DNA from: Bdellovibrio sp. ArHS
GTDB lineage: Bacteria; Bdellovibrionota; Bdellovibrionia; Bdellovibrionales; Bdellovibrionaceae
DNA: 64,000 bases
Reading direction: 5' to 3'
Assembly: GCF_000786105.1 (NCBI RefSeq)
Contig: NZ_JTEV01000015.1
Span: 1 to 64,000 of the forward strand
Shown here: positions 1 through 64,000 of the stretch, piece after piece
How the letters are laid out: each line of letters opens with the position of its first letter
How positions within the stretch are numbered: position 1 is the stretch's first letter
Notes under the pieces: generated by a model
The model's input: the letters and a program-made list of their open reading frames with translations, nothing else
What the model was told of the DNA's origin: nothing
Database searches by the model: none
Position numbers and translations under genes: made by a program

Positions 1-54
1 GGAAAGAACCTTTACGGGCTCTTTCTCTTGTTTATTTGGTAGGTTCGGTTTCAT
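1..54 (-). CDS. 5' end of a gene cut by the window edge, probably rpoD
   Basis: An ATG at 54-52 on the minus strand opens 18 codons without a stop up to the edge (MKPNLPNKQEKEPVKVLS). A GGCGGGG stretch lies about 6 bases upstream as ribosome binding site. It starts 14 bases after the dnaG stop in the same direction. In the widespread rpsU-dnaG-rpoD arrangement the next gene is the primary sigma factor, so rpoD is the best guess. The visible residues carry no diagnostic motif, so the identity rests on position alone. Confidence 0.5.
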   Translation of the reverse strand, partial: MKPNLPNKQEKEPVKVLS

Positions 55-68
55 CAATACCCCGCCTT

Positions 69-1928
69 TTACCCTTTATTCAGAGAGATTCGGTTTCTCT
101 GAATATTCATAATCTGTTCCAACTTTTCCGAACTAGGTTCGTTTTTAAGATCTCGTGCTAATTGCTTTGCTTGCTCTCTTAAGAAATTTTCCCGCACGCG
201 TTTAAAGCAATCACGCAAGAGCTTCACTTCAGCCTCTTCGTCGAACCCTGGCTCGGTTTCAGCTTGTGGACCGGCTTGAAATAAATATTCAGGCTGATCG
301 ACGTAAGAGACAAGCAGACTGGTCAACTTATCAAACTTATTAAGATCTTGTCTATACACATCCGTCGCCTTTTCGAGGATCTTTTTCACTCCGTCGTGAG
401 CGACGCTCTCAAGCAACTTTTCATTCACAAATTGATCAAAATTGGCACGACTTTTGAGTACCAATCCTAATAGCAGAAGTTCTGCTTTTGAGGCCCCTTT
501 AAGGCTGATTTTGCCTCCTTCTACTGAAGAAGACACCGCTTCTGGCACCGCCGGGTTAGTCGACGGGCTTGGCTGCACCGTCCTAGTCATGCCGGGGCGG
601 TTCTGAGTATATCCAGGGGCACTGCCTTGTATTCCAACAGCTTGACGCAACCAGGGCAAAGTAACGCTCATTTTTTGAGCGGCTTCGGCCAAATAAAGAT
701 CCCTGAGACGAAGATCGGGGATGGCTTCAAACAAAGGCTTTAGTTTATCCGCCAGCTTCACTTTTTCCGAAGCTTCACCGCGATACCCTTCCATCCAGCG
801 AGCTAAAATCATCACGAAAAGATCAGGGGCCCTGTCTAATTCCGCCTTCAAAGCCTCTGCACCGTATTTTTTCACATAATCGTCAGGGTCCATGCTGTTC
901 GGTAAAGTCAGCCCCTTAGGGTAAAGATCCGCCGCCAAGAGAATCGGCAGACTGCGCTCAGCGGCTTCCATTCCTGCCGAATCGCCATCAAACATGGCCA
1001 CCACGTTTTTCGTCATGCGCTTAAGCATTTTCCCGTGATCCGGAGTTAAGGCCGTGCCCATGGTCGCAACCACGTTACGAATACCCGCCTGATACAATGA
1101 AACCAGATCCATATAGCCCTCGACAATAAGGGCCATGTCATCACTGCGAATATACCGGGCTGTTTGCGAAAGTCCGTAAAGAACTTTTCCTTTAATAAAT
1201 ACCGGCGTCTCGGGAGAGTTTAAATACTTCGGCTCGTTTTCTTTTTTCTCTAAATAACGTCCACCAAAAGCAATAGGCTCACCCATTGCCGAGAAAATCG
1301 GGAACATCAGTCGGTCACGGAAAATATCAAAGTAACCGGACTTATTGGTACGAGCCTTTACCAGGCGCGCCTCTTCCGCCAAGGCCATCGAGATATTATG
1401 AGAAGCCAAATACTTCTCCAACCCATCCCATTCGGCCACGGCGTAGCCGATCCCGAAAGTCTCAATGACTTCTTTAGAAAGACCGCGACTGGCGATGTAT
1501 TTCTTCACCGGATGATCGTGAGGAACACGGTGAAGTTGCTCTGAAAAGTAATGAGCCGCGAGCTTATTTACTTTTAACAACAACTTCTTTTTTTCGGCGA
1601 CCTGATCTTGAGCCGCTTCGTTCTTTTCCGGGGCCGGCATCGGAATACTGGCGCGATTTGCCAGGTACTCGACGGCCTCTGGGAAACTCATGCCCTGATA
1701 ATCGCGCAAGAACGAAAACATGTTTCCGCTCTTGTGACACCCAAAGCAGTGATAGACTTGTTTTGTCTCAGAAACAGAGAACGACGCCGTTTTTTCGACG
1801 TGATCAGGAAATGGACAGCGGCCCATAAGGCCGCTACCACTAGGTTTCAACTGAGTGTATTGAGAGATGATGTCGACAAGGTTGTTGGCCTCGGAAACCC
1901 TCTCAATAAAGTCCTGAGAAAATCGCAT
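69..1928 (-). CDS. dnaG: DNA primase DnaG
   Basis: Synthesises the RNA primers for replication, working with the replicative helicase. The 619-residue length fits the family. The N-terminal zinc finger is visible as C38, H43, C61 and C64. The catalytic core follows, with a TOPRIM domain: the conserved Glu is E270 in LIVEGYMD, and the metal-binding DGD is at 314-316. A weakly conserved region from about 440 on matches the helicase-interacting C-terminus. It sits between yqeY (17-base gap) and the start of a probable rpoD, as in the macromolecular synthesis operon. The ATG start is supported by that short gap and by the canonical beginning of the zinc-binding domain. Confidence 0.97.
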   Translation of the reverse strand: MRFSQDFIERVSEANNLVDIISQYTQLKPSGSGLMGRCPFPDHVEKTASFSVSETKQVYHCFGCHKSGNMFSFLRDYQGMSFPEAVEYLANRASIPMPAPEKNEAAQDQVAEKKKLLLKVNKLAAHYFSEQLHRVPHDHPVKKYIASRGLSKEVIETFGIGYAVAEWDGLEKYLASHNISMALAEEARLVKARTNKSGYFDIFRDRLMFPIFSAMGEPIAFGGRYLEKKENEPKYLNSPETPVFIKGKVLYGLSQTARYIRSDDMALIVEGYMDLVSLYQAGIRNVVATMGTALTPDHGKMLKRMTKNVVAMFDGDSAGMEAAERSLPILLAADLYPKGLTLPNSMDPDDYVKKYGAEALKAELDRAPDLFVMILARWMEGYRGEASEKVKLADKLKPLFEAIPDLRLRDLYLAEAAQKMSVTLPWLRQAVGIQGSAPGYTQNRPGMTRTVQPSPSTNPAVPEAVSSSVEGGKISLKGASKAELLLLGLVLKSRANFDQFVNEKLLESVAHDGVKKILEKATDVYRQDLNKFDKLTSLLVSYVDQPEYLFQAGPQAETEPGFDEEAEVKLLRDCFKRVRENFLREQAKQLARDLKNEPSSEKLEQIMNIQRNRISLNKG

Positions 1929-1945
1929 GAACCGTCCAGGTGCCT

Positions 1946-2392
1946 TTATGCAAGTTTAGATTTGATAATTTCGCTGACGACTTTGTTGTCCGCCGCGCCA
2001 CCAGAACGAGCGATGACTTCTTTCATCACAGGTCCCATGTCTTTCACCGTTTTTGCACCTGTTGCCGCAATGACTTCAGTGACTAGAGCTTCGATTTGTT
2101 CACGGCTCATTTGCGCAGGCAAATAAACTTCAAGAACTTTCAATTCGGCAGATTCCTGATCCACAAGATCTTGGCGACCCGCTTGTTGGAATTGTTCGAT
2201 AGATTCTTTTCTTTGCTTAACAAGTTTTTTTACTACGCCAAGAACTTCGTCGCCTGTGATTGGGTTCGGGCGCATGTCGATTTCGCGGTTTTTGATCGCA
2301 GCTTGGAGCATACGAAGCGCTCCCAATTTAACACTGTCTTTTGCGATCATCGCGGCTTTGATATCCGCTGTGACTTGATCTCTGATTTCCAT
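1946..2392 (-). CDS. yqeY: GatB/YqeY domain protein
   Basis: A 148-residue protein of the YqeY family, which resembles the C-terminal tRNA-binding part of the amidotransferase subunit GatB. It starts MEIRDQVTADIKAAMIAKD and has the family pattern of charged helices, ending in a small domain with AATGAKTVKDMGPVMK. Its exact role is not settled; association with tRNA metabolism is inferred from homology. It lies between rpsU and dnaG, a placement common in Gram-positives and several proteobacterial lineages. A GGAGGTATCA site just upstream of the ATG gives strong initiation. Confidence 0.93.
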   Translation of the reverse strand: MEIRDQVTADIKAAMIAKDSVKLGALRMLQAAIKNREIDMRPNPITGDEVLGVVKKLVKQRKESIEQFQQAGRQDLVDQESAELKVLEVYLPAQMSREQIEALVTEVIAATGAKTVKDMGPVMKEVIARSGGAADNKVVSEIIKSKLA

Positions 2393-2488
2393 TGATACCT
2401 CCGAGAGTAAGACTGTTCAAAAAGGCGCAGCCGCAAGAAGTTCAATGAAGTCGGATGGGTCTTATTCAACAGTCTGTCTGTAAGAACA

Positions 2489-2511
2489 GAGGCGACCTTT
2501 TGGGCCGCCTC
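2489..2511 (-). promoter_or_regulatory. Hairpin between rpsU and yqeY
   Basis: The arms 2489-2497 and 2503-2511 form a 9-pair stem (one G-U pair) with a 5-base loop. No U-run follows on the minus strand, so it is unlikely to be a full terminator. A second, wider pairing exists between GACTGTT at 2411-2417 and AACAGTC at 2468-2474. A processing site or attenuator that uncouples S21 level from dnaG/rpoD is a reasonable inference. Confidence 0.45.
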
Positions 2512-2539
2512 CTGAATAACTATCTTCACAAAGGAAGGA

Positions 2540-2740
2540 CTAGTCGTTCCAGCCTTTTCTCGATTTTTTTACAGCGCGTTTACGAGCTGCAAGAGACTTC
2601 TTTTTAAGTCTTACTGAGGGCTTTTCAAAGTGTTCACGTTTTTTCACTTCAGAAAGAATACCTGCTTTTTCGCAAGATTTTTTGAATTTTCTGAATGCAG
2701 ATTCAAAAGACTCACCGTCTTTGATCTTAACCATTGCCAC
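2540..2740 (-). CDS. rpsU: 30S ribosomal protein S21
   Basis: Small-subunit protein S21, first gene of the rpsU-yqeY-dnaG run. The core [17 protein letters not shown] and the basic tail [14 protein letters not shown] are typical. The open frame extends upstream to 2791, but the GTG at 2740-2738 is preferred: it gives 66 residues, aligns with the usual N-terminus (VAMVKIK against MPVIKVR) and has AGGTG six bases upstream. An ATG at 2734 is the alternative start. S21 in this position is known to be co-regulated with primase and sigma factor. Confidence 0.93.
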
Positions 2741-2781
2741 GACAATCACCTGCCCTTCGAATGTGGAAAATGAGAGATGAG

Positions 2782-2810
2782 TGTATAACAAAGCGGCAGA
2801 AAAGGCGCAA
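2782..2810 (-). promoter_or_regulatory. Candidate promoter for the rpsU operon
   Basis: Read on the minus strand, TTGCGC (2810-2805) and TATACA (2787-2782) are separated by 17 bases, a sigma-70 type layout about 42 bases ahead of the proposed rpsU start. Both hexamers match consensus only partly, so this is a candidate. Confidence 0.4.
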
Positions 2811-3094
2811 GTCTCGGGGTCTTAACGCGTCGAATTATTATTTCTAAGAGGACTTGCCTTCCAGGCACCCCAATGCGCTCTGCTAAAATTCAACAAAAAC
2901 AACCTGAAATAATATTTAAGTGTCTGATTTTAAAAGACTTAATAGAAACCATCTAAACCAAAACAGGAATGCGACCTTTCATTCAAAACCCGAAAAGCAT
3001 CATGTGCAAGCCTGTTGCAATCAAAAGAGATTCATCCCAAATGCCACAAATTAGTTTATAAACTCCCTCAGCTCATAAAGGAGTTTATATCACC
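2811..3094. other. Intergenic region between divergent rpsU and terC-like genes
   Basis: No convincing gene in any frame. It must hold the terC-like promoter; AT-rich stretches around 2905-2945 and 3050-3060 are possible -10 regions, but none is clear. A short inverted repeat TGCCT-TCC-AGGCA lies at 2855-2867. AAAGGAG about ten bases before 3095 is the ribosome binding site of the next gene. Confidence 0.5.
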
Positions 3095-3847
3095 ATGATG
3101 GAAATGCTTTCGAATCCTCAAATCTGGATTGCCTTCGGTACTTTGTTCGCTTTGGAACTGGTCCTGGGAATCGACAACGTTATCTTTATTTCAATTCTGG
3201 CGGGAAAACTGCCTAAGGACCAACAGCAAAAGGCGCGTATGACGGGCCTGGGGCTGGCAGTTTTGACTCGTATTCTGCTACTGTTCTCTCTGTCTTGGAT
3301 CATCGGTTTGACCGAGCCTATTTTTTCAGTCATGGATCACGAAATTTCTGGGCGCGATCTTATTCTTCTTCTGGGCGGTTTGTTTCTTCTTGTTAAAAGT
3401 ACCGCCGAAATTCATCACAAGCTAGAAGGAGTCGAAGGTAGCCAGTCCAAAAACGTCGCCCATTCTTTCGGTGCAGTTATCGTGCAGATCCTTCTTTTGG
3501 ATATCGTTTTTTCACTCGATTCTGTGATCACTGCCGTCGGGATGGTGAAAGAATTGTCCGTGATGATTGCGGCAGTTCTGGCCTCGACCGCTGTTATGAT
3601 TTTTTCGGCGAAAACAATCAGCGATTTTGTCGATTCGCATCCGTCTTTGAAGATCCTTGCTTTGAGCTTCCTATTGATGATTGGCTTCACCTTGATCGTC
3701 GAAGCTTTGGAAGTGCATATTCCCAAAGGATATGTTTACTTCGCCATGGCCTTTTCTATCGGCGTGGAAATGCTGAATATTCGTATGCGTAAAGCCAGTG
3801 CCAAAGACCACGTTAAACTTCGTGAAAGAATCGCGGAGGAAAAGTAG
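3095..3847 (+). CDS. TerC family integral membrane protein
   Basis: A 250-residue polytopic inner-membrane protein with about seven hydrophobic segments. The family hallmarks are visible: ELVLGIDNVIFISILAGKLP near the N-terminus and the second acidic repeat LDIVFSLDSVITAVGM near residue 137. These intramembrane Asp/Asn residues are the presumed metal site of TerC/Alx-type transporters, some of which export manganese. AAAGGAG lies upstream; an ATG at 3098 is equally possible. The stop overlaps the next start by one base, so the two genes are translationally coupled. Substrate not determinable here. Confidence 0.9.
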   Translation: MMEMLSNPQIWIAFGTLFALELVLGIDNVIFISILAGKLPKDQQQKARMTGLGLAVLTRILLLFSLSWIIGLTEPIFSVMDHEISGRDLILLLGGLFLLVKSTAEIHHKLEGVEGSQSKNVAHSFGAVIVQILLLDIVFSLDSVITAVGMVKELSVMIAAVLASTAVMIFSAKTISDFVDSHPSLKILALSFLLMIGFTLIVEALEVHIPKGYVYFAMAFSIGVEMLNIRMRKASAKDHVKLRERIAEEK

Positions 3848-4779
3848 TGTCTTCCCAGCGCCAACAGGATTCTTATTGGATGCGCAAGGCCCTGCATCTT
3901 GCGCGTAAAGCGGCGGTTAAGGGAGAAGTTCCTGTCGCCGCCATTCTGGTGGGACCTGAGGGCCTTATTTCCTGGGCTGTGAACACGCGCGAAAGACAAC
4001 AAACCCCCTTGGGTCATGCGGAACTTTTCGCGCTTCATAAAGCTTCTCAGAAAAAACACAGTTGGCGATTGAGCGACTGCACTCTTTATGTAACCTTAGA
4101 GCCCTGCGTGATGTGTGCGGGCGCTATTCAACAGGCGCGTCTGAAGCGGGTTGTTTATGGCGCTTCTGACCCAAAGGGTGGCGCCGTTCAAAGTCTTTAT
4201 CAAGTCCTCAGCGACTCTCGATTGAACCATCAAGTCGAAATCACCCCGGGGGTTCTTGCCGACGAATGCGCCGCTCTTATTCAAAGCTTTTTTCAAGATC
4301 GTCGCGAAGAAAAAAAGACCGAACAGTCGCAAAAGATTTTTCGCGACAGAGCCTCGGTTGTAGTCGTGCACAAAAATCAAATTTTAGGCTTCCACGCTGT
4401 CGATCCAACGTCGAAAATGCCCTACTTTTTTTTACCGGGGGGCGCAATTGAACCCGGAGAAAGTCTGCCCGACGCCGCCGCCCGCGAGTGCTTGGAAGAG
4501 ACTGGCTACAAAGTTCGCATCCTTGAAGAAACCGCTTTTGAAAGGAAGTACGATTTTCCTTGGAACGGAAAAATTAACGCGTGCCGAACGGTGTTCTATT
4601 TGGCGGTGTTGGATCAAGAATGGACTCCGCCTCACAAAGTGGAGGATGCCGACTATCACAAAGGTGTTGCCTGGATAAGCGCAAAAGATGCCTCACAGAT
4701 CTTTTCATATAACAAAGAGATCCTTTGGGCCGTGCAAAAATTGCTGAAAACCGCCCAAAAGAAATCCGCCTTGCGCTGA
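3847..4779 (+). CDS. tRNA adenosine deaminase (TadA) fused to a Nudix hydrolase
   Basis: Residues 8-150 are a complete TadA domain, which converts adenosine-34 of tRNA-Arg to inosine: catalytic H57-A-E59 and zinc ligands C87 and C90 in EPCVMC. Residues 165-300 are a Nudix domain with an intact Nudix box running from G199 through E205, R213, E214, E217, E218 and G220. A charged linker (DRREEKKTEQ) joins them. Stand-alone TadA is about 150-170 residues, so this 310-residue protein is a true fusion in one frame. The Nudix substrate is unknown; damaged or modified nucleotides are possible. It starts with GTG overlapping the terC stop, with GGAGGAAAA upstream. Confidence 0.92.
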   Translation: MSSQRQQDSYWMRKALHLARKAAVKGEVPVAAILVGPEGLISWAVNTRERQQTPLGHAELFALHKASQKKHSWRLSDCTLYVTLEPCVMCAGAIQQARLKRVVYGASDPKGGAVQSLYQVLSDSRLNHQVEITPGVLADECAALIQSFFQDRREEKKTEQSQKIFRDRASVVVVHKNQILGFHAVDPTSKMPYFFLPGGAIEPGESLPDAAARECLEETGYKVRILEETAFERKYDFPWNGKINACRTVFYLAVLDQEWTPPHKVEDADYHKGVAWISAKDASQIFSYNKEILWAVQKLLKTAQKKSALR

Positions 4780-4808
4780 GGGCCTTAAGGCTGTTACAAC
4801 GGCCTTTC

Positions 4809-6284
4809 ATGACAACGACAAAATTTACTGACCTCCCCTTGATAGCCCCTCTTCAATTCGCACTTAAAGAAGCAGGATATGAAACCCCAACACCCATTCA
4901 GTTGGCCTCCATTCCTGTACTTTTACAGGGGAAGGACCTTCTCGGAATCGCACAAACAGGAACCGGAAAAACTGCCGCGTTCAGCCTACCTATTTTGCAG
5001 AACCTGGCAAAACATCAATCTCGCCCGGAAGCAAAATGCCCGCGAGCTTTGATCCTAACGCCGACGCGTGAACTTGCGATTCAGATTCACGAAAACATTG
5101 AGGCCTACAGCAAACACTTAAAGCTTAAACATGCCGTCATCTATGGTGGCGTCGGGCAAAATCCCCAAGTCCGAGCCTTGCAAGCTGGTGTCGACATTCT
5201 GGTCGCCACTCCGGGACGCCTGTTGGATTTGTTTTCGCAAAAGTTTTTGCGTCTGGATAAAGTTGAAATTTTCGTTTTGGATGAAGCCGATCGCATGCTC
5301 GACATGGGTTTCATGCAAGATATTAAACGTATTTTGCCTTTGCTTCCCAAAAAGCGTCACAACTTGTTTTTCTCGGCGACAATGCCTCCCGAGATTTCAA
5401 AGTTAGCGCATAATATTTTAGTGAATCCGGAAAAGGTGGAAGTCACTCCGACATCTTCGACCGCCGAAAAGGTGGATCAGACGGTGATGTACGTGGAGAA
5501 GAAAGATAAGCTTGATCTTTTGATCCACCTTCTTAACGACAACGATCTCTATAAAGTCTTGGTTTTTGTGCAAATGAAGCACGGCGCGAATCGTGTGGTA
5601 GATAAATTGGTGAAAGCCAACATTTCCGCTGCGGGTATTCACGGAGATAAATCGCAGTCCGCTCGCCAACGTGCTCTTGAAGATTTCCGCAATGGTGATG
5701 TTCGGGTTTTAGTGGCGACAGATATTGCCGCTCGTGGAATTGATATCGAAGGCATTACTCACGTTATTAATCTTGAAGTGCCTCACATCCCCGAAAGTTA
5801 CGTTCACCGCATTGGGCGAACAGCTCGCGCGGGAGCTTCCGGTGCCGCCATTTCATTCTGTACTGCCGAGGAAAAATCCTTCATGTACGCGATTGAAAAG
5901 GTCACTCGCCAGCCGGTTCCTTTGGTCAAAAATCAACCTTACCATTCTGAGGCCATTGAAAAAGCGCAGGTTTTAAGTGCCGGCAAGGCCAAGGCGATCT
6001 TAGAAGGTCAGCGTCTAGAAAACAGAGCCAAGAATCGTGCGGGCCAAAAGCCGAAACACGCTTCTGGTGGCCATAGTAGCCATGGTGGCGGCAGACCCCA
6101 CAAGTCTGCTGATTCTCACAAAAGAAAAGCCTCTCATAGCGGTGGAGAAGACAGACCGCAAAAAGCGGCTTCTCACAAAAGTGGGGCTTCACAAAGCAGT
6201 GGCCCCAATAAGAGTCCTGCTGGAAAAAAGGCGGACGCGCAAAAACCTAAAAGAAGATTTTTTGGATTTGGCAGAAAGGGCTAA
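4809..6284 (+). CDS. DEAD-box ATP-dependent RNA helicase, RhlE type
   Basis: About 491 residues. All helicase motifs are present: Q motif (TPTPIQLASIP), Walker A AQTGTGKT, PTRELA, TPGR, DEAD, SAT, and HRIGRTARAG. The last ~110 residues are a low-complexity basic tail rich in His, Ser, Gly and Lys, ending KRRFFGFGRKG, typical of RhlE-type helicases acting on ribosome assembly or mRNA decay. The frame is open from 4725, inside the previous gene, but ATG 4809 (MTTTKFTDLPL) begins the conserved part and lies 29 bases past the tadA stop. The ribosome binding site is weak. The 3' end overlaps the convergent gene by four bases. Confidence 0.95.
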   Translation: MTTTKFTDLPLIAPLQFALKEAGYETPTPIQLASIPVLLQGKDLLGIAQTGTGKTAAFSLPILQNLAKHQSRPEAKCPRALILTPTRELAIQIHENIEAYSKHLKLKHAVIYGGVGQNPQVRALQAGVDILVATPGRLLDLFSQKFLRLDKVEIFVLDEADRMLDMGFMQDIKRILPLLPKKRHNLFFSATMPPEISKLAHNILVNPEKVEVTPTSSTAEKVDQTVMYVEKKDKLDLLIHLLNDNDLYKVLVFVQMKHGANRVVDKLVKANISAAGIHGDKSQSARQRALEDFRNGDVRVLVATDIAARGIDIEGITHVINLEVPHIPESYVHRIGRTARAGASGAAISFCTAEEKSFMYAIEKVTRQPVPLVKNQPYHSEAIEKAQVLSAGKAKAILEGQRLENRAKNRAGQKPKHASGGHSSHGGGRPHKSADSHKRKASHSGGEDRPQKAASHKSGASQSSGPNKSPAGKKADAQKPKRRFFGFGRKG

Positions 6285-6553
6285 GGCCCTTTCACTTCAA
6301 CAATCTTTCGCGTCTTTTGTTCGACGAAAAATTTCACGGGTTTCTTCAACTTCTGGCTCTTTTTAAGATTTTCAAGAAAGGGCTCGTTGCCAGTCAGCTC
6401 ATAAACACTGGGATGAAGTTTAAATGAAACCCGCACTTTGCTGTTGGCAGTTTCAATTTTATAAACACTGTCGGTAAATGATTGCGTTTTTGGTGCAGGC
6501 ATTTCAGCCCAGGTTAACTGCGTAAATAGCAAAGCCACTAGCATTGACTTCAT
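6281..6553 (-). CDS. Small exported protein of unknown function, partner of the deamidase gene
   Basis: 90 residues with a clear signal peptide (MKSMLVALLFTQLTWA) cut near residue 16-17, leaving a basic 74-residue mature protein with no Cys. I recognise no family. Its ATG overlaps the stop of the upstream deamidase-like gene (ATGA, 6553-6550), so the two are translationally coupled. Chaperone, inhibitor or co-secreted factor for that enzyme are possibilities by context only. The stop region overlaps the convergent helicase end. Confidence 0.75.
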   Translation of the reverse strand: MKSMLVALLFTQLTWAEMPAPKTQSFTDSVYKIETANSKVRVSFKLHPSVYELTGNEPFLENLKKSQKLKKPVKFFVEQKTRKIVEVKGP

Positions 6554-7488
6554 CTTGCCTCCTCAAACCGCTCGTCCTCGCGGTCGGAAGCCAACATTCT
6601 CTGCTCTTCCTGACGAGCCTCTAGTTCGTGTTGCGCTTGAACCGTATCTGCGGCATGCCACTTCAAGCGATTTGGATCTTTCTTTGCCGACGGAAGTGTT
6701 TCGCCACGCAAAGGCCCGAGGTTGAATCGATCGGTGACGTAAGCCAGTGCTTCTTTTTTATCCTGAGAAGTCGTCAATAAGGTATCGGTCCACTGTTTCA
6801 CTGGAACAGGTTTATCATATAAAGCCGGATCTAAAACGCGCAGCTCAATTCCCTTATTTGTTTTCACCGCCACGACTGGAGCTACGTGGTAATTCCAAAT
6901 GTTCTGATCTTCATAAACCCGCTTTTCTTCCGGGATCACTAGACGACCTTCTAAAAACATTTTTGCGACTCGGATTCCCTTCTTCTCCATTTGTTGGGAA
7001 AAAATATGCGCCCGTGCATAACAGCCATTTGAGGTGGCGCCAAAGGCATAGCGTTCATCCTTCGCAAAATCACTGAAGATCTTGGCCGCTTCTTCTTCAG
7101 TTAAAACAGAAACCGGAATGTCTCCGGCAGCTGTTTTTTGCAGAGTGACTGTGGGGTAAACGACTCCTTTATATTTTGCAGATTTCGGGTCGCAGATTTC
7201 CGATTTGTTAAAGCTATCCAAAGATTTTGCAAGAGACTGATAGAACTCTTTATAGTCCGTCATCTTTGCCGAGGTTCCCGCTTGTGAAGCGGCGTTATTA
7301 TCGGGAAGCAAAGATTCTTCATAAACCCCGGCAGAGCTACAAAGTTCTTCCGCGAGAAAACGATCTCGCGACGAAAAATCGTCAGGAGCTGACTGAACAA
7401 GCTCTTTAAACTGACATGCCTCTGTGGGCGTTAAAGCCCAGGAAGTTTGAACTATTAAAAGTGAAAAAAATAAGGCGACCAAACGCAT
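6550..7488 (-). CDS. Predicted secreted protein-glutamine glutaminase (protein deamidase)
   Basis: 312 residues with an N-terminal signal peptide (MRLVALFFSLLIVQTSWA). The central part resembles the protein-glutaminase domain of Chryseobacterium, which deamidates glutamine side chains in intact proteins. A Cys-His-Asp triad is visible: C156 in NGCYARAH, H201 in WNYHVAP and D220 in VLDPAL, in the order and spacing of that family. Residues 20-145 may be a propeptide, as the known enzyme is made as a proenzyme. The C-terminal ~40 residues are highly charged. Export suggests periplasmic or extracellular targets, plausibly host-cell proteins during predation; that is inference. Confidence 0.8.
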   Translation of the reverse strand: MRLVALFFSLLIVQTSWALTPTEACQFKELVQSAPDDFSSRDRFLAEELCSSAGVYEESLLPDNNAASQAGTSAKMTDYKEFYQSLAKSLDSFNKSEICDPKSAKYKGVVYPTVTLQKTAAGDIPVSVLTEEEAAKIFSDFAKDERYAFGATSNGCYARAHIFSQQMEKKGIRVAKMFLEGRLVIPEEKRVYEDQNIWNYHVAPVVAVKTNKGIELRVLDPALYDKPVPVKQWTDTLLTTSQDKKEALAYVTDRFNLGPLRGETLPSAKKDPNRLKWHAADTVQAQHELEARQEEQRMLASDREDERFEEAR

Positions 7489-7602
7489 GCCCTTCTTTTC
7501 GGAAGCTTTGCCTTTTCGCCCAAGAGGGGTTGACCTGGACTTTCGCCCGTTTTCGCAAAAGAAGTTGTGGCCCTGAGCAAGGGCGTTTGTTTAAGTTTTT
7601 AT

Positions 7603-8622
7603 ATGGATCAAAAAGAAGCCCTTTTAAAACTTGATGACGTCTTGGACCAATGGATCAGCACCCCCATGGGCAGAAGGACCTTTCTTGCCTCTTTGCCACT
7701 ATTAATGACGGCCTGTGCGACCGAACAACATCGTCAGCGCGAAGGAAATTTGCGAGGGGATGAAACAACTCTCACTTATGAAGAGGAAAGAAATTTAACC
7801 AAGGAAGCCTTGCCACAAATGCGCAAGGACTATCCGGCAGTTCAAAATCCTCAACTTCAATCCTATATTTCCCAATTGGGAAAGAAAATTGTCGCCGCCA
7901 ACAATCTTCAGGGAAATCCCTATTCCTATAATTTCACGGTAGTGGATGTAGGTTACGTCAATGCGTTTGCACTTCCGGCCGGAACCATCTTCGTAACGGC
8001 GCCTCTTATTGCAATGGCTGATTCGGAGGCCGAACTGGCTGGAGTCATAGGACACGAAGTCGGCCATGTGAAGGCTCGGCATACGGCCCAGCGAATGGAG
8101 GCGGCCAAAAAAGCCGAGGGCAAATCCTGGATATATGCTGCTGGCGGCGGCATTTTAGGCGGCGCTCTGGGGTACGGTTTGGGTAAACTTCTTTGTGCAC
8201 CCAGTGACGACCAATGCATGCAAAAGGCAACAATGTATGGGGCCGCAGCCGGCGCAGGTGGCGGACTTTTAGTTCAAAAGTACGCTTTCATGGCAAATTC
8301 TCGCGAGGACGAAATGGAAGCCGACCGTATTGGTTTTAGAACTTCGGTTGCTGCCGGATATGACAAAGACAAAGTCGGATTGTTTTATGAAAAGCTTCTG
8401 AAAATGGAAGAACAGGCCAAGGGGCAGCACAATCAAATGTTGTCTTCTTTGGCTGATGCCATGAGCACCCATCCCCCGAGTCGCGAACGAGTCACGCAGA
8501 TGAATCAAATGGCGGCGGAGCAAAGAGGAAACTCACGAGCGATCGTATCGTCCAAAGAGTTTGATCGAATGAAAGGACTGTGTTCAGAACTTGCGAAACG
8601 AAAACAACAAAAAACAGGATAA
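7603..8622 (+). CDS. M48 family zinc metalloprotease, lipoprotein with twin-arginine-like signal
   Basis: About 339 residues. The zinc motif HEVGH is at 151-155, with the third ligand in SREDEMEAD near E237, typical of BepA/LoiP-type periplasmic M48 proteases that handle misassembled outer-membrane proteins. A signal GRRTFLASLPLLMTAC carries adjacent arginines (24-25) and a lipobox Cys (C38), suggesting Tat export and lipid anchoring. A glycine-rich hydrophobic insert (about 178-222) sits between the zinc-binding segments. The start is uncertain: GTG 7567, ATG 7603 and ATG 7666 are in frame and none has a strong ribosome binding site. A shared terminator follows directly. Confidence 0.9.
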   Translation: MDQKEALLKLDDVLDQWISTPMGRRTFLASLPLLMTACATEQHRQREGNLRGDETTLTYEEERNLTKEALPQMRKDYPAVQNPQLQSYISQLGKKIVAANNLQGNPYSYNFTVVDVGYVNAFALPAGTIFVTAPLIAMADSEAELAGVIGHEVGHVKARHTAQRMEAAKKAEGKSWIYAAGGGILGGALGYGLGKLLCAPSDDQCMQKATMYGAAAGAGGGLLVQKYAFMANSREDEMEADRIGFRTSVAAGYDKDKVGLFYEKLLKMEEQAKGQHNQMLSSLADAMSTHPPSRERVTQMNQMAAEQRGNSRAIVSSKEFDRMKGLCSELAKRKQQKTG

Positions 8623-8650
8623 AAAAAGCCGGAGTTAATCCGGCTTTTTT
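8622..8650. terminator. Bidirectional terminator
   Basis: The inverted repeat AAAAAAGCCGGA (8622-8633) and TCCGGCTTTTTT (8639-8650) with a 5-base loop gives a U-run on both strands. It serves the convergent M48 protease and response regulator genes. Confidence 0.9.
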
Positions 8651-8653
8651 AGT

Positions 8654-9376
8654 TTAATTTTCAGAAGACTCCAGTCGATATCCCAGTGATGGGACCGCCA
8701 CAATACGTCCGTTGAACTTTTGAATTTTCCGTTTCAAGTAATTGATTTGGGAATCCACATTTCGCGATGTCACTTCAGTGTCACCCCAGATTTCCGTTAA
8801 ACATTTTTCACGGGTCACTAGGTTGTTCTTTGCCGCCACCAACATTTTCAGAATGTCGAATTGCTTCGGTGTTAAACCCACTTCTTCCCCATCGACAAAT
8901 ACCTGACGCGACAAAAGGTTCATTTTTAAATTTGCTGCCGTCAATTCAGAAGCCGACTCGGACTCTTTATCAGAAAGACGTGCCTTAATCCGCAGAATCA
9001 GCTCTTTCACATGAAAAGGCTTGGAAATGAAATCATCCGCGCCAGTCTCAAAGGCCTTGATTCTTTCATCAATGGTCGCGGCCCCAGAAACAAAGATAAT
9101 AGGTGTGTTTTTTGTCGTCGCACTTTCGCGAACCATACGACAAACATCAACACCCATCAAACCCGGCATTTTGTAGTCTAACAAAATAAGATCCGGTCTT
9201 TTTTCATTAATAAGCTTTACGGCCGAGTTGCTGTCAGAAGTGTAGGTGCACTCATACGTCGTACTGAGAATTTCAGCCAGAAGCTTACAGCTCTCTTCAT
9301 AGTCATCAACAATAACAATCTTTTTCGCTGCCAAATCCGCACCTCGCAAAGGATTGGTGGTGGTAAACATATTCAT
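8654..9376 (-). CDS. OmpR/PhoB-type response regulator
   Basis: 240 residues. Receiver domain about 18-135, with acidic pocket D24/D25, phosphoacceptor D67 in LILLDYKMPG and Lys119 in SKPF. A winged-helix DNA-binding domain occupies about 145-237, with GLTPKQFDILKMLV and the terminal LGYRLESSEN. No partner kinase is adjacent. It lies 53 bases after the SUI1 gene on the same strand, so it may be the last gene of the prkA-yhbH-spoVR-SUI1 transcript. Its targets cannot be told from the sequence. Confidence 0.95.
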   Translation of the reverse strand: MNMFTTTNPLRGADLAAKKIVIVDDYEESCKLLAEILSTTYECTYTSDSNSAVKLINEKRPDLILLDYKMPGLMGVDVCRMVRESATTKNTPIIFVSGAATIDERIKAFETGADDFISKPFHVKELILRIKARLSDKESESASELTAANLKMNLLSRQVFVDGEEVGLTPKQFDILKMLVAAKNNLVTREKCLTEIWGDTEVTSRNVDSQINYLKRKIQKFNGRIVAVPSLGYRLESSEN

Positions 9377-9429
9377 ATTTGGAATATCTCTTGATCATAC
9401 TTAAAATTCAAGCTGCATGGGGTCCAGTT

Positions 9430-9792
9430 TTAAACGCCCTTGTACTTGATGCGCTTGGACTCCAGTATTTTCTTAAGTTGATCGCGTTTGTCACCTTGAA
9501 TCTCTATTATACCACTTTTTGGAGAAAGAATGTGAGTGCCGCCAACGCCGCACTTGGCTTTTAATTCTTTAGCGAGATTTTTAAGGAAGTCCTCGTTTCT
9601 AGGAAATCCATCCATCACCGTAACGATCTTTCCGCCCCTGCCGCCCTTTTCCAGGCGGAAGATGACGGTGAACTGCCCCTCTTCTACGGACTCCTCAGCA
9701 ACGCATTTGCATTCGGATTGGAGCTGTTTACATTTGGGACAACGCACGTTCTCTTTTGGGTCGGTGCTATAAACTAAACGAGTATTCTTCAT
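9430..9792 (-). CDS. SUI1/YciH family translation factor
   Basis: 120 residues. The SUI1 (eIF1-like) domain fills about 40-120, with RLEKGGRGGKIVTVMDG and KCGVGGTHI as the typical core. Bacterial YciH is thought to influence start-site fidelity or stress-time translation. A Cys cluster at the N-terminus (C18, C21, C28, C30) looks like a small zinc site. Its ATG overlaps the spoVR stop (ATGA, 9792-9789), so translation is coupled to spoVR. Confidence 0.9.
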   Translation of the reverse strand: MKNTRLVYSTDPKENVRCPKCKQLQSECKCVAEESVEEGQFTVIFRLEKGGRGGKIVTVMDGFPRNEDFLKNLAKELKAKCGVGGTHILSPKSGIIEIQGDKRDQLKKILESKRIKYKGV

Positions 9793-11315
9793 GAACCGGA
9801 GCTTTCTTGAGTCGAAGGATTCGGAGTGGGCTCTTCACCCAGCTTATGCTGTGTATACTCCTTTCCGTCGAATCTAAAAAGCTGCGGGGTTTCATCCATG
9901 ACCGTCGCCAGATTTACCGGCCGTTTCCACATCTTGAAGACGTTTTTCAGGGTCTCGCTCATGAAGTCCGGCTGCATATCAATACCTTCATGCAGATGAG
10001 TTAACAAAAGTTCTCCCCGATTTTCAAAATTCGCGTCTTCAATTCTGATGATAGGCTGACCGAAGTTTGTCATATGAAACAGCAGTTGAGCCTTGATCGC
10101 TTTGAAATCTTTTGTGTCGACTTCAAACTTTCCGGTCTTTTTATTAAATTTATAAACAAAAAGTTTATTACGAACGCAGAAGTCCTCGGTCAGGAACTGA
10201 TCAATGAAAGTGACGTCGTTACAAACTTTGCGCACCTCAAAGATTTTTTCCCGCCCCAAACGGAGGTTTCTATTCCAATTCTTGCGTTCGCGCACATCAT
10301 CACACTCTTCCCACTCGCGGCCGAACTGTCCTTTGTTCCATCTTTCTTCGATGTCGCGGAAAAGCTCGATACCCACTTTATACGGATTGTAACCGTTCGG
10401 TGCCATCGCCATCGTGCCGCTGTGATGATCGGCAAAGTCGATGATCTCGGAATCATTTAAGATCTTGGTCGTCATTAAATGTGAATGCCAGTAGGAAGCC
10501 CACCCTTCATTCATGGTTTTCGTCATGCCTTGCGGAGAGAAATAGTAAGCCTCATCCCGAATGATTGAAAGTACGTCCTGCTGCCAGTCTGTTAGCGGCG
10601 CATAGTGAATAAGGAAGTTAAGAATGTCCTTTTCCGGTTCCTGCGGAAAGCGCTGCGCCTTTTGCATCGCCTCTTCTTCAGCTTTCTTTCTTTGTTCTTC
10701 AACAAAGGAGGGCGGATTGATGTAGTCGCGCATATAAGAACGGTCGACACGCAGAAGATAGTTGGGCTCTTGGGCGCGGGAGTCTGCGGGTTTAGCCACA
10801 GACTTTTCCACATAGGGGCTGTAACGGTCGATCAGATTTTCCAGGCTTAAGCAGACGTCGATAAAACTTTCCACCGTTTCGTAGCCATAACGATCCATAT
10901 AACGACGGATACGGGTGGCATGATTCGCCATCTGGTCCATCATTTTACGATTTGTTTTCGAAAACCAAATGTTGTTCTTGAAAAAGTCACAATGGCCGTA
11001 GACATGCGCCATAACCAGCTTCTGATCCATCATGGCGTTGCCTTCCATAAGATAGGCGTAACAAGGATCCGTATTGATCACCATTTCATAGATCTTAGAA
11101 AGACCGTATTCATAGCTCTTGGAAAGATGTTCGTACTCCATTCCGAACTTCCAATGAGGATAACGAACTGGAAAGCCGCCATAAGCCGCAAACTGATTGA
11201 TCTGATCGTAAGTGATCAATTCAAAAATAGTTTCAAAAAAATCCAGTCCCGCGTCTTTCGCGATCTGACAGATTCTTTTTCGTTCTGCTTCTAATTCAGG
11301 AGTTAAATTCGCCAT
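9789..11315 (-). CDS. SpoVR family protein
   Basis: 508 residues, full length for the SpoVR/YcgB family. Recognisable segments include the FETIFELITYDQINQFAAYG opening, the MMDQMANHATRIRRYM region and MNEGWASYWHSHLM. The molecular function is unknown. In Bacillus SpoVR is needed for spore cortex; in Gram-negatives it is part of the yeaG-yeaH-ycgB stress set. Here it follows yhbH after 45 bases and precedes SUI1 with a 4-base overlap. No spore formation is implied by this gene. Confidence 0.95.
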   Translation of the reverse strand: MANLTPELEAERKRICQIAKDAGLDFFETIFELITYDQINQFAAYGGFPVRYPHWKFGMEYEHLSKSYEYGLSKIYEMVINTDPCYAYLMEGNAMMDQKLVMAHVYGHCDFFKNNIWFSKTNRKMMDQMANHATRIRRYMDRYGYETVESFIDVCLSLENLIDRYSPYVEKSVAKPADSRAQEPNYLLRVDRSYMRDYINPPSFVEEQRKKAEEEAMQKAQRFPQEPEKDILNFLIHYAPLTDWQQDVLSIIRDEAYYFSPQGMTKTMNEGWASYWHSHLMTTKILNDSEIIDFADHHSGTMAMAPNGYNPYKVGIELFRDIEERWNKGQFGREWEECDDVRERKNWNRNLRLGREKIFEVRKVCNDVTFIDQFLTEDFCVRNKLFVYKFNKKTGKFEVDTKDFKAIKAQLLFHMTNFGQPIIRIEDANFENRGELLLTHLHEGIDMQPDFMSETLKNVFKMWKRPVNLATVMDETPQLFRFDGKEYTQHKLGEEPTPNPSTQESSGS

Positions 11316-11360
11316 AACTCATCTCCGTTTAGGAAAGGGTATCAGATACCATTTCCAGCT

Positions 11361-12458
11361 TTAGCGTCCTTTGCCCAAGAAATCCTTGATCGAGTCTAGG
11401 ATCTTGTCGCGGTTTTCAATTTGGCTCAGAGTGAGTCTTTCGTCGTTGCCAAATTCCTTTTGTAAATCCTTAAGAAACTGTCCGCTTCCGTATTTACTTT
11501 CCACCTGTCCGTAACTGAAGACGTTACAATTTGGCAGAAAGAATTCAGACATCATCTTAATACATAGACGCGTATCTTCACCGGACCAGTTATCGCCGTC
11601 GCTGAAATGGAAGGGATAAATGTTCCACTCGTGAACCGGATAGTCTTTCAGGATGATCTCCTGACAAAGTTTATAGGCCGAGCTGATTAATGTACCACCG
11701 GATTCGCTGGTTCTAAAAAATGTATCCTCATCCACTTCCTTTGCTGCCGCATCGTGAATAATGAAACGCGTTTCCAGGCCCTTGTAGTGCTTCTTCAACC
11801 ACGTATTGATCCAGAAGCTTTCAAGCCGAACGATCTCTTTTTGCTCGTCGCCCATACTGCCTGACACGTCCATCATGTAGATAACGACAGCCTGAGTCTG
11901 CGGTTGATTCACTTTTTTGAAAGACTTGTACTGCATGTCTCTACGAATCGGCAACACCAACGGCTCTTCCGGGTTATAGGTGCCCGCGCCGACCATGCGC
12001 TTTAAAGCTCTTTTATAAGAAGATTTAAAATGTCGCAGACCTTCGGGACCGACAGGAGCAAGCCCGGTAAATTTTGTCTTTAATGATTCGATGTTTTTCG
12101 CGCCTTTAGGCTCAATGCGCGGCAGTTGCAGTTTCTCGCCAAGAATGTCCGCCAGCTCTTCCATGGAAAGTTCGACTTCCAAAAGATGCTCCCCTGGAGC
12201 TTCTCCGGCCTGTCCTTGTCCACCTTCACCCGGATCGCCAACATCTTGGCCAGGCTGACCTTCCCCTTGACCGACCCCGCCCTGCTGTTTGGGGCCGTAA
12301 CGAAAGTTTGGAATATCAATGCGAGGAAGAGGAATCTTAACGTACTCATCCTCGCGCTTCCCAATCATCTCGCCCTGGGAGACATACTTGCGAAGGTCTT
12401 CTTTAACCTTGCCTTTAACGATTTCTCTAAACCTGTTGTTGTCTTCCCGAATTGACAT
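11361..12458 (-). CDS. YeaH/YhbH family (DUF444) protein with VWA-like fold
   Basis: 365 residues. A Gly/Gln-rich low-complexity stretch runs from about 55 to 90. The C-terminal half has a VWA-like domain with a metal-site motif DVSGSMG at 197-203 and [11 protein letters not shown] further on. The family is always encoded with a PrkA kinase and SpoVR. The ATG overlaps the prkA stop at 12458, indicating coupled translation. It probably forms a stress-signalling module with PrkA; biochemical role unknown. Confidence 0.93.
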
Positions 12459-14533
12459 TATTTATTCTTTACATCCCCACGGGCGAAGATACTTGCAACG
12501 TAGTGTAGAACATCCGTCGCAGAGATTTCATCATACCCGAAGTCCTTGATGAGACGAGTTTTAACGATATCAATTTTTTCCTGAGTATCTTTATCAGCAA
12601 CATTACTTACCAACGTCGTCAGCTTAATGCTGTCTTTTTGATCCTCAAAGAGCTTCAATTCGATCGCTTTGTGAAGCCGTTCGTTCATTTTATAGTTGAA
12701 CTTCTTACCTTCCAAAGCGAGCGCCCCGATGTAGTTCATGATCTCGCGACGGAAATCATCTTTGCGGGACTCAGGGATCTCGATTTTTTCTTCAATAGAT
12801 CGCATCAAGCGTTCATCTGGCTCTTCATCATTGCCGGTGAACTGATTACGAACTTTTTCACGTTGCGTGTAAGCTTTGACGTTGTCGATGTAGTTCGCGC
12901 AAAGTCTTTGCATCGCACTTTCATCGGCACTGATTGCTCTTTGCACCTCGGCTTTGATGATTTCTTCATATTCTTGAAGAACCACACCCAGAAGTTCCTT
13001 GTATTCGTTCTTGAGTTCTTCATTGGAAATCAGCGAGTGATTCTTCAGGCCGGATTCCAGTTCCTTAAACACCATAAACGGATTCACAGACCCTTTGTTG
13101 GACTGCTGGGCCGCCACTAGAGCGTTGGAAAGTTTATCCTGAATATAACGAGCTGAAATACCTTCCAGACCTTCGCGGTTGGCCTCTTTACGAAGCTCGC
13201 GCACGTTGTCTTCCGTATAATTCGGCAACGTCTTACCGTTATAAAGCTTTAGTTTTTGCAAACGAGTCAGGTTGGCTTTCTTAGGCTTTTCCAAACGAGT
13301 CAGAATCGCCCACATCGCCGCCATCTCAACCGTGTGCGGAGCAATGCTCAAACCACGCACCTTCTGAGAATTGAAATCGCGTTTGTAAATGTTGATTTCG
13401 TCTCTCCAACGAGTGATGTAAGGAATATCGATCTTTACGGTACGGTCACGAAGAGCTTCCATGAACTCGTTGTCTTGAAGACGACGGTATTCCGGTTCGT
13501 TCGTGTGACCGATGATCACTTCATCGATATGCGTTTGGGCGAACTTTTTGGGTTTTACCCGGTGCTCTTGAGACGCGCCCAAGAGATCGTACAAGAAAGC
13601 CACATCAAGCTTCAAAACCTCAACAAATTCAATCATACCGCGGTTGGCAACGTTGAATTCTCCGTCAAAGTTGAAAGCGCGCGGATCAGAGTCAGATCCG
13701 TATTCGGCGATCTTACGGTAGTTGATATCACCAGTAAGCTCTGTGGAGTCCTGATTCTTTTCGTCTTTGGGTTGGAAAGTCCCGATTCCGATACGGTCCG
13801 CTTCCGAGATGAAAAGTCTTCGCACGCGCACGTGCTCAAGAACTTTCATCAGGTTGCCTTCGTATTTTTCCATGAGTTGTTTAAAGATAAAGCGCGATGG
13901 AGGACTGAGTTCTCCGTCCACGTGCACGCGATAAGAACCCTCTTGGCCTTTATTCAAAGATTCATAGACGCTTTGACGAAGTTCTTCCGGGATTAACAAC
14001 AAAGGCTCTTCGTTCATTGGTGAAGGAAACACCTTCACGCCTTTACCCAGAATACCATCAAGCTCCAGCTTCTCATCGATCCATTCAAACGTGTACATCG
14101 CACCCGATTTAGAGTGTGAGTAGCGCTCAAGACCTTTTTTGAGCATGCGGCAGATCGTGGACTTCGCACTGCCCACCGGACCATGAAGAAGAATCACACG
14201 TTTTTCAGTTCCGTATCCTAAAGCCGCAGCTTTAAGCACGTTCACCAGCTTCATCAACTGAACATCCAGCCCGAAGACCGCGTCCTTGCCATTGTTGAAG
14301 GTGTCGTCGAAGAATCTGTATCGTACGACTTCTTTTTTGAAATCCAGGTACGTCTCGGTGCCCTCTTCAACGATCATGTCGTACATGCGCTGATAAGCAT
14401 TCCTCGTGACTTTAGGATTTTGTTTTACAAGATCGAGATACTCTTCGAAGGTCCCACTCCAATGCTCTTTAGCGTGAGTGCTCGAGTTCTGCCAGTTACT
14501 GACCAACGATTGAAGATCAAACTTAGAGGCCAT
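12458..14533 (-). CDS. prkA: PrkA family serine protein kinase / AAA protein (YeaG)
   Basis: About 691 residues, the usual PrkA length. Walker [10 protein letters not shown] lies at about 118-126 in the AAA domain, and the C-terminal PrkA domain follows. Reported as a serine kinase in Bacillus and as the stress protein YeaG in enterics; recent work also treats the family as AAA+ proteases. The frame is open to 14560, but ATG 14533 ([10 protein letters not shown]) has GAGGGAGAG just upstream and matches family N-termini. First gene of the prkA-yhbH-spoVR-SUI1 operon. Confidence 0.95.
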
Positions 14534-14572
14534 AATCTCTCCCTCGGTGCTTGGTGACACACCTACTTCATA

Positions 14573-14600
14573 AGATTATGCCTCAATCCTAGACGGTTAA
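14573..14600 (-). promoter_or_regulatory. Candidate promoter for the prkA operon
   Basis: On the minus strand TTAACC (14600-14595) and TAATCT (14578-14573) are 16 bases apart, each with partial sigma-70 match, about 40 bases ahead of the prkA start. The lipoprotein gene upstream points the same way, so read-through is an alternative. Confidence 0.3.
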
Positions 14601-14608
14601 CGAGTTTT

Positions 14609-15235
14609 TTAATTTATTTGTATTGCTTTGAACCCTGACGGCTGTCTCAATGTGAACAGATCTGATTTGAACTGGACCTCAGTCTGGGGCGCAGGAAATT
14701 GCCACTGCATTTCAAATTGCGGCCCCGTAATAACAACTTTCTTTTCGCCTTCAGTTCGATTTGACCAGACAACACGAAGGTTCTTTTGCAAATTGTCACA
14801 TTGAGAAACCCAACCCTCTTGTGAAAGCGTGCATTGCCAACCGGGACCACGCACAGGTTCGTCAAAAGCGATATTGGCAAGATTCATTGGATGTAAAGGG
14901 ACATCAATCATCCGACTGAATGCACGCTCTGAATTTCTGCCATAAAAAAATGTTTTCTGCGGATAGATGACATAAGAAATTTCAGTGGGACTCATCACCA
15001 GGCTTGCCACCTGATAACCCAACATTGCTGAAATTTCCAAACGGGCTCTTTCATTTTTTATAGCGTAGATATCTATATTTAATGACTGAGTCTTATTTTT
15101 CTTTTCATCCTTAATAAGAGCTTTGGTCTCCCACTGGGCTTTATGGTAAGCCCCCTGCTTGACTGTCTTGGTGACACAGCCGGAAAGAAAAGCGGTTAAT
15201 AGAATCAGCAAAAAATAATTGATAGTTGTCATCAT
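14609..15235 (-). CDS. LolB-like outer-membrane lipoprotein
   Basis: 208 residues. Signal peptide with lipobox LSGC (Cys at about 20). The mature part starts with WETKALIKDEKKN and continues with beta-rich repeats such as ARLEISAMLGYQVASLVMSPTEI, the pattern of LolB and the related DUF4292 fold that bind lipoprotein acyl chains. Overall similarity is fold-level, so LolB function in lipoprotein insertion is a guess. It is transcribed towards prkA, 75 bases away, and is divergent from the membrane protein at 15253. Confidence 0.6.
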   Translation of the reverse strand: MMTTINYFLLILLTAFLSGCVTKTVKQGAYHKAQWETKALIKDEKKNKTQSLNIDIYAIKNERARLEISAMLGYQVASLVMSPTEISYVIYPQKTFFYGRNSERAFSRMIDVPLHPMNLANIAFDEPVRGPGWQCTLSQEGWVSQCDNLQKNLRVVWSNRTEGEKKVVITGPQFEMQWQFPAPQTEVQFKSDLFTLRQPSGFKAIQIN

Positions 15236-15252
15236 TGCCTTAGCATAGAGAA

Positions 15253-15864
15253 ATGAATTCTTTTAAACAAGCGCTGATTCATCTCAAAAATCATTGGAAA
15301 TACGGGCTTTTAATAGGGGCCTTGGGCTTGATGGTGGCTCTTATTTTGCGCCACATCCCCTACGTGAGCGCTTTTCTGACGGCCTTTGCTCTTTTAATTC
15401 TTCAACATCTGACCGATCGTTGGATGGAAGGAAAGAAATGGCAGAATCTTTCAACCCTGAAAGAGTTTCTTCTGCCATTCGTTGTGACCAGTTTAATTCT
15501 GTTTCCAACCACCGTGCTTATTGGGTCCTCGTTAGGAATCCTGCAAAGTCCACAAGAATATCTTTCTGGCGCGCCCCTTTCTTTAGGTCTATTTATGTTA
15601 GGAGCATTTTTCTATCTGGTACTGACCCATGCATTACGCTATCGCATGGAAACGACAACGGGGCTGGCTGAGGCGCTGGACATCGTCGGCCTGGCTTCAA
15701 TGAAAAACTTCCGCGTCTATTTCGTGCTTAGCTTCTATCTTGCGCTTTTGCTTCTGCTTGCGGGCGTCACTTGGGGACTGGGATTTTTGGTGGCGTTTCC
15801 GATGTTATTTTTCAGCAGCCACTATTCTTATAATGAAATGAAAACTCTGTTCGTAAAAAAATAA
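15253..15864 (+). CDS. Polytopic membrane protein of unknown function
   Basis: 203 residues with about five hydrophobic segments (roughly 18-36, 38-52, 70-92, 107-124, 153-190) and a basic N-terminus and C-terminus. No family recognised. It begins 17 bases from the start of the divergent LolB-like gene, so the two share a regulatory gap. It is followed directly by a strong terminator. Confidence 0.75.
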   Translation: MNSFKQALIHLKNHWKYGLLIGALGLMVALILRHIPYVSAFLTAFALLILQHLTDRWMEGKKWQNLSTLKEFLLPFVVTSLILFPTTVLIGSSLGILQSPQEYLSGAPLSLGLFMLGAFFYLVLTHALRYRMETTTGLAEALDIVGLASMKNFRVYFVLSFYLALLLLLAGVTWGLGFLVAFPMLFFSSHYSYNEMKTLFVKK

Positions 15865-15865
15865 A

Positions 15866-15892
15866 AAGGGCTTCGATGTTTACGAAGCCCTT
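15866..15892. terminator. Bidirectional terminator
   Basis: AAGGGCTTCG (15866-15875) pairs with CGAAGCCCTT (15883-15892) around a 7-base loop. T-rich flanks on both sides suit termination of the membrane protein gene and of the convergent TPR gene. Confidence 0.85.
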
Positions 15893-15914
15893 CTTGATTT
15901 CATTTTAAATAGAT

Positions 15915-17792
15915 CTATTTGCTTGTGTCGTGCTCTGCAATCGGCACTTCCGCTTTTGGCTCTGACGCTGGCATTCTTGGCGAAAGAAGCTCCTGCTTTT
16001 CGATCGCAGTGATCTTACCACGAATTTCTTCAACCTTCTTTTTGTCCGTTTCCAGATCAGCCGCTTTACGATACATCTTTTTGGCTTTGTCGACCATGGA
16101 TTGCTTAAGATAAGCATCGCCAAGATGTTCTGCGATAATACTGACAGTTGATTGGTATTTATGAGCCGCTTCTAAGAACTTGATAGACTCAGTAAATTTG
16201 TTCTGCTTGTACAAAATCCAACCCAGCGTATCCAGAACATAACCATCTTTTGGTTCAAGCTCTAGCGCACGACGAGCTAACTTTTCCGCCTGCGGCAATT
16301 GCACGCCCATTTCCGCCCATGTGAACGCCAAATAGTTCATGCCCTGCACATGATTCGGATCTAATTCCAAAACTTTTTTCATCTCATTAACAACGACTTC
16401 TTTATTTCCCAAACGATCATTGATCGTTCCATAGTAGAAGCGAAGCTGCGCATTTTCAGGAAACTTCTCTAAGCCCTGTTGCAGAACTTTAGAGGCCCCC
16501 TTGTAATCCGACTTTTCATCTAACAAAGAAGCATACATCGCAAAAATCTGAGGCTGATCTTGACGATCTTTCAGACCTTTTGCCGCCACTTCCAAGCCCT
16601 CCTCCAAACGACCTAAGCCTTTAAGAAGATAGGCAGCGTGCACAACGGCTTCGCCGTAGTAAGTGCTGCTGGACGGGATCTTACGATATTCCTTCACGGC
16701 TTTTTCAGCCTTGCGAGTTTCTTCGTAAACCGCAGCCAAGTAGAAACGAACTTTGTCTGATTCTGGCGCTTCTTTAAGAATATCCTCAAGCTTTTGCGCT
16801 GCTTGATCATAGTGTTTCTGTTCAATCAGAATCAAAGCCATTTTCATACGAACATTTAACGGTTCTTCAGACTCGGACTCAACGATCACCAATTGATCAT
16901 AAGCGTTTTCGTAATCACCTTGTTCGATGTAAATCTGCGCTAAAACTTCAGCGATGCGAGCACTGGGAGTATTTTCTTTTTGGAACTCTTTGTACATCGC
17001 AATGGCTTTATCTTCTTTCTTTTGTTTTGCATAAAGAGATCCCAAAGAAAGAAGAGCATCCGCAAAGTTAGGTTTTAACTTAAGAGTCTTCTTAAAAGAC
17101 TCTTCGGCGGCTTTCTGATATTTCGTTTCTGGCTGTTCCATACGAACACGGCCGATGTAATAGTGCGCCAGATGTGGCGTCGTGTACTCGGGATTCTTCA
17201 GCAAGGACTCAAAGTATGAAACGGCTTTGTCTGACTGCTTTTGTTCTGAATACAAAGCACCAATATAAAGAGGCGCTTCCGTATTGGCCGGCTCAAGCTT
17301 CATCACGGTAGAATATTCCGCCAAAGCCTTAGGATAAAGCCTCATCGAGGAATACAAACCACCCAAAAGAAGGCGAGCATCCACATTTTTGGGATCTTTT
17401 TTAACAGCCTCTTCTGCTTGCACCAGAGATTCCGAGATCATGCCTTGTTTTAAGTACTCGGCCGCCAAACGCATGTTCACAGCCGGAGATTCTTGGTCGT
17501 ACACCAACACGGTCTTAAAAGCTTCGATCGCTTTTTGCGAATTTCCGTCAAGGCTGTAAGCCTCGCCCATCGCAAAATTATAGTCCGCTTGAGTGCGCAT
17601 ATAAAAAGGATCTAACTTTGCGCTTCCATCTTGGGCCACGATTGCAGGAGCAAAAGATGCAGGAGCTCTGTTTTTGTCATCGAATGACGCTTCATAATAG
17701 GTGGCTTTGTCCGCGTCGTTCTGTGTGAACGTCGCACATGCCGTCAGCGTCAACAAAATAGGGATTAAGGAAGTCCTAGTGAATAAAAACAT
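15915..17792 (-). CDS. TPR-repeat lipoprotein
   Basis: 625 residues. Signal peptide with lipobox LTAC (Cys about 19). From about residue 70 to 590 it is a chain of roughly 14 tetratricopeptide repeats, seen as recurrent A-x-Y/F pairs such as AIEAFKTVLVYDQ, ALAEYSTVMKLEPAN and SFKKTLKLKPNFADALLSLG. It probably serves as an envelope scaffold for protein complexes. The C-terminal 30 residues are Pro/Glu-rich. No enzymatic motif. Monocistronic in appearance, ending at a shared terminator. Confidence 0.88.
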   Translation of the reverse strand: MFLFTRTSLIPILLTLTACATFTQNDADKATYYEASFDDKNRAPASFAPAIVAQDGSAKLDPFYMRTQADYNFAMGEAYSLDGNSQKAIEAFKTVLVYDQESPAVNMRLAAEYLKQGMISESLVQAEEAVKKDPKNVDARLLLGGLYSSMRLYPKALAEYSTVMKLEPANTEAPLYIGALYSEQKQSDKAVSYFESLLKNPEYTTPHLAHYYIGRVRMEQPETKYQKAAEESFKKTLKLKPNFADALLSLGSLYAKQKKEDKAIAMYKEFQKENTPSARIAEVLAQIYIEQGDYENAYDQLVIVESESEEPLNVRMKMALILIEQKHYDQAAQKLEDILKEAPESDKVRFYLAAVYEETRKAEKAVKEYRKIPSSSTYYGEAVVHAAYLLKGLGRLEEGLEVAAKGLKDRQDQPQIFAMYASLLDEKSDYKGASKVLQQGLEKFPENAQLRFYYGTINDRLGNKEVVVNEMKKVLELDPNHVQGMNYLAFTWAEMGVQLPQAEKLARRALELEPKDGYVLDTLGWILYKQNKFTESIKFLEAAHKYQSTVSIIAEHLGDAYLKQSMVDKAKKMYRKAADLETDKKKVEEIRGKITAIEKQELLSPRMPASEPKAEVPIAEHDTSK

Positions 17793-17885
17793 CTGATCTC
17801 CTAGTTACATGCTGATCGGCATGTTTTGAGATTTTGTTGATGTATCAGGACTTCATCGCGACCTAGGCCGTGATTGGAGGAATAT

Positions 17886-18380
17886 CTAATTCTGAGACAT
17901 GCTCAAAAGGACTCCCACATCGTCACCGGAGTAAACAGGCTGTTCTTTAAGAGCGATTTCTTCGTTTTCCAAATTCGCAGTGTCCACTTTCTGGTTTGGC
18001 CCCGAGGACCAAACCACGATGCGGATTTTGCCAGCCTGATGGCCCGACAGAATGCGGTATTTATAAGGCTGCCCCCAGGGGTCTAAACCCATGGTCCCCG
18101 TACTGCGTATATTTTCGGGTGAAAGCGCCGTCTCTTGGGCCACAGAGGCCGGAATGCGGGAAGATTTTGCATGTGAATTGGCGGTCGTTTTTGCTGCTTC
18201 GCGGTATATTTGAATCACTTGATAACCGACGACTTCGGCCTTTTGGCGGGCTAATTCGGTCCGTGAGTCCTGTATTTGGCGGTTCCACGGAGTCGCAATA
18301 ATCGCGGTTGAGAAACCAACAAGGCCCAGTAAAGCCAGGACTCCAGAGGACTTAAATTCTTGTTTTTGCTCATTTTTCAT
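17886..18380 (-). CDS. Type II secretion pseudopilin-like protein
   Basis: About 164 residues. A short charged leader is followed by a hydrophobic helix (SSGVLALLGLVGFSTAIIA) and a C-terminal part with GLDPWGQPYKYRI and VVWSSGPNQKVDT, the pattern of GspG-type major pseudopilins (DPWGxPY...SxGPDG). The usual Phe-Thr-Leu-Ile-Glu start of the helix is absent, so prepilin processing is doubtful. ATG 18380 is chosen over 18449 because of GGGAAG upstream and the leader length. No other secretion genes are adjacent. Confidence 0.65.
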   Translation of the reverse strand: MKNEQKQEFKSSGVLALLGLVGFSTAIIATPWNRQIQDSRTELARQKAEVVGYQVIQIYREAAKTTANSHAKSSRIPASVAQETALSPENIRSTGTMGLDPWGQPYKYRILSGHQAGKIRIVVWSSGPNQKVDTANLENEEIALKEQPVYSGDDVGVLLSMSQN

Positions 18381-18531
18381 TAATTTACTTCCCGCCAAGA
18401 AAGTTTGTATAAATACATTTCGGCGGGCATTGGAAAAAACTTTAGACAAAGGTCTGTGAAATTAAATAAAACTAATGGCAGTTTGCAGAATAAATAACGC
18501 CTGGAGTCTTTTCTTTTGATTTGAGGACCCC

Positions 18532-18560
18532 TTGACAAGGGGTGGCGGCAGGGATAGGTT
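18532..18560 (+). promoter_or_regulatory. Candidate promoter of the PhaR-like gene
   Basis: A perfect -35 TTGACA (18532-18537) is followed after 17 bases by TAGGTT (18555-18560). This gives a leader of about 75 bases before the proposed start at 18644. Confidence 0.5.
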
Positions 18561-18643
18561 GCGCCCATCTGCAAGGGGACGCTGAATCATTTAGCACTTA
18601 TATCTCCTTGAGACTTTGGGGAAATTTCAAATTGGGAGGCACT

Positions 18644-19189
18644 TTGATCAACCAAAACGAAACAATGACATCGAAGCCAAATTCTAAAGTAAAAATCATC
18701 AAGCGTTATCAGAATCGCAAACTCTACGACACTCAACAAAGCTGCTACGTTACTTTGGACGATATCGCTAAGATGATCCGTACAAACGAAGAAGTAATGG
18801 TTATCGATAATAAATCTAAAAACGATATCACTGCTGCTACTTTGACTCAGATCATTTTCGAAGCGGAAAAGAAAGCATCTCAATACGCTCCTCTTTTCAC
18901 TCTTCGTGAAATCATCCAAAATGGCAACGGCAGCATCTCTGGTTACTTGGCTAAGCTTGGCGCGTTCCCTCAGGACTACATGACTAAGCAACAAGTGAAC
19001 ACAGTGATCGAAAACGCTTCAACTGACAGCGTAAAACAAAACTTGGAAAACCGCGTTGCTACTGCTGCAACACGCTACAATACAGACACTACTGCTAAAG
19101 TAGCTGCTGAAAAAGCGACTGTTCTTCCTGGTTTGCAACAAGACGACGAAACTCCAAATCTTCCTGGTTCTTCTTTGTTGAACAACTAA
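18644..19189 (+). CDS. PhaR-type polyhydroxyalkanoate synthesis regulator
   Basis: About 181 residues. The N-terminal PHB/PHA accumulation regulator DNA-binding domain is clear: VKIIKRYQNRKLYDT, CYVTLDDIAKMI and ITAATLTQIIFE. In Ralstonia-type bacteria PhaR represses phasin and synthase genes and binds PHA granules. The C-terminal tail is low-complexity. The TTG at 18644 has GGGAGG just upstream; ATG 18665 is the alternative but lacks a site. No PHA genes lie nearby. A terminator follows. Confidence 0.88.
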   Translation: MINQNETMTSKPNSKVKIIKRYQNRKLYDTQQSCYVTLDDIAKMIRTNEEVMVIDNKSKNDITAATLTQIIFEAEKKASQYAPLFTLREIIQNGNGSISGYLAKLGAFPQDYMTKQQVNTVIENASTDSVKQNLENRVATAATRYNTDTTAKVAAEKATVLPGLQQDDETPNLPGSSLLNN

Positions 19190-19216
19190 GATTTGAAGTA
19201 AATTCGAAGTTCTTTA

Positions 19217-19243
19217 AAAAGCCTCGCTCAAAGCGGGGCTTTT
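19217..19243. terminator. Rho-independent terminator after the PhaR-like gene
   Basis: AAAAGCCTCGCT (19217-19228) pairs with AGCGGGGCTTTT (19232-19243) with one G-U pair and a 3-base loop, followed by a T-run. It lies at the end of the convergent lipoprotein gene and may serve both. Confidence 0.85.
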
Positions 19244-19244
19244 T

Positions 19245-20486
19245 TTATTTCAAAGATCGCCAAATTACGAACTTCTTTTGGCCGGCCCGAATTTCAATCT
19301 CGCGATTTTCAAGCCCTTCTCCGGTGGATGCACCTGACATATCCAGTCCATCAATACTGTAGATATATTTCCCGGGCGCCAGGGGGACACGAATAGTTTG
19401 GATAGTTTGAGGAAGTGTGGACCATTGCCGAACGTCCGCGCGATCCGCCACATTCAGGGCAATCCAGGTCAGAGCTCCCAAAAGCTCATCTTTCTGACGA
19501 ACCTGGTCCGACAGCACAGCTTTGGTGGCCACACCCGCCACGCGCTTCGCGATAAGGATTCCCTGATCCTCATTCAATGTTTCGATCGCGGCGCTTTGCA
19601 CGTCATAAATTTCTCGGCTTAGGTAGTTCTTTCCGACAACATTCAAACGCGCTTTCTGAGTTTCACTAAAAACAGGGACTAATGTTGGGAAACGGTACTC
19701 ACTGCGACTAGGGGCCTTTCGAGGTCCCCAGCCTTGTTGATAGATAATCACCAACTCGCCCATGCTCCGGTCGTACCAAGAGCTTTCTTCTTTAACTTCC
19801 GGAAACTTTTTCTTCCAATCCTGATATGAATCCATCCGCCGGGCTAACTTTGCCGAACGAATAAGATCCTCTCGAATCGTTGAAATAGAGGGATCGATTT
19901 TATAGGCCTCGGCGTAGGCAATATAAGCATCGTCGTAGCTACGACTGGCTTCCCAAATCATGGCCGAGAGATATTTACTGAAAGAGTTCAGCTCAAAAGC
20001 TTTCTTTTCATCGGCGCGATATTTTAAATACTTTTCATTGATCCGACGAGCTTCAACCAACGCATCATCTAGTTGATTGAGCTCCAGAAAATTCATCGCA
20101 AGATAGGCATTAATAAAAATCTTTTCAAATGTGTCGCCTTTGTACTGAACCATCTCTTCGTTCAAAGCCAAAGATCCCGCGATCCGGGAAACCGACTGAT
20201 AGTCGACAAGTTCAGAGAGCCGATCCGCCTGAAGGAAAATCTGATTGCTTTCCTTGAGTCTTCCTGCCACTTGCAAGGCCACCCCATAATCCAACAGATA
20301 AACCAATTGATCGTCATTAGGAGACTCTGCCAATGGTTTCAAATCCGCCAGGGCTTTATCATAGTCACGGCGAGACAAAGCCGCGCGAGCCTCTTGAACT
20401 TTATTCTGATAGGTCGCGCAACCCGTAAGATACAGAGCTAAAAAAAGACCCACGACAGGCGTGAGTCTTTGCAAATTCAGTTTCAT
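19245..20486 (-). CDS. TPR-containing lipoprotein, COG3014 type
   Basis: 413 residues. Lipobox LTGC (Cys 23). TPR-like helices fill about 30-230 (RRDYDKALADLKPLAE, DDALVEARRINEKYL). The C-terminal part is beta-rich, with VPLAPGKYIYSIDGL. It follows the LpoB gene after four bases. The pairing of this family with LpoB is found in other proteobacteria, which suggests a joint role in peptidoglycan synthesis control. Direct function unknown. Confidence 0.8.
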   Translation of the reverse strand: MKLNLQRLTPVVGLFLALYLTGCATYQNKVQEARAALSRRDYDKALADLKPLAESPNDDQLVYLLDYGVALQVAGRLKESNQIFLQADRLSELVDYQSVSRIAGSLALNEEMVQYKGDTFEKIFINAYLAMNFLELNQLDDALVEARRINEKYLKYRADEKKAFELNSFSKYLSAMIWEASRSYDDAYIAYAEAYKIDPSISTIREDLIRSAKLARRMDSYQDWKKKFPEVKEESSWYDRSMGELVIIYQQGWGPRKAPSRSEYRFPTLVPVFSETQKARLNVVGKNYLSREIYDVQSAAIETLNEDQGILIAKRVAGVATKAVLSDQVRQKDELLGALTWIALNVADRADVRQWSTLPQTIQTIRVPLAPGKYIYSIDGLDMSGASTGEGLENREIEIRAGQKKFVIWRSLK

Positions 20487-20490
20487 CTAA

Positions 20491-21090
20491 TTAAAGACCA
20501 ACCGCTTTTTTCTTAAATGTTTTACGAATTTGTTTTTGGTCTGACCAAGTGATCATGCTGGTTTTCAGGTTTGTCAGGTTTAATGTCAGCTTATAATAAA
20601 CCGATTTATCCTTACCCACTTCCTGAACGATAGAATCAAGACGGCCGTTGATAATGAAGTCGGCACCGACTTGGCCACCAGGACCTTTTTTGGATTCCTG
20701 CTCAACCATGCCCGAGTTCTGATAATTGTATTCGTCTGCGATATCCTGACGTGCTTCCTTATCAATGAAACCCACTTTTCCAGATTTCATAAGTTCGACA
20801 CGAACCATATCCATGATGCTTTGAGTATCGATGTGCTCACTTGTCTTATTCTGAAGACCGGTCACCATCACTACGGGCATCTTTTTCGCACCGTTGATCG
20901 CCGGAGCATTCATTAAACTGGCAACCAAGTCCGCAACCGCTTTTTGCATATCTGTTTCAGACCATTGATCGTTCATCAAGTTTTCACGATTTACGTCGTC
21001 GTACTGACCTTTTACGAAAGCCTTGGGACCACAACTAGTCATTGCCAAGAACGAAAGAGCGAGAGCTGCTAAAGCAAGATTCCTTTTCAT
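20491..21090 (-). CDS. lpoB: LpoB-like penicillin-binding protein activator
   Basis: 199 residues, lipobox TSC (Cys 20). The body fits the LpoB fold: MPVVMVTGLQNKTSEHIDT, VELMKSGKVGFIDKEARQDIADEYNYQ and GADFIINGRLDSI. LpoB is an outer-membrane lipoprotein that reaches through the periplasm to stimulate a class A penicillin-binding protein. The linker between lipid and domain is short, about 25 residues. AGGAAGG sits four bases before the ATG. It heads the two-gene operon with the COG3014 lipoprotein. Confidence 0.88.
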   Translation of the reverse strand: MKRNLALAALALSFLAMTSCGPKAFVKGQYDDVNRENLMNDQWSETDMQKAVADLVASLMNAPAINGAKKMPVVMVTGLQNKTSEHIDTQSIMDMVRVELMKSGKVGFIDKEARQDIADEYNYQNSGMVEQESKKGPGGQVGADFIINGRLDSIVQEVGKDKSVYYKLTLNLTNLKTSMITWSDQKQIRKTFKKKAVGL

Positions 21091-21222
21091 ATTACCTTCC
21101 TACATTTAAGGATACTCCCAAAGTCTATGTCGAGGTTTTCGGACACGCAAGTCCGAATCAGAAACCCTAATTTAGTCCATATCTGAGGTTGTGATACAGG
21201 CTCATTTGCAGTTTATTCAATT

Positions 21223-21636
21223 ATGAATGATGTGTCCTCAAGTCTACACGCCTATGAATTACTCCGCGCACAAATCAATCCTTATGCCGAAGAACTTTGG
21301 CTCATTGCCCTAAACTCGCAGATGGAAATGGTGCAAAAGGAAATGATTTTTCGTGGAACTGCGGATCATTGCCTAGTTCATCCTCGCGACATATTTCGCA
21401 CCTTGATTTTATGCAACGCAAGTTCGTTCGTCATGGCCCACAATCATCCGAGCAACCAAGCGCTGCCCTCGGAACAAGACTTAGTCTTCACACGTAAGAT
21501 TTATCAACTGGCAATGATGTTTCAAATACCTCTGAACGATCATTTGGTCATGACCGCCACTCAGTATTACAGCATGGCAGATCATGGCCACTTTAAAAAA
21601 TGGCGCAAAAATTCTGTTCAGTATCTTTATGAATAG
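21223..21636 (+). CDS. RadC-like JAB/MPN domain protein
   Basis: 137 residues, only the metal-binding half of RadC. The motif is seen as H73-N-H75-P-S and D86 in LPSEQD, preceded by LVHPRDIFRTLI. The helix-hairpin-helix half of full RadC (about 220 residues) is absent. RadC was linked to repair and recombination, but its real role is unclear; JAB domains are usually metallo-isopeptidases. No ribosome binding site is obvious before the ATG. Convergent with the next gene, stops abutting. Confidence 0.85.
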   Translation: MNDVSSSLHAYELLRAQINPYAEELWLIALNSQMEMVQKEMIFRGTADHCLVHPRDIFRTLILCNASSFVMAHNHPSNQALPSEQDLVFTRKIYQLAMMFQIPLNDHLVMTATQYYSMADHGHFKKWRKNSVQYLYE

Positions 21637-22242
21637 CTATTGAAGGATGTCGTCGCCACCACCGAAAAGTTCCATGGAATTTGAATTTCCACGTTTCAAT
21701 GGTTGAACGGAAATAACTCGACTAAGATCTTCGCTCAAAATCACTCGGTACCCACCACGACGCGCATTTTCAATAAATTGTCTGGCGTATTCTTCTTTGT
21801 AGGCCTGAGAGTATTCATGCATCTGCTGCTGATTGAAGAGTTCCTTCTGAACGATTTCGTCCGGTGAAAGAGCCTGTTCTTTCTTTTCACCACGCCCCAA
21901 CTCATTAGCTAATTCGGCAGCGCGATTATCCATACTTAGATCCAAAGTCTCGTTATTACGATAAGCCGGTTGTGGTTCCGTGCGATTGAAATCTGTGTTT
22001 AACAATCGCGCATTTTCAACGGCCATGCGCTGGCGTTCCAATTCCATTCTTTCGTTGGTCAACATCAAATGCTTATTCACGGATTTTTCGTATTTTTCTG
22101 ATTTTAATTTAGCCGATACACCTTCACCTTTGGGCTTAGGGTCAGGCTCTCCCAAATAGGCAAAGATCAACCCTGCCGCCCCTAAAAACAGGAGAAGCGC
22201 AAGAAGCATAGATCGTTCTTTTTGGTCCTTTTGGGCTTCCAT
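21637..22242 (-). CDS. Single-pass membrane protein of unknown function
   Basis: 201 residues. One transmembrane segment near the N-terminus (about 12-30, LLALLLFLGAAGLIFAYLG), then a charged, Glu/Arg-rich region predicted to be helical or coiled-coil (about 50-165), ending in a Gly/Asp-rich tail. I recognise no family. The topology suggests a periplasmic domain. It is convergent with the RadC-like gene. Confidence 0.7.
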   Translation of the reverse strand: MEAQKDQKERSMLLALLLFLGAAGLIFAYLGEPDPKPKGEGVSAKLKSEKYEKSVNKHLMLTNERMELERQRMAVENARLLNTDFNRTEPQPAYRNNETLDLSMDNRAAELANELGRGEKKEQALSPDEIVQKELFNQQQMHEYSQAYKEEYARQFIENARRGGYRVILSEDLSRVISVQPLKRGNSNSMELFGGGDDILQ

Positions 22243-22496
22243 ACAAAGGCTTTATCGGCTCAAGTGGATGATTTCTTAAGAAAAAGAGGCCTGCTCACTT
22301 CGTTAAAGATTTGGTGTTCTTTCGGTGCCAAAGGCAAACGCATGTCAAGCGTTCTTGGTTACGATGTCTTATTCTTAGACAGTTTCAGTGTTTCCTTGTT
22401 CATTTAATCGCAATTCCTGGATGGCACACGACGTGAAGTAAAGATTCGGTGAAAGTTTTGAACAATAAATTCTTCTATCGAAGAAAGGATCTTTAC

Positions 22497-22982
22497 ATGA
22501 AAATTACTAAAATTGCGACCGCAGTAATGGCGACTTTGGCTTTAGGCTCAACTGCGATGGCAGCCTCTTCGGGCACTCTTCTTCTTCAAGGTACGGTGTC
22601 TGTTGTCAATGACATCGTTGTTGCGGCTAACACTGCCAACAATACTTCTTTAAATATCACCGGTGGCGAAACGGGGAAAAACGTGGCGACGGTGACTGAG
22701 ACCTCAAATAATTTAAACGGTTATAAAATTAAAATCTCATCTCCAACAGGTGGCGAGCTTAGACACACGACGAACTCAGCACAAAAAACCACTTACAAAA
22801 TTGGGTATGACGGTGCGGCTTCTGTAACTCCAACTGTCGCAGGTGTTGTTGTTAAGAACGTAACGGCGCTGACGGGTCTGACCACAGACACCTCTGAGGT
22901 TGCTGTGGATGTAACGGCTTACGCAAATGCGGCTGCTGGTACTTACCAAGACACCTTGACGATTGCTATCGAAGCAAACTAG
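22497..22982 (+). CDS. Putative major pilin of the chaperone-usher system
   Basis: 161 residues with a signal peptide ending MAASSG. The mature part is Ser/Thr/Val-rich and beta, without Cys, and ends GTYQDTLTIAIEAN, the closing strand typical of spore-coat-U type pilins. The convergent tip protein ends GTYSDTITLTVQSAE, so the two are likely subunits of one fibre. The frame opens at 22449, but ATG 22497 has AAAGGA eight bases upstream and starts the signal peptide. The 254 bases before it hold its own promoter, not clearly identifiable. Confidence 0.75.
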   Translation: MKITKIATAVMATLALGSTAMAASSGTLLLQGTVSVVNDIVVAANTANNTSLNITGGETGKNVATVTETSNNLNGYKIKISSPTGGELRHTTNSAQKTTYKIGYDGAASVTPTVAGVVVKNVTALTGLTTDTSEVAVDVTAYANAAAGTYQDTLTIAIEAN

Positions 22983-23010
22983 TTCCGCTAGCTTAAAGCT
23001 AAAGAATAGA

Positions 23011-23037
23011 AAGCCAACCCTCGAGGTTGGCTTTTTT
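23011..23037. terminator. Bidirectional terminator between pilin and pilus operon
   Basis: AAGCCAACC (23011-23019) pairs with GGTTGGCTT (23025-23033) around CTCGA, followed by a T-run on the plus strand. It terminates the pilin gene, and the pilus operon ends at its edge. Confidence 0.88.
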
Positions 23038-23974
23038 ATTCGGCAGATTGCACTGTCAAAGTAATCGTGTCGGAATAAGTTCCCGACTGCTGATTGGTCG
23101 CAACAGTTCCGATTGTCGCCGAAACTGGCAAAACTGTCCCGCTAGCCGGCGACCTTCCCAAAACCCTCGCCACCTGAATGGGGTTAGAAGCCGTTCCGGA
23201 TAAATTGATCGCACTTCCACTGATGGTTAGCACATAGGAAATAAATTGATTCGCCGTCGAATGTTTAAGGCGACCGTTGTTTTGAGAAGAGGCATAAAGC
23301 ATATATCCTGCGTTGTATTTCAGAATAATAGAAGCCGCACGTGTTAATCCCGTCGACAGAGCCCCGAAGTTCATCGTCTCTGTCGTGTCGCCAATATCAA
23401 ATTCCCCGCCGGGGGCCGTGATCGATATGTCGGCTCTCTTCTGAGCATTGTAATAAAAAGCAATCGCACGAGAATCGATAAAGGTATAATTGCCTGGAGA
23501 GGCCGGTGAACCTTTATACAAACGGGCCGTCAAAGTTTCCGAATAATTTCCAAATTTTAGCCAAGGGTTGGAATCATCAATCTGGGCATAGTAAGTCACA
23601 TTCACTTGTCTGTCGTTATTGCCCTCTGCCAGTGATCCCGTGAGCACGTCGTTAGGGCCTGTCACAAAAGGAAAGTGTTTCAGAATATTTTGTTGGGCCG
23701 AGTCTTTGGACACTTGAAAGGGCCACTTATCAGATCCCTGTTCAAGTGCACGACTGGAATAGGACGAAGCGTCCCCGTTATCAAAAGTAATAAAAAAATC
23801 GCAGCCGCCAAACTGCGTGTTTGCCTTGACTGTGAAAGTGGGTGCCGCCGTATTTGTATTATTAAAATTAACTGCCGTCTGTGATGTCTGCAACTGCATG
23901 TTGTGGCAGTTATCAACATCCGCCAAAGCGATTTGATTCATAAATAGCAGCGTCAGAAAAAAGAGTGTTCTCAT
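23036..23974 (-). CDS. Spore coat U domain protein, probable pilus tip adhesin
   Basis: 312 residues with a signal peptide (to about ALA 18). Length and two beta-rich halves (about 20-170 and 175-312) fit a two-domain tip adhesin of the archaic/alternate chaperone-usher class. The first half has Cys residues (C23, C54); the second ends in the SCPU-type GTYSDTITLTV strand. Its ATG overlaps the usher stop by four bases. It is the last gene of the operon. Confidence 0.82.
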   Translation of the reverse strand: MRTLFFLTLLFMNQIALADVDNCHNMQLQTSQTAVNFNNTNTAAPTFTVKANTQFGGCDFFITFDNGDASSYSSRALEQGSDKWPFQVSKDSAQQNILKHFPFVTGPNDVLTGSLAEGNNDRQVNVTYYAQIDDSNPWLKFGNYSETLTARLYKGSPASPGNYTFIDSRAIAFYYNAQKRADISITAPGGEFDIGDTTETMNFGALSTGLTRAASIILKYNAGYMLYASSQNNGRLKHSTANQFISYVLTISGSAINLSGTASNPIQVARVLGRSPASGTVLPVSATIGTVATNQQSGTYSDTITLTVQSAE

Positions 23975-26385
23975 TCACTATCCTCTTTCTTTAAAACAAT
24001 GCTTCCCAAATCCAGTGAATTTCCAGGAGCTTCTTTGACTTCAAAATACAGAGGTCCAAGATAAGGGCGATCGGTCATGATTTTATATTTTCCTGGCTCT
24101 AAACCTTCAATAAGAAATCCGCCGTTTTTGTTTGTGAAGAACGTATTATCCACGAGCTGATCCTGTGAATTTAGAATATCTCCGGCGATATATGAAAGAA
24201 CGCGACCATTTTGATCAACGACACGACCTTTCACCATGACTTTCTTTTTCAAGTTCAGGTTCAACAGGATTCCGCTTCGATACGTGGGTTGCACATTATA
24301 GTATTCTTTTTCCAGCAAATAGCCGACCGGTAGTGACGTAGAGTCCACATTTACTGTATACTTGTAATAAGCCGTTTGATCGCGCAAGACGCTGGTGTGA
24401 CGAGGGCCGAGTTTCGCTTCACCCTTGTCGCCGTTTGGGTTGATTACCAACTCTTGTTCTTCAGGCAAGATTTCCGAATGAACTAAAACGAAACTGTCGT
24501 AGATTGGTTGCGTCAGCGCCGCGTGTGAACCGACCCAGGCGATGCCGGTGTTAAGACCCAAGGACGTTGTATTGATGTCCGAAGAATTCTGGCGAGAGGT
24601 GAAATGTTCTAAACGCAAACTAAATGCCTGTGACAAGTATTCGGCATTAAGATTTCCACCTTCATTGCCATCGCTTCCCTGCAAAGAGGCAGAGGCCCTG
24701 AAATCATCATACTTGTAAAGGTTATTTCTGTTCACGGTCAAATTTGCGGACTTCTGAAGGCTGTCATAATATGCACTGGCGCTGTATTTGCCCTGAGGCT
24801 CAGCCCAGAAGAATGATATCAACCCACGATCCTCTTCATTTTGAGCTACGGTTTTATTATATCCCAGCTCAACGCGTATTTGATTGTTGATTGGAATGAC
24901 AAAGTTTGCGCGATAAATTCTTTCATCGGGACCCGAAGGAACTTCCAGCGCCCCCGCGCCCAACCCAAAATACCAGTTTTGTGAAAAGCGAAAATTCAGC
25001 TGCGAATCATAGCGTCTTAAGAACGAGTTCAAACCTACATCAAGAATCGAAACGGGAACAAAATTAGGATCTCGGTTTTCAGCTTCCAGAGTCAAAACAA
25101 TGGGAACATCTATTCCGAACATTCTATCCAAAGTTCGGTAACGAATCCTTTCAGCATAACCTTGGAAATCGTCACTGCGTGATGCATGCGCGCCGTCGAA
25201 AGAAAAATAGCCCCAGCGGCTGATACCAGAAAACTCAACTCCAGTTAAAGATTGAGCAAGGTAGTTTTGGAAGTTCAAACCAAAAGTAAGTTGGTCGCTC
25301 AAACCCATTCGATGAAACAATGTGACAGCACTATTCTTATCATAAGCTCGGTCGGCACCGGACTCGCTCCAAGGCTGACCGAAGGCATAAGAAAATTCTT
25401 GCACTCCCCGACCTAATAAAGTGTTTTCAAACAAAACCGAAAAATCAAAAGTCTCTTCCTGTCCGAAATCGTCGCGAATTTTAACTTTGACGTTATTCTG
25501 CCCTAGGGCTAGCGGAAAATCTCGAATGTTGAATACTCCGGGAGCCAAACGAAGCTGACTGAATAAGAATCCATTCACATAAACTTCAACAAACGAAGGC
25601 CGCTTAATAACAATTTCTGTATTACTTAAAGGACGAAGGGTTTTATAGGGTTGAATAGAAAATTCCCGCACCACAGAAAGACCTGCGATGTTAGGCGCCA
25701 ATTGAAATCCACGAGCGCTTAGGGTCAAATCGCCCAGTGTATAGCGTAACATTCTTTCTTCGTCGTCTTTGCGAATGCGGGTATCCTGACGTTTCCACGG
25801 GTGAGCACTCCCCTCTAGATATTCGCCGGAAGACTCTAATACAAAGCCTCTGATATTTTCGACAAAATCCACATGCGAAGACAGAGGCAGTTTTTCGTCA
25901 TTAGCACCCGAGCCATACTGATAGGATTGCTGCAGTCGCAGGTTCAAATAACCACTATGTTCGCGCGGACGTTGATAAGGGCGACTGCTCAACTCTGCAT
26001 AGTTCAAATCCAAATCGTTGCCCTTACGGTATTTAAGAGGAAGATCTAACTTAAGCTCTAAGCGTGCTTCATCAAAAATTGGCGAAATGCCAACACCTTC
26101 TAAATCTTGCAACGTGACGACACCCTCGGCACGCAGACGATTTTGCAAATTTTGATAAAGGCTGTCCTTAAGATAAGGTTGCAGCCCGTTCAATAGAGGC
26201 TTGGCTTCAACTGAAAAATTTTTTCGATCATCCCTGGGAAAAATCCATGCCTCACCGATCACGCGCTGATCTAGGATTAGCGGCGCAACCAGATAGGGTT
26301 TTGCAAGCGCGGGTCGCGGCCCTTGGGCCCAAGCCGACATACTCAGGGAGGCCGTTAAAAATAGGAGGCTAAAAATCAGCTTCAA
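23971..26385 (-). CDS. Outer-membrane fimbrial usher
   Basis: 804 residues with a signal peptide cut after SAWA. Typical usher landmarks: RPYLVAPLILDQ N-terminal region, GDLTLSARGFQLAPNIAGLSV, IKRPSFVEVYVNG and APGVFNIRDFPLALGQNNVKV plug/barrel segments, and a C-terminal carboxypeptidase-like domain (VKGRVVDQNGRVLSYIAGD) that accepts subunits. It assembles pilins delivered by the chaperone and exports the fibre. Four-base overlaps with chaperone and tip genes show a tightly coupled operon. Confidence 0.92.
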   Translation of the reverse strand: MKLIFSLLFLTASLSMSAWAQGPRPALAKPYLVAPLILDQRVIGEAWIFPRDDRKNFSVEAKPLLNGLQPYLKDSLYQNLQNRLRAEGVVTLQDLEGVGISPIFDEARLELKLDLPLKYRKGNDLDLNYAELSSRPYQRPREHSGYLNLRLQQSYQYGSGANDEKLPLSSHVDFVENIRGFVLESSGEYLEGSAHPWKRQDTRIRKDDEERMLRYTLGDLTLSARGFQLAPNIAGLSVVREFSIQPYKTLRPLSNTEIVIKRPSFVEVYVNGFLFSQLRLAPGVFNIRDFPLALGQNNVKVKIRDDFGQEETFDFSVLFENTLLGRGVQEFSYAFGQPWSESGADRAYDKNSAVTLFHRMGLSDQLTFGLNFQNYLAQSLTGVEFSGISRWGYFSFDGAHASRSDDFQGYAERIRYRTLDRMFGIDVPIVLTLEAENRDPNFVPVSILDVGLNSFLRRYDSQLNFRFSQNWYFGLGAGALEVPSGPDERIYRANFVIPINNQIRVELGYNKTVAQNEEDRGLISFFWAEPQGKYSASAYYDSLQKSANLTVNRNNLYKYDDFRASASLQGSDGNEGGNLNAEYLSQAFSLRLEHFTSRQNSSDINTTSLGLNTGIAWVGSHAALTQPIYDSFVLVHSEILPEEQELVINPNGDKGEAKLGPRHTSVLRDQTAYYKYTVNVDSTSLPVGYLLEKEYYNVQPTYRSGILLNLNLKKKVMVKGRVVDQNGRVLSYIAGDILNSQDQLVDNTFFTNKNGGFLIEGLEPGKYKIMTDRPYLGPLYFEVKEAPGNSLDLGSIVLKKEDSE

Positions 26386-27119
26386 TCGCCGGACTCCGCA
26401 AGTTCAAGATCTCCACGCAAGGTCTTAGTCGTTATTTCTTTGCCGGTCAGGACGGTGATCGTCTTTTCGGTCTTAGGCAGAAGATTGACGTTCTCTAAAT
26501 CCGCCACTGGTGAAATGCTTGCTACCAGGCTTTCGCCAGAATAAATCTTCAAAGACTTGGGCTTCAAAACAAAATGGGCAGAACCTTCATTCGCCACTGT
26601 TACACTGAGCTTTCTTTTATCCAAAGATCTGACTTCTTTGACTTTGATCTTGGGGATCGCCCCTTCAGGAGTGACATATGCCGAAGCCACGTATTGCAGA
26701 AGAAAGTTAAGATTGACGCCGTTGGCTTTGGGCTTCGCATTCCGATCACGAAATTCAACTGGAAGCTGCGAAGCGATGATACGAAAGGCTTTTTCATCTG
26801 TCCCTTGGAATTCCCCGGACCACGTGACTCGCACATTTCTTTTTTCATTGGGCAGAAGCACCACTTGTTCAGGATAGATATTGAATTCTTCGGTTTTCTT
26901 TCGAACCTCTTCGCCCTTGTCGTCAGTGGTTCGCGTGAAAACCTCTATCTGAATCGGAACCTTTTCATTGCCAGGATTTTCCAAAGTCAGAACTTGTGTC
27001 GCTTTGGGTCCTGTCGGCGAAAAATGAACCACCATCGGTGTCAGACGAAATGCAAAGGATACACAGGGAATGAGCACAAAACCAAGAATCACGGCCAGAA
27101 TATTTTTGAACATATTCAT
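26382..27119 (-). CDS. Periplasmic pilus chaperone
   Basis: 245 residues with signal peptide (to about FAFR). PapD-like two-domain chaperone: TPMVVHFSPTGPKATQVLTL for strand A1-B1, VLLPNEKRNVRVTW for the conserved G1 segment, and the second domain near VANEGSAHFVLKPKSLKI. It folds and carries pilin subunits to the usher. The stop overlaps the usher start (ATGA). The gap to the upstream small gene is 77 bases. Confidence 0.9.
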   Translation of the reverse strand: MNMFKNILAVILGFVLIPCVSFAFRLTPMVVHFSPTGPKATQVLTLENPGNEKVPIQIEVFTRTTDDKGEEVRKKTEEFNIYPEQVVLLPNEKRNVRVTWSGEFQGTDEKAFRIIASQLPVEFRDRNAKPKANGVNLNFLLQYVASAYVTPEGAIPKIKVKEVRSLDKRKLSVTVANEGSAHFVLKPKSLKIYSGESLVASISPVADLENVNLLPKTEKTITVLTGKEITTKTLRGDLELAESGD

Positions 27120-27196
27120 TAGCTTATCGAAGTGCTTTCAGAGGGGAAACGTCGAAAATGTTTGGATTTTAACAACTAGTCCTAAGAGAGGAAAAA

Positions 27197-27421
27197 TCAA
27201 GGCGCGGAAACACGCACGATGGATGCTGGTCGGCGCTTTTCAATTTCAGTTTTCAGTCCGGGAGAACTCTTGGATTGAATATGAGCTTGTCCCGCTTTTC
27301 CAAAATGAATATTCACTTCAGCTTTAAGAGGCACTGTTCCCGATAGTTTTAACGGCGCAGATTCTTGCGCATAAGCCGCAAATGCGATGAAGAAAAAGAG
27401 CCAAGAAATGAGTGCTTTCAT
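27197..27421 (-). CDS. Small exported protein at the head of the pilus operon
   Basis: 74 residues with a signal peptide (MKALISWLFFFIAFAAYAQ). The mature 55 residues (LKLSGTVPLKAEVNIHFG...) begin like a pilin strand, but the chain is far too short for a full pilin. It could be a minor subunit, a truncated pilin remnant or an unrelated small secreted factor. It starts 32 bases after the histidine kinase stop, same strand. Confidence 0.6.
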   Translation of the reverse strand: MKALISWLFFFIAFAAYAQESAPLKLSGTVPLKAEVNIHFGKAGQAHIQSKSSPGLKTEIEKRRPASIVRVSAP

Positions 27422-27453
27422 ATTTTTCTTCTCGGCGTAACCAGACCAAAGCT

Positions 27454-29421
27454 TTAGGACAAAGGTGCGGGATTCTTTTCTTGAATCGGCGGGTATACGG
27501 GAATGATCACGATAAATTCGGTTCCAACACCCACTTCGGAGCGGGCCTGAATTTCCCCCCCGTGATTTTGAATAATGCCGTAAGAGATACTCAGACCTAA
27601 ACCGGTGCCTTGACCAACGCCTTTCGTAGTGAAGAACGGATCGAAAATTTTCTCAAGCGTTTCGGCTGACATTCCTTTTCCGCTGTCTTGAATTGAGATT
27701 TGCACCCATCCACGACGATCCTTAGACCCTTTGTAGTCTTTCAAAGCCGTCGTAGAAATCCAGATATGACCCGTTCCTTCTATAGCCTGGACGGCGTTTG
27801 AAAGAATATTCATAAACACCTGATTGATCTGACTTGCGTAACAATGAATCATCGGAATTGGTTCGTATTGTCGATGAACTTCCAAACGGTTTTTGATTTC
27901 GCCCTGAAGAAGATTCAAAGTCGTATCCAAACTTTGATGCACGTCGATCTCTTGAAGTTTCGCCTCTTCCAATCTGGAAAAGTTTCTTAAGCCCAACACA
28001 ATATCACGTGTGCGACGAGCGCCGTCCTGACAGGACGCCACCAACTTCGGCAGATCCTTGACGATATAGTCAAACTCGTACTCTTCTTTGACCTGCGGAA
28101 GTTTTTTGGGGTCCTTTTCTGCGACCTCAGCAATTTGTATCAGTTTTTCAGAATATTCTTTTAGGTGGGTCATATTGCTGTAAATAAAACCAATAGGATT
28201 ATTCAGCTCATGAGCCACGCCCGCGACCAACTGACCTAGACTGACCATCTTTGCCGAGTGGACCAGTTTGGTTTGTGTGTCCTTTAATTCTTTATTCGCA
28301 GCTTCAAGCTCTGTGATTTTTTTTCTAAGATCCGAACGTGCTTGCCAGATCTTCTTACTCATTTCGTTAAAGGACTCCGTCAGAAGACCAATCTCGGTGT
28401 CATTCTTCACCGGAATTGTCACCGCTTGCTCTTGAGATTCAAAAGACTGTAGCGCATCCACCAAATCATACAAAGGTTTCAATACCCAGCTTGAAGTCAC
28501 AAGAATTGTGAGAACGAGTAGCACGACAACAGCGCCGACAACCGTAATAAAAGCGTAGTTTACATTTTTAAGAACAGCCTTTGCTTCACTTTTCGATGCA
28601 CCCAGGGCGACGTAAAACTTCGTGATTCCCCAATCCAAAGGATATACTAAAAAGCCATAAGGTGTGGTTCGAATATTTAAGTCAAAGAATGGTTCGGCTC
28701 CGGGACGAAAATAAGGGCGGAAAAAGTCTTTTTTATAAAGATAGAAGTCAGGATGACTAGCGACGACAACCTGGCCCGAGTCCTTAAAAAATATCAATTC
28801 AAGCTTTAGACGGTTCTTAATTTTTCCTACGAAAGTTTTGTCGATATCCACAATCTGTTCCACATAGCCGACAACACGTCCGCCGGCTCCGGTCACTTTC
28901 GATATCAAAATCAAGTTTACTTTTTGATTTTCGCCGAACTCAGCCAGGGCGATTTCATTTTCGTCTTTCACCTGAGCCATGTACTTAGCCGACAGGAATA
29001 CAGCATCTTGAGTCGGCACAAAACTGCGAATGACATCCTTGTCGTCTTTGAAAACCGAAGCCAACATCCGTCCTTCACGATTGAAAAAGGTCAGACTAGA
29101 AATATTGTCGGAACGAATCCATTGACTTGAAAGAGTACGAAGTGTCGAACCCTCTCCCATTGTGATGTGATAGACAAGGCTGGGGTCACGAACATATTTG
29201 TCACGCTTTTGCTGAAGACCGGAACGAAGATCCGTCAAGGCCACTTCAATTTCACGCGCATTTCCACTAAGGCGTTGCGAGAGTTCATGATCAATGGCCT
29301 TTTCGTATTTGATCATGGAATAAATTGTGACGAACGCTAAAGGTACAACTGAGAAAAGAACAAACCAAACGATCAGAATCGTACGTAATGATCTTTTAGG
29401 TTTCTTCCTTAGAGTTTTCAC
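27454..29421 (-). CDS. Membrane sensor histidine kinase
   Basis: 655 residues. Transmembrane helices about 15-37 and 287-311 enclose a large extracytoplasmic sensor domain of about 250 residues (Cache-like). A HAMP linker (about 312-365), short coiled coil, HisKA-type motif with phosphorylation site H404 in AHELNNPIGF, and an HATPase domain with N-box SNAVQAIE, DSGKGM and GQGTGLGLSIS follow. There is no receiver domain and no adjacent regulator. The start overlaps the anti-sigma-like gene by four bases, so it belongs to the mreB-led run. Confidence 0.93.
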   Translation of the reverse strand: MKTLRKKPKRSLRTILIVWFVLFSVVPLAFVTIYSMIKYEKAIDHELSQRLSGNAREIEVALTDLRSGLQQKRDKYVRDPSLVYHITMGEGSTLRTLSSQWIRSDNISSLTFFNREGRMLASVFKDDKDVIRSFVPTQDAVFLSAKYMAQVKDENEIALAEFGENQKVNLILISKVTGAGGRVVGYVEQIVDIDKTFVGKIKNRLKLELIFFKDSGQVVVASHPDFYLYKKDFFRPYFRPGAEPFFDLNIRTTPYGFLVYPLDWGITKFYVALGASKSEAKAVLKNVNYAFITVVGAVVVLLVLTILVTSSWVLKPLYDLVDALQSFESQEQAVTIPVKNDTEIGLLTESFNEMSKKIWQARSDLRKKITELEAANKELKDTQTKLVHSAKMVSLGQLVAGVAHELNNPIGFIYSNMTHLKEYSEKLIQIAEVAEKDPKKLPQVKEEYEFDYIVKDLPKLVASCQDGARRTRDIVLGLRNFSRLEEAKLQEIDVHQSLDTTLNLLQGEIKNRLEVHRQYEPIPMIHCYASQINQVFMNILSNAVQAIEGTGHIWISTTALKDYKGSKDRRGWVQISIQDSGKGMSAETLEKIFDPFFTTKGVGQGTGLGLSISYGIIQNHGGEIQARSEVGVGTEFIVIIPVYPPIQEKNPAPLS

Positions 29422-30353
29422 TTCTTGGCTTCATCCACAGTAATAATAAGTCGCACGATTCCGTCAGGCATCACGCGAGGATGTTTTTCCTTTGCAATCT
29501 TCGGTTTTCCGTAAGTACCCAGGAATGTCATAAGATCCTGGTATTTTGCTTCAGGAATGGTGAAGTGATAGTACATAGAGGTCGAAGTTTTTTTCCAGCC
29601 CAGTTCCACGGCTCCGGCTTTACGTCCACCCAGCTCCGCGATTTTTTCTGTGATTTTGGGACCAATCACCTCGATGTTGGTAACCGCAATGTCGCCACGA
29701 TAAAGAAAACCACCGCCGGCTGCGGGACTCGTAGTAGGAGTCGGCTCGGGCGTGGGTGCGACCTTCTTCGCCGCAACTGTGGTCGGTGATGGAGCCGCCA
29801 CGGGTTCTGTCGGCTCTTGAGTCGGCGTCGGCACTGGACTTGCGGTTTCTTTAACGCCTTCATCGACAAATTCAGGTTGTTCGACGATCGCGGGGGCCGT
29901 TCCGGTTTTTGAAACCTCGGCCAGAACTAACTCTTTTGAGCCCGTGCTGGTGGTTAAATCCATGACTTTTTGCCAAGGTGTGATGGATAGAAGAACAACG
30001 ATACCAACCACGACAACTAAAGCTTCAAGCCCCCACTTCAGACCTTGGGGCCATTTGTCGAAATTCGATTTCTGCATCAGCACCGACATGTAGTTTGAAG
30101 GTGCATTGATTTGGCCGATAATGTGCTGAGACACGACGGTGTCTGCCAGCTTTTCGGCATAAGCCTGACCATTTTGAATTTTCGTAAGGTCTAACTGCGC
30201 ATCGCGGGAAAACTTCACATGATCTTCAACGGCCAGGCGACGGTCTTTATCTAGAGACCCCGTCAGATAGTCATAAAGCAACTCGTGCCCAATAAAAGGA
30301 GAGATCTCTCTTTTTCCTTTTTTTGAAAGATGAAGGTTATTTTCCTGTGCCAT
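29418..30353 (-). CDS. Anti-sigma-like single-pass membrane protein
   Basis: 311 residues. The N-terminal ~75 residues (HELLYDYLTGSLDKDRRLAVEDHV) look like the helical anti-sigma domain, but without the His-Cys-Cys zinc ligands. A transmembrane helix lies at about 109-127. A Pro/Thr-rich linker with PTP repeats follows (about 165-215), then a C-terminal periplasmic domain of about 95 residues. It overlaps the sigma-like gene by 17 bases. Anti-sigma function is inferred from layout and the neighbouring gene. Confidence 0.7.
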   Translation of the reverse strand: MAQENNLHLSKKGKREISPFIGHELLYDYLTGSLDKDRRLAVEDHVKFSRDAQLDLTKIQNGQAYAEKLADTVVSQHIIGQINAPSNYMSVLMQKSNFDKWPQGLKWGLEALVVVVGIVVLLSITPWQKVMDLTTSTGSKELVLAEVSKTGTAPAIVEQPEFVDEGVKETASPVPTPTQEPTEPVAAPSPTTVAAKKVAPTPEPTPTTSPAAGGGFLYRGDIAVTNIEVIGPKITEKIAELGGRKAGAVELGWKKTSTSMYYHFTIPEAKYQDLMTFLGTYGKPKIAKEKHPRVMPDGIVRLIITVDEAKK

Positions 30354-30804
30354 GCTTTAACTTACCCACTGCTTGAGTCATACTTCCCAGCTTGCGAAGA
30401 GCGCGCCCCAAACGGTAGCGAATCGTACCTTGAGTGATACCCAGGCCTTCAGATATATCATCATCTTCAATTTTTAGAATTTTAGACCAAATCACCGTCA
30501 GAAGCTCATCTTCGGAGGCTGATTTTTGGAATTCACGCCATGGACCCAGATCAGTCCCATCGGGAATGAGCCATCCGGACTCTACCGAGGTATTTGGGCG
30601 CCCACGAGCGACACGTGCTTTGTATTTGTCCCACACCATTTTAGTGGCAGCGACAATAGCAACATCATTTTTTAAATTAGGATTTCTGTCTTTGCGAGCC
30701 CGACTAAGGGCCAGGGCCTGAGACGAAGCTTCTATCGCTTTTTGATCATCGAGTAAAGCAAAGTAGAAAAACAAAGCGATAGATTGTACGTCAGCCTCGG
30801 TCAT
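30337..30804 (-). CDS. Sigma-factor-like protein (divergent ECF type)
   Basis: 155 residues. The C-terminal part (about 100-150) is a helix-turn-helix like sigma region 4: DELLTVIWSKILKIEDDDISEGLGITQGTIR with the family's conserved spacing up to RYRLGRALRKL. The N-terminal ~95 residues are helical and could be a degenerate region 2, but show no clear -10 motif. It starts 13 bases after the mreB stop. A sigma-like regulator paired with an anti-sigma-like membrane protein fits ECF systems. Confidence 0.68.
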   Translation of the reverse strand: MTEADVQSIALFFYFALLDDQKAIEASSQALALSRARKDRNPNLKNDVAIVAATKMVWDKYKARVARGRPNTSVESGWLIPDGTDLGPWREFQKSASEDELLTVIWSKILKIEDDDISEGLGITQGTIRYRLGRALRKLGSMTQAVGKLKHGTGK

Positions 30805-30817
30805 AGTTCCTTATATA

Positions 30818-31876
<1,059 letters not shown>

Positions 31877-31939
31877 TCAACTCAAGTCTAGGAGCGATGA
31901 AAAGCAGAGTCAATGCAGATATTTAGGCCCGTGTCGCAG

Positions 31940-32974
31940 TTATTTTGACGCAGGTGCGCATTGAAGGACAAAGTCGGAACGGGTCTGGCGACCTTGGTAG
32001 CGAATTTCCAGACCTTCATTCAGGGCCGACTCGGCCTTGAATGTCTTGTCGATATCCAACTCGACAGTTTCCACTTCGATGCGCTCTTCTTCTCCGTTGA
32101 TGGCGGGTTTTAGCTTCACAACGATGGATCCACCGCGACGATTGCGGAAGATTTCTTTCTGTACAGGGCGTGATAAATCCCAGGTCAATGAGTCCTCGCG
32201 AACGACAGAGTTTTTGTCGTTCGCGGCACCAAGACGGAAAGAACACTTCACAGATTTCAGGTCTCTTTTGGCAATACGGAAGGCCTTGTCAGAAACGCAA
32301 ACGGCGTCCACTTCCTTTTCATCAGTAAAATTCGTGACGACCATACGCAAAGAGGACCCCAAACCTCCCCGCGCCGAAAACTTTTCTTCTCCTTTTTGTT
32401 GTTGAAGAAAAATTTCTCCTTGAGCTCCGTCGAAACCAGAGGCCGGAGTCACAATGAAACGTGCGCGACCATAGGAACTGCTAGAAAAAAGCAGATCATA
32501 AGCTTGAGCCGCACGACCGTTCCAATACATATCACGCATACTTTGGCGACGTTGCGGATTGAAGGGATTGATATTGTCGATGAAGGTCCGATCTTTCAAA
32601 TCCATCCCGCTGACAATGCAACGAGCCGCACTCGAAGGAAGCAGACTCCCCGCGCTTGTCGACTGAGTTCCCGTACAGTGGCGATTGTAGTGTTCAATTC
32701 TAAGCTCACGTGCACAGCTATTATTTAATGCATCATTCAGAAGGGCATCACAGAACTCTTTCTTGGAAAGCAATTTGTGTCGTCCTGTTGAGCAACCGTT
32801 GAATGAAAACTCATACGTCAGTTCTTCAGTTACCACCGCGCTTGGCGTTGGATTCGCATTGGGGATGGGAGCCGCAGCCGTGATGGGCTGGCCACCTCCG
32901 CTGCCGTTACCACAGGCACCCAAAGTCATAGTGAGGGCTGTTAAAAGCAAAGAATTTTTTAAACTCATCGACAT
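31940..32974 (-). CDS. Lipoprotein of unknown function
   Basis: 344 residues. Signal peptide with lipobox LGAC (Cys about 22), then a Gly/Pro-rich linker. The remainder is beta-rich with six to eight Cys (for example CSTGRHKLLSKKEFCDALL, CARELRIEHYNRHCTG), suggesting disulfides in the periplasm or outside. No family recognised. Transcribed towards mreB, 78 bases away. ATG 32968 is an equally possible start. Confidence 0.72.
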   Translation of the reverse strand: MSMSLKNSLLLTALTMTLGACGNGSGGGQPITAAAPIPNANPTPSAVVTEELTYEFSFNGCSTGRHKLLSKKEFCDALLNDALNNSCARELRIEHYNRHCTGTQSTSAGSLLPSSAARCIVSGMDLKDRTFIDNINPFNPQRRQSMRDMYWNGRAAQAYDLLFSSSSYGRARFIVTPASGFDGAQGEIFLQQQKGEEKFSARGGLGSSLRMVVTNFTDEKEVDAVCVSDKAFRIAKRDLKSVKCSFRLGAANDKNSVVREDSLTWDLSRPVQKEIFRNRRGGSIVVKLKPAINGEEERIEVETVELDIDKTFKAESALNEGLEIRYQGRQTRSDFVLQCAPASK

Positions 32975-33106
32975 CCTCCACGCACGAGCAACATCGCTTA
33001 AAGTTCAAACTTCCTGCCAGCTTAGGTTTAAATATACGACTTAACGGCATCTGCAACTATCTAAGATTTAGACAGTGCTGACAACATCGGTCTCTAAGAG
33101 ATTGGA

Positions 33107-34738
33107 CTAAAAGTGTTTCTTCCATTCCACCTCGCGGGCCATGTAAGCCGTGAGGTTGTGTTTTTCTTCTTGCAGGCGTTGATCGCTCCATCCCAGTTTT
33201 TCCTGAAAGACTGCGCCGATTTCATCAATATGTTTCACGCCGTGATTCCGATCCGCCAAGAAAAGAGGAACGCGACGACAATAGAAGTCACTCATATGCA
33301 GACACATCGTAGAGTCGATCGCCTGAGCCGCCTCAAGTTGCCAGTAGCTATATTTCTCAGAATATTTTTCCAGAATCTCTGCCGCCTCTAGGCCATAGCG
33401 TTCGCACAGTAGCTTAACATCTTCCAAAGGACGACCCGTTTCTTGCGACCAAGCTTCTGCCAAGCTTTGCGCCTGATGGAATGTATCAACACTGGTATAG
33501 GGATTTAAAGGTTTGGCTGTGTCCGCCTTTACAAATTTAACCCGATCTTCCAGGGAAAAGGATTCAAGCGCACGATCCACAGTCTGCTGACACATCAATC
33601 GATAAGTCGTGTATTTCCCCCCCGCCACGAACGTGATGCCCGAATCGTCGTTCAGGATTGTATGTTCACGACTGGTTTTTCCTTCTGTCGCTGAACCGTC
33701 ATGGACTAGCGGTCTGACGCCCGCATAACTGGCTGTCACGTCATGCGCTGTAAGTTTCGCCCCCGGAAAATAGTAGTCCGTGATTGAGAGCAAATATTTC
33801 ACATCATCGGGTGTCGCCATCACGTTTTCTGGTGACTCTTTGAAATCGGTATCAGTCGTGCCAATAATGATCATTTCATGTCGGGGAATTCCAAACACAA
33901 TGCGATCGCTTTTTTCCGCCGCCATAACAACCGCGCTGGTCAAAGGCAAACGATGCTTCGGAAGTGTCAGATGAATGCCTTTTGTCGGTCGAAGAATTTT
34001 CTTCCAGTCGCGCAGCAGGGTTTGTGCAACTTGATCTGTCCAGGGCCCTACGCTACTGACCACATGACGAGCTTTGATGGAAAAGGTCTCTTTAGAAAAC
34101 TGTTCTTCACAAACAACTTCGGTGATTTTTCCGTTTGTGTATTTCGCACCTGTGGCTTTCACATAGTTTGCACAAAGGGCACCATTCTCATTCGCCGACC
34201 GCAGTGTTTCGTGAACCAGACGATCATCATCCATGTATGCATCTGAGTAGATATAAGAGCCTAAAAGATTTTGCGTTCGAATTGCAGGCATCCTGTCTAA
34301 AGATTCTTTCGCACCCAAACGCTCATGGATTTCTGGGGCCTGAAACAAAGAAAGGGCATCGTACAACCACATGCCCATACCCATTTTAAACATGCCTACG
34401 CGGCTTTCCTGATAAAGAGGAATCATAAAGCGAAGAGGATGAACCAGATGCGGAGCCATTTCAAACAAACGCGTGCGCTCGTTGAGAGCCTCAAATACCA
34501 GTTTAAACTCCATGTTTTCCAGGTAACGAATGCCCCCGTGAATAAGCTTGCTGGATTTTGATGAAGTACCGGATGCGAAGTCACGCGCCTCGATCAATGC
34601 GACCTTCATACCGCGAGCTGAAGCGTCGCGGGCCACGCCGGCCCCGTTTATTCCCCCTCCGATAACAACCAGATCAAATTCCTGCGTTTTCATTTTGTTG
34701 ATATTCTGGATACGGTTGGCGAAGGAGAAATTCTTCAT
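33107..34738 (-). CDS. glpD: Aerobic glycerol-3-phosphate dehydrogenase
   Basis: 543 residues, membrane-associated FAD enzyme that converts glycerol-3-phosphate to dihydroxyacetone phosphate and feeds electrons to quinone. FAD-binding GGGINGAGVARDASARG at about 26-42, plus SKLIHGGIRYLE and TDTDF motifs, and the C-terminal helical DAO domain. AAAGGGATA lies nine bases upstream. No glpK or glpF nearby. It follows the acetyltransferase-like gene after five bases, so they are co-transcribed. Confidence 0.95.
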   Translation of the reverse strand: MKNFSFANRIQNINKMKTQEFDLVVIGGGINGAGVARDASARGMKVALIEARDFASGTSSKSSKLIHGGIRYLENMEFKLVFEALNERTRLFEMAPHLVHPLRFMIPLYQESRVGMFKMGMGMWLYDALSLFQAPEIHERLGAKESLDRMPAIRTQNLLGSYIYSDAYMDDDRLVHETLRSANENGALCANYVKATGAKYTNGKITEVVCEEQFSKETFSIKARHVVSSVGPWTDQVAQTLLRDWKKILRPTKGIHLTLPKHRLPLTSAVVMAAEKSDRIVFGIPRHEMIIIGTTDTDFKESPENVMATPDDVKYLLSITDYYFPGAKLTAHDVTASYAGVRPLVHDGSATEGKTSREHTILNDDSGITFVAGGKYTTYRLMCQQTVDRALESFSLEDRVKFVKADTAKPLNPYTSVDTFHQAQSLAEAWSQETGRPLEDVKLLCERYGLEAAEILEKYSEKYSYWQLEAAQAIDSTMCLHMSDFYCRRVPLFLADRNHGVKHIDEIGAVFQEKLGWSDQRLQEEKHNLTAYMAREVEWKKHF

Positions 34739-34743
34739 AAATC

Positions 34744-35199
34744 TTATCCCTTTGTTGTCTTGACTGAAAGAGTGCCCGGCTGCCAGCTTTCCGACTTGAA
34801 AGCTTTGATTGAGTTTGGGACCCCATTGTCATTCGGGAAGTAAACACGTTGCAGATGTTTTTCGCGACCAAGTTTGTAGGCAAGCTCACAAAGCTCATCA
34901 CGAGCCTGAAGCGATGTATATTGAACATGCTCAACCCATAGGGTCTGAGTCTGCCCGTCCAAAAACAAAAGAGGCTGCGCAATAAAATATCCCATGAGCC
35001 TGTCGTTTTCGGTGTCGCGAGCTAAGAAACTCCAGCCCAATGGAATATAATGATTCAAGGCCTCAATTCGGAACTTCGAGTTCCAACCCGCCATCATTCT
35101 TTCCATCTCGTCCGGATAAGCTTCTTGAAGCTTTTTGTTTTCGAGATCTAAAATATCTTGCAAATCTTCCGCCTGAATCACACGGCAAAAAAGGCTCAT
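34744..35199 (-). CDS. Acetyltransferase-like (GNAT fold) protein
   Basis: About 151 residues. The layout (MSLFCRVIQAEDLQDILDLE, GWSFLARDTENDRLMGYFIAQP, LWVEHVQYTSLQARDELCELAYKLGRE) follows the GNAT pattern: substrate part, central beta sheet, then a helix after the expected acetyl-CoA loop. The Q/RxxGxG/A loop is not clear, so activity is uncertain. ATG 35199 is preferred over 35220 as it has AAGGAG upstream. It is coupled to glpD. Confidence 0.55.
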   Translation of the reverse strand: MSLFCRVIQAEDLQDILDLENKKLQEAYPDEMERMMAGWNSKFRIEALNHYIPLGWSFLARDTENDRLMGYFIAQPLLFLDGQTQTLWVEHVQYTSLQARDELCELAYKLGREKHLQRVYFPNDNGVPNSIKAFKSESWQPGTLSVKTTKG

Positions 35200-35250
35200 G
35201 GCCTGAGGTCTCCTTGTCATTTTACTCTTCTTATTTCATACTAGAAGAAT

Positions 35251-35997
35251 ATGAAATACAAAGACTATTCCATCGAGATTTGGAACCGCATAAATACGAC
35301 ACTAGACCAAGTTTTGAAAGAGGATTCTTCTCCGGTTGCGGCCTTTGATGCAGATGGAACTCTGTGGGATATTGACTTCGGTGAAACCTTCTTTCGTTAT
35401 CAAATCAACAACAAGCTTGTCGATTTGCCGCCGCAGGCCTGGAATCTTTATGAATCTATAAAGGCCGAAAATCCCCAAAAAGCCTACCTTTGGCTAGCTC
35501 AAATTTGCAAAGGTCAGAAGTTAGAGCAAGTCCACGAGTGGGCTCGTCAGGCCGTGAAAGAACAAGCTCCTCTTCCTATCTTTTTAGAACAGAAGAAGTT
35601 GATCGAACTTTTTCTTTCTCGTGGTGTTCGGGTTTTCGTTATTACAGCGTCTGTAAAATGGGCCGTCGAACCCGGCGCTGAAATCATAGGTCTAAACAAG
35701 GACAATGTGATCGGTATAGAGACAGTAGTGGAAAATGGCCTTATTACCGAAACGCAAAAAGGTGTGATCACCTATCGCGAAGGAAAAGTAGATGCTTTAC
35801 TCAAGTTCACTTCCGGCAAGAAACCTTTCTTTGCCTCGGGAAATACCATGGGTGATTTTCAACTTCTTCAATCTTCGACACATTTAAGCCTTGCGGTCAG
35901 TGCAGCTTCACGCGACGACAAACTTTTCAAGACAGAGTTTGAACTCCAACAACATGCGCACAACAATTCTTGGTTGCATCATCGCTTCATTGGCTAG
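35251..35997 (+). CDS. HAD superfamily phosphatase, phosphoserine-phosphatase-like
   Basis: 248 residues. HAD motif I is FDADGTLWD near residue 33, motif II is VITASV near 131, and motif III/IV is GNTMGDFQLL near 198-207. A helical cap lies between motif I and II. The fold matches SerB-like hydrolases, which remove phosphate from serine or similar small metabolites; substrate not assignable. Divergent from the acetyltransferase-like gene across about 50 bases. Confidence 0.85.
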   Translation: MKYKDYSIEIWNRINTTLDQVLKEDSSPVAAFDADGTLWDIDFGETFFRYQINNKLVDLPPQAWNLYESIKAENPQKAYLWLAQICKGQKLEQVHEWARQAVKEQAPLPIFLEQKKLIELFLSRGVRVFVITASVKWAVEPGAEIIGLNKDNVIGIETVVENGLITETQKGVITYREGKVDALLKFTSGKKPFFASGNTMGDFQLLQSSTHLSLAVSAASRDDKLFKTEFELQQHAHNNSWLHHRFIG

Positions 35998-36102
35998 AAG
36001 AAATACGTCTCATCCTCCCGTCGATATTTCACGAATCATTTTCATAAATCTTGCGTTTGTATTCTCAAGAATATAAAAGTGCCTGCACATTGGAGGCACT
36101 GC

Positions 36103-37446
36103 GTGTTGGATATGGAAGCTGACTTCGCATTAGAAGAACTATTCTTTTCAAAAACTGACTTTAAAGGGCGTATCGAAGCCGCCAATAAAGTTTTTCTTCG
36201 AGTCAGTGAGTATGCAGAACACGAAGTCATGCAGAAACCTCACAACATCATCAGGCACGCGGATATGCCCCGCAGTGTCTTCAAGCTTTTTTGGAGCTTT
36301 CTGCAAAATCGCCGCCCCATTTGTGCCTACGTCAAAAACAAAAGCAAGAGCGGCCGCTACTACTGGGTTTTCGCAATGGCTTTTCCCATGCAGGATGGAT
36401 ATCTTTCCATCCGACTCAAGCCCAGCACGGCTCTCTTGCCTGAAGTTCAGAATATTTATAACGACCTCATTCAAAAAGAAGGCGCGGGAGAAGACCTCGA
36501 TACTGCCGTCCAGACACTTCTTCAGGCACTTAAAGACAGAGGCTTTAATTCTTATGAAGAATTTATGTCTCACGCCCTGTTAACAGAGATGAAGTCTCGA
36601 GATCAGTTGCTGTCCTCCACAGAAAATGTTTTAGACATCAATGCCGTCCAAGGTTTACTAAGAACTCTTCTTACGAGCTCGCGTTCTTGCACAGTGATGG
36701 CCCGAGAGGCCTTTCGCATCGCGGATCAACTAACCGAAAGAACCAGAGTCCTGAACTCGAAATCTCATGGCTTGGCCGATATTTGTTCGCAAGTTCAGAT
36801 GGTAACGACAAATCTGACTATTTCTGCTGCGAAATTGGGAGAGGCAGGAAAACCGTTAGCGGTCGTTTCCAATAATCTTGAAAAATTGGCTTCAGAAATA
36901 CTTTCCAACTCAGAGGACTTTGAAAAAACTTTTGCCGCCTTCGATCGGGCTGCGTCGGGAATGTTCATTGCCATTGCTATTGCCCGCTTCCAAGTAGAAA
37001 TGATGAACTGTCTGCTCGAAGAATCTTTATTAACAGACAAATCTGCTTCTTTGGAAAAAGAACAAGAAAAGATTCTTAAACAAAACTGCGATCTGCTTAA
37101 ACAACTTATTTCAACGAACTTCGCGGAAGTACAAGCCACCGCTCAAAAATTGATCGAAGAAAACAAATCACTCATACAATGTGTTGCGATGCTTTCAAAA
37201 GTGACGGCCGGAATGGATGTTATTTGCGTGGTTGGTAAAATCGAAATGGCCCGAGTGAAAGAGCTCTCATCTTCATTGGAAGCCCTTTTAGGGGACATGG
37301 AGGGCTTAACGGAAGATTTCAAACAAATCCTGCGTTGGATCGATGGAGAAAGTAAATCAGGATTGCATCAGTCCAACAGATTGAGAGAGCGCCTCTCCGT
37401 CATTTCGCAGAACCTGACCGCCGTCGAAAGTGCCCTTGGGGCATAA
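36103..37446 (+). CDS. Soluble PAS-domain protein, Aer-type
   Basis: About 447 residues. An N-terminal PAS domain (about 8-120) matches the aerotaxis receptor type: FKGRIEAANKVFLRVSEY, PHNIIRHADMPRSVFKLFW and YWVFAMAFP. The rest (about 130-447) is helical with heptad-like repeats, without transmembrane helix or the conserved chemoreceptor hairpin. It may therefore sense redox or a ligand and pass it to an unknown partner. The GTG at 36103 is chosen because GGAGG lies six bases upstream; the frame is open from 36079. A terminator follows at once. Confidence 0.82.
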   Translation: MLDMEADFALEELFFSKTDFKGRIEAANKVFLRVSEYAEHEVMQKPHNIIRHADMPRSVFKLFWSFLQNRRPICAYVKNKSKSGRYYWVFAMAFPMQDGYLSIRLKPSTALLPEVQNIYNDLIQKEGAGEDLDTAVQTLLQALKDRGFNSYEEFMSHALLTEMKSRDQLLSSTENVLDINAVQGLLRTLLTSSRSCTVMAREAFRIADQLTERTRVLNSKSHGLADICSQVQMVTTNLTISAAKLGEAGKPLAVVSNNLEKLASEILSNSEDFEKTFAAFDRAASGMFIAIAIARFQVEMMNCLLEESLLTDKSASLEKEQEKILKQNCDLLKQLISTNFAEVQATAQKLIEENKSLIQCVAMLSKVTAGMDVICVVGKIEMARVKELSSSLEALLGDMEGLTEDFKQILRWIDGESKSGLHQSNRLRERLSVISQNLTAVESALGA

Positions 37447-37477
37447 AAAAAGCCTCTTGGATTCAAGAGGCTTTTTT
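37446..37477. terminator. Bidirectional terminator
   Basis: The arms AAAAAAGCCTCTTG (37446-37459) and CAAGAGGCTTTTTT (37464-37477) form a long stem with a 4-base loop and U-runs on both strands, between the PAS gene and the convergent aminopeptidase gene. Confidence 0.92.
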
Positions 37478-37481
37478 TAAC

Positions 37482-38801
37482 CTAAGCTTTACCCACGACT
37501 TTTTCGATATCCGTAATTTCTTTGGGAACAGAAGAGGTCATGTTCTCTGATCCTGTGGAAGTCACACGGATATTATCCTCGATACGAATGCCAATGCCAC
37601 GATACTTTTGTGGCGCAGACGTATCTTCTGCCGGAATATAAAGACCCGGCTCGATTGTAAAACACATATTGGCTTCGATCGGACGCGGCTCTCCTTTTTT
37701 GAAATAAAGGCCGGCATCATGCACATCCATACCTAACCAATGACCGATGCCATGCGGATAATACTTCTTTTGCGCCAAAGCTTGAATCAAATCCTCTTTT
37801 CGTCCCGAAAGAAGACCCAGCTCCAACATCAGATCAGTCAGCAAAGACGTGCCCATTTCATGAAGATCTTTGAAGACAATTCCCGGTTTTACAAAATCGA
37901 TGATTTGCTTTTGCACTTTAAGAACGCCCTCATAGACGCGCGCTTGCTCGTCGGTGAATTTGCCGTTCACGGGGTAGGTTCTTGTAATGTCACCAGTGTA
38001 GTAATTGTATTCAGCACCGGAATCGATCAAAAGCAGGTCGCCATCTTTGCAGATCTGATCATTAAAATTGTAGTGCAGTGTCGTTGCGGCGTTTCCCGAC
38101 GCCACAATGTGATTGTAACCTTCACGGGCAGAACCCTTCATAAAGTAGTGATGCGCAAGGACCGCTTGAACCTGACGTTCAGTCACTCCAGGACGAGTGA
38201 AGCGCATTGCCGCCAAATGTCCTTGAGCGGATATTTCACAAGCCTCACGAAGTTGGGTCAGCTCATATTCGCTTTTTACCAGTCGCAACTCACCCAACAA
38301 GGTGTCTGCATCATGAATAGAAAGAAGGCCATATCCGGTGCGTCCCTGCATTTGTTTAACAGATTCAAGAACACCCTGCATCTGGTGATCTACTTCCGGG
38401 TTCTTGAACAATCGGTAATAAATGCGATCAACTTCTTTAAGAAGTTGCGGCGCTACTTTAGAAAACTCATCAATGGGGTAGGCTTTATCAATCTTGAATT
38501 CGCTCTCACAGCCCTCCGGGCCATAACGGAACCCATCCCAAGTTTCGCGCTCGGGATCACGTCGACGCACGAACATAACAGTCTCTGGTTTTAAGCCAGG
38601 ACGATAGATCAGAATAGATTCAGGCTCTTCCCAGCCCGTCAGATAAAAAAGATTTGAATCCTGGCGATACGCGAAATGCACATCATGATTGCGAATGTGC
38701 TCTGGATGAGAAGCCACGATCAAGGCCCCGCCCTGAATTTCTTGGCCGACCTTTCTTCTTCTTTCTGCAAAAACGTTCATATCAAAAGTGGGTTTTCTCA
38801 T
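37482..38801 (-). CDS. pepP: Xaa-Pro aminopeptidase (aminopeptidase P)
   Basis: About 439 residues. N-terminal domain (NVFAERRRKVGQEIQGGALIV) plus a pita-bread M24 metallopeptidase domain. Two-metal ligands are visible: Asp in LLIDSGAEYN and TGDITRTYPV, His in HGIGHWLGMDVHD, Glu in FTIEPGLYIP and GIRIEDNIRV. It removes N-terminal residues before proline. ATG 38801 has AGGAGA just upstream; the frame is open to 38822. Confidence 0.94.
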   Translation of the reverse strand: MRKPTFDMNVFAERRRKVGQEIQGGALIVASHPEHIRNHDVHFAYRQDSNLFYLTGWEEPESILIYRPGLKPETVMFVRRRDPERETWDGFRYGPEGCESEFKIDKAYPIDEFSKVAPQLLKEVDRIYYRLFKNPEVDHQMQGVLESVKQMQGRTGYGLLSIHDADTLLGELRLVKSEYELTQLREACEISAQGHLAAMRFTRPGVTERQVQAVLAHHYFMKGSAREGYNHIVASGNAATTLHYNFNDQICKDGDLLLIDSGAEYNYYTGDITRTYPVNGKFTDEQARVYEGVLKVQKQIIDFVKPGIVFKDLHEMGTSLLTDLMLELGLLSGRKEDLIQALAQKKYYPHGIGHWLGMDVHDAGLYFKKGEPRPIEANMCFTIEPGLYIPAEDTSAPQKYRGIGIRIEDNIRVTSTGSENMTSSVPKEITDIEKVVGKA

Positions 38802-38809
38802 ACAATCTC

Positions 38810-39802
38810 CTAAAGGCCCCATTTACGAGTCAGAGTTTTTAGTTGGCGAGCTGCTGAATCAGCTCCCTTGCTCATGATCTCTCGGCGCTTATCAAAATCC
38901 ATAATACCATAATTGGTTGTATCTAAGTACACAACAGTATCCACGCCCGCAAAAGGCTTATTATACAGTCCTGCTATCTCATTCCATAGGACGTTATCGG
39001 TTGCTGCGGCATCTAAAGTATAAGGCTTCGCGCCGCCTGGAGGCTGTAACACGTTTACCAAAACAATGTAGTTCGCCCCTTTGCTACGTAAATAGTTGGC
39101 CAACGCCGTCACATCGCGCACACCGGAAACATTTTGTCCTTGATAGGGCTTAAAGAACGGCGGGTAAGCCATGCACAGGTACATAAGCTGATCCAAGCCA
39201 CCACGATTCATCAAATAGACTTGGTTCTTTTTCATATTATAAGAGGGGCATGCGAATGGAACCCGAAAGTCCTCCACTTTAGAGCGACTAAAAGCAGTTC
39301 CCATAAAATCTTTAAGAACGGTGACATCACTATTCTTACTTACCGAGCCCAACAAAGAAGTTTTAATAACATCTTCGCTTTTCAACTTAAACATCTGCCA
39401 TTCGACATCATTGGCCTGCTCCTTGTTGGCATATAAAGCCGCCATCGGTGCCGCAAATTCAATGCCCCCAATGGAATGCACCGGAACTTTTGCTCGCTGC
39501 AACTCATGAAGAAATCCAATGTGAGCATAGGTTTTTGCCCCTCCGGCGCCAAGAATGATCCCCATTTTTGGCATTGTCGGAATCACCGGAGCTGGAGGAG
39601 GAGGTGGTGTGGGAACTTGCACAGCCTCTTCTTCATCTGACTCTATCAGCGGAGGCTGTGGGATGCTGGGCTGCTGAGGTGTCTGCGTCACCGGCGGACG
39701 AGGTTGAGGTTGTTTGCGTATATCTTCACGCGTACGAATAGACTGACAGCCTACAACAAAAAGCAAAGAAGAAATGAACCCTAGAGAGAATATCAATCGC
39801 AT
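38810..39802 (-). CDS. Patatin-like lipoprotein with missing catalytic dyad
   Basis: About 330 residues. Lipobox Cys at 19 (FVVGC), then a Pro-rich linker (about 30-75). The patatin fold begins MGIILGAGGAKTYAHIGFLHEL (oxyanion loop) and GGIEFAAPMAALYA; at the nucleophile elbow GxSxG the Ser is replaced by Glu (E115). The later DG[GA] aspartate also seems missing (VSGVRDVTAL). So it is probably not a phospholipase. ATG 39802 is preferred, with AAGGGGA upstream; the open frame extends to 39835. A binding or regulatory role on the outer membrane is possible. Confidence 0.75.
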   Translation of the reverse strand: MRLIFSLGFISSLLFVVGCQSIRTREDIRKQPQPRPPVTQTPQQPSIPQPPLIESDEEEAVQVPTPPPPPAPVIPTMPKMGIILGAGGAKTYAHIGFLHELQRAKVPVHSIGGIEFAAPMAALYANKEQANDVEWQMFKLKSEDVIKTSLLGSVSKNSDVTVLKDFMGTAFSRSKVEDFRVPFACPSYNMKKNQVYLMNRGGLDQLMYLCMAYPPFFKPYQGQNVSGVRDVTALANYLRSKGANYIVLVNVLQPPGGAKPYTLDAAATDNVLWNEIAGLYNKPFAGVDTVVYLDTTNYGIMDFDKRREIMSKGADSAARQLKTLTRKWGL

Positions 39803-39844
39803 TGGTTCCCCTTTTTTATTAGCCAAGTCTAGCATCCAACTTTG

Positions 39845-40624
39845 TCACATTCTATTTAAATGACGACAATAAATGAAGAACTCGCGATTCCCGTCTTTGC
39901 CTTCGATAGGAGACGGAAAGTAGTCCAGAACCTCCAGCGATTGCTGTGCGCAAGATTCGCGAATTTTCCTTTCGACTTCAGAATAAAGACTTTCGTCTTT
40001 AACAATTCCACCCTTTCCCAACCCTTCAACACCGACCTCGAATTGAGGTTTTACCAAGCTAAGAATGCCGCCCCGTGAATTAAGAAAAAAAGGCAGCTCA
40101 GGAAGAATCAAGGTGATGGAAATGAAAGACACATCCATCACAATCAAATCAAATTTTTCTTTGGGAACGTATGGAAGAACGGTGTCGTCTTTGGAAAGAC
40201 TGCGGGCATTAACTCCTTCACACACCTTCAATCTTGAATCATTTAAAAGACGAGGATGAACCTGGCCGTGTCCGACATCGACACCAAGCACATACTTTGC
40301 TCCACTTTGTAAAAGACAATCGGTGAACCCACCGGTCGAAATACCCACATCAAGAACATTTTTGTCCTTAAGAGTGAGCTTCACGTGTTGAAGAGCTCCT
40401 TCCAGTTTCAGGCCCCCACGAGACACAAACCGATTGGCGGGACCGGCCTCCACAAGAATATTGCAATCACCCGTCAGCGCTTGACTGGCCTTCTTGAGCT
40501 CGCGGCGATGGGCGCCTTCTACAATAAAGACCTGGCCAGCTTCAATGAGTTCTTGAGCATGCGTGCGCGATTGGGCCAATCCCTTTTCAACAAGATAGAC
40601 ATCCAACCGCACTTTTTTAGACAT
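39845..40624 (-). CDS. tlyA: TlyA family rRNA methyltransferase
   Basis: 259 residues. N-terminal S4 RNA-binding domain (RLDVYLVEKGLAQSRTHAQELIEAG) then an FtsJ-like methyltransferase with NVLDVGISTGGFTDCLLQSGA and VKPQFEVG. TlyA methylates ribose in 16S and 23S rRNA and sensitises cells to capreomycin; older annotations call it hemolysin. It lies two bases after ispA at the end of the xse-ispA cluster, as in many genomes. Confidence 0.92.
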   Translation of the reverse strand: MSKKVRLDVYLVEKGLAQSRTHAQELIEAGQVFIVEGAHRRELKKASQALTGDCNILVEAGPANRFVSRGGLKLEGALQHVKLTLKDKNVLDVGISTGGFTDCLLQSGAKYVLGVDVGHGQVHPRLLNDSRLKVCEGVNARSLSKDDTVLPYVPKEKFDLIVMDVSFISITLILPELPFFLNSRGGILSLVKPQFEVGVEGLGKGGIVKDESLYSEVERKIRESCAQQSLEVLDYFPSPIEGKDGNREFFIYCRHLNRM

Positions 40625-40626
40625 AG

Positions 40627-41496
40627 TTAAACCTGGCGTTTTTGATTGAAGCTGATCAGATATTCCAACATCGGAGCGTCAGCTGATACTTTATGCAGCT
40701 CTTGCAAAGCCGAGGAGCTGACTTCTTGAAGGTAGGACTTTGTTTCTTCCAGACCTAAAATCCCCGTGAAGCTACGCACGTCTTGATCTTTTTCTCCGTG
40801 ATCCAAAACATCGTCGGCAACCTGAAAAGCCAGACCCAAACCCTCGCCGAATTTTTTTAAATGTTCAATTTCAGCGGGACGTGCTCCGGCGATGACCGCG
40901 GCACCTTCAACCGCTACGCGAATAAGAGCCCCCGTTTTCAAAAGATGAAGGTGCGCGATTTCTTCCTTCATCATCTTACGTGGGCCTGGGCGCAAATCAA
41001 TGGCTTGCCCCCCGACCATCCCGCGAATTCCCGCCGCTGAAGAAAGCAGACGCACCAGTTGTCCTACCAAAAATGTTGAGTCACTGTACTTTTCGGAAAT
41101 TAAATAAAAGGCTTCAGTTAAAAGAGCATCCCCCGCAAGCAGGGCAAAGTCTTCCCCGTACACTTTGTGGTTGGTGGGTTTGCCACGACGAACATCGTCG
41201 TTATCCATGCAAGGCAAGTCGTCATGAATCAAAGAATAAGTGTGAACCAGCTCCACCGCCGCAGCGAAAGGCAGTACTTTATCTGAGGGACAACCAAGAA
41301 GCTCCCCTACAAGAACAGACAAAACTGGGCGGAAACGTTTGCCTCCGTTTGTCGCCGAATAAAGCATTGATTTTCGTAATTCAGCAATCGCGGCACCCGC
41401 AGGCAAGTCCATTGATTCAAGGTAGTGATCAACATACTGATTCACCGCTTGAACGCGAGCCGAGATCTCTTGTTCTAATTGAATCGCCAAATCCAA
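40627..41496 (-). CDS. ispA: Farnesyl/geranylgeranyl diphosphate synthase
   Basis: 289 residues. All-helical trans-prenyltransferase: first aspartate-rich motif DDLPCMDNDD with flanking SLIHDD and RRGKPTNH, and second motif DDVLD. It condenses IPP with allylic diphosphates for quinones, undecaprenyl or other isoprenoids. The product chain length cannot be read reliably. It is two bases from xseB and two bases from tlyA in a tight operon. Confidence 0.93.
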   Translation of the reverse strand: MDLAIQLEQEISARVQAVNQYVDHYLESMDLPAGAAIAELRKSMLYSATNGGKRFRPVLSVLVGELLGCPSDKVLPFAAAVELVHTYSLIHDDLPCMDNDDVRRGKPTNHKVYGEDFALLAGDALLTEAFYLISEKYSDSTFLVGQLVRLLSSAAGIRGMVGGQAIDLRPGPRKMMKEEIAHLHLLKTGALIRVAVEGAAVIAGARPAEIEHLKKFGEGLGLAFQVADDVLDHGEKDQDVRSFTGILGLEETKSYLQEVSSSALQELHKVSADAPMLEYLISFNQKRQV

Positions 41497-41498
41497 AA

Positions 41499-41723
41499 CT
41501 AATTTTCCTCTGAAGTAAAATCCGTCACGACGGGCTGACCATCAGCTCCAACCGACATCAAAAGCTTCACTTTACTTTCGGCTTCGTTTAAACGCTGATG
41601 ACATTCCCGAGAAAGTTTAACGCCCTCTTCGAAAAGCTTTAAAGAGTCCTCTAATGCCAGGTCTCCTTTTTCCATTTTTTGAACGATTTCTTCAAGACGG
41701 TTTAATTTTTTTTCAAAATCCAT
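41499..41723 (-). CDS. xseB: Exodeoxyribonuclease VII small subunit
   Basis: 74 residues. FEKKLNRLEEIVQKMEKGDLALEDSLKLFEEG is the family core. It pairs with XseA to form exonuclease VII, which degrades single-stranded DNA. Its start directly abuts the xseA stop. Confidence 0.94.
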   Translation of the reverse strand: MDFEKKLNRLEEIVQKMEKGDLALEDSLKLFEEGVKLSRECHQRLNEAESKVKLLMSVGADGQPVVTDFTSEEN

Positions 41724-43130
41724 CTATTCACCTTTCACGCTGTTCACGACAGCCGTCAGCGAACCTTGAGCCAAGCGCACTTCGATAGTATCGCCCTTTT
41801 CAACCTGGTCCGCGGATTTAATGACTTCATTATTTTTTGTAACAATCGAATATCCGCGCTCAACCACTTTCAACGGGCTTAGGCTATCCAAGATACCCAT
41901 TAAACGTGACATGCGGGCATGTTTTTTCTCAATGGAAAAGATCAGGGCTTTTTCCGTACGCGCCTTGAGATATTGCAGGTCTTTTCTTTTTTCATTGATC
42001 AAGTCTTGCGGTGATCCCAACTTTTCTGTCAAAAGTTCCACCCGATGAGCCCGCTCTTTTAACAAGCGATTCATCGCAAACTCCAGGCGATTTAATAAAT
42101 CATCGTTACGCAGCTCTAAATCCTGCAAGCGACGTTTAGGATCAACCAAACGTTTTGACAGCCCCAGCATCTTTTCGCGCAGATGTTTCATCTTTTTTTC
42201 AAAAGACATGTAAAGCATGCGCTCTAAAGACTTCACTTTGTTTGCAAGTTCACCGGAGCTTTTGGCAACAAGCTCGGCCGCTGCGGACGGAGTCGGAGCA
42301 CGCAAATCCGCCACGAAATCCGCGATCGTAAAATCGATTTCGTGTCCTACTGCCGAAATCACAGGAACGGGACTGGAAGCAATGAGGCGTGCCAACGTTT
42401 CATCATTGAAACACCACATGTCCTCGATAGAACCTCCTCCACGACCGACGATGACGACATCGACACCAGGAAGTTTTATGGCCTTTTTAAAGGCTTCACA
42501 AATTTGTGGAGCCGCACCTTCTCCTTGAACGACTGTTGGGACGACAGTGACTTGGATGGATTTCGCCCGGCGCGACAGCACATTCAAAATATCCCGAATG
42601 GCGGCTCCGGTCGGAGAAGTCACGACCGCAATATGGCGGGGGAACGTGGGGATTTGTTTTTTTCGTGAAGACTCAAAAAGTCCTTCCGCTTTCAATTTGG
42701 CCTTCAGCTGTTCAAAAGCCTTTTGCAAAGCGCCGGCCCCAACGGGCTCCATCATCTCGCACATGAGTTGATAGTTGCCGCGCGGTTCATACACGGTAAT
42801 ACGTCCACGCACGATAACTTCCATGCCGTCGGTCGGCTTGAACTTTAGGCGTGAGTTATGCCCGCGAAACATCACGGCTGTGATTTGTGATTTCGGATCC
42901 TTCAGACTGAAATAGAAGTGACCCGACGAGTGCGCTTTGAAGTTTGAAATTTCGCCCTTCACCCACACCATGCCCACCTGCCCCTCTAGCAGTTGTTTGA
43001 TGTAAACATTCAATTGCTCAATAGAAAGAACTGTGGGCTCGTTGGATTTCGTCAAAACATCAGCCGCGCCAAGAGTGACTTGCGCTGACATTTCCGTTTT
43101 GCGAAGAGGTTGGTTTGGAGCATCTGACAT
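41724..43130 (-). CDS. xseA: Exodeoxyribonuclease VII large subunit
   Basis: 468 residues. OB-fold at the N-terminus (VWVKGEISNFKAHSSGHFYFSLKD), the catalytic exonuclease domain (RHIAVVTSPTGAAIRDIL, VVIVGRGGGSIEDMWCFND and SAVGHEIDFTIADFVADLRAPTPS), and a long coiled-coil tail. The first ~30 residues are not conserved, and a promoter candidate ends only about nine bases ahead of the ATG, so translation may begin at ATG 43091 instead. It leads the xseA-xseB-ispA-tlyA operon. Confidence 0.95.
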   Translation of the reverse strand: MSDAPNQPLRKTEMSAQVTLGAADVLTKSNEPTVLSIEQLNVYIKQLLEGQVGMVWVKGEISNFKAHSSGHFYFSLKDPKSQITAVMFRGHNSRLKFKPTDGMEVIVRGRITVYEPRGNYQLMCEMMEPVGAGALQKAFEQLKAKLKAEGLFESSRKKQIPTFPRHIAVVTSPTGAAIRDILNVLSRRAKSIQVTVVPTVVQGEGAAPQICEAFKKAIKLPGVDVVIVGRGGGSIEDMWCFNDETLARLIASSPVPVISAVGHEIDFTIADFVADLRAPTPSAAAELVAKSSGELANKVKSLERMLYMSFEKKMKHLREKMLGLSKRLVDPKRRLQDLELRNDDLLNRLEFAMNRLLKERAHRVELLTEKLGSPQDLINEKRKDLQYLKARTEKALIFSIEKKHARMSRLMGILDSLSPLKVVERGYSIVTKNNEVIKSADQVEKGDTIEVRLAQGSLTAVVNSVKGE

Positions 43131-43138
43131 GGAAGCAG

Positions 43139-43167
43139 AAGTTAGTCTTCCCTGCCCCGTGAGTCAA
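43139..43167 (-). promoter_or_regulatory. Candidate promoter of the xseA operon
   Basis: On the minus strand TTGACT (43167-43162) and TAACTT (43144-43139) are 17 bases apart. The -35 element is strong, the -10 weak. If active it would make a nearly leaderless xseA message or favour the internal start at 43091. Confidence 0.35.
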
Positions 43168-43183
43168 TACCTTGAGAGTCAAC

Positions 43184-43408
43184 TTACAGAGATGAATACC
43201 ACACGTTTTGTGCGGACCACAGGCCACCAACGAAGAAACACACCCATCCCAAGGATTTATGGCGCGCAAGATTCTGATACATCTCTCCCATACGCTCTTG
43301 GCCGACCCGCGCTAGATAAGGGTTTTCCAGCACAAAGACCATCAAGAGTCCATAGAAAAAAACGAAGAAGGGAAAAATAAAATCGAGCTTTTCTGGTGTC
43401 ATAAGCAA
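43184..43408 (-). CDS. Small membrane protein of unknown function
   Basis: 74 residues (start possibly ATG 43402). Two hydrophobic segments (about 10-27 and 53-68) separated by a charged loop with MGEMYQNLARHKSLGW. No family recognised and no strong ribosome binding site. It lies 53 bases upstream of xseA on the same strand. Confidence 0.5.
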   Translation of the reverse strand: MLMTPEKLDFIFPFFVFFYGLLMVFVLENPYLARVGQERMGEMYQNLARHKSLGWVCFFVGGLWSAQNVWYSSL

Positions 43409-43451
43409 TTTATCGGAATCTTATCGTAAAAGTGAGAGTCCGGTTTAATTG

Positions 43452-43660
43452 ACGGAATAAAGTTCCGTGATAGAATGAGGGTAAGGGTTCGACGGCGTAA
43501 AGCTCATCGAAAATAAACCTTACAAGCATAATTACGGGGACTGTCCCTGACAATGGTGTGCAAGCTCAACTCGTATTGAGAAGCCTGAAGTTGTTAACAT
43601 GGTCACCCACCTTAGCTAAGAGGTTTAGTTTTCAGAGTGGCCATCGAGCCTTTTTTTATT
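43452..43660 (+). ncRNA. Candidate structured RNA in the gap between xseA side and the metallopeptidase gene
   Basis: The 400-base gap 43409-43807 holds no gene but several hairpins. ACGGAA (43452-43457) pairs with TTCCGT (43463-43468). GTAAGGGTT (43481-43489) pairs with AACCTTAC (43516-43523), enclosing CGA/TCG. GGGA/TCCC lies around 43537-43547. CTCAA/TTGAG at 43565-43580 is followed by AAGCC. ATGGTCAC (43599-43606) pairs with GTGGCCAT (43637-43644), then GAGCC and a run of seven T. A small RNA ending at this U-run, or a leader with a terminator, fits. It matches no family I can name with confidence. Confidence 0.45.
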
Positions 43661-43807
43661 TGCGCACAAGGCGCGCCAGGCGCTTTTTCCTCGTGTTTCT
43701 TCTTGAGACAGTCCTGCAAAAAACTTCGTCAATTTGCGACATATTTAAAATAAATTTCAACCTAAACCCTCGTTCAGTCATGCCTTTTTAAGTCCGATAA
43801 GCTTCAT
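43661..43807. other. Leader region before the metallopeptidase gene
   Basis: Short GC-rich inverted repeats (GCGC-CAG-GCGC near 43673-43684, followed by T-run) and then AT-rich sequence. The promoter of the gene at 43808 probably lies between 43700 and 43790; no clear hexamer pair or ribosome binding site was seen. Confidence 0.35.
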
Positions 43808-45778
43808 ATGAAATCACGGATTCTAGCGGCTGCTCTGTGCATCCTATCGTTATCTATTACTGCGTGCGGTGGCGGCGGCTTTTCGCCTAACGACTATAGT
43901 TCAGTTCCGGCGTCGCCTGAGCCGACCTACTATGGAAGTCCCAAGGCTGTCAGTGATCCCGTATTGGTTACGATTCCGGCAAAGTTTTTATACCGTCCAA
44001 TTGTGTTTAATATCCCCGAAGATAGCGGCAACAGAAACGGTCTTAGTTCCGTCGTGAGCACCGCCGGCGCCTTCCCCATCCCCTTTGCGGAATTTCATAT
44101 TTATAACTCCTCCGGCGAGCGCGTTCAGCAAGGGGAAACAAACACTCAAGGATATGCCATCTTTGAAATGCCCAAGACCGCCGGAACTTATACCTTGAAA
44201 GTGTTTTCACGCGCCTACAATAGCTACCTGAAGGTCAGCATTCTTGAAGACATTTATGCAAACACGCCCTATGCGATCGCAAAGTCCTTCACGATCTCTT
44301 CGGCTAACATCACTTCGGGCACACTCGATCTAAGTTCATCGCCCGTCTATGCGGAAGCCAGCGAGGCCGCTTCTGCAAAAATCGAAGGCGGCGCCTTCAA
44401 TATTATGTACAACATTTTGCTCGCCAACGAATTCATCCGTCGCAACATCGGAAAAAATGGCACCGTGGCGGGAACACCTGAAGCCAACGCCAACAAGTGG
44501 TGGGTCGCAGAAAAAGTCACAGTCTATTGGAAGGCGGGTTTCAATCCGTACACCTATTTTAACGTCTCGACGCCCTTATCTTTCTATTCACCGGGCGAAA
44601 GAAAGTTGTATATTCTTGGCGGTTCAAATGGCGACGTGAAAACTTCGGATACAGATCATTTCGACGACTCGGTGATTCTTCATGAATACGGCCATTTTCT
44701 TGAAGATGTTTACGGCAACTCAGAATCACCGGGTGGATCGCACAACGGGAACTTCATTATTGATGCGCGACTTGCGTGGAGTGAGGGCTGGGCCAACTTC
44801 CTTCAAGGAGCCATCTTAACAGGTGCTGATGCCAAAAGCAGTTCTGCCGCAGAAGATCGCATACCGACCACAAAAAAGTATCACTACTACGTGGATACCT
44901 TCGGTTATAAGGGTAGCTGCACGACTTGTATCGGTATCTCATTCAACCTTGCCGCCGTGGGAACTGATACGTCTCAACCCGACAACGTTGATGGCGATCT
45001 AGATGGCACGGGAACTTTCCGTGAAGTCTCTATTTCCCGAACACTTTACAAAGCAACACGCAACATCGCTTCATCTTACTCGGCTGGGAAACCTGGTGGC
45101 GGAGTAACGTTCGCAAATATCTGGAAAGTCTTTGCGGGCGAAGATACTTCCGGTCACGGCAAAAGCAATCCTTTGACCTATAGCTTGGTTAACACATCGA
45201 TCTACCCAATTCCTAACTCTGGCTTATTCAATTGGATGCTGTCGCAAAGTGGCTTTGGCACAAGCGAATGGGATGACATTCTAGTCGAAGAAAAACAGAA
45301 TAAAACGACGCACGATTACGCTTATTTCCTGACGCCCAACACGTGCTCAGCCGAAACCATTAGCGGCGGGGCCGTCGAATATACCATGAGCTACAAAGAT
45401 TCCGTTCGTCGCTCCAATCAGCAAAAGAACAATGACTTTTACCTGTATAAACATGATGGGTCTTCGACGACGTTAACTCTTGAAAATTCAGTATCGGGAA
45501 GTAATGCGCCGAATTTGGATCTGATTCTTTATTATGGCTCTTACGTCTATTTCGAGGATGACTATTGGTATGCCGGCTACAAGAGTCCGTACATCGCCAG
45601 ACAAAGTCGAAACGCCACGGGTTCAGAAACAATTTCTTTAAGTGGCCTGCCTGCGGGCTTCTACATTCTTAATGTGAAGGTCAACGCTTATGGTAAGACC
45701 AACGCAGAAATGCAGGGAACAGCAACCTACACCATCAAAAAAGGAAGTCAGCAGCTATGCGGTACAGAACAGCCGTAA
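43808..45778 (+). CDS. Zinc metallopeptidase-like lipoprotein
   Basis: 656 residues. Lipobox ITAC (Cys 20). After a beta-rich N-terminal domain (about 50-140, IYNSSGERVQQGETNTQGYAIF like a carboxypeptidase-regulatory fold), a gluzincin-type site is seen: HEYGH at 292-296 and Glu326 in SEGWANF, the second metal ligand. The C-terminal third (about 510-650) is beta-rich and may be a binding domain. It should act on the outer surface. Exact family not recognised. The next gene overlaps it by 22 bases. Confidence 0.75.
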   Translation: MKSRILAAALCILSLSITACGGGGFSPNDYSSVPASPEPTYYGSPKAVSDPVLVTIPAKFLYRPIVFNIPEDSGNRNGLSSVVSTAGAFPIPFAEFHIYNSSGERVQQGETNTQGYAIFEMPKTAGTYTLKVFSRAYNSYLKVSILEDIYANTPYAIAKSFTISSANITSGTLDLSSSPVYAEASEAASAKIEGGAFNIMYNILLANEFIRRNIGKNGTVAGTPEANANKWWVAEKVTVYWKAGFNPYTYFNVSTPLSFYSPGERKLYILGGSNGDVKTSDTDHFDDSVILHEYGHFLEDVYGNSESPGGSHNGNFIIDARLAWSEGWANFLQGAILTGADAKSSSAAEDRIPTTKKYHYYVDTFGYKGSCTTCIGISFNLAAVGTDTSQPDNVDGDLDGTGTFREVSISRTLYKATRNIASSYSAGKPGGGVTFANIWKVFAGEDTSGHGKSNPLTYSLVNTSIYPIPNSGLFNWMLSQSGFGTSEWDDILVEEKQNKTTHDYAYFLTPNTCSAETISGGAVEYTMSYKDSVRRSNQQKNNDFYLYKHDGSSTTLTLENSVSGSNAPNLDLILYYGSYVYFEDDYWYAGYKSPYIARQSRNATGSETISLSGLPAGFYILNVKVNAYGKTNAEMQGTATYTIKKGSQQLCGTEQP

Positions 45779-46308
45779 CCCTTTTTATAGGACTTATATT
45801 TGCAATCACAGGCCTTGCGTACATCTCGAATAAAGAGAAACACCGAGAACCCGCCTCCGTAAAAAGCAAATTTTGGATGCCAGTCCCCGTGGGAAAACAC
45901 CTGGCACTGGTCAAAGTTGAAGTCGCCTCCTCAGAGATCCCTAGCTCAGGCAATGACGAAGTTCATCTGATCGGAAGAATCCTGGTTAATCAGGAAATGA
46001 CTGGGGACCTTTCCTATGAATGGTCCGTTCCAGAAGATGTCCAAGTTGTTGAAGGCCACCTCAGTGATAGTTATGCAAATGTGAAAATGGGCCAAATCGT
46101 TGAAGTCAAATTGACGGTCAGTGGTTTTAATAAAGAAAAACAAAGAACAATTTCACTTCAAGCTTATGGTGCACGCGGTGAAGAGAAAATGGGAAACTCA
46201 GCAGTCGTAGTAAGCCGCCCCGAGGATACCTGGGAATCGGTCGCTTCAGAAATGAAAAAGGCCGCGGATGAACAGCTCGGGTCTGAGTCGAAAACCGTCG
46301 GCCGATAA
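45757..46308 (+). CDS. Single-pass exported protein coupled to the metallopeptidase
   Basis: 183 residues. One N-terminal hydrophobic segment (about 5-24) that could be a signal anchor, then a beta-rich soluble domain (FWMPVPVGKHLALVKVEV, GDLSYEWSVPEDVQVVEG) like an Ig-type or CARDB-like fold. It begins 22 bases inside the metallopeptidase gene, implying coupled expression and joint function. No family recognised. Confidence 0.7.
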   Translation: MRYRTAVTLFIGLIFAITGLAYISNKEKHREPASVKSKFWMPVPVGKHLALVKVEVASSEIPSSGNDEVHLIGRILVNQEMTGDLSYEWSVPEDVQVVEGHLSDSYANVKMGQIVEVKLTVSGFNKEKQRTISLQAYGARGEEKMGNSAVVVSRPEDTWESVASEMKKAADEQLGSESKTVGR

Positions 46309-46314
46309 AAAAGA

Positions 46315-46875
46315 TTAAACCGGAATCACTTCGATTTCGGGATTGAATTGATCTCGCAAAATTCCCTCAATCGCCATCAATGTTCCAGACGTGGCACTTG
46401 GGCAAGTTCCACATGCCCCTTGATAAAATACATAGAGCTTATTGTCTTCGTACTTCACCACATCCAAGTCCCCGCCATCGCCTTGCAGACCGGGACGAAC
46501 AGTTTCATCCAAAATCTCTTCAATACGCTGAACTTCAGGTGGCTGACTGGCGCGACGCAATTTCTTTTCATCCATCTGCGTCTGATTGGGATTATGCACA
46601 GGCATGCGTGTCTGAATAACCGCACACACATTTTTTTGAATCTCTTCCGGATCAGCGTCGAAGTTGTGAGTGATCGTGATCACATTCTGAAAGAAGTGAA
46701 CCTGACGAACACCTTCCACTTGAAACAGGGCTGAAGCCAGCAAGCTTTGGTCTGCCTCTTTGGCGTCGGCATACGTCGCTTTTCCTTCAGTCAATACGGG
46801 GCGATCCAACACAAATTTCCAAGCATTAGGATTTGGAGTCGCTTGAATACGGATGAGTACATCTTGGCTGCTCAT
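46315..46875 (-). CDS. Nfu-type iron-sulfur carrier
   Basis: 186 residues. N-terminal Nfu_N domain (IQATPNPNAWKFVLDRPVL) and C-terminal NifU-like domain with C155-G-T-C158 in YQGACGTCPSA that carries a Fe-S cluster for delivery to targets. The ATG overlaps the sufS stop (ATGA). It closes the suf operon, replacing SufA or SufE/SufU; none of these is seen. Confidence 0.9.
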   Translation of the reverse strand: MSSQDVLIRIQATPNPNAWKFVLDRPVLTEGKATYADAKEADQSLLASALFQVEGVRQVHFFQNVITITHNFDADPEEIQKNVCAVIQTRMPVHNPNQTQMDEKKLRRASQPPEVQRIEEILDETVRPGLQGDGGDLDVVKYEDNKLYVFYQGACGTCPSATSGTLMAIEGILRDQFNPEIEVIPV

Positions 46876-48101
46876 AACAACATCTCCCGGGCTTTCGCCA
46901 CGGCTTTTACTAAGGCATCAATGTCTTGATGATTATTATACACGGAAAAAGAAGCGCGGACTGTTCCAGGCACGCCTAGTCTAGCCATCAGAGGCTGAGT
47001 GCAATGGTGGCCCGCGCGAACGGCAACGCCTTCCTGATCCAGAATTTGCCCGATATCAGAATGGTGAGCCCCTTTTATATTAAACGATAGAATAGGACCT
47101 TTATTTGCGGCTGTTCCGAAGATTTTCACATCCGGAACTGCTAACAGCTTTTCGGTCGCATATGCTAGTAAATCCATTTCATAGCTGTGGATTTTTTCAA
47201 GCCCGATTCGGTTTACGAAATCAATTGCCGCGTGCAAGCCAACGGCACCTTCGATATGCGGTGTTCCCGCCTCAAAACGGAAAGGCACATCGTTGTAGGT
47301 GGTTTTCTCAACCGTGACTTTGGCAATCATGCTGCCGCCACCTTGATAGGGCGACATTCCGTCCAGAATCTCTTTTTTGCCGTAAACGACCCCCATCCCA
47401 AAGGGACCAAAAACCTTATGGGCCGAGAAGACAAAGAAATCACAATCGATATCCTGAACATCGACTTTTGCCTGAGAAACAACCTGCGCACCATCAATAA
47501 GAACCTTTGCGCCCGCTTCGTGAGCGAGCTTGGTCAAAAGTTTCATATCATTGTTCGTGCCTAAAACATTTGAGCAACCAGTGAAGGCCACCATTTTTGT
47601 CTTGGTAGAAAGTTTCTTTTTAAAGTCTTCGACGTTCAGCTCACCATTATCCAAAATGTCCACGGCCAGTACTTTTGCACCGACTTTTTCAGCGACCATT
47701 TGCCAAGGAACGATATTCCCGTGATGCTCCATCACAGTAATTAGGATCTCGTCGCCCTCTTTCAGATTTGTCATTCCCCACGAGTGTGCCACAAGGTTGA
47801 CACCTTCCGTGGTTCCCCGCACGAAAACAATTTCTTCAGACATACGAGCATTTAAAAACTGCGCCACACTATTACGAGCCGCTTCGAAAGCTTGAGTCGC
47901 AACATCACCTAAGTAATGGGCACCCCTATGCACGTTCGATGTCTCAAAAGAGTAAAAATGAGTAATACGATCGATCACGGCCTGCGGCTTCAACGTGGTG
48001 GCACCACTGTCCAAATACACCAGACTTTTCCCGTGCACTTTTTGAGTAAGTGCCGGAAATTCATTTCTAACTGCCGAAAAGACCTGTTCTAATTGACTCA
48101 T
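46872..48101 (-). CDS. sufS: Cysteine desulfurase SufS
   Basis: 409 residues. PLP-dependent group II desulfurase: AHKVFGPFGMGVVYG holds the PLP lysine and GHHCTQPLMARLG holds the catalytic Cys. It delivers sulfur as persulfide to the SufBCD scaffold. No SufE or SufU acceptor is encoded alongside. Four bases separate it from sufD. Confidence 0.95.
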   Translation of the reverse strand: MSQLEQVFSAVRNEFPALTQKVHGKSLVYLDSGATTLKPQAVIDRITHFYSFETSNVHRGAHYLGDVATQAFEAARNSVAQFLNARMSEEIVFVRGTTEGVNLVAHSWGMTNLKEGDEILITVMEHHGNIVPWQMVAEKVGAKVLAVDILDNGELNVEDFKKKLSTKTKMVAFTGCSNVLGTNNDMKLLTKLAHEAGAKVLIDGAQVVSQAKVDVQDIDCDFFVFSAHKVFGPFGMGVVYGKKEILDGMSPYQGGGSMIAKVTVEKTTYNDVPFRFEAGTPHIEGAVGLHAAIDFVNRIGLEKIHSYEMDLLAYATEKLLAVPDVKIFGTAANKGPILSFNIKGAHHSDIGQILDQEGVAVRAGHHCTQPLMARLGVPGTVRASFSVYNNHQDIDALVKAVAKAREMLL

Positions 48102-48104
48102 TAC

Positions 48105-49361
48105 CTACCCGTTAACATGAAGACGTGTGAACGCCTCATCCAAATGACGAGTCAGCCATTTTTGAATGCTGTCGTCAGAGATTTTATAAATTACTTCCGA
48201 AAGAAACCCATAACTCAACATGGGGATGGCTTTCGCTTTGGGAATCGCGCGTGATTGCAAATAGAAAAGCTCTTCGCGATTTAATTGACCAACTGTTGAA
48301 CCATGCGCCGCTTTAACGTCGTCCGCATAAACTTCAAGCCCCGGCTTGCTATCGGCTTCCGCCTTAGAACTTAATAACAGATTATTGTTAAGTTGAGCCG
48401 AGTCCGCTTTCTGAGCCCCTTTTTGAATCAGAACTTTTCCACTGAATACGGAACGGGATTCGCCGTCCAAAATACCTTTGTAAAGCTGATTCGTATGGCA
48501 TTCGCCAACCTGGTGGTTGATTAAAGAGGTGTTATCGACGTGTTGCTTACCGCTAACCGCATAAACACCCAAGATCTCGGTGGAAGAACCCTGACCCGTC
48601 AAAGTCACATCCAAGGAATGACGAGACAACATTGCTCCGGTTGCAAAAGCCAGACTTTCAACATTCGCGTTCTTTTCAACCGTGAGGCGTGTGCGACCGA
48701 TATTAACGGCAGACTCGCCTTCCCCTTGCAAACGCACATAAATAACCTTCGCACTTTCACCCACGTGAAGATCCATCACGGAATTCACGAAGTAAGAAGT
48801 GGATGATCCGTGGTAGCTCTCCAAAATTTTAACGGAAGAGCGTGCGCCCACATGCAATGAAATACGAGGATGAACCATCAGGGCGCTACCGCCCTCTGTG
48901 GAAGTGAAAAACACGAAATTCACAGGTTTTTCCACAGAGGTTTCTTTCGCCAAGGAAAGAACGAAAGGTTTCGCCAGATAGGCGCCATTTAAAGCATCAA
49001 AAGTATCATCAAACTGTGTCGGATACTCTGAAAGCTCACGCAAAGAAAATCCCGAAGGCAATTCTTCGGTTAAGGTCTTATCCAAAACACCATTAAAGAA
49101 AACAATGTTAATGAATTCAGGGTTCAAACACTTCTTAATCGCCACAGCCGTATCATGGCTGGGCGCAAAAGGATTCACAGCACTTGATGTGTAGTTTGTT
49201 TCCCCGAGGACTTTTACACTGGTATAGTGCCACTCTTCATCTTTACGAGTCGGTAGCCCCTTGTGAGAAGCATAGTCAAAACCGGCCTGACGAAAAGAAG
49301 CCAAGGCCCCTTCTGCAGGCTGTGTCTGACTGAATTTTTCATAGGTTGAAAGCAAATTCAT
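48105..49361 (-). CDS. sufD: Fe-S assembly protein SufD
   Basis: 418 residues of the SufB/SufD fold: beta-helix core with GRTRLTVEKNANVESLAFATGA and C-terminal DDVKAAHGSTVGQLNREELFYLQSRAI, whose His and Gln-rich segment is the family mark. It forms the SufBC2D scaffold. It follows sufC with a 20-base gap. Confidence 0.94.
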   Translation of the reverse strand: MNLLSTYEKFSQTQPAEGALASFRQAGFDYASHKGLPTRKDEEWHYTSVKVLGETNYTSSAVNPFAPSHDTAVAIKKCLNPEFINIVFFNGVLDKTLTEELPSGFSLRELSEYPTQFDDTFDALNGAYLAKPFVLSLAKETSVEKPVNFVFFTSTEGGSALMVHPRISLHVGARSSVKILESYHGSSTSYFVNSVMDLHVGESAKVIYVRLQGEGESAVNIGRTRLTVEKNANVESLAFATGAMLSRHSLDVTLTGQGSSTEILGVYAVSGKQHVDNTSLINHQVGECHTNQLYKGILDGESRSVFSGKVLIQKGAQKADSAQLNNNLLLSSKAEADSKPGLEVYADDVKAAHGSTVGQLNREELFYLQSRAIPKAKAIPMLSYGFLSEVIYKISDDSIQKWLTRHLDEAFTRLHVNG

Positions 49362-49381
49362 TTCTTCACCTCGACGGTTGA

Positions 49382-50131
49382 CTACGTCAACCAGTCGTAC
49401 CCTTTATCTTCAAGCTTCAAAGCCAAAGAGCTGTCGCCTGTTTCAACGATTTTTCCACCCAACAAGACGTGAACATAGTCCGGTTTGATATAGTCCAAAA
49501 GTCTTTGATAGTGCGTCACCATTACGATCGCGTTGTCTTTGCGACGCAACTTATTCACACCCTCAGAAACGATGCGAAGAGCATCGATATCAAGACCGGA
49601 ATCCGTTTCATCCAAAAGCGCTAGGCGCGGCGAAAGAACTGCCATTTGCAGAATTTCATTTTTCTTCTTTTCGCCACCAGAAAATCCCGTGTTCACCGGA
49701 CGATCCAGATACTCGGGTTTCATGCCGACAAGTTTTAATTTCTGAACCAGGAATTCACGGAACTCCCCTTCCGGCATAGGCTCTGAACCTTGGTGCTGCA
49801 AAATCGAATTGAAAGACGTGTGCAGGAAAGTGAAGTTAGAGACACCCGGAACTTCGATGGGATATTGGAATGCTAAGAAGATCCCCTCTTTCGCTCGTTC
49901 ATCTGGCTCTAGCTCAAGAAGATTCTTCATCTGAAAGTTCACTTCATACTTTACTTCGCCGCCAGTCACTTCATAGGCCGGATGTCCGGCAAGGACTTTA
50001 GATAAAGTTGATTTGCCGGAACCATTCGGTCCCATGATCGCATGGACTTCACCCGGCTTGATGGTCAGGTTCAGACCTTTAAGAATTTCTTTTTCTTCAA
50101 CACGTGCGTGGAGGTTTTTAATTTCTAACAT
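49382..50131 (-). CDS. sufC: Fe-S assembly ATPase SufC
   Basis: 249 residues. ABC-type ATPase with Walker A GPNGSGKS, signature NTGFSGGEKKKNE and Walker B LALLDETDSGLDIDAL. It powers cluster assembly on SufB/SufD and is not a transporter. Between sufB (24-base gap) and sufD. Confidence 0.96.
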   Translation of the reverse strand: MLEIKNLHARVEEKEILKGLNLTIKPGEVHAIMGPNGSGKSTLSKVLAGHPAYEVTGGEVKYEVNFQMKNLLELEPDERAKEGIFLAFQYPIEVPGVSNFTFLHTSFNSILQHQGSEPMPEGEFREFLVQKLKLVGMKPEYLDRPVNTGFSGGEKKKNEILQMAVLSPRLALLDETDSGLDIDALRIVSEGVNKLRRKDNAIVMVTHYQRLLDYIKPDYVHVLLGGKIVETGDSSLALKLEDKGYDWLT

Positions 50132-50155
50132 AGCTCTTACCTTTACGTCGCGGGA

Positions 50156-51607
50156 CTAACCCACGCTGTTTTCCAATTTCATTTCAATCAACTTCACGGC
50201 TTCGACGGCAAATTCCAGAGGCAATTCTTTAAAGACCTCTTTGCAGAAACCGTTTACGAGCATCGAAATTGTCTTTTCCATATCCAAACCACGAGACTGC
50301 AAATAGAAGATCTGGTCTTCACTGATTCGTGAAGTCGTCGCTTCGTGCTCAATCATGGCGGATTTATTTTTTACTTCAATATAGGGGTATGTACTGGCAC
50401 TGCACTTATCCCCGACAAGCATCGAATCACACTGTGAATAGTTTCGCGCATTTTCAGCAGAAGGCATGATTTTCACTTGGCCACGGTAGGCGTTTGAAGA
50501 CTTGTCCGTGGAAATACCTTTGGAAATGATCGTGCTTTTTGTGTTTTTACCGATATGAATCATCTTCGTACCGGTGTCGGCCTGCATCAGGTCGTGAGTC
50601 AAAGCGACAGAATAGAATGCGCCCTCAGAATAATCCCCTTGCAAGATACAAGAAGGATACTTCCACGTGATGGCGGAACCTGACTCTACCTGAGTCCAAG
50701 AAATCTTAGAGCGTTTTCCCGCCGCTTTCCCTCGTTTGGTCACAAAATTGTAGATGCCACCGCGACCTTCTTTATCGCCGGTGTACCAGTTCTGAACCGT
50801 GGAGTATTTGATTTCCGCATCATCTAAAGCAATCAACTCGACAACAGCCGCATGCAATTGATTTTCGTCACGCTGAGGGGCCGTGCAACCTTCAAGGTAA
50901 TTGACGTAACCACCTTCGTCGCAGATCAAAAGAGTTCTTTCAAACTGACCCGTGTCTTTGGCGTTGATACGGAAGTAAGTCGAAAGGTCAATAGGGCAAC
51001 GAACACCCTTAGGGATGTAACAAAAAGAGCCATCCGTGAAGACGGCGGCATTCAAAGCGGCATAAAAGTTATCCGCATAAGGAACGACAGATCCCAGATA
51101 TTTTTTTACAAGTTCAGGGTGCTTTTGTACCGCCTCTGAAATCGAGCAGAAAATCACGCCGGCCTTATCCAAAACTTCCGTATGTGTTGTGCCGACAGAA
51201 ACAGAGTCAAAAACCACATCCACGGCAATTCCGGAAATCCGTTTTTGTTCTGATAAAGGAATGCCTAACTTTTCAAAAGTTTTGATCAACTCAGGATCTA
51301 AGTCATCCAACGATTTGGGCTTGTCTGCTTCCGCCTGCTTCTTCGGTGCTGAATAATAACGGATATCCTGGAAATCGATTTTAGGATAAGAAACATGCGC
51401 CCACGTCGGCTCGACCATTGTAAGCCAATGGCGGAACGCTTTAAGTCGGTATTCCAACATCCATTCGGGTTCGTTTTTCTTTTGCGAGATCAGACGAATG
51501 ATGTCTTCATTCAAACCTTTTTGTACGTCGTCGGTTTCAATGTCGGTCGTAAAACCGTATTTATATTCGTAGGACTCTAGAGGGTTGTTGGAGGATTTAT
51601 TGTCCAT
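50156..51607 (-). CDS. sufB: Fe-S assembly scaffold SufB
   Basis: About 483 residues. [43 protein letters not shown] and [19 protein letters not shown] are SufB hallmarks, as is [13 protein letters not shown] for the cluster-related Cys. ATG 51607 is preferred over 51658: it has GAGG upstream and gives the usual N-terminus. It overlaps the end of the rrf2-type gene by 11 bases. Confidence 0.95.
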
Positions 51608-52052
51608 GCGCCTCAGCCTCCGCTGACTTTTTGCCAGCCAATGATGATTTATCCACAAGCAGATCTTTCAGGCTCAGGCTTCTATAGAATTCCGTGAGAC
51701 GATGATTCAGTTGAGTGATGGGTGAAACAATGTTGCAGGTTCCTTGAATTTCGCAAGGCGCCTCTTTATGAAGGCATTTTACAAGTGCCGTCGGACCCTC
51801 AATGATCTCGACAAGATCATGAATGGACACTTTGGAAAGGTCTTTGGTGATTTGGTAACCACCGCTAGCACCATATTCAGCGCGAAGAATTCCTTTTTGT
51901 GCCATTTGCTGCATAACTCGAGCTGTCGCATCAAAAGGCGTATGAAAAGAATCGGAAACTTCTTTCGCGGACGTCAATTCGCCAGGAATTTTTTTGCTCA
52001 TGTACTTCAGGGCCATGAGGGCGTATTCGAGTTTGCGGTTGATCTTGTTCAT
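51597..52052 (-). CDS. Rrf2 family regulator, likely controller of suf
   Basis: 151 residues. N-terminal winged helix ([25 protein letters not shown]) and three cysteines C93, C100 and C106 in [14 protein letters not shown], spaced as in IscR/SufR-like Fe-S sensing regulators. First gene of the operon, directly upstream of sufB, so autoregulation by Fe-S status is likely. IscR, SufR or RsrR subgroup cannot be fixed. Confidence 0.9.
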
Positions 52053-52124
52053 GATTCGTTCTCTGCTCTTTTTGAGCTGCTTTCAGTGGGCTTTTCAATG
52101 TGCGTCCACAGTAGGGCTATGCCC

Positions 52125-52189
52125 CGTTTCTAAACGAAAGTGAAATGAAAAACAAGGGCAAATACGCCTTATTTTAACGTATTTAAGGC
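52125..52189. promoter_or_regulatory. Inverted repeats in the rrf2 / GDPD-like divergent gap
   Basis: A 12-base repeat CGTTTCTAAACG (52125-52136) with 5-base arms, and GCCTTA (52166-52171) against TAAGGC (52184-52189). Either could be an operator for the Fe-S regulator or an element of the divergent promoters. The gap spans 52053-52264. Confidence 0.35.
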
Positions 52190-52264
52190 CGTGACAGAAA
52201 CGTCTGCGTCAGTTTTTGAAAAATTTGCTGATTTCAATGCCTTACGATGCTATACGAAGGTCTT

Positions 52265-53131
52265 ATGAGAATCTTTTTCATTACCGTTGCTAGCCTTGTT
52301 GTTGTCGGGATTATTATTTTATCTGCCCGTATTTGGGGATTAGGCCAAAACTATAAAGCCTATGAGCATGCCTTCTTTTCAGGGGCGACCCCGCTGATTA
52401 TCGTGAAAGCAGATACTTTGGAAAAAACCCAGGAAGCCTTAAAAGCCAAGCCGGATGCGGTGATCTGGCTGGACGTGCGCTTTTCTCGCGACAAAATTCC
52501 GTTCATTCTTGCGGCAGGCCGTGACAGCGAATTTTTGGATATGAAAAGAAAAGAACAGGAAGCGAACCCCAACACTCCTATCATGATCGGTGGAAAACTT
52601 TCTGAATATCCATGGGAACAGATCAACGAGTTCTATAAAACAACTCCCGCCCTGAAGGAGTACTACGAGCAGTTCCCACAAACGCGTTTTATTTTGAATG
52701 TCGTCGACAACGTTGCCGACGCACACACCACGTTAGTGAACACCATACAGGATTTGAAGCCCAACGAGCGCACTCTGATTCAAAGTGACGCTTTGATTTT
52801 AATGACTTCAATTAAAGAGATTAAGCCCGAGTGGGTTTATGGGACGAGCACTCCGGATTTAATGCGTCTTTTGACGTTTGATTCCATGTGGATTCTACCC
52901 TCCACACAATTTTCAGGCGATGTCTTTATCGCTCCGTTTACATTAATGAAGCGTCCCGCATTCAACGACGACATCATCGAAGAAATGCGCCGACGTAAAA
53001 AAAGAATTTTCTTGGGCCCTATTCAAAGTGAATCTCAATTTGCTGAAGCGAGTCGCTATAAGGCGGATGGCTTGATCACGGACAATTTGCCACAATTGCT
53101 AGACCTTCTCGGCCAAGGTCCTGTTCAATAG
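52265..53131 (+). CDS. Glycerophosphodiesterase-fold protein with a degraded active site
   Basis: About 288 residues. An N-terminal membrane anchor (FFITVASLVVVGIIILSARI) is followed by a TIM-barrel like GDPD pattern: LEKTQEALKAKPDAVIWLDVRFS where the family has PENT...ELDV, and later KRIFLGPIQSES and YKADGLITDN. The usual His-Arg-Gly start and His-Asp pair are replaced (LIIVKAD, AAGRD). Catalysis is unlikely. ATG 52265 with GAAGG upstream is the start; the frame is open from 52247. Confidence 0.65.
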   Translation: MRIFFITVASLVVVGIIILSARIWGLGQNYKAYEHAFFSGATPLIIVKADTLEKTQEALKAKPDAVIWLDVRFSRDKIPFILAAGRDSEFLDMKRKEQEANPNTPIMIGGKLSEYPWEQINEFYKTTPALKEYYEQFPQTRFILNVVDNVADAHTTLVNTIQDLKPNERTLIQSDALILMTSIKEIKPEWVYGTSTPDLMRLLTFDSMWILPSTQFSGDVFIAPFTLMKRPAFNDDIIEEMRRRKKRIFLGPIQSESQFAEASRYKADGLITDNLPQLLDLLGQGPVQ

Positions 53132-53203
53132 GTTGAACTCAGGACCATTTGGACATATCTTTTTACCTTAGGGACTGATGCGTCCCTCATCGGAGGTCAA
53201 GAT

Positions 53204-53941
53204 ATGTCCGCTCTATTTGTTAACGTAGCTCAGGCTGCACCCTCTGTGTCTGTGAACACAAGCTCCATGGATGCTATTTTTCAAGCAAGTCCTGTTGTGC
53301 AACTGACTTTATTAATTCTAGTTTTACTCTCAGTATTCTGCTGGGCCATCGGATTTACGAAATACCAAACCTTCAAGAAAATGAATAATTCTGACGAACT
53401 TTTCCTAAGTAAATTCTGGAAAGTAAATTCGCTGGACACACTTTATGAAGACATCGATCAGTACAACGACTCTTCTATCGCCCGTGTATTTAAGGCGGCC
53501 TACCTGGAAATGAAGAAAATCTCTGAGTCGCCTTTACTCGCCAAAACAGAGGGCGACAAACCTATTCTTTCCGGCATCGACAATCTTCAGCGTGTTTTGA
53601 ATAAAGCCTCTGAAAACGAAATCTCGAAACTTGAGTCCCGCTTAACAGTCTTGGCAACGACGGGAAGTACCGGACCCTTTATCGGTCTTTTCGGAACTGT
53701 TTGGGGGATCATGGGGTCTTTCCATAAAATCGGCCAGACCGGGACTGCCAGTCTTGCTGTTGTTGCCCCAGGAATTTCAGAAGCCCTAATTGCCACGGCG
53801 ATCGGTCTTGCCGCCGCGATCCCCGCAGTGGTTCTTTATAACAACTTTATTTCACGCATCCGCAAACAAGAAATTGCTTTAAACAACTTCAACGCGGACT
53901 TCCTGAACATCGTGAAGCGTAACTTCTTCCAAGGGAACTAA
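53204..53941 (+). CDS. tolQ: TolQ-type MotA/ExbB proton channel protein
   Basis: 245 residues. Three transmembrane segments; the family core with [26 protein letters not shown] and [25 protein letters not shown]. It forms the proton-driven motor with TolR in the Tol-Pal system for outer-membrane constriction at division. CGGAGGT ahead of the ATG is strong. Followed by tolR after two bases. Confidence 0.94.
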
Positions 53942-53943
53942 TC

Positions 53944-54366
53944 GTGGGAATGAGTAATGGAGGCGGCAAAGCAAAAAGCCGCGCAACATTAAGTGAGATC
54001 AATGTGACCCCTCTGGTGGACGTCATGCTGGTTCTCCTTATTATGTTCATGGTGACAACTCCGCTGATGCAACAGGGAATCGAAGTGGATCTTCCCAAGA
54101 CATCCTCTTCGGGAGTGGAGCTGAATGAAGAGCCTTTTGTTTTGGTGATTGGCCCCGATCAAAAAATGACGGTGGCGAAGACAAAAATCACCATGACTGA
54201 GTTGCGACCCAAATTGAAAGCGATTTTCGAAAATAAAAAGAACAAACAAGTTTATATCCAGGCAGACCGCAAAGTGGATTATGGCTTCGTCGCGGAAGCT
54301 ATGGCAGAAGTTCGTGCCGCCGGGATCTTTAACATAGGCCTTATCACGGTTCCCAAAGATCAGTGA
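53944..54366 (+). CDS. tolR: TolR-type proton channel protein
   Basis: 140 residues, GTG start. The membrane segment LVDVMLVLLIMFMVTTPLM has the key Asp (VDVML), and the periplasmic part is EVDLPKTSSSGV... followed by VYIQADRKVDYGFVAEAM. It works with TolQ. Its stop overlaps the tolA start (GTGA, 54363-54366). Confidence 0.94.
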   Translation: MGMSNGGGKAKSRATLSEINVTPLVDVMLVLLIMFMVTTPLMQQGIEVDLPKTSSSGVELNEEPFVLVIGPDQKMTVAKTKITMTELRPKLKAIFENKKNKQVYIQADRKVDYGFVAEAMAEVRAAGIFNIGLITVPKDQ

Positions 54367-55199
54367 ATTATTTAGAAGAAGATAAACAGCAAGATGATCA
54401 ACTTTCGCGCGGCATAGGAATTTCTATTGCCTTGCACGCGTTCATTATTTCAGTTTTCACACTGAAAGCTGTGTTTTTTACTCCTGAAGCTATCGACTTT
54501 TCTCAAGCTATTCGGGTCGATATGGTAGGGTTGCCGGATAAAATTGAGCCGAAGGATATGCCGGCTCCTGCAAAAGAAGAAGCTCGACCTGCGCTTCCTG
54601 ATAAAGAAAAAGCCCCAGAAATTCCGGCAGAAAAACCGCCCGAAAAAGTTGTCGAAAAGAAGACAGCCGTCGCTAAGCCTGAACCTGTGAAGCCCGTGGC
54701 CAAAAAGGACGATGGCGTAAACCTTGAGAAGGTGAAATCTCAACAGCAAAATGCTCTTGAGAAATTGAAAGCCATGGCGGCTTTAGAAAAAATTAAGAAC
54801 GACGTTGCAGAAGAAAAAAGAAAAGCCGCCGCCGGTTCGGGTAAATCGGATTCGGGTGGTCAGAAAATCAAAGGCAACGTGTTGTCACCTGGAACATCGC
54901 TGACAGGACTCACGAAACTTCAGCATGACACTTATGCGTCTGATTTAGATAGACATATTAAAGCCAATTGGGCCCTTCCAGAATGGCTGGCCAAACGCGA
55001 CTTCAAAGCCCAAGCCGTGGTGTTTATTGATTCACGAGGAAATATTCTGGGAAGAAAAATTGTTAAAAGCAGTGGTAATCCCAGTTACGATGAGGAAGTA
55101 TTAGCAACTATCGATCGATCGGCTCCGTTCCCTGCTCCTCCAGAGAAATTTTTGGCCATCGTATCCGTAGACGGAATTCTGATCGGATTCCCAGAATAG
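54363..55199 (+). CDS. tolA: TolA-like periplasmic bridge protein
   Basis: 278 residues, GTG start. One N-terminal transmembrane helix (about 17-40), a Lys/Glu/Ala/Pro-rich linker (about 60-165), and a C-terminal TonB/TolA-like domain (YASDLDRHIKANWALPEW, GRKIVKSSGNPSYDEEVLATI). It links the inner-membrane motor to the outer membrane. The middle domain is shorter than in E. coli TolA (421 residues). Confidence 0.9.
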   Translation: MNYLEEDKQQDDQLSRGIGISIALHAFIISVFTLKAVFFTPEAIDFSQAIRVDMVGLPDKIEPKDMPAPAKEEARPALPDKEKAPEIPAEKPPEKVVEKKTAVAKPEPVKPVAKKDDGVNLEKVKSQQQNALEKLKAMAALEKIKNDVAEEKRKAAAGSGKSDSGGQKIKGNVLSPGTSLTGLTKLQHDTYASDLDRHIKANWALPEWLAKRDFKAQAVVFIDSRGNILGRKIVKSSGNPSYDEEVLATIDRSAPFPAPPEKFLAIVSVDGILIGFPE

Positions 55200-55208
55200 G
55201 AGATCTTT

Positions 55209-56591
55209 ATGATAAAGCAGCTTTTAGCCTTGCTCCTTGTTTTCGGCATTTTTCCTTTATTTGCTCAAGCCCAAACGGGTGGCATCTATATTAAATTGGG
55301 TGAAGCTCGTACCAAAAAAAGTCTGTTGGCTTTGCCGGCTTTGCAATACTTTGGATCACCCTCTTCAGGCACAAAAAATCAATCGGTCGGTGTAGAGATT
55401 TTTAATACCATCACCAATGATTTAACGGTTTCCGCGTACTTTCAGTTCATCAGTCAAAGTGCTTTTCTTGAGGACACCAGCAAAACCGGTCTGACACCGG
55501 CTCCTGGCTCGCCAAATGGTTTCAAATTTCAAAGCTGGTCTGCTATCGGCGCAGATTTTCTGATCCGCGCAGGATATTCCATCGTCGGAGATGAGCTGAC
55601 ACTAGAGACTTATCTGTATCACGTGCCTAGAGCCAATTTGATTGCGGGCAAAAAGTATAAAGGCCCGGTTTCCAGCGCTCGCCGAATTGCTCACACTTTT
55701 TCAAATGATGTGCTTAAGGCTTTGACCGGCAAAGAAGGTCCGTTCCTTTCCAAAGTCGTCGCGTCTTCTGATCGCGCTGGCGCCCAAACGAAAGAAATTT
55801 TCGTCATGGATTGGGATGGTGCAAATATGGATCAGGTCTCAAGCCATCGCAGTATCTCTATTTCTCCGGCTTGGTCTCCGGATGGAAAAAAGATCGCCTA
55901 CACTTCTTACGTAAAGCGCGTGGGAGCAAAGTTTAGAAATGCCGACATGCTGCTTTTTGATCTTACAACCGGCCGTCGTTCTTTGATTTCGTACCGCCAA
56001 GGTATCAATTCTGGCGCGGCTTTTTCCCCCGACAACCGCCACATCTATCTGACGATTTCGCAAGGGAATAGTCCCGATATTTACAAAATGACTTTGGATG
56101 GAACTCTGGTCGGCAAAATCACCAACGGTCCTTCCGGAGCCATGAATGTCGAGCCTACTATTTCCAACGATGGCAAGCTGGCTTTTTCGTCTGATCGCGC
56201 GGGACGACCGATGATTTACACGGCCAATGGCGACGGTTCCGCTGTAAAACGCATTACTTTTGCTGGCGTATTTAATTCTTCACCAAGTTGGTCTCCAGAT
56301 GGTTCTAAGATCGCCTTTGCCGGTCAAAGTGATGATCACTTTGATATCTTCGTGATGAATGCGGACGGAACAGGAATGATTCGTCTTACTTCCGCAAAGC
56401 AACCCAATGGCAAATGGTCCAGCAATGAAGACCCTTCATTTTCTCCGGATGGACGCTTTGTTATGTACACGAGCAATCGTACCGGGAAAAATCAGATTTA
56501 TATTTCTACCGTGGACGGCACCGAAGAGCGCCGGGTGACCACAGACAACTACAACTACTACAAACCAAAGTGGTCACGTAACATTGAGTAA
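55209..56591 (+). CDS. tolB: Tol-Pal system beta-propeller protein TolB
   Basis: 460 residues with signal peptide ([16 protein letters not shown]). N-terminal domain about 25-180, then a six-bladed propeller with repeats such as [34 protein letters not shown] and [16 protein letters not shown]. It docks Pal and other envelope proteins. The stop overlaps the glnE start by eight bases; pal, its usual neighbour, is absent here. Confidence 0.95.
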
Positions 56592-58884
56592 CTTTCCTTT
56601 AGAGGAACAATTAAGACGGGAGCGAAACGAGATCTGGTCTCGCTTCGCCCTGGCTTCAAAAAACAACTCAGAAACCGCGCAGAAAATCTGTCATGAGTGG
56701 AGCGCGGCCGCTGATCACCTTCTAAAATCCGCATTTAATCATTGTTTTCAAAACCAAAAGATCGCGTTATTCGCGTTCGGCAAGTTGGGCTCGATGGAGC
56801 TTAATTTAAGTTCGGATGTGGACGTTTTGTTGGTGGCGGAAAACGAAAATGAAATTTCTTTGGCGGCCTTACGAAAGTTTCAAAAAATTCTGACGGAAAG
56901 AACTTTCCAGGGATTTGTCTTTCGTGTCGATTTTGATTTGCGCCCCGGTGGCAAACAAGGGCCAATGATCCCCACCCTGGATCAATTCAAAGATTATTAT
57001 GGAAATTACGGGGAAACCTGGGAACGCCTGGCTTTCGTGCGTTTGCGTTCTATTTGCGGTGACGCGAGTGTTGAAAGCGAAGTTTTAAATTTCGCGAAAA
57101 AGTTCTCGTTTCGCAAACACTTGGATTTCACTTTACTAGAAGATTTAAAAACCCTGCGCTCGAAAATTCAAACCCATTATTGGGCGCGCACTTCTTCTGA
57201 TGTGATTGATCTGAAATTGGGCGTCGGTGGCATTCGCGACGTCGAACTTTTCACCCACGCTCTTCAGGTTATCCACGGTGGAAAAGACCCTTCGTTGCAG
57301 GTGCGAGGCACTTCTGAAGCCCTAGAGTTGCTAAACAAAAAACAGCTTCTGCCCCAAAGCGACGTCGACTTCCTCAATTCCCACTATTGGAATTTGCGGA
57401 TGATAGAAAACTATGTGCAAGCTCAGAACGACGAACAGACCCATCTGATCAACACTCAAGGTACTCATCCCGACTTCGTTCAAAAATCTCTTCAGACTTT
57501 GCCATCAGAAATGAAGCGCTGTGATCAAATTGTTAAAGGTCTTCTGGGCGAGGCGCCACAAGAAATTTCACTGGAAGAAGAGCTGAAAAAAGTCGGCCTT
57601 CCGGAAAACGAAATCCAGGAACTCTGGCAGGAAATTCTAAGACAAGAAGTTCTTTCCAGAAACAAGAATCGTGATGAATTGTCCCGCAAAGCATTCCTAG
57701 CCGCGTTCCTAGAGACCTTACAAGAACAAAAGGGTGACGTCTATCGCGGCTTGTTTTTGCTGAAGGACTTTATTCACGGAACCCGCGCGAAGGCGACATT
57801 CTTTTCGCTGCTATTAAGAGAAAAAGAACTGTTGCAAGAACTGGCTTGGCTGTTTGGTCATTCTCCTTACCTTTCGCGCATTCTTTGCAATCGTCCCGAA
57901 CTCTTGGACAGTTTCGTTTATCGCGTCCAAGACAAGCTCTCTGAAGATTTAGGTACTTTGCTTGAAGAACTGGCGGAAAAAAAACTGCTGTCTGAAGTGA
58001 TCAACGGCAGTCAATATTTGGAAGACAAAGATCTTGTGGTTCTTTTAAGAAATCTGACCTCTACCGCCGATTTGGTGGTCGAAACTCTTTTAAATGCCTT
58101 AAAACGCGATCATCCCAGTGATATCGGAATCCTGGCTTTGGGCAAATGGGGCGGAAAAGAGTTGGGATTCAGATCCGATTTAGACTTCGTCTTTGTGGTT
58201 TCCGATGAACCCACTGAAAATGATTTTAAAGTGGCTAAACGATTTATCACTCGACTGACGGAGCCTCACCGCGGCGGTAACATTTATTCCGTCGATATGC
58301 GACTGCGCCCTTCCGGCAAGGCCGGGCCGATTGTAATTCCTCGCAAGGATTTAGAGTCTTACCTGAGCGCCGAAGCCCCGGCCTGGGAACGACAAGCTTA
58401 CTTAAAAGGTCGTTATATCGGAAAAGACGGACCCGCGCCTTTTCATTCCTACATTCAGCGCGGCCTGACCGAGGCGGATACTACCGAGCTTGAAAAAATC
58501 CGCACACAATTGAAAGTCGCTTCTCCGGCAAACTTAAAATATAGCGAAGGCGGATTGGTCGATATTGAACTTGCGGCACAGGCCTTTGTCCTTTTTCACA
58601 AAATCGCCCCGGCAGAGTCCAACACACAGAGTTTTATTGCGTCCATGGGAGCAAAAGGTCATGTTCTTCAACAGAATTATGATCGACTGCGTCAGATTGA
58701 GCAGATGCTTCAGCTGGTCGCGTCAGAATCAGTCGTAGAACTGCAAGCAAATCACCAGTCGTTTCAAGCTCTTGCCTTAGCGCTTCAAATCTCTCCTGAT
58801 GAATTACAGCTGGAAGTTTCCCATCTCTTAGAGACCAATATTGCAGTCCTGAAGGAACTTGACCCCCGCCGACTGCCTCACTAA
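56584..58884 (+). CDS. glnE: Glutamine synthetase adenylyltransferase, compact form
   Basis: 766 residues, against about 950 for E. coli GlnE. Both nucleotidyltransferase domains keep their signature: [17 protein letters not shown] near residue 61 (deadenylylation side) and [16 protein letters not shown] near 519 (adenylylation side), with [10 protein letters not shown] after the second. It switches glutamine synthetase off and on by AMP transfer. The start is TTG inside the tolB end; with no better start nearby, translation is probably coupled to tolB. Confidence 0.88.
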
Positions 58885-58920
58885 TAGTGAGAGAGTTGGA
58901 CAAAAGTCAGGGAGTAAAAA

Positions 58921-59553
58921 ATGTCGAAGAATATCGATGTTAAAAAGGTCTTTTGGATTTACCTGTTTGCATTTTTGTTGGCGGCTTTCAGCTTCCGCGC
59001 AGATGCAAAGACCGACGGAAAAACGACGAAGAAGGGAAATAAGGAAATGTTCGCACTATTTGAAACAACTAAAGGGAACTTTAAAGTTAAGCTTTTGAGC
59101 GATAAAGCACCTAAGACAGTTGAAAACTTCGTAGGTTTGGCTGAAGGCACGAAAGAGTGGACGGACCCTAAAACTGGCAGCAAAGTTAAAAAGCCATTTT
59201 ATGACGGTTTGACATTCCACCGCGTAATCAAAGATTTCATGATTCAAGGTGGTTGCCCACTTGGCACTGGAACTGGCGGCCCCGGCTACCGTTTTGAAGA
59301 CGAATTCACTCCTGGTCAGCAAAAGCACGATAAGCCCGGCATTCTTTCTATGGCTAATGCAGGTCCAAACACGAATGGCTCACAGTTCTTCGTAACAACT
59401 GTTCCAACTCCTTGGTTGGATGGCCGTCACACTGTTTTCGGCGAAGTTGTTGAGGGCATGGACGTTGTTCACTCTATCGAAAACTCTAAAACAGGTCCGA
59501 TGGATCGCCCGGTTGAAGCCGTTGTTATTAAGCACGTTAAAATCGTAAAATAG
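58921..59553 (+). CDS. Exported cyclophilin-type peptidyl-prolyl isomerase
   Basis: 210 residues. N-terminal hydrophobic signal ([20 protein letters not shown]), then the cyclophilin domain with [38 protein letters not shown]. The active-site Arg (in FHRVI) and Phe/Met/Gln residues of the FMIQGG and QFF motifs are intact. It assists folding in the periplasm. A perfect terminator follows. Confidence 0.93.
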
Positions 59554-59581
59554 GCTTTAAAATTTAATGAGAGCTTACGAG

Positions 59582-59608
59582 GCCCGATGGAAACATCGGG
59601 CTTTTTTT
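59582..59608 (+). terminator. Rho-independent terminator after the cyclophilin gene
   Basis: GCCCGATG (59582-59589) and CATCGGGC (59594-59601) form a perfect 8-pair stem closed by a GAAA tetraloop, followed by seven T. Strong on the plus strand only. Confidence 0.95.
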
Positions 59609-60066
59609 TATTTCGATTTACAGAATTGATCTGCTTGAACCCAGTACGCGGGCGAACACATATCATCTTGCCACACGTTTTCTTTGTTTGTCGTATACGC
59701 ATAATACCAAACAATTTTATCATCCTGGCTTCTTAGATTAAGCACGTTCGGCATTTTATTAGGCGTAGTTCCATTCACAGCAAAACACCAGCCATAAGCA
59801 CGCATAACGGTATTCGAAACTATTTCAAGAGATTCCAATCCCATCGGCGTGTTAATGATCGAACTCATTCCTTCGGGCCCACCCACGAATGGAATTTTGT
59901 TAACCTCAAAAATCGCCACTGAGATTTCGCCAACGGATTTTTTTAAATCAACATCGACCTTACCTTGATGAACTGGTTGGTTGTCACAAGGACCATAGAC
60001 TTCCCAAGTAACTGCTTGAGAGTAAGAAGAGGCTAATAGCAGAAGTGCAAAGATAGATTTTTTCAT
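59608..60066 (-). CDS. Small exported protein, DUF4430-like
   Basis: 152 residues with signal peptide (MKKSIFALLLLASSYSQA). The mature part has four Cys (C27, and C94, C137, C149 near the end) and the pattern AYGWCFAVNGTTPNKMPNVLNLRSQDDKIVWYYAY, which resembles the DUF4430 fold of substrate-binding or adhesin accessory domains. The match is by eye and weak. It ends at the terminator of the cyclophilin gene. Confidence 0.6.
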   Translation of the reverse strand: MKKSIFALLLLASSYSQAVTWEVYGPCDNQPVHQGKVDVDLKKSVGEISVAIFEVNKIPFVGGPEGMSSIINTPMGLESLEIVSNTVMRAYGWCFAVNGTTPNKMPNVLNLRSQDDKIVWYYAYTTNKENVWQDDMCSPAYWVQADQFCKSK

Positions 60067-60109
60067 GGGCCCCTATCTAACAGCTAAATAGGAGCCTGGC
60101 ATCTATTTT

Positions 60110-60460
60110 CTAAGAATTTTGCTTACGGACTTCTTCCATATCAATTTCTTTGGATTTTTCCACAACCTGCTCCAGAACTTCCTCTGGCAAAGCTCCAGGT
60201 TGCACAAAAATAATGTCACCCTCTTTGATCACCGCCAACGTGGGGATGGACTTGATTTCAAATTGGGCCGCCAATTCTTGTTCCGCATCGGTGTCCACCT
60301 TCGCAAAAATGACATCGGGATGTTTTAAAGCCACCGCTTCAAAAATCGGAGCAAATCGTCGACAAGGTCCGCACCATGTCGCCCAGAAGTCGATGATCAC
60401 CAGTTGATTATTTTCCACTGTTTCTCTGATATTGTCTTTAGTCATTACCATCACTGCCAT
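60110..60460 (-). CDS. Thioredoxin
   Basis: 116 residues. Thioredoxin fold with active site WATWCGPC (C30, C33), cis-Pro in IKSIPTLAV. Cytosolic reductant for disulfide exchange. The short N-terminal extension MAVMVMTKDN and the AAGGAGGAA site seven bases upstream support the start. It is divergent from the DUF3015 gene. Confidence 0.93.
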   Translation of the reverse strand: MAVMVMTKDNIRETVENNQLVIIDFWATWCGPCRRFAPIFEAVALKHPDVIFAKVDTDAEQELAAQFEIKSIPTLAVIKEGDIIFVQPGALPEEVLEQVVEKSKEIDMEEVRKQNS

Positions 60461-60570
60461 CGCGATTCCTCCTTAGGCGTTGGTCCATGAATACTTTCGC
60501 TGTCACTAAAAGCTTTGATGTTAAAACTTAAATACGCAACGATTTATTAAAACATATGGAGGATTCTTAG

Positions 60571-61050
60571 ATGAAAAAGCTTATTTTGTCGGCCATTTTT
60601 CTATTGGGTGCAAATGCTTGGGCGGCAGGTGATGCCGGTTGCGGTTTAGGCAGTGTTATTATTCAAAAAAACTCAAAACTTTTACAACTTTTCGCGATGA
60701 CCACAAATAGTGTCCTTCTAACTCAACCCCTCGGCATCACTTCTGGAACTTCCGGATGTTCTTCACGTGGATTGGTTATGGCTGACAAAGAAGTTCAGTA
60801 TTTCGTGGAAGTGAATCAGGAAGAGCTTTCTCGCGAAATGGCGCAAGGTCATGGTGAAAAGCTTGCGACCTTGGCCCAAATGAAGGGCTGCCAGAACGAA
60901 GCTTCACAAAAAGCCTTCGGTTCTTTTGCGCAAAACTCTTACGAAAGAATCATCCCAGCCGCCAATACGTCAGCGACGGACCTCGTTCACAACTTAAACA
61001 GAGAGCTTGCGACACAAAGCGATTTAAATAAAATGTGTCATGGTTCTTAA
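60571..61050 (+). CDS. DUF3015 family exported protein
   Basis: 159 residues with signal peptide (MKKLILSAIFLLGANAWA). The mature start DAGCGLGSVI and the LFAMTTNSVLLTQPLGITSGTSGCSS segment are the DUF3015 hallmark; Cys residues likely form disulfides. Function unknown. Its end overlaps the DUF4105 gene by 11 bases; the two families are adjacent in other proteobacteria too. Confidence 0.88.
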   Translation: MKKLILSAIFLLGANAWAAGDAGCGLGSVIIQKNSKLLQLFAMTTNSVLLTQPLGITSGTSGCSSRGLVMADKEVQYFVEVNQEELSREMAQGHGEKLATLAQMKGCQNEASQKAFGSFAQNSYERIIPAANTSATDLVHNLNRELATQSDLNKMCHGS

Positions 61051-62842
61051 TTTAGTTCTTGGGATTTTACTATTAGCCCCACTCTCCGCGTGGGGCTTTT
61101 CATTGCAAGAAGTCGCCGCCCTTCAACAGCAGGCTTCGGAAAAGACGCTCTGGCAAGATCCGCAATGGCTTCGCCTGGGGCACTATCGTGATACATTCTC
61201 TGGCCCCAAGTCCCCCATAAAAGGGTCCTTCTTTTTAAGTGAAGACGGTTCTACCAATCCAAAAAGTGAACTTTTAAAGACCATCGAGGTCTTCTTCTCC
61301 TCGAAAGACAACGCACTTCAGAATCAATGCCGTTACTTAGCAAGGCTTTCCTGGCTAAAAAGAATTTTAGAAATAGACGAAATGCTTTTGGTTGCTTGTC
61401 CCGAAAAAGACCTTTGGAAAAGGCAGTTGGGTGCAGAAGAACTTTATCTGGTTTTTGCGGCCAGCGATTTGAACAGTGCGGGTTCCAGCTTCGGGCACAC
61501 ATTTTTACGCGCGCATAATCCGAAGAACACAAAAGAACTGGAGCTTCTGGACTACGGCATCAACTTCGCGGCCATCACCGGCGAAGAAAGTGGCGCTTTG
61601 TATGCCCTCAAGGGTCTGTTCGGATTTTACCCCGGCGCTTACTCGATGCTCCCCTACTATCAAAAAATACGCGAGTACACAAACTTAGAGGGCCGCAATC
61701 TTTGGGAGTACAAACTTGCGCTGTCACCGCAGGAAGTGTCCTTTTTAATTGACCATCTCTTAGAGCTTGATGGCAGCTATTCTGACTACTATTTTCTGAG
61801 TGACAACTGTTCACAGCAAATCTTGGAACTGATCGAGGTTGCAAAACCTCAGTTGCGACTTTCTTCCCAGTTTCATGATGCGACCATTCCCTTGGACACA
61901 GTGAAGGTGCTTCTGAAGAACAGCATGCTCGCTGACGAACGTCTACGAATGTCTTTACAAGCTGAATGGCGAACTCGCTATACAGCTTTGGATAGAAGCG
62001 AACGTCGGGCGCTTAAAGAAATCGTGAAAACCCACCACAAACAAACTCTTGAGAAATTAAATAGCGAGGAAAAGGCGCATGTTCTAGAAGCCTCTTTGAG
62101 CTACCTTGCAATTCAAGAGTATCGAGATCAAAAGGATCTGAAAAATGAGAAGTATGCTCTTTCGGTGGCGCGGGCGCGCCTGGGGAAAGTGACCGACCCT
62201 TTAGTGATTCCTAAGCCAGAGTCTCCTCTTCTTAGCTCAGATTCGATGGGTTATTACTTTGGCATTGGCCAGTTCGACCAAAACTCCTTTTATCGTTTTA
62301 AATTCCGTCGCGCATTTCACGATCTTCTTGCCAACGATAGCGGCCTGTCTCCGTTTTCACATTTAGAAATTTTAAGTTTTGATTTTCGCTATTTTCCTGA
62401 ATTTGCAAACACGGATCTTTACGAAGCCGTTTTGCTAAAAACCTTTTCGACGGCGCCGATAAACACCCTGGACACCCCCGTCTCGTGGCGGCTAGAGCTG
62501 GGAACGCTTCCAAAAATGGCTCCTTATTTAAATTTTGGCGCAGGATTTAGCTTCGATTTTCCAGTTCTTTCAGCCACTAGGCTGACTTTGTTAGGGATTT
62601 CGGAAAACAGTCATTTGGCCGAAACAGCTCGTCCTCATCTGGGCGTTGAGACTTTGTTCATGACGAAGACTCGGCAATGGCGCGCTCTGCTTTCAGTAAA
62701 ATATCTTCATGAAACTTCTATGGGGCATTCTTTTTTTGAGTATAAAACGGGACTTGCCACGGATCTCGCAAACATCGAGTTCCGCTTTGAAACAAAGACC
62801 CGAGACGATGTTCCTGAATTTCTGGCCTCTGTCATCTTCTAG
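61040..62842 (+). CDS. DUF4105 (Lnb N-terminal-like) envelope protein
   Basis: 600 residues with a short signal peptide (LVLGILLLAPLSAWG). DUF4105 core at about 135-280: FAASDLNSAGSSFGHTFLRA, ALYALKGLFGFYPGAYSM and YYFLSDNCSQQIL. The His of FGHTF and the Cys of DNCS recall an NlpC/P60-like arrangement, so a cysteine-hydrolase role is possible. The C-terminal ~230 residues are beta-rich and may be a barrel. A stem AGACAGG/CCTGTCT (62841-62871) lies at the stop. Confidence 0.85.
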   Translation: MVLNLVLGILLLAPLSAWGFSLQEVAALQQQASEKTLWQDPQWLRLGHYRDTFSGPKSPIKGSFFLSEDGSTNPKSELLKTIEVFFSSKDNALQNQCRYLARLSWLKRILEIDEMLLVACPEKDLWKRQLGAEELYLVFAASDLNSAGSSFGHTFLRAHNPKNTKELELLDYGINFAAITGEESGALYALKGLFGFYPGAYSMLPYYQKIREYTNLEGRNLWEYKLALSPQEVSFLIDHLLELDGSYSDYYFLSDNCSQQILELIEVAKPQLRLSSQFHDATIPLDTVKVLLKNSMLADERLRMSLQAEWRTRYTALDRSERRALKEIVKTHHKQTLEKLNSEEKAHVLEASLSYLAIQEYRDQKDLKNEKYALSVARARLGKVTDPLVIPKPESPLLSSDSMGYYFGIGQFDQNSFYRFKFRRAFHDLLANDSGLSPFSHLEILSFDFRYFPEFANTDLYEAVLLKTFSTAPINTLDTPVSWRLELGTLPKMAPYLNFGAGFSFDFPVLSATRLTLLGISENSHLAETARPHLGVETLFMTKTRQWRALLSVKYLHETSMGHSFFEYKTGLATDLANIEFRFETKTRDDVPEFLASVIF

Positions 62843-62967
62843 ACAGGGGGGTGCCTAGTTTGGGCCTGTCTCATTTTAAGACGCGCCAAAACCTTCTGTA
62901 TTTTATCTAAAAGGCCCAAAGCTTGCTTCCATTCAGTGTGAGACACAACTGTCTTTAAGGAGCAGCC

Positions 62968-64000
62968 ATGAAATGGTTCCAAAAAACTCTTGTCGCGATC
63001 GCCACATTTAATATGGTTTTTTCGCCTGTTATCGCCTCGGCTGCCCCTGAGTGGACGGAAAAGGACAAAGCTCAGCTTGCCCATTATCGCGATTATCTTG
63101 AACCACTCGGATATCGTCTGACCTTAGATCCCAAGGAAAAGAAGGCCTTGGTTTACGACAAGCACACCAATAAATTGGCCATGGAAGTTCCTTTTGCAGA
63201 AGAAGGTGAACTTCGTAAGTTCTCGCCAAAGTCACTTAACCACATGCTTATGGAAGAAATGGTCCGTGTAAAACACGCCTCTAAGGCATCTTGGTCGCAT
63301 TCGGTCAGAAATCTTCCAGCGGAATCAGCCATCTTTTTTGTCGCCATGGGCGCTGTCGTTGCCGGACAACTTATCACGAACTATTCCCAAAATCCCATCG
63401 CGATGAAACAACATATTGATCACTCGTTGTCACCCATCGGAGTCTTTGGCTTTTTCACTTTCATGTATTCCCAAGGCGTCACGGCCAATGTTCTTTCGAT
63501 GTATATGAAGAATCCGAAGTTCCACCATATGATTCCGTATCTGGGTATGACGGTGGGTGCATTCCTGCAAACTTACCTGTCTCAGGTGGCGTCAGATCCT
63601 AATGTCATGGCCTGTGCCAAAGTGATGATGGGTAAGACGATCACCGAAAAAGATCAGGCAAACGGTATTGATGCAGATCCTTGTTCAAAGGCTTATGAAT
63701 ATCTTGTTTTGAAAAAGAAGCTTTGGGAGTTCGCACCCGGCATCGTCTCAATGTTGATTTCTTCTGGCCTTGCCGGCGTGGCTCAGTCAGTTATCACAAA
63801 AACAGTTCTTCGCATCACTGGCGTTGACATCGCTCTTTGGTTGGTTCCGGGCACAATGCAACTTAAAGGCATTCGTCTTTTGCTGGTCAAAGGACTGCAA
63901 ATCACGGCGTTCGTCGCCATTGATATGTGGCTGAACCGTATTGTCGTCTCGACCTGGAAAAACATGTATGATGGCGCGGAATTCTATGACGTCAACGACA
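62968..64000 (+). CDS. Exported membrane-associated protein, cut by the window edge
   Basis: ATG 62968 with AAGGAG upstream opens a frame without stop to the edge (344 codons). A signal peptide (MKWFQKTLVAIATFNMVFSPVIASA) precedes a charged region with MLMEEMVRVKHASKAS. From about 110 on there are at least four hydrophobic segments (SAIFFVAMGAVVAGQLI, VGAFLQTYL region, VSMLISSGLAGVAQ and LLLVKGLQITAFVAIDMWL). No family recognised; it could be one of the large multi-pass envelope proteins common in predatory bacteria. Confidence 0.75.
   Translation, partial: MKWFQKTLVAIATFNMVFSPVIASAAPEWTEKDKAQLAHYRDYLEPLGYRLTLDPKEKKALVYDKHTNKLAMEVPFAEEGELRKFSPKSLNHMLMEEMVRVKHASKASWSHSVRNLPAESAIFFVAMGAVVAGQLITNYSQNPIAMKQHIDHSLSPIGVFGFFTFMYSQGVTANVLSMYMKNPKFHHMIPYLGMTVGAFLQTYLSQVASDPNVMACAKVMMGKTITEKDQANGIDADPCSKAYEYLVLKKKLWEFAPGIVSMLISSGLAGVAQSVITKTVLRITGVDIALWLVPGTMQLKGIRLLLVKGLQITAFVAIDMWLNRIVVSTWKNMYDGAEFYDVND

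What the first reader, a model, noticed from the sequence alone, without database searches (positions are those of the whole stretch)
6281..7488. Secreted protein-glutamine deamidase homologue with a coupled small exported partner
The 312-residue protein keeps a Cys156-His201-Asp220 triad in NGCYARAH, WNYHVAP and VLDPAL, the signature of the protein glutaminases, plus a signal peptide and a probable propeptide. These enzymes change intact proteins without cleaving them. The 90-residue exported partner overlaps by four bases and belongs to no family I know. Together they could form a secreted effector-and-inhibitor or enzyme-and-chaperone pair of a predator.
Basis: partly seen in the sequence, partly recalled or inferred. 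Interest (0 to 1): 0.8.

Follow-up and report, generated by a model that had tools for sequence, protein, structure and literature searches.

The report
Deamidase with separately encoded propeptide inhibitor
A predatory-bacterium-like genome carries an exported enzyme that most likely strips amide groups from glutamines in intact proteins, and right behind it a small exported protein that turns out to be the enzyme family's inhibitory "safety cap" made as a separate gene, so the cap and the enzyme meet only after synthesis.

Summary
In detail: 6550-7488(-) encodes a 312-aa exported protein with Cys156-His201-Asp220, and 6281-6553(-) a 90-aa exported protein starting in a 4-nt ATGA overlap. The first belongs to the protein-glutaminase family PF18626 (E 4.6e-26); its AlphaFold2 model matches solved protein-glutaminases at Z 14-16.5, next fold 6.8. 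The second is not family-less. Profiles of such partners hit, in the whole PDB, first the protein-glutaminase proenzyme and there only the pro-region (residues 28-91; E 4.3e-7 and 2.9e-6). So the pro-domain that known protein-glutaminases carry at their N-terminus is here a separate downstream gene. All nine genus genomes with the enzyme (window included) keep the pair; in a phylum sample 50 of 99 partner-domain hits lie directly downstream of a PF18626 gene, none upstream. The residue aligned with Ala47, mutated to Gln in the proenzyme crystals, is Ala/Ser/Pro in 38 of 39 partners, never Gln. Best explanation: an inhibitory pro-domain supplied in trans, blocking the active site during export. 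Closest analogue: SpeB-Spi. Inhibition and docking are inferred, not measured.

The parts
6550..7488 (-). Protein-glutaminase-family enzyme gene (312 aa)
   Evidence: PF18626 E 4.6e-26, over the curated cut-off; AF2 pLDDT 84.7, Z 16.5 to 8z3i and 15.4 to 3a54
7435..7488 (-). Signal peptide of the enzyme (residues 1-18, read by eye)
   Evidence: Sequence MRLVALFFSLLIVQTSWA; helix 2-15 in the model
7123..7434 (-). N-terminal region of the enzyme (about residues 19-122), mostly helical, no similarity found to the known propeptide
   Evidence: No pro-domain profile hit there; helices 21-33, 40-52, 79-94; absent in short relatives such as L010 and L015
6781..7086 (-). Gln_deamidase_2 catalytic domain (residues 135-236)
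7021..7023 (-). Catalytic Cys156 codon
   Evidence: equivalent to Cys156 of the Chryseobacterium enzyme (PMC4214742)
6886..6888 (-). Catalytic His201 codon
   Evidence: equivalent to His197
6829..6831 (-). Catalytic Asp220 codon
   Evidence: equivalent to Asp217
6558..6564 (-). Shine-Dalgarno GAGGAGG of the partner, inside the end of the enzyme gene
6550..6553 (-). ATGA overlap of enzyme stop and partner start
   Evidence: the same -4 spacing in 15 of the 80 scanned loci
6281..6553 (-). Partner gene (90 aa): exported, homologous to the protein-glutaminase pro-region
   Evidence: adjacency
6506..6553 (-). Signal peptide of the partner (residues 1-16, read by eye)
   Evidence: Sequence MKSMLVALLFTQLTWA
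6293..6460 (-). Part of the partner aligned with residues 31-89 of the protein-glutaminase proenzyme (pro-region)
   Evidence: alignment; with profiles
6401..6424 (-). Conserved loop F44-Y51 (FKLHPSVY), the counterpart of the proenzyme loop carrying Ala47; Pro48 (6410-6412) is the aligned residue

Best explanation
The locus is a two-gene operon for an exported protein-glutamine deamidase and its inhibitory pro-domain, encoded in trans. The enzyme is a protein-glutaminase-fold Cys-His-Asp enzyme expected to hydrolyse glutamine side-chain amides in intact proteins. The small partner is the domain that Chryseobacterium-type protein-glutaminases carry as an N-terminal propeptide. Both proteins are translated in tandem, exported separately by their own signal peptides, and (inferred) meet in the periplasm, where the OB-like partner lays its FxxH(A/P)xxY loop into the active-site cleft as a substrate mimic that has no glutamine. 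This keeps the enzyme silent near the producer's own proteins. Activity would appear when the partner is degraded or diluted away, for example outside the cell or inside prey. Shown by computation: enzyme family, triad, fold, homology of the partner to the pro-region, conserved adjacency. Inferred: binding in trans, inhibition, site of release, prey as target.
For: Enzyme: PF18626, PDB hits, AF2 model and fold match well above unrelated folds. Partner: single-sequence phmmer top PDB hit is the proenzyme 3a56, aligned to its pro-region (E 0.71, not significant alone); orthologue profile E 9.7e-4; wider profile E 4.3e-7, residues 32-91 only; 39 separately encoded partners E 2.9e-6, next unrelated hit 0.015. 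The same NCBIfam prepro-protein-glutaminase model is hit by the enzyme at positions 163-257 and, as the partner's only hit, by the partner at 52-110 (E 0.065, weak alone). A profile seeded with separate partners plus one C-terminal fusion and iterated finds the N-terminal pro-domains of Pedobacter, Elizabethkingia, Chitinophaga and Reyranella enzymes at the right place; reversed and shuffled controls give no hit. Pairing: all nine genus genomes with the orthologue, window included; 50 of 99 partner hits directly downstream, 0 upstream, 0 opposite strand, about 0.04 expected; a natural enzyme-partner fusion in G029 (L016); correlated divergence (Mantel r 0.46, 0 of 2000 permutations). Column aligned with Ala47: Ala 30, Ser 4, Pro 4, Asp 1, never Gln. 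Published: pro-form about 17-fold less active, cleaved propeptide can stay bound and needed 4 M urea to remove (PMC13139226); activated on pro-sequence cleavage (PMC12791059).
Against: No binding or activity was measured. The read-through model of a Bacteriovorax pair shows a confident partner fold, but neither the inter-domain error nor coordinates were available, so docking is untested. Many PF18626 genes have no partner (101 of 150 listed), including the three others in this genome, one of them a below-cut-off hit, and many partner-domain genes stand alone, so the pairing is not obligatory. The window partner has Pro where most have Ala. The pairing correlation may reflect shared descent.
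Confidence: 0.73

Rival explanations
1. The partner is mainly an intermolecular folding chaperone for the enzyme (a foldase), as some propeptides are, with inhibition secondary or absent.
For: Propeptides often assist folding (general knowledge); co-translation and co-export suit this equally well.
Against: Enzymes of the same family without any partner or pro-domain are common, in this genome too. In G133 the partner persists at the syntenic site where its relative G297 has enzyme plus partner (L053 against L050), which suits protection better than folding. The most conserved part is the loop whose counterpart carries Ala47 in the proenzyme.
Confidence: 0.12
2. The partner is an immunity protein that stays with the producer while the enzyme is delivered alone as an effector, so the two never travel together.
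For: Some relatives (L104, L113, L120, L129, L132) have partners without a signal peptide. Orphan partners exist.
Against: In the window and most relatives both proteins carry signal peptides. This differs from the best explanation only in where the complex ends up, and the evidence does not separate the two well.
Confidence: 0.1
3. The enzyme is not a protein deamidase in practice: the same fold and triad could serve as protease, transglutaminase or N-terminal amidase.
For: The papain/transglutaminase-like fold is shared by NTAQ1, LapG, SseI and transglutaminases (lower Z). The NCBIfam equivalog cut-off is not reached (49 against 250 bits).
Against: Z 14-16.5 to protein-glutaminases against 6.8 for the next fold; conserved GCYARAH, WxYHVAP and DPxL motifs of the protein-glutaminases.
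Confidence: 0.05

Closest known systems
Chryseobacterium proteolyticum protein-glutaminase (EC 3.5.1.44; PDB 2zk9, 3a54-3a56) and relatives (Flavobacterium 8z3i, Bacteroides helcogenes)
   Same: Catalytic fold, Cys-His-Asp triad and motifs; exported; the inhibitory domain is homologous
   Different: There the domain is the N-terminal propeptide of the same chain and is cut off; here it is a separate downstream gene with its own signal peptide. The window enzyme has an unrelated helical N-terminal region and only one cysteine, the catalytic one, in the catalytic domain.
SpeB-Spi of Streptococcus pyogenes (protease with an adjacent gene for a propeptide analogue; PMC2873492 citing Kagawa 2005)
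   Same: A propeptide-like inhibitor encoded next to a secreted cysteine enzyme
   Different: Unrelated families, and a protease rather than a deamidase. From general knowledge SpeB also keeps its own propeptide; here no cis copy was found.
I29 propeptide-like inhibitors (CTLA-2alpha, crammer, BCPI; PMC4089206)
   Same: Stand-alone proteins related to an enzyme's pro-domain
   Different: Animal cathepsin inhibitors of another family; from general knowledge not encoded beside their targets

Membership tests
PF18626 Gln_deamidase_2 | Score over the curated cut-off (25 bits) | tested here: met
   91.5 bits
PF18626 Gln_deamidase_2 | Cys-His-Asp triad in the family motifs | tested here: met
   C156, H201, D220 aligned with C156, H197, D217 (PMC4214742)
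PF18626 Gln_deamidase_2 | Protein-glutaminase fold | tested here: met
   Z 16.5/15.4/15.1 to 8z3i/3a54/2zk9
Chryseobacterium-type protein-glutaminase (NF040782, EC 3.5.1.44) | Equivalog cut-off 250 bits over the whole prepro-protein | tested here: not met
   49.4 bits, mature part only; so it is filed under PF18626, not as this equivalog
Chryseobacterium-type protein-glutaminase (NF040782, EC 3.5.1.44) | Pro-domain in the same chain, N-terminal | tested here: not met
   No pro-domain hit in the enzyme; hit in the neighbouring gene
Chryseobacterium-type protein-glutaminase (NF040782, EC 3.5.1.44) | Deamidates glutamine in intact proteins | not testable with these tools
   Needs an ammonia-release assay
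Protein-glutaminase pro-domain | Sequence homology to the pro-region | tested here: met
   (E 9.7e-4, 4.3e-7, 2.9e-6); iterated search reaches N-terminal pro-domains with clean controls
Protein-glutaminase pro-domain | Occupies and blocks the active site | tested here: inconclusive
   Loop conservation fits; docking in the read-through model could not be read out
Adjacent propeptide-like inhibitor pairs (SpeB-Spi kind) | Propeptide-homologous gene next to the enzyme gene, conserved | tested here: met
Adjacent propeptide-like inhibitor pairs (SpeB-Spi kind) | Demonstrated inhibition of the neighbouring enzyme | not testable with these tools
   Needs purified proteins

The most novel reading that the evidence does not exclude
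The separate gene is the older state, and the well-known propeptide of industrial protein-glutaminases is a later capture of such an inhibitor or immunity gene by fusion. On a quick tree of 76 enzymes the cis form is confined to one small group and the trans form occurs on many deep branches; the tree is not rooted and support is modest.
Probability: 0.3. Interest if true: 0.72.

Novelty: new variant of a known kind. Interest (0 to 1): 0.62.

Why it matters
It gives a likely function to an unannotated small exported protein (no Pfam family; found in Bdellovibrionota, Bacteroidota, alphaproteobacteria and others) and shows that a well-studied zymogen domain exists as a stand-alone gene. Predators must hold destructive enzymes safely before use; a removable, separately encoded cap is a concrete, testable way of doing so. 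It also offers a natural protein inhibitor for an industrial food enzyme.

Tried and rejected
The idea that the partner is a family-less effector or chaperone was dropped once profiles matched the pro-region. The idea that the enzyme's own residues 19-122 are the propeptide: no profile hit, and short relatives lack this region. Pfam and PHROGs gave no family for the partner; weak Pfam/NCBIfam hits of relatives (CCDC32, PapJ, ExbD and the like) are below cut-off and inconsistent. No paper in the held library links protein-glutaminase with Bdellovibrio or with immunity proteins. The key structural paper (Hashizume 2011, PMC3207460) is not held, so the role of Ala47 rests on the PDB title 'A47Q1 mutant of pro-protein-glutaminase', the paper's title and the A-to-Q difference at chain position 47 in the aligned PDB sequences. 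First attempts at alignments failed on wrong frames. Reading model coordinates to measure the triad or the docking was not possible. The Foldseek search of the read-through model matched the partner part only weakly to various OB folds, which suggests an OB-like topology and no function.

Full report
OBSERVATION. The minus strand of the window carries a 312-codon ORF (7488-6550) and a 90-codon ORF (6553-6281) that starts in the ATGA of the first one's stop. A strong Shine-Dalgarno (GAGGAGG, 6558-6564) lies four bases before the second start. Both proteins begin with what reads as a Sec signal peptide. The pair is flanked by a convergent DEAD-box helicase (ends 6284, 3' overlap of four bases) and a divergent M48-like metalloprotease (from about 7603). 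Of the nine genus genomes with the pair (window included) eight keep the helicase beside it; the metalloprotease is seen only in the nearest relatives, as far as the short flanks show.

THE ENZYME. Pfam gives one significant family, PF18626 Gln_deamidase_2 (91.5 bits against a cut-off of 25). phmmer finds the solved protein-glutaminases, and the alignment places Cys156, His201 and Asp220 on the triad C156/H197/D217 reported for the Chryseobacterium enzyme (PMC4214742). The triad is invariant in 20 homologues. An AlphaFold2 model (pLDDT 84.7, pTM 0.82) aligns with 8z3i, 3a54, 3a56, 2zk9 and 2ksv at Z 14-16.5; the next fold, NTAQ1, scores 6.8. The enzyme is therefore a PF18626 member. It does not reach the NCBIfam equivalog cut-off for the Chryseobacterium-type enzyme (49.4 against 250 bits), and its residues ~19-122 are an extra, mostly helical region not recognised as a propeptide.

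THE PARTNER. On its own the partner has no Pfam family. Yet in the PDB its best phmmer hit is the protein-glutaminase proenzyme, and there the pro-region (E 0.71, a lead only). With profiles this becomes firm: E 9.7e-4 with nine orthologues, 4.3e-7 with eleven diverse sequences (ten separate partners plus the fused G029 domain), 2.9e-6 with 39 separately encoded partners, always only residues about 28-91 of the proenzyme, with unrelated hits orders of magnitude weaker. NCBIfam gives the same answer from the other side: the model of the complete prepro-enzyme (NF040782) is hit by the enzyme at positions 163-257 and by the partner, as its only hit, at 52-110 (the partner's E of 0.065 is weak alone). 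A profile seeded with the sequences and iterated over all ORFs of 141 sequences reaches the N-terminal pro-domains of Pedobacter, Elizabethkingia, Chitinophaga and Reyranella enzymes, just ahead of the catalytic domain, although position was not used in the search. Reversed and shuffled ORFs give no hit. So the partner is the propeptide of this enzyme family, encoded as its own gene.

PAIRING. Every genus genome with an orthologue of the enzyme has the partner next to it. In a phylum sample of 291 genomes 50 of 99 partner-domain hits lie directly downstream of a PF18626 gene on the same strand, none upstream or opposite; about 0.04 would be expected by chance. Among 76 enzymes of the tree set (window plus named loci from GTDB genomes) the partner is a separate neighbouring gene in 46, an N-terminal part of the enzyme in 8, and not found in 22 (the 'trans' label of L137, a Chryseobacterium tandem array with cis pro-domains, is doubtful). 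The four-base overlap recurs in 15 of the 80 loci. In G029 the two are fused with the partner domain at the C-terminus (L016). In G133 the partner survives where the related G297 locus has both genes. Some Bacteroidota loci carry a cis pro-domain and an additional separate copy (L111, L124, L135). Enzyme and partner diverge in step (Mantel r 0.46, 0 of 2000 permutations), though common descent alone could give this.

MECHANISM. [quoted passage not shown] text not held). This implies that pro-residue 47 sits where a substrate glutamine would. In the profile alignments this residue falls on Pro48 of the window partner; in 39 partners the position is Ala 30, Ser 4, Pro 4, Asp 1 and never Gln, within the best conserved stretch F-x-x-H-A-(A/G)-x-Y. 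Published work says the pro-form is about 17-fold less active and that the cleaved propeptide can stay bound until 4 M urea removes it (PMC13139226), so this domain can bind without a covalent link. A read-through model of a Bacteriovorax pair (stop codon read as a residue, a device to fold both in one chain) gives the partner as a confident beta-beta-beta-alpha-beta-beta (OB-like) domain with this loop between two strands; inter-domain confidence was not available. I conclude that the partner most likely inhibits the enzyme in trans during or after export. Binding, inhibition and the place of release are inferences.

COMPARISON AND NOVELTY. The arrangement works like SpeB-Spi (PMC2873492) and like the I29 propeptide-like inhibitors (PMC4089206): a known kind of control, here found in an unrelated deamidase family, with no cis copy found. 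No paper in the held library describes it. I therefore call it a new variant of a known kind. A quick, unrooted tree shows the cis form confined to one group and the trans form on many deep branches, which leaves open that the separate gene came first.

LIMITS. No expression data, no measured activity, no docking confidence. The listing of enzymes was truncated, so the adjacency count is a lower bound.

Noticed in passing
G000:C13:123999-124274 (L041, L146); similar in G001, G018, G020 and other genus members: A second, stand-alone partner-domain gene without a neighbouring deamidase, at a conserved spot near uracil-DNA glycosylase and aroB/aroA-like genes in most genus members.
   Followed up: partly
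L053 (G133) compared with L050 (G297): Similar surroundings, but in G133 the deamidase is gone and the partner remains: an orphan inhibitor or immunity gene.
   Followed up: partly
L016/L046 (G029:C1): Natural fusion of enzyme and partner, partner at the C-terminus, with a stretch between them resembling a decayed signal peptide.
   Followed up: partly
L104, L113, L120, L129, L132: Partners without a signal peptide beside enzymes with long N-terminal extensions or without signal peptides; may be effector-immunity pairs of a specialised secretion route.
   Followed up: no
L076:2462-3211: The deamidase reads WGYNVAP instead of WxYHVAP: the catalytic His appears replaced by Asn while the partner is retained.
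   Followed up: no
L083 and L085 (also G254:C96): Two partner-domain genes in tandem behind a single long (about 620 aa) deamidase.
   Followed up: no
window 3847-4779 (+): ORF of up to 310 aa that looks like a TadA-type deaminase followed by a NUDIX domain in one frame; read by eye only.
   Followed up: no
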